Shown: positions 1 through 12,155 of the stretch, piece after piece
How positions within the stretch are numbered: position 1 is the first letter of the stretch
How the letters are laid out: each line of letters starts with the position of its first letter
NCBI GenBank assembly: GCA_017547265.1
Contig: JAFYQC010000240.1
Coordinates: 1 to 12,155 of the forward strand
Direction: 5' to 3'
Length of the DNA stretch: 12,155 nucleotides
Origin: Kiritimatiellia bacterium
GTDB taxonomy: Bacteria > Verrucomicrobiota > Kiritimatiellia > RFP12 > UBA1067
The notes under the pieces: model-generated
What the model was told of the DNA's origin: nothing
What the model saw: only the letters and a program-made list of their open reading frames with translations
The model's database searches: none
Position numbers and translations under genes: made by a program

Positions 1-978
1 ACGGCGTTCGACAACAAGCTGCGTCCGACGGACTTCGAGGGATTCGTCGGGCAGGACAAAGTGCGCGACCGCATGCTGCTCGCGGTCAAGGCCGCGAAGG
101 AGCGCGGCGAACCGCTCGACCACGTCCTCTTCTCGGGGCCGCCCGGCCTCGGAAAGACTACGCTTTCCTATATTCTCGGCGAAGCGATGGGGGTCAACGT
201 CAAGACGACCTCGGGTCCCGTCATCACCAAGCCAGGCGATCTCGCGGGGCTTCTCACCTCTCTCGAGCCGGGCGACATAGTCTTCATCGACGAGATCCAC
301 CGCATGGCGAAGACCGTGGAGGAGTACCTGTACTCCGCGATGGAGGACTACGCGATAGACATCATGATTGACCAGGGGCCTAACGCCCGCTCGGTGCGGC
401 TTGAGCTCCCGCGCTTCACGCTCGTCGGCGCGACGACGCGGATCGGGCTTATCGCGGCTCCCCTTCGCGCACGCTTCGGATTTGTCAACCGGCTCGATTA
501 CTACGACCCCACCCACCTCGCGGAAATCGTGACAAGGAGCGCGGCGAAAATCGGCGTCGACATCGATGCAGACGGCGCTCTCGAGATTGCGCGGCGCGCG
601 CGCGGTACCCCGCGTATCGCGAACAACCTCCTTAGGCGCGTGCGCGACTACGCCCAGGTAAGAGCCGGCAACTTCATCACGGGCGACGTTGCGAAGGAGT
701 CGCTTTCGCTCCTAGAGATCGACCCCCACGGCCTCGACGAAATGGACAGGCGCATCCTCGAGACGGTGTGCGTCAAGTTCGGCGGCGGTCCGGTCGGGCT
801 TTCGACCGTCGCCGTCTCTGTCGGCGAGGAGCCGGACACGATCGAGGAAGCGTACGAGCCGTTCCTCATCATGGAGGGATATCTCGAGCGCACGCCGAAA
901 GGCCGTGTCGCGACACCGCTCGCGTGGCGCACGCTGGGGCTCGACCCAGCCGCGCGGCAGGGCGAACTTGGAATCTGA
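1..978 (+). CDS. ruvB: Holliday junction branch migration helicase RuvB (5' partial)
   Basis: RuvB is the AAA+ ring motor that, with RuvA, drives branch migration of Holliday junctions during recombinational repair. The frame is open from base 1; the visible 325 residues begin with a typical RuvB N-terminal stretch ([14 protein letters not shown]), so only about the first 10-20 residues lie outside the window. Visible-residue positions: Walker A GPPGLGKT at about 46-53, Walker B with DEIH at about 97-100, sensor 1 GATTR at about 143-147, PLRARFG carrying the arginine finger at about 154-160, sensor 2 [13 protein letters not shown] from about 200, and the C-terminal winged helix with [11 protein letters not shown] and a final [11 protein letters not shown]. 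Length fits the family (E. coli about 336 residues). A GTG at 61 is internal to the conserved domain and is not the start. The YdbH-like gene follows after 23 bp. Identification is secure. Confidence 0.98.
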
Positions 979-1001
979 AACGCACCCATGACACCTTAAC
1001 T

Positions 1002-2330
1002 ATGGATGCGACAGCGAGAAAACCTGGGAAACTGCGACGCTGGCTGCTTTGGTCGGCCGTTGTCATCGTTGTCGCGATTGTTGTTTTTGTCCTCTCGATC
1101 CCCTTCCTCCTGACGCACATACCGATCCCTCCGCTTGAATTCGACCTGTCTCCCTACCTCAAGGGCAAGGCGGCGGAACTCGTCACCTGCAAGAAGGCAA
1201 CGGCAAACGTCAAAATCGAGCGGGACAGGACGGAGGGATTCCGAATCCACGCCAATGGCAAGCTGCTCGACTGGCCCTATAGCGCCTCGGCGCACGTTCG
1301 ATTCGGCTTCGTCCGCGCAGACGGAAGCCTCGCACTGATGCTCGACGAAACCGACTGGAAGGCCTACGTCGACTTTGGCGCGCACTCCACGCGCAACTGG
1401 CATTTCACCGCAAACATTCCAGAAACGCATGTCACCCAGGACAACGCGGTTCTCGCGTCGATTCTCGCAAAGGCAATGCCACCCGCAATCTCTAACCTCG
1501 TCTTCTCTGGGAAATTCAAGCTCGACGCAGGCGGTGACTGCACGCCAAAGCGTCCCGTTCCCGCATGGACGGTGCGCGGCACACTTGCCGACTTCGATGC
1601 GGATCTCGAAGTCGGTGGAAAGCCGGCGCACATCGACGGACTGAAAGTGCGCTTCGGCGCGGACGGAATCGCCGACCATCGCGACATTGCGCCCCTCTTC
1701 CCGCGCGCGAACGCGGTGGAGTTTGCTGGCTTTACGCTCTCCAACGTCTTCGCAAGCGTCCGCGCGACGGAACGGTCGTATCTCGTCACCGAAGCGGGAG
1801 CGGACTGCTGCGGAGGGGAACTTAAGCTATACTCGCTCTTCCTCGACCCAGAAAAGCTGACGGCGGGGGCAACGATCCTTGTCGACGGCGTGGACGCGGG
1901 CGAGGTACTTTCGCGCATATCGGCCTTTCGCGGCGACGCGTCGGGACGACTTCACGGCAAGCTGCCGTTCTTCCTCAAGGACGGCAAGACGCTCCGGCTA
2001 AAGAACGCCTACCTCTTTTCAAAGCCAGGCGAGACAGGAACGGTGCGTGTAACGGATGCGGCGCCAATCCTCGACAACCTCGAGCGCGGCGGCGTAGACG
2101 AAAGCACTCGCAACAATCTCGAAAAAGCGCTTGCGAACCTCGACTACAAAGTCCTCAAAGTCGAACTCATGCGCGGGAAAGACGCCGAGGACTCTTCGCT
2201 CGGCTTCAAGCTAGAGGGAACGGCGACGCATGGGAATACGACAGTTCCCGTGAACCTCAACGTCACCTTTCACGGAGACCTCGACCAGCTTATAAACACA
2301 GGAATGAAACTAAGGAGACAGACAAGATGA
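1002..2330 (+). CDS. ydbH: YdbH-like membrane-anchored intermembrane protein, short form
   Basis: The 442-residue product has a basic N-terminus (KLRRW), one transmembrane helix at about 14-37, then a long beta-rich periplasmic region. The C-terminal third resembles the conserved end of YdbH (AsmA-like family): a GRLHGKLPF segment near 316-324, a variable strand region, ALANLDYKVLKVEL at about 376-389 and PVNLNVTFHGDLDQL near the end. In E. coli YdbH spans the periplasm and contacts the lipoprotein YnbE, and the pair is implicated in phospholipid transport to the outer membrane. The adjacent YnbE/YdbL-like gene, overlapping by 4 bp (ATGA), strongly supports this reading. E. coli YdbH is about 880 residues, so this is roughly half length. 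The frame is open upstream into ruvB, but ATG 1002 directly precedes the basic-TM anchor and lies after the ruvB stop; no clear Shine-Dalgarno sequence is visible. An unrelated AsmA-like or DUF protein is the main alternative. Confidence 0.75.
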   Translation: MDATARKPGKLRRWLLWSAVVIVVAIVVFVLSIPFLLTHIPIPPLEFDLSPYLKGKAAELVTCKKATANVKIERDRTEGFRIHANGKLLDWPYSASAHVRFGFVRADGSLALMLDETDWKAYVDFGAHSTRNWHFTANIPETHVTQDNAVLASILAKAMPPAISNLVFSGKFKLDAGGDCTPKRPVPAWTVRGTLADFDADLEVGGKPAHIDGLKVRFGADGIADHRDIAPLFPRANAVEFAGFTLSNVFASVRATERSYLVTEAGADCCGGELKLYSLFLDPEKLTAGATILVDGVDAGEVLSRISAFRGDASGRLHGKLPFFLKDGKTLRLKNAYLFSKPGETGTVRVTDAAPILDNLERGGVDESTRNNLEKALANLDYKVLKVELMRGKDAEDSSLGFKLEGTATHGNTTVPVNLNVTFHGDLDQLINTGMKLRRQTR

Positions 2331-2776
2331 AAGCAGAACTCGCCCTTGCCGCGACTGCGGCGCTTTGCATCGCGGGAGGATGTATCCAGGTTAAGACCGA
2401 AAGCGAGATCAAGCCCATCCACATCACGATGGACGTGAACCTCAAGGTCGACAAGGATCTCGACAAGGCGTTTGCCGACGAGAACCAGCAAAAGCCCAAG
2501 GGCGACTTCAAGGCGGTCAAGGAGATGGTCGACAGGCAGGCGGCCGGCATCACGAACCGCGCGATGCTCGAGGAACGCACCGGCGCGACAGACGACGACC
2601 GCATCTTGATTGCAGAAGAAAACGCCAAGCGCATGAAACGATTCAGGGATGTCGCGAAGGACAACGGTACGACGATCGAGACCGTCCAGAAGCGCTACGC
2701 CGTAAAGATGCAAGAGAAGATCCCCGCCGGCGCCTGGTACCAGGACGACTCTGGCAAGTGGCTGCAAAAAAAGTAG
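2327..2776 (+). CDS. ydbL: Lipoprotein combining YnbE-like and YdbL-like (DUF1318) modules
   Basis: This 149-residue lipoprotein has a short signal sequence ending in a lipobox (AGGC, Cys19). Residues 19-46 look like YnbE: acylated Cys, a short charged stretch, then KPIHITMDVNLKVDKDLD, matching the family pattern of KPI.I.M.V....D. After a polar linker (about 47-60), residues 61-149 look like YdbL/DUF1318: a helical stretch with an ENAKRMKRFRDVAKDNG segment, IETVQKRYAVKMQEKIPAGAW, and the characteristic end SGKWLQKK. In E. coli YnbE and YdbL are separate genes in ydbH-ynbE-ydbL; YnbE is an outer-membrane lipoprotein that pairs with YdbH, and YdbL is periplasmic and affects that pairing. Here both appear in one chain, which would tether the YdbL part to the membrane. 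The start overlaps the ydbH stop (ATGA), with AAGGAG at 2312-2317, nine bases upstream. The residue after the lipid Cys is Ile, not the Asp of inner-membrane retention, which agrees with outer-membrane sorting under E. coli rules. Confidence 0.8.
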   Translation: MKAELALAATAALCIAGGCIQVKTESEIKPIHITMDVNLKVDKDLDKAFADENQQKPKGDFKAVKEMVDRQAAGITNRAMLEERTGATDDDRILIAEENAKRMKRFRDVAKDNGTTIETVQKRYAVKMQEKIPAGAWYQDDSGKWLQKK

Positions 2777-2778
2777 CA

Positions 2779-2792
2779 GCCGCAAGCCGCAA
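2779..2792. repeat. Tandem 7-bp direct repeat in the convergent gap
   Basis: Two perfect copies of GCCGCAA fill most of the 18-bp gap between the convergent stop codons at 2776 and 2795. No hairpin or T-tract typical of a terminator is visible here. The 7-bp period is the same as in the arrays at 3963-3997 and 4462-4531. Confidence 0.6.
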
Positions 2793-2794
2793 GG

Positions 2795-3535
2795 TCAGAC
2801 GAGTGTAACGTATGATTCTGCGGCGGAGAAGCGGTCAAAGGCGCAGTCGAGCGTATCGGGCGCATGGGAATCGGACGAGAGGATGAACTTTACCCCTCTC
2901 TCCCGCAATAGCGCACGGAACTCCGCCGACGGATAGGCGTCGTCCATCCAGCCACGCGAAATCGCGCCCGTGTTCACCTCGACAAGCCGACCCGACGCGG
3001 CGACGACATCGGCCGTTTTTACAAGCTCCTCGCGATACCAGTCGGCGCTCTCGTCGAAGTACGGGAACTTCGTGTTGAACTTGCGCACAAGGTCGAGATG
3101 TCCGATGATGTCGCAGTCGTATGTCGCCACCATCTCCCGCTCCTGCGCGAAGTACGCATGGAGAAACGCGACAAAATCACCGCCAAAATGATCGCGAACG
3201 CCGTTCAAAAGTCCGTCGTGCGTGGCATCAAACGCAAAACGCCCGCCGTCGGGAGCAGTAATGTAGTGCGTCGAGCCGATGACGTAGTCGAGGTCGCCAC
3301 GCTTGAAACCGGTGTCGTACTCCGCCTCGATGCCGCAGAGGATGCGGATCTTGCCCTCGTACTTCGCAGCAAGGCGGCGGATCTCCGCCTTGTAGGCGTC
3401 AAGGTCCTTCACCATGTCGGAGTGCGACGAAAAGCCGAGGACGTCAAAGCCCTTCTCGATCGCGGAGACGACCATCTGCTCGGCCGTTCCCGCGCCGTCG
3501 CAAAATGTCGTGTGGGTGTGGAAGTTTGTCTTCAC
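2795..3535 (-). CDS. hisJ: PHP-family histidinol-phosphatase
   Basis: The 246-residue product has the polymerase-and-histidinol-phosphatase (PHP) metal-site pattern: HTHT at 6-9, His38 in SSHSD, Glu70 in GIEAEYD, His90 in GSTHYI, His146 in IIGHLDL, and Asp222/His224 in SSDSHAP. The IIGHLDLVRKF segment, VEVNTGAISRG at about 185-195 and the overall length resemble HisJ/HisK enzymes, which hydrolyse histidinol phosphate to histidinol in histidine synthesis. The start is GTG at 3535, required because the HTHT motif lies at residues 6-9. It overlaps the argC stop as GTGA (4 bp), so translation is probably coupled to argC; the Shine-Dalgarno sequence is weak. Position next to argC fits amino-acid biosynthesis, but no other his gene is in view, so a PHP phosphatase with another phosphomonoester substrate cannot be excluded. 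Confidence 0.85.
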   Translation of the reverse strand: MKTNFHTHTTFCDGAGTAEQMVVSAIEKGFDVLGFSSHSDMVKDLDAYKAEIRRLAAKYEGKIRILCGIEAEYDTGFKRGDLDYVIGSTHYITAPDGGRFAFDATHDGLLNGVRDHFGGDFVAFLHAYFAQEREMVATYDCDIIGHLDLVRKFNTKFPYFDESADWYREELVKTADVVAASGRLVEVNTGAISRGWMDDAYPSAEFRALLRERGVKFILSSDSHAPDTLDCAFDRFSAAESYVTLV

Positions 3536-4461
3536 CGGACAAGACCTTCGTCTTCGGCGCAGCCGAGGACGAGGTTCATGTTCTGGATTGCCGCGCCAGA
3601 CGCACCCTTGCCGAGGTTGTCGAAGCGCGCGACTAGAACGACGCGCTCTCCGTTGCCATAGGCTGAGACTTCGAGGGAATCGCGCCCGGAAAGCCCGGCA
3701 GATGAGAGAAAGCCCCCTTCCGCCGCCGCAGGATCGTCGGCAAAGCTGACAAGACCAAACTGGTAATAGTCACGGTAGCACGCCTTTATCGCCGCGAGGT
3801 CGCGGTCAAAGAGCGGCACCGTCACTTCCATGCCGCTGTAGTGTGGCACGACGATCGGAGAGAAGCAAGGCGCGGCATCAAGGCCACAGACCTTCACCAT
3901 CTCGGGGAGATGCTTGTGAGACTGGCCAAGCGCGTACTGCCTACCACCCGCAAGCAAATCCCGTTCCCCATTCCCCGTTCCCAGTTCCCCATACTCCGCA
4001 ATCATTTTCTTGCCGCCGCCGGAATAACCGGTGAGGGAGAAAGCCGAGAGCTTTTCGTCTTTCGCAACGATTCCCGCACGGACAAGTGGCTCGACAAGGG
4101 CAATGAAGCCAGAGGCGTGGCAGCCTGGGTTCGCGATTCGCTTTGACTTCGCGATTGCAGCGCGGCGGCCGACGAGTTCGGGGAAGCCGTATTCCCAGCC
4201 GTCAGATGTGCGGTGGGCGGTGGAAGTGTCGATGATGACGGTGTTCGGGCTCTCGACGAGCGAGACCGCCTCTATCGCCGCCGCGTCGGGGAGGCAGAGA
4301 AAGGCGACGTCGCAGGAATTCAGCGCGTCACGCCTTGCAGAGACATCCTTACGAACTTCGTCGGGAAGCACGACTAGTTCAAGATCCGCGCGCGACGAAA
4401 GCCGCTCGCGGATCCTGAGGCCGGTCGTCCCGGCACTTCCATCAATAAAAACTCTCTTCAC
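3532..4461 (-). CDS. argC: N-acetyl-gamma-glutamyl-phosphate reductase, type 2
   Basis: ArgC reduces N-acetylglutamyl phosphate to the semialdehyde with NADPH in arginine synthesis. The 309-residue length and N-terminus (FIDGSAGTTGLRIRERL) identify the shorter type 2 class. Visible marks: nucleotide-binding GSAGTTG at 8-14, CDVAFLCLPD at 50-59, IDTSTAHR at 77-84, catalytic Cys114 in NPGCHASGF, LTGYSGGGKKMIAEY at 143-157, SHKHLPEM at 181-188, and DNLGKGASGAAIQNMNL near the C-terminus. The start is GTG at 4461, directly after a ten-unit 7-bp repeat array; AGGAG and AGGGG within that array are the only Shine-Dalgarno-like sequences, so the array may supply the ribosome binding site. Residues about 156-167 (EYGELGTGNGER) are encoded by another 7-bp repeat patch in a loop that varies between homologues. 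The gene overlaps hisJ by 4 bp. Confidence 0.95.
   Translation of the reverse strand: MKRVFIDGSAGTTGLRIRERLSSRADLELVVLPDEVRKDVSARRDALNSCDVAFLCLPDAAAIEAVSLVESPNTVIIDTSTAHRTSDGWEYGFPELVGRRAAIAKSKRIANPGCHASGFIALVEPLVRAGIVAKDEKLSAFSLTGYSGGGKKMIAEYGELGTGNGERDLLAGGRQYALGQSHKHLPEMVKVCGLDAAPCFSPIVVPHYSGMEVTVPLFDRDLAAIKACYRDYYQFGLVSFADDPAAAEGGFLSSAGLSGRDSLEVSAYGNGERVVLVARFDNLGKGASGAAIQNMNLVLGCAEDEGLVR
3963..3997 (-). repeat. 7-bp repeat patch inside argC
   Basis: Read on the plus strand, the units are GTTCCCC, ATTCCCC, GTTCCCA, GTTCCCC and a degenerate ATACTCC, in strict 7-bp register; a further degenerate unit (AAATCCC) precedes them. On the coding strand this is a GGGGAAY-type repeat. Five units make 35 bp, which is not a multiple of three, so the peptide is not itself repetitive. 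It falls between SGGGKKMIAEY and HKHLPEM, a variable loop in the family. The region is about three residues longer than type 2 ArgC sequences as I recall them. Confidence 0.8.
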
Positions 4462-4531
4462 TGACCCCTGACTCCTGACTACTGACCACAGACTCCTGAC
4501 CCCTGACTCCTGCCCCCTAACTACCGACCCC
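4462..4531 (-). repeat. Ten-unit 7-bp tandem array filling the guaA-argC gap
   Basis: The 70 bp between the guaA stop (TAA, 4534-4532) and the argC start (GTG, 4461) divide exactly into ten 7-bp units on the minus strand. The consensus is GGRGTCA; units include GGAGTCA and GGGGTCA (several copies each) and variants GTAGTCA, GTGGTCA, GGAGTCT, GTAGTTA, GGGGGCA and GGGGTCG. No spacer bases are left over at either end. The units nearest argC contain AGGAG and AGGGG, which could serve as its ribosome binding site. The array has no obvious inverted symmetry, so it does not look like a terminator. Confidence 0.93.
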
Positions 4532-5539
4532 TTATTCCCACTCGATCGTTGCCGGGGGCTTCGGGGTGATATCCCAGACGACGCGGTTCGCGCCCTTTAC
4601 CTTGGTGGCGATCTTCTCTGCGACCTTGGTCACGAACTTGAACGGAAGCTCGACGATGCCTGCCTTGACGAACTGCTGGGTCGAGATCGCGCGGATGGCG
4701 ATCACGTAGCCGAACGTACGCGCACCGTTCTTGACGCCGACGGACTTGACGTTCGTGTTGATCGCGAAGAACTGCTGGGCCTTCTTGTCGAGACCTGCCT
4801 TGTGCATCTCGTCGCGGAAGATGAAGTCGGCCTGGCGGAGAATGTCGAGCTTCTCCTTCGTGAGCTCGCCGATGCAGCGGACCGCGAGACCGGGGCCGGG
4901 GAACGGCTGGCGCATGACCATCTCGTCGGGAAGCCCAAGGAGCTTGCCGACCTTGCGGACCTCGTCCTTGTAGAGGTACTTGACGGGCTCGACGAGGCCC
5001 TTGAAGAGAATGTCCTTGGGAAGGCCGCCGACATTGTGATGGGCCTTCACCGCCTTGTGACCGCCGACGCCCGACTCGATGATGTCGGGATAGATCGTGC
5101 CCTGGCCGAGGAACTCGATGTTGCCATACTTCTTCTGGAGGTCGCGAGCCGTGTCGGCGAAGACCTTGATGAACTCGCCGCCGATGATCTTGCGCTTCTT
5201 CTCAGGATCCGTCTCGCCCTTCGCCTTGTCGAGGAAGCGCTTCTCGCAGTCGAGCGCGATGAGGTTGACGCCGAACTGGCCCTTGAAGACCTTCTTGATG
5301 ATCTTGCCCTCGTTCAGGCGCATGCAGCCGTGGTCGACGAAGACGCAGACGAGCTGCTTGCCGATGGCCTTGTAGAGGAGCGCCGCGCAGACGGACGAGT
5401 CAACGCCGCCGGAAAGCGCGAGCAGGACCTTCTTATCGCCGACCTGCTTCTTGATCGCCTCGATCTCTTCCTTGATGTACTTCTTCGCGTTGAAGGTCTT
5501 GCCGACGCGGGCAAGGCGCTCTTTCTCTGCCTGGTTCAT
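4532..5539 (-). CDS. guaA: GMP synthetase, ATP-pyrophosphatase and dimerisation domains only
   Basis: The enzyme adenylates XMP and aminates it to GMP. The 335 residues carry the PP-loop SGGVDSS at 43-49, VDHGCMRLNEG at about 68-78, LGQGTIYPDIIES at 144-156, HHNVGGLP at 167-174, RQPFPGPGLAVR at 210-221 and the canonical C-terminus KPPATIEWE. Usual bacterial GuaA is about 515-525 residues with an N-terminal class I glutamine amidotransferase (Cys-His-Glu); that domain is absent. The start is ATG 5539, preceded by AAGGAG at 5545-5550 with 5-base spacing. The open frame continues upstream to 5701, but those residues are in the rmlB region and look non-coding. Archaea have this layout with a separate GATase subunit; no such subunit is visible nearby. 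The protein either uses a GATase encoded elsewhere or free ammonia. The upstream neighbour rmlB ends 31 bp away, so co-transcription is likely. Confidence 0.96.
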   Translation of the reverse strand: MNQAEKERLARVGKTFNAKKYIKEEIEAIKKQVGDKKVLLALSGGVDSSVCAALLYKAIGKQLVCVFVDHGCMRLNEGKIIKKVFKGQFGVNLIALDCEKRFLDKAKGETDPEKKRKIIGGEFIKVFADTARDLQKKYGNIEFLGQGTIYPDIIESGVGGHKAVKAHHNVGGLPKDILFKGLVEPVKYLYKDEVRKVGKLLGLPDEMVMRQPFPGPGLAVRCIGELTKEKLDILRQADFIFRDEMHKAGLDKKAQQFFAINTNVKSVGVKNGARTFGYVIAIRAISTQQFVKAGIVELPFKFVTKVAEKIATKVKGANRVVWDITPKPPATIEWE

Positions 5540-5544
5540 GTTTT

Positions 5545-5550
5545 CTCCTT
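5545..5550 (-). promoter_or_regulatory. Shine-Dalgarno sequence for guaA
   Basis: AAGGAG lies five bases before ATG 5539. It decides the start and with it the conclusion that the protein has no amidotransferase domain. Confidence 0.85.
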
Positions 5551-5570
5551 TATGCGTTAAACTTTGGATT

Positions 5571-6629
5571 TCAAGCTTTCCCCAACCGCTGCCCTGCGTA
5601 CTTCTTCTCGTGGATGGGCTTCCACCACCACTCGTTGTCGAGGTACCATTGCACCGTCTTGCGGATGCCGGTCTCGAAGTTCTCCTCGGGCTTCCAGCCA
5701 AGCTCGTTCATAAGCTTCGCCGGGTCGATCGCATAACGGAGGTCGTGCCCAGGGCGGTCGGCTACATAGGTGATAAGGTCAGAATAATGGGACAGCTGGG
5801 ACGAATGGGACGTCTGGGACAATGGACGCAACTCGTCGAGAATCGCGCAGACGGTCTTGACGACTTCGAGGTTCGTGCGCTCGTTGTGGCCGCCGACGTT
5901 GTATGTCTCGCCGGGAACGCCCTTAGCGTTCACGAGGCAAAGCGCCTTAACATGGTCGTCAACATAGAGCCAGTCGCGCACGTTCGCGCCCTTCCCGTAC
6001 ACAGGGAGCGGCTTTCCGTCGAGGCAGTTCAGGATGATAAGCGGGATGAGCTTCTCGGGGAAGTGATAAGGCCCGTAGTTGTTCGAGCAGTTGGTGATCA
6101 GGACCGGCATGCCGTACGTGTCGTGCCACGCGCGGACGAGGTGGTCGCTCGACGCCTTCGACGCGGAATAGGGCGAATGGGGCGAATAGGGGGTCTTCTC
6201 GGTGAAGAAGCCGTCATCGCCGAGAGTGCCGTAGACTTCGTCGGTCGAGATATGCTGGAAGACGAAATTCGGATTCGTGCGCCACCTCTTGAGCGCCGCC
6301 TGGAGAAGCGTCGCCGTGCCGACGACGTTCGTGCGGACAAACTCTCCGGGGCCGTCTATCGAACGGTCCACGTGCGACTCCGCGGCAAGGTGGAAAATCG
6401 TGTCGGGCTTGAACTCCTCGAACGCGCGATCCATCGCCGCCTGGTCGCAGATATCCTCGACAAGAAGCTTGTACTTCCCTTCGACTTCCTTCAGCGACTC
6501 GACGTTGCCAGCATAAGTAAGCTTGTCTATGACGAGGACATCGCGTCCCTCGCGGCAGAGATGGCGAACGAGGGCGGAGCCGATGAAGCCACACCCTCCC
6601 GTGACGATACAGCGACGACTATTCCTCAT
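5571..6629 (-). CDS. rmlB: dTDP-glucose 4,6-dehydratase
   Basis: RmlB converts dTDP-glucose to dTDP-4-keto-6-deoxyglucose, a precursor of rhamnose and other deoxysugars of surface polysaccharides. The 352-residue extended SDR protein shows the NAD-binding TGGCGFIG at 10-17, ISTDEVYG with the Thr-Asp-Glu catalytic trio at 129-131, YSASK (Tyr154, Lys158), [15 protein letters not shown] near 183-197, [13 protein letters not shown] at 290-302 and WYLDNEWWW near the C-terminus. Residues 271-282, just before the conserved [12 protein letters not shown], are a Ser/Gln/His stretch encoded by a 9-bp repeat and look like an insertion. ATG 6629 is chosen because GAGGAG (6637-6642) sits seven bases upstream; ATG 6644 is a weaker alternative. 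The start overlaps the end of the Wzc-like gene by 11 bp. RmlA, RmlC and RmlD are not in the window. Confidence 0.97.
5785..5820 (-). repeat. 9-bp tandem repeat inside rmlB
   Basis: Four consecutive units on the coding strand begin GTCCCA and differ in the last three bases, alternating as GTCCCAGAC, GTCCCATTC, GTCCCAGCT, GTCCCATTA. The result is an in-frame Ser-Gln/His-X peptide repeat ([12 protein letters not shown]). It lies between LDELRP and [12 protein letters not shown], positions that are close together in RmlB proteins as I recall them, so the array seems to have added about 10-12 residues to a surface loop. Confidence 0.85.
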
Positions 6630-9075
6630 CGGCAAGCTCCTCATGTACAAGTTTGCGCCTCGAGCCCGTTTCGGGCTCTCCCTTACCAACCTGCGCCGGC
6701 TTCCCTTCGGCGTCCTTGGCCTTTGCGGCTTCCGCGCCCTTCTTCGGTCTGTAGCCGTAGCCATAGCCGTACCCGTAGCCGCCGTACCCGTAGCCGTAGT
6801 GGCGATGTGACGTCGGATCGAACACGGACACGTTCGAAACCTCGACGTCGTTGACGACAACGCCGAGTATGTTCGCCCCGGCCTCAGTGAGACTCCTTGA
6901 GCAGTACTGGATGGGCCTAAAGTGCGTGCGGTCGGGGCAGCACATGATGATGACGGAATCCACATGCGCCGCGAGCGAGACGACGTCGCCCACGATGCCG
7001 TACGGCGGCGCGTCGACCACTACGCGGTCGTAGTTGGCGCGAGCCCACTCGAAGAAGTCGGTTACCGCTGCGGAGCCAAATATCGTAGCGGGAGAGACAC
7101 CTTCTGGAGGAAGCGAGCAGATGACATCGAGACCAGGAACAACAGACTTGTTTACGAGCTTCGCGAAGTCCGGCTTTTCGCCGCCATTCGCCGACTGCAG
7201 GACATGCGAGAAACTCCTGTCCTGGGTCAGCTCGAGCCCCCAGATCTTGGCGAGACGCGGACGCCTAAGGTCGAAGTCGACGTGAAGCACCTTCTTGCCA
7301 GTCTGCGCGTGGGATATCGCGATTGAGGTCGACGTAATCGTCTTGCCCTCGCCAGGCTGGGTCGAGATGACGAGGAGGCAGTGCGTAAAGGCCTCATAGC
7401 GCGGCGAATCGAGGAGGTTCCTAAGGCCCGCGACGGCCTCGGAGAACTGGGAGTACTTGTCCTCAATGAGGAAGCGCGCGACCTGCTCACGGCGCTTGCG
7501 GCGGACATGCGGAAATACGGCCAGGACCTTAAGGGCGAGACGGCCCTCGATGTCGGAGAGATTCACGACCGTGTCCTCGAGATTGTCTATGACGAGCACG
7601 AACAGGAACCCGAGGCCGAGCGAGAGCACGACGCCAATGCCGAAGATGATTATCGGATTGGGGAGAACGGGCTTTGTAGGCACCGTCGCCTGGCGAGCCA
7701 CGCGGACGATTTCGTTGTTCGCCTCGGACTGGATGCGCATCTTGTTCTCCTCGAGGATGAGACTCTCGAGAAGGCGATGGGCGACGCCGTATTCCGCCTC
7801 GAGCTTGCCAAGACCAGACTCCGCGAAGACGATCTGCTGTTCGACGGAGGCGAGGTCGTTCCTTAGCTCTGACTGCTTCTGCTTGAGGTTTGCAAGCTGG
7901 TTCCGGACGACCTGCAGCGTCGAACGGCCGGTCAGGAGAGCGCGCGAGCTCGCATCAAGGAACCTCTGGCGAGCAAAGTCGAGCTCCTTCTTCTTGGCGA
8001 CGACCTCGGGATGGTTCTCGGTGTAGGAGACGAGAAGGTTCTGGTAGGCACCAGACGCGTCCTGGAAGGCGCGATACTCCTTGGCGATCTCCTCGGCGCG
8101 CGGAACGCCCGAGGCCAGCGAGCCAAATGTCTCGGGATCCTTCTGCACCTCGGTGAGGAGCTTCTCCCATTCGGTCAGCTGGGTCTCCTGGGTCTCGAGG
8201 GCGAGAATGTCGGCGGTCGTCTTGGAAAGCCCCTGGGAGATCGTATCGCGAGAGGAGCGCAGGTTGTCGACCTTGTGGGTCGTGCGGAAGTCGAGCAGCT
8301 GCTTTGTGATCTTGTCGACGTCGCGGCGCTTCTTCTCGACGTTCTCGTGCGTCTGGCTGACGGCCTTGTCGCAACGAACCTTGTTTTCCTCGTCGGTGTA
8401 CGCCTCGATTGACTCGGCGTAGGCATTCGCGAGAGCCGCGGCAAGCTGGGCGGACTTGGAGCGGACGGCAATGGTGATGATTCGAGAGTTGCGCTGGAGC
8501 TCGAGCTTCGAGTCAACGAGAGTCGCAACGATGTCGTCGTCGGAGACGGTCGAGGCGGGGTTGCTCGTCCTGTACTGCTGCTGGATCATCAGCACGATCT
8601 TCTCGGAACGCCAGTCGGAGATTCGCGTGTTGAAGATTTCGGCGTAGTTAGCGCCGAAGTCCGGCATCGACTCGTCGAGGGCGCTTGAAGTGCCGCGCGT
8701 GACGCGCCTCATGTCGATGGTAAACTCGCTCTTCGCCTCGTAGATCGTCGGCGAGATGCGGTAAACCGCGAACGAGACAATCAAACCGACGAGAAGAAAC
8801 ACGAACACCGATAGCCAGCGTTGCGAGACGACCCTGAGCATGCGGCTCATCGTGACAGTGCCGACGATCGAGCCGTCTTCGCCCTCGCCGCCATAACCGC
8901 CATAGGAACCATAGGAACCGTAGGAGCCATATGCGCCATAGGCTCCGCCATACTTGGGGCCGCCTCCATAATACATTGGTCCCTGTCCACCGCCATAATA
9001 CATCGGGCCCTTGCCGCCGTAGTACATCGGCCCAGCAGCCTTCGTGCTTCCGTAATAGAGGGGTTTGTCCGCCAT
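6619..9075 (-). CDS. wzc: Wzc-like polysaccharide co-polymerase and tyrosine autokinase
   Basis: The 818-residue inner-membrane protein has the Wzz plus bacterial tyrosine kinase layout. Order: cytoplasmic Tyr/Gly-rich tail 1-63; Wzz domain with TM1 at about 88-105; periplasmic coiled-coil region about 230-455; a proline motif ([10 protein letters not shown], 465-474) leading into TM2 at about 475-496; kinase domain from about 535, with Walker [10 protein letters not shown] (571-579), Walker A' VDFDLRRP (599-606) and Walker B VVVDAPP (685-691). A C-terminal Tyr cluster at 760-775 has eight tyrosines, followed by a 43-residue charged tail. Such proteins set chain length and drive export through cycles of Tyr autophosphorylation. 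The N-terminal tail, with 15 tyrosines in the first 61 residues including three PMYYGG units, is not a usual part of the family. ATG 9075 has GGAG nine bases upstream and lies 3 bp after the upstream stop. The 3' end overlaps rmlB. Confidence 0.93.
6637..6642 (-). promoter_or_regulatory. Shine-Dalgarno sequence for rmlB inside the upstream gene
   Basis: GAGGAG is followed by seven bases and then ATG 6629. It lies within the last codons of the Wzc-like gene, implying translation of rmlB from the same message. Confidence 0.8.
6751..6798 (-). repeat. Tyr-Gly repeat encoding the C-terminal phosphorylation cluster
   Basis: A near-perfect 6-bp repeat (TAC/TAT plus GGC-type codons) encodes residues 760-775, alternating Tyr and Gly with one Gly-Gly break. 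Its position downstream of the kinase domain matches the tyrosine cluster of BY-kinases. The simple repeat should be prone to length change by slippage in 6-bp steps, which would keep frame. Confidence 0.85.
8893..9057 (-). repeat. Tyr/Gly-rich repeats encoding the N-terminal tail of the Wzc-like protein
   Basis: Residues 7-61 consist of three PMYYGG-type units separated by short Gly/Lys/Gln linkers, followed by AYG/SYG triplet repeats (9-bp units). The segment ends about 25 residues before TM1, so it should be cytoplasmic like the kinase domain. Confidence 0.85.
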
Positions 9076-9078
9076 GTC

Positions 9079-10524
9079 TTATTTCTCCGTCAAAGAGTCG
9101 TCGTCAGTCTTTTTAGGCGCCGGGAAGGCGCTGCCGGCCATCGCAAGCATGGCCGCCGTCAGCATCATCGTCTCGGAACGCCAGAAGGAATGGTCGTAGA
9201 ACCCACACGCAGCTACGACTATGAGCGCAATCGGCCCAAGCGCGCAGGCGGGATGGAAGATAAGCGCACCAAAGCTATGGCGCGACTTGGAAAGAATGTC
9301 TGCAACGGCATGGAACGCACGGAACGCATACGTCCACAGGAGAAAGAGCAACGGGGCCAAGAAAAACACGACTCCGGTTATCCCGCGCTCCGCGAGCATC
9401 TGCATCCACCCATTGAGCGCGCCTGCCTGGTTGGAGGCGAAAATAGCCCAGTCAGCCTCCTTGGCGTTAAACCGAATGTCAAATCCAAAGGTGCCAAGTC
9501 CGGTGCCGAGCCATGGATTGTCCTTCCAGACTTTCTCGGCCACCTCAGAGAGCGCCGACCTAAGCGCAAGAATACCGTCGGGAAGGAGCTGCGAGCCCTC
9601 TTCGCCGAAGAAAATAGCCAGCTTCTGGGCCTTGATTCCCTCAGGCACAACGCCCATCACGAAAAGAATGGGGAGAACCGATGCCACGAGTAGGAACGCG
9701 AGGCACTTCGGAACGACGAGACCGCCCATGCGACGATGGGCATACGCAAGTGCACACGCCATCACGACTACCGCGCAGGCGGCGTATGCCAGTATCACAA
9801 TGTCGGGCGAGAAGAGATAGAGACCTATGGCAGAACCGCCAACCGCAATGGCAAGCAGCGGCATAGCGCGGTTCCACTTGCGTTCGAACGCACCGGCTAT
9901 GGCGACCATCGAGCCCATGAAGCAAAGCCCGAAAGCCGTTCCTGGATATGTGGCGTCAACGGTTGAACACGCTGCGTAGCGCAGAGCCACGGGGTTTTCA
10001 AATACGCACGCAAGAGCAGCGACGACCGCCGCTACGCCGGCGAGAAAGGCGGCAATAAAGAGAAAGCATACGCGCGCAGACTTTCCCAGCGCATGGCGAC
10101 CCGCCTGCATTAGGACCGCCACGCCCACTACGGAAGCGAACGGGAGATAGCCGCTACCGTCTACACTGCCAGGAAGGAAAGAAAATATCGCGTCGGAGAG
10201 ACTCCACACTGCCTTTTCGGCATCATACGACATTCCAATGCCGACATTTAGCCATCTGATGCCCGCAACCAGGACGAGAACTAGCGAAAACCAGAATAGC
10301 GGGTCGAGAACTATGGAGGACGCTACGCGAAAGCGGGCGTCATGCAACGTCTCGTCCACGCGGCGCGATGGCTCGAGAACCGTCCAGGCCAACGCAAAAA
10401 GCGCGAGCCATATGACCGTCCTCGCCGTCCATGTGTCGTCGCAAAACGGGAAAAGGAACAGCGGCGCAACCGCCAGCAAGGCAAGGTGCGCCGCCAGGCC
10501 GTACTTGGATATGGCCTTCTGCAC
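9079..10524 (-). CDS. O-antigen ligase/polymerase-like membrane protein (WaaL/Wzy family)
   Basis: This 481-residue protein is mostly hydrophobic, with roughly ten or more membrane segments. The family signature lies in the large loop near the C-terminus: Arg322, then WKDNPWLGTGLGTFGF (333-348) and AGALNGWMQMLAERGITG (367-384). It matches the Wzy_C/O-antigen-ligase pattern of Arg, a PxLGxGxGxF box and HNxxLQxLAExG followed by membrane helices. Such proteins join or polymerise lipid-linked glycans on the periplasmic face; ligase and polymerase cannot be told apart from sequence. The position normally holding the conserved His of the HN box appears to be Leu370. The start is GTG 10524, one base after the upstream stop (TGA, 10528-10526), with no clear Shine-Dalgarno sequence, suggesting re-initiation after the barrel gene. 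The C-terminus is a short charged tail (KKTDDDSLTEK). Confidence 0.85.
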   Translation of the reverse strand: MQKAISKYGLAAHLALLAVAPLFLFPFCDDTWTARTVIWLALFALAWTVLEPSRRVDETLHDARFRVASSIVLDPLFWFSLVLVLVAGIRWLNVGIGMSYDAEKAVWSLSDAIFSFLPGSVDGSGYLPFASVVGVAVLMQAGRHALGKSARVCFLFIAAFLAGVAAVVAALACVFENPVALRYAACSTVDATYPGTAFGLCFMGSMVAIAGAFERKWNRAMPLLAIAVGGSAIGLYLFSPDIVILAYAACAVVVMACALAYAHRRMGGLVVPKCLAFLLVASVLPILFVMGVVPEGIKAQKLAIFFGEEGSQLLPDGILALRSALSEVAEKVWKDNPWLGTGLGTFGFDIRFNAKEADWAIFASNQAGALNGWMQMLAERGITGVVFFLAPLLFLLWTYAFRAFHAVADILSKSRHSFGALIFHPACALGPIALIVVAACGFYDHSFWRSETMMLTAAMLAMAGSAFPAPKKTDDDSLTEK

Positions 10525-10525
10525 T

Positions 10526-11767
10526 TCAGTACGTCAGGCGCATACCGACCGTGCCGCGGAAGCGGTCGTAATCGTAGTTGTGCCCGCGGACATCACCGCC
10601 GTCGCACATGTCAGTCTGGTACTCAAGCCTTCCATAGATCTGGAGGAAGCGGTTGAGCGTGTAGTTCAGGCCGAGACGGGCAGTGATGATGTCGTCGTCG
10701 TAGTCGTAGCCGCGCGTGTAGGAGTACTCGTGCGTCTCACGACGGTAGTTGAGGTCGAACGTGGCGTTGAGCTTGCCGCGGATCATCGAGTGGGCAACAC
10801 CCCAGCTGATGGAGTCGACGCGGATGGCGCTGCACATCTCGCGCTCTGAGGGCTGATAGTAGCTCGCGGCGAGGAGCATCATGTTCCACGTGTCCGTGAT
10901 CTTCCACTTGCCCGAGACCTGGTAGGTCCAGCCGTCGATGTCGTCGGCATCGCCATCTGCATACTCGAAGCGGCTCCAGCCAGTCAAGATGCGGTACTCG
11001 ATCTTCTCGGTCGCACGCGTTCCAAAGCCAGCCATGACGGTCCAACCGCGGGATTCGTCGGAGTAGCGGACATTGTTCGGAACATTGTCCTGCCAGTACC
11101 AGCCGTAGTTGGCTGCGAGAAGGAAGTCAGTCCACTTCGAAGCGGCATAGCCGATCTCGCCACCGGCAAGCGCACGCTTCCAGCCATAGAGCGGCGCATA
11201 ATCTTTGACGTTGTTTTCGTAGTCAAGCATGTAGTAGGAGGCGTCAATGGCCGCATGGAGATGCTCGTTAATGCGACGCTCGATGATGCCAGCCGCCTGG
11301 AACGTCTTGCGGTCGCGGCCAATGCCCCTGCCGCTATGGTCGGACATGTCGTCGTCCTGGGCAATCTGAGTGAAGCTCTCAGTAAGGAGGACGCTCCAGC
11401 CCTTCTCGTTCGCGAGCGAGTCAGCCCACTTGAACGAGAGGTTCTCGCCGAAGCTGGACTCGTTGAGCTGGTTGCTGTAGCGGTTGTAGGCGTGATACCT
11501 GTACCACGCGCGGCCGGCGATTTCCCAGTTGTCGCCCTTGTATTCCGCGCCGAGACCGGGATTGACAACCCATGTCGAGCCATCCTTCGCATGTTTTGCG
11601 GAATCAACATTTGAGTCGTATGTGTACGAAAGCGACACATACGGACGGAGCGTCATGCGCTCTCCGATCTTGAAGCCACTGGGCCTGTCGACAACGTCAG
11701 CGGACACAGTCAGAACCGATGCAGACACGACCATCGCCGTGGCAAAAGCTGAAAACTTAGCATTCAT
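10526..11767 (-). CDS. Outer-membrane beta-barrel protein, EpsL/putative beta-barrel porin 2-like
   Basis: The 413-residue protein has a signal peptide (about 1-23, cleavage after VSA) and then alternating aromatic-polar strands. The start of the mature part, LRPYVSLSYTYDSNV (40-54) followed by WVVNPGLGAEYKGDNWEI, resembles the BBP2/EpsL-type barrels of exopolysaccharide loci. The C-terminus (GTVGMRLTY) ends in an aromatic residue, as expected for BAM-dependent insertion. Aromatic residues are abundant throughout (for example AWYRYHAYNRY near 87-97). The location directly upstream of the Wzy/WaaL-like and Wzc-like genes suggests a role in polysaccharide passage across the outer membrane, which is inferred from context. 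ATG 11767 is preceded by GGAGGT at 11775-11780, the strongest ribosome binding site in the window. The upstream gene ends 48 bp away. Confidence 0.85.
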   Translation of the reverse strand: MNAKFSAFATAMVVSASVLTVSADVVDRPSGFKIGERMTLRPYVSLSYTYDSNVDSAKHAKDGSTWVVNPGLGAEYKGDNWEIAGRAWYRYHAYNRYSNQLNESSFGENLSFKWADSLANEKGWSVLLTESFTQIAQDDDMSDHSGRGIGRDRKTFQAAGIIERRINEHLHAAIDASYYMLDYENNVKDYAPLYGWKRALAGGEIGYAASKWTDFLLAANYGWYWQDNVPNNVRYSDESRGWTVMAGFGTRATEKIEYRILTGWSRFEYADGDADDIDGWTYQVSGKWKITDTWNMMLLAASYYQPSEREMCSAIRVDSISWGVAHSMIRGKLNATFDLNYRRETHEYSYTRGYDYDDDIITARLGLNYTLNRFLQIYGRLEYQTDMCDGGDVRGHNYDYDRFRGTVGMRLTY

Positions 11768-11774
11768 TATTTTT

Positions 11775-11780
11775 ACCTCC
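11775..11780 (-). promoter_or_regulatory. Strong Shine-Dalgarno sequence for the beta-barrel gene
   Basis: GGAGGT lies seven A/T bases before ATG 11767. The 48-bp region between the upstream stop and this start has no convincing -35/-10 pair, so the barrel gene may be transcribed from further upstream. Confidence 0.85.
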
Positions 11781-11815
11781 AGTTCTCAAAACTATCTTTA
11801 GTGAACCTATCTACG

Positions 11816-12155
11816 TTAGGGATAGATAATCGGTTCATTGGGCGCGATGCGCGAGCCGCGCTTGTTGGCAGGATTGTACTTGGCATTGGGATCCATCGTA
11901 CGAGGAAGCCTGGAGAGCGACGCATTCGACGTAAGAGGATCAACGCCATCGGCGATATCCATGGAGTTGGGGTCGCTAAACGCCGGGGAGATCAGCGCCG
12001 TAATCGAAGAGGAGGCATCTGAAAGGCTGCACTCGCTCGCAAGGTCGGCGGCAAGCGCGTCGCCAGCGGACGTGAACGGCACAACGAGAACCATGCTGAG
12101 ATCAGGCTGATTGCCGGCATCGGCTGCGCCAAGCATTGGATCATAGGTCTTCTCA
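11816..12155 (-). CDS. Unidentified protein, C-terminal 112 residues (5' partial)
   Basis: The minus-strand frame is open from the window edge to TAA at 11818-11816. The visible part begins EKTYDPMLGAADAG; an internal ATG at 12136 is probably not the start because the frame continues upstream. The segment is rich in Ser, Ala, Asp and Pro, has no membrane helix or recognisable motif, and ends PNEPIIYP. It lies 48 bp upstream of the barrel gene in the same direction, so it may be the preceding gene of the polysaccharide unit. I do not recognise the family. Plus-strand frames here give Arg-rich translations typical of shadows. Confidence that this frame is coding is moderate. Confidence 0.55.
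   Translation of the reverse strand, partial: EKTYDPMLGAADAGNQPDLSMVLVVPFTSAGDALAADLASECSLSDASSSITALISPAFSDPNSMDIADGVDPLTSNASLSRLPRTMDPNAKYNPANKRGSRIAPNEPIIYP

Follow-up and report, generated by a model that had tools for sequence, protein, structure and literature searches.

YnbE-like and YdbL modules joined in one lipoprotein beside a YdbH-like gene in a Kiritimatiellia bacterium

A single lipoprotein of 149 residues, encoded directly behind a YdbH-like gene in DNA from a Kiritimatiellia bacterium, carries a YnbE-like segment and a YdbL domain, which in Escherichia coli belong to two separate gene products. The whole stretch of DNA that was analysed, 12,155 nucleotides in length, is called the window here. 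The fused arrangement is a new variation on a known system, and it is recurrent rather than exceptional. An earlier note on this DNA had recognized that one lipoprotein next to a YdbH-like gene combines a YnbE and a YdbL module, which is borne out by Pfam matches, by relatives that possess the two as separate genes and by a neighbour matching PF11739; its view of the fusion as exceptional did not hold, since the fusion recurs across relatives and lipoproteins of comparable build are common elsewhere.

Excerpts of the literature on E. coli describe YdbH as interacting with the outer-membrane lipoprotein YnbE (PMC12977461) and YnbE as working with YdbH in phospholipid transport (PMC11784454), and mention the proposal that the YdbH C-terminus and YnbE are linked by strand augmentation (PMC12045153). 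The window resembles the E. coli ydbH-ynbE-ydbL locus, which encodes an intermembrane bridge of YdbH and YnbE along with YdbL, in gene order, in a 4-nt overlap of ydbH with the following gene, in the apparent identities of the modules, in the lipoprotein nature of the YnbE part and in the YdbL fold. It differs in that YnbE and YdbL form one chain, that YdbL is membrane-anchored and has no signal peptide of its own, that the YdbH protein has 442 residues instead of 879, and that the strand region misses a 6-residue stretch of E. coli YnbE. Kumar, Davis and Ruiz are said to have proposed, in PNAS in 2024, that YdbL limits YnbE multimerisation. To our knowledge, no part of the YdbH route is less settled than what YdbL does.

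The fused gene and its YdbH-like neighbour

The features of the locus, with the basis of each in brackets, are:

1002..2330, + strand: YdbH-like AsmA-family protein, 442 aa, short form (PF11739, AF2)
1026..1118, + strand: N-terminal membrane helix of that protein, residues 9-39 (AF2 secondary structure, hydrophobic segment in the sequence)
2238..2276, + strand: its last predicted beta strand, residues 413-425, the putative docking edge for the YnbE strand (AF2)
2327..2330, + strand: ATGA in which ydbH stop and lipoprotein start overlap (sequence)
2327..2776, + strand: fused YnbE-YdbL lipoprotein gene, 149 aa (sequence, Pfam, homologues)
2327..2383, + strand: lipoprotein signal peptide and lipobox CIAGGC with Cys19, codon 2381-2383 (sequence)
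2411..2482, + strand: YnbE-like module, residues 29-52, comprising the KPIHITMDVNL strand segment and the next segment (sub-threshold PF13617, hhalign, separate gene in L046-L064)
2483..2509, + strand: linker, residues 53-61 (AF2 pLDDT of 77 for residues 51-60)
2510..2773, + strand: YdbL/DUF1318 domain, residues 62-149

The open reading frame agrees exactly with the 149-residue lipoprotein that the earlier note had placed at 2327-2776, with Cys19 as lipobox cysteine, KPIHITMDVNLKVDKDLD at residues 29-46 and SGKWLQKK at the C-terminus. The residue after Cys19 is Ile, not Asp, and Asp occupies this position in none of 63 fused relatives (the degenerate forms described below included) and in none of 66 separate relatives. 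The overlap with the ydbH stop recurs identically in 34 of the 47 fused loci that have a YdbH neighbour, counted after removal of identical proteins and of L026. No trace of a second signal peptide was found ahead of the YdbL domain in the window sequence, where residues 53-61 form the linker; for comparison, most separate YdbL reading frames of relatives do show a signal peptide. The domain is thus the C-terminal part of a lipoprotein, not a stand-alone soluble YdbL of the E. coli type with its own signal peptide.

With 1227 protein clusters matching at E <= 1e-3, the lipoprotein is more than a chance reading frame. In comparisons with four relatives (L001, L003, L004 and L012), dN is 0 and dS 0.12–0.25 over the 33 codons of the YnbE part (residues 20-52), and dN is 0.02–0.11 and dS 0.5–0.98 over the DUF1318 part; because dN lies far under dS in both parts, the frame evolves as a protein, and the YnbE segment is its most constrained stretch. 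In the AF2 monomer, residues 33-48 are predicted as helix and no preformed strand is present, mean pLDDT being 65 at residues 31-40 and confidence high at 41-50.

The upstream protein matches PF11739 (YdbH) at 51.6 bits, above the cut-off of 26.3, over profile positions 621-877 of 893 only, that is, the C-terminal third; NF007971, the NCBIfam equivalog for E. coli-type YdbH, gives 15.3 bits against a cut-off of 824. A length of 442 residues against roughly 880, together with this low equivalog score, leads us to call it a YdbH-like short form, and in NCBIfam no match near its cut-off was found for either the lipoprotein or the YdbH-like protein. The AF2 model (pLDDT 83.6) has a helix at residues 9-39, and the last strand of its beta-rich body is 413-425; no PDB entry matches the model at E <= 1e-3, the VIA rows being barrels, apoB and a TOC-complex chain. 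At half the E. coli length, the protein may be unable to span the periplasm alone.

YdbH frame lengths, which are upper bounds measured from the first start codon, are usually 401–534 aa in the window's clade: among fused loci L001-L037, 32 of 34 uncut frames fall in this range and two have 733 and 871 aa. Separate loci L046-L064 have uncut frames of 683–1073 aa. A tie between fusion and YdbH shortening was considered and rejected, as 13 other fused loci have YdbH frames of 699–997 aa, and 17 of 50 uncut frames at separate loci have at most 608 aa (16 of 49 genes, two 608-aa frames being one gene counted twice). In six genomes of remoter fused relatives (L038-L042, L103), no YdbH was found beside the fused gene, and PF11739 locates one elsewhere, so that the pair is kept even when unlinked; no PF11739 match was found in three of the 15 genomes searched, one with a clear fused protein (G206) and two with the degenerate form (G048, G078).

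Three further regions of the window, all on the minus strand, may be recorded. A frame at 4535-5557 encodes the ATP-pyrophosphatase and C-terminal part of GMP synthase (PF00958) without a glutamine amidotransferase domain, a make-up that we take to be that of two-subunit GMP synthetases. A Wzc-like chain-length regulator or tyrosine-kinase-like protein with Gly-Tyr-rich repeats at both ends lies at 6622-9075 (Pfam AAA_31 match; GNVR below cut-off). At 9082-11767, an O-antigen ligase-like protein (Wzy_C) adjoins a beta-barrel protein (BBP2_2), and these genes, with the dehydratase at 5574-6650, are apparently part of a polysaccharide cluster.

Identity of the two halves

The earlier note had proposed a profile search of both halves, and the outcome was divided. 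DUF1318 (PF07027) matches residues 67-148 at 54.2 bits, twice its cut-off of 27, and the domain has the YdbL fold; PF07027 is likewise found at E <= 0.1 in all 79 rows of alignment A1. The YnbE model PF13617 (Lipoprotein_19) matches residues 29-52 at 15.4 bits, under its cut-off of 25.8, and the segment is therefore called YnbE-like and not filed as a PF13617 member; E. coli YnbE itself scores 59.3 bits. The E-value of 0.016 refers to a scan of all 24,736 Pfam models and would be about 1e-6, by our arithmetic, for one family named beforehand; with the first 62 residues alone it is 0.0032.

The same weak signal extends to relatives. At E <= 0.1, PF13617 is found in 48 of the 79 rows of A1 and in 22 of 66 separate YnbE-like lipoproteins, the next family reaching 3 of 66 in the separate set and an aldo-keto reductase model matching weakly in 26 of 79 rows of A1. 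The lowest E-values reached, 0.003 and 0.0014, imply that every member of the two sets lies below the PF13617 cut-off. No protein exceeds the cut-off in six genomes searched, scores for the window, L050 and L062 being below it as well, and L047, L115, L121, L169 and L184 give no match at E <= 0.1. By hhalign, the segment falls on E. coli YnbE in the register expected; 23 columns are aligned at 39% identity with one 6-residue gap, at a probability of 36.9%. When a lineage profile was set against E. coli YnbE with 20,000 shuffles there was no separation, the top scores being those of shuffled copies, and since this test failed, the YnbE claim rests on the sub-threshold Pfam match, on gene position and on the separate relatives.

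Gene position is that of YnbE: the lipoprotein signal with its cysteine lies shortly ahead of a PITINMNV-type segment, here beginning at residue 29, and the gene directly follows the ydbH frame at 1002-2330. The separate relatives are more telling. In all 19 of loci L046-L064, a near-identical segment (for example CLSIKTEHEIKPIHITMDVNLKVQKELENFLDLD) is a short lipoprotein gene of its own, directly followed by a separate DUF1318 gene. These loci, mostly from Kiritimatiellae, Verrucomicrobia and Lentisphaerae with two from Phycisphaerae, share with the window the KPIHITMD segment, the downstream YdbL and, in 15 of 19, a YdbH-like frame just upstream (two of these being only pieces at a contig end); they differ in having two genes and the longer YdbH frames given above. 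This genetic evidence is decisive for the YnbE half, direct sequence evidence being weak but consistent; YnbE identity of the N-terminal segment is strongly supported. In five loci (L047, L050, L059, L060 and L062) the separate pair overlaps by 4 nt, so that a small deletion or frameshift could easily fuse the genes.

Recurrence of the fused state

Homologues of the window lipoprotein occur in Kiritimatiellae and in neighbouring metagenome-assembled genomes. Of 65 homologous loci, the fused state is seen in L001-L045 and the separate one in L046-L064; a contig end truncates L065. The earlier note had called for a wider survey of genomes, and in a Verrucomicrobiota sample of 194 genomes the same fusion was found in 16 of the 77 with a DUF1318 match. 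Classification covered 76 of these: besides the 16 fused, 7 are degenerate, 48 separate, one separate with an extra copy and 4 other; the 77th (G030) has an unconfirmed sub-threshold DUF1318 match and was not classified. The degenerate group (group e: L120, L122, L130 and others), a DUF1318 lipoprotein with a degenerate strand, was assigned by eye; it is counted apart in this survey and labelled fused in both trees and in alignment A1. Four genomes (G048, G060, G078 and G158) have two DUF1318 lipoproteins each, one of TPEPVKINVNM type and one of YDVNxSxxVK type. The frames upstream of L120 and L152 (P0244 and P0245) are large, with an N-terminal hydrophobic segment, and look AsmA-like by eye, no Pfam family matching them at E <= 1; they overlap the degenerate lipoprotein genes, that of L152 by 4 nt.

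A careful tree of the YdbL domain alone, with 67 rows chosen from 142 (32 fused, including group e, and 35 separate), needs five changes of state, and starred branches force at least three of these. A single change is seen in none of 200 bootstrap trees (5–95% range 5–5), and an AU test rejects one fused clade (p 0.0055). A quick tree of all 142 rows has four changes among labelled rows (five when fused is set against all others), three of them forced. All 42 rows of the window's clade, starred in the quick tree, are fused; its sisters L047 and L050, both separate, carry a star in the quick tree and are weakly placed in the careful one, and L043-L045 are fused within an otherwise separate Kiritimatiellae clade in both. 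The trees rest on 98–99 columns only and state changes cannot tell gain from loss, so our reading of them as gains relies on separate genes being the wider state; on that reading, the data suggest that the same joining arose several times. Module order is YnbE then YdbL in every fused case read, and the window's clade is without a second signal peptide. No relative was found in viral contigs, and the titles and abstract openings of the literature searched hold no mention of a YnbE-YdbL or DUF1318 fusion, though Kumar, Davis and Ruiz 2024 might contain one.

Beyond the phylum, 28 of 199 Planctomycetota genomes hold 30 DUF1318 matches, which our profiles sort into 13 separate, none fused and 17 unassigned. 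Fourteen of the 17 were inspected in full, and 11 are lipoproteins by eye, in most of which DUF1318 is preceded by a VTINVNF-like strand and a helix-like stretch. Six of the 13 unassigned loci whose upstream frames were tested follow a YdbH-like frame (E between 2e-11 and 7.5e-4, the set of frames being small), four of them encoding lipoproteins (L206, L210, L214, L224) and two non-lipoprotein forms (L209, L213). The DUF1318 lipoproteins L206, L210, L214, L215, L216, L220, L223-L227 and P0246-P0365, which mostly begin with a VTINVYF-type strand and a helix-like stretch, may represent another, older composite of this sort. A profile from seven Planctomycetota lipoproteins matches 210 proteins; among the best 120, 115 have a lipobox pattern in the first 40 residues, the other five being lipoprotein-like by eye, and 108 fit a rough strand pattern that was devised after examples had been viewed. 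Among the matches listed are gammaproteobacterial proteins, from Thiohalobacter and Thiogranum for example, that bear the name 'YdbL family protein'. These long CVTINVYFP-type lipoproteins share with the window the lipobox, a strand-like then helix-like N-terminus and a C-terminal DUF1318, and L206, L210, L214 and L224 also the position after a YdbH-like frame, whereas their N-terminus is undetected by the YnbE-like profile used, their linker is longer and their length is about 174–237 aa among the 120 matches listed. Their N-terminus, which may or may not descend from YnbE, is at least an analogous architecture.

Enterobacterial fused entries are rare, with at least eight (P0124-P0131, 1–4 members each) at the top of 685 matches, of which the best 120 were listed. 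Like the window protein, seven of the eight hold both Pfam domains in one chain (P0128 has PF07027 only); unlike it, P0124-P0128 retain all or part of the YdbL signal peptide and P0129 and P0130 are damaged joins, leaving P0131 as the sole clean enterobacterial join without that signal peptide.

A possible part in the YdbH bridge

Since the YnbE and YdbL parts are covalently joined, membrane anchoring of YdbL and a 1:1 ratio, both foreseen in the earlier note, follow for the translated chain unless it is cut after secretion. We think it rather probable that the fused protein is a part of a YdbH-YnbE bridge that carries the proposed chaperone YdbL in cis. The product of the window gene would then form the end, at the outer membrane, of a short lipid-transfer bridge of the YdbH type. 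Sorting in E. coli sends lipoproteins without Asp after the cysteine to the outer membrane, and under that rule lipidated Cys19 would bring the chain there. By analogy with E. coli, the YnbE-like strand (approximately residues 29-39) would dock on the last YdbH-like strand by beta augmentation and lengthen the lipid groove, the chain running from lipid anchor through groove-lengthening strand, helix and a linker of about nine residues to YdbL. The tethered YdbL, which by the same analogy would limit YnbE multimerisation, could act in cis as chaperone or edge cap, keeping other YnbE strands from pairing with the exposed one. Chaperoning within one chain, a YdbL domain touching the YnbE strand (a contact not seen in the monomer model) and an outer-membrane placement in this lineage are steps that we infer only; the earlier note's proposals that YdbL acts directly at the bridge, and of the residues that touch, are likewise predictions.

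A rather unlikely alternative, though the strongest of those considered, is that YdbL, instead of acting as a chaperone, sits permanently where the assembled bridge ends at the outer membrane, as a structural cap or hand-off module kept there by fusion. A transient chaperone has no need to stay, and fusion fixes YdbL at the bridge in several lineages, lipid-anchored DUF1318 proteins being frequent; against this, YdbL is a product of its own in E. coli, in 49 of the 76 genomes classified and in 13 of the 30 matches from planctomycetes, and its database names are chaperone-like (PDB 28oj included), though a name is no test. That fusion serves fixed dosage and co-secretion only, with independent modules that make no contact, appears improbable: the 4-nt overlaps of separate genes make joining easy and the enterobacterial joins are sporadic, but several independent joins of long divergence, YnbE then YdbL in each fused case read, suggest selection for proximity, and the window's clade has no second signal peptide. 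A generic lipoprotein tether unrelated to YnbE would accord with the sub-threshold PF13617 scores and the failed profile test, yet is very hard to credit for a segment that is the most constrained of the gene, aligns with E. coli YnbE in the expected register and has its own lipoprotein gene before ydbL in 19 of 19 separate loci.

Of the fused protein as a bridge part with YdbL in cis there is also a wider form, tentative and on the whole doubtful, in which anchor, bridge-extending strand and YdbL in one chain are a general outer-membrane end of YdbH bridges in several phyla. If so, each YnbE strand in the bridge would have one YdbL as a lasting, stoichiometric component, E. coli with its free YdbL would stand at just one end of a range, and the recurrence of fusion would point to YdbL as a cap, acting in cis, on a strand that polymerises without it. 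The phospholipid route to the outer membrane is an open question. Repeated joining of YnbE and YdbL is evolutionary evidence, independent of E. coli genetics, that both act as a unit, and the natural fusions are ready single-chain reagents with which to ask if YdbL is a cap for the YnbE strand or remains part of the bridge.
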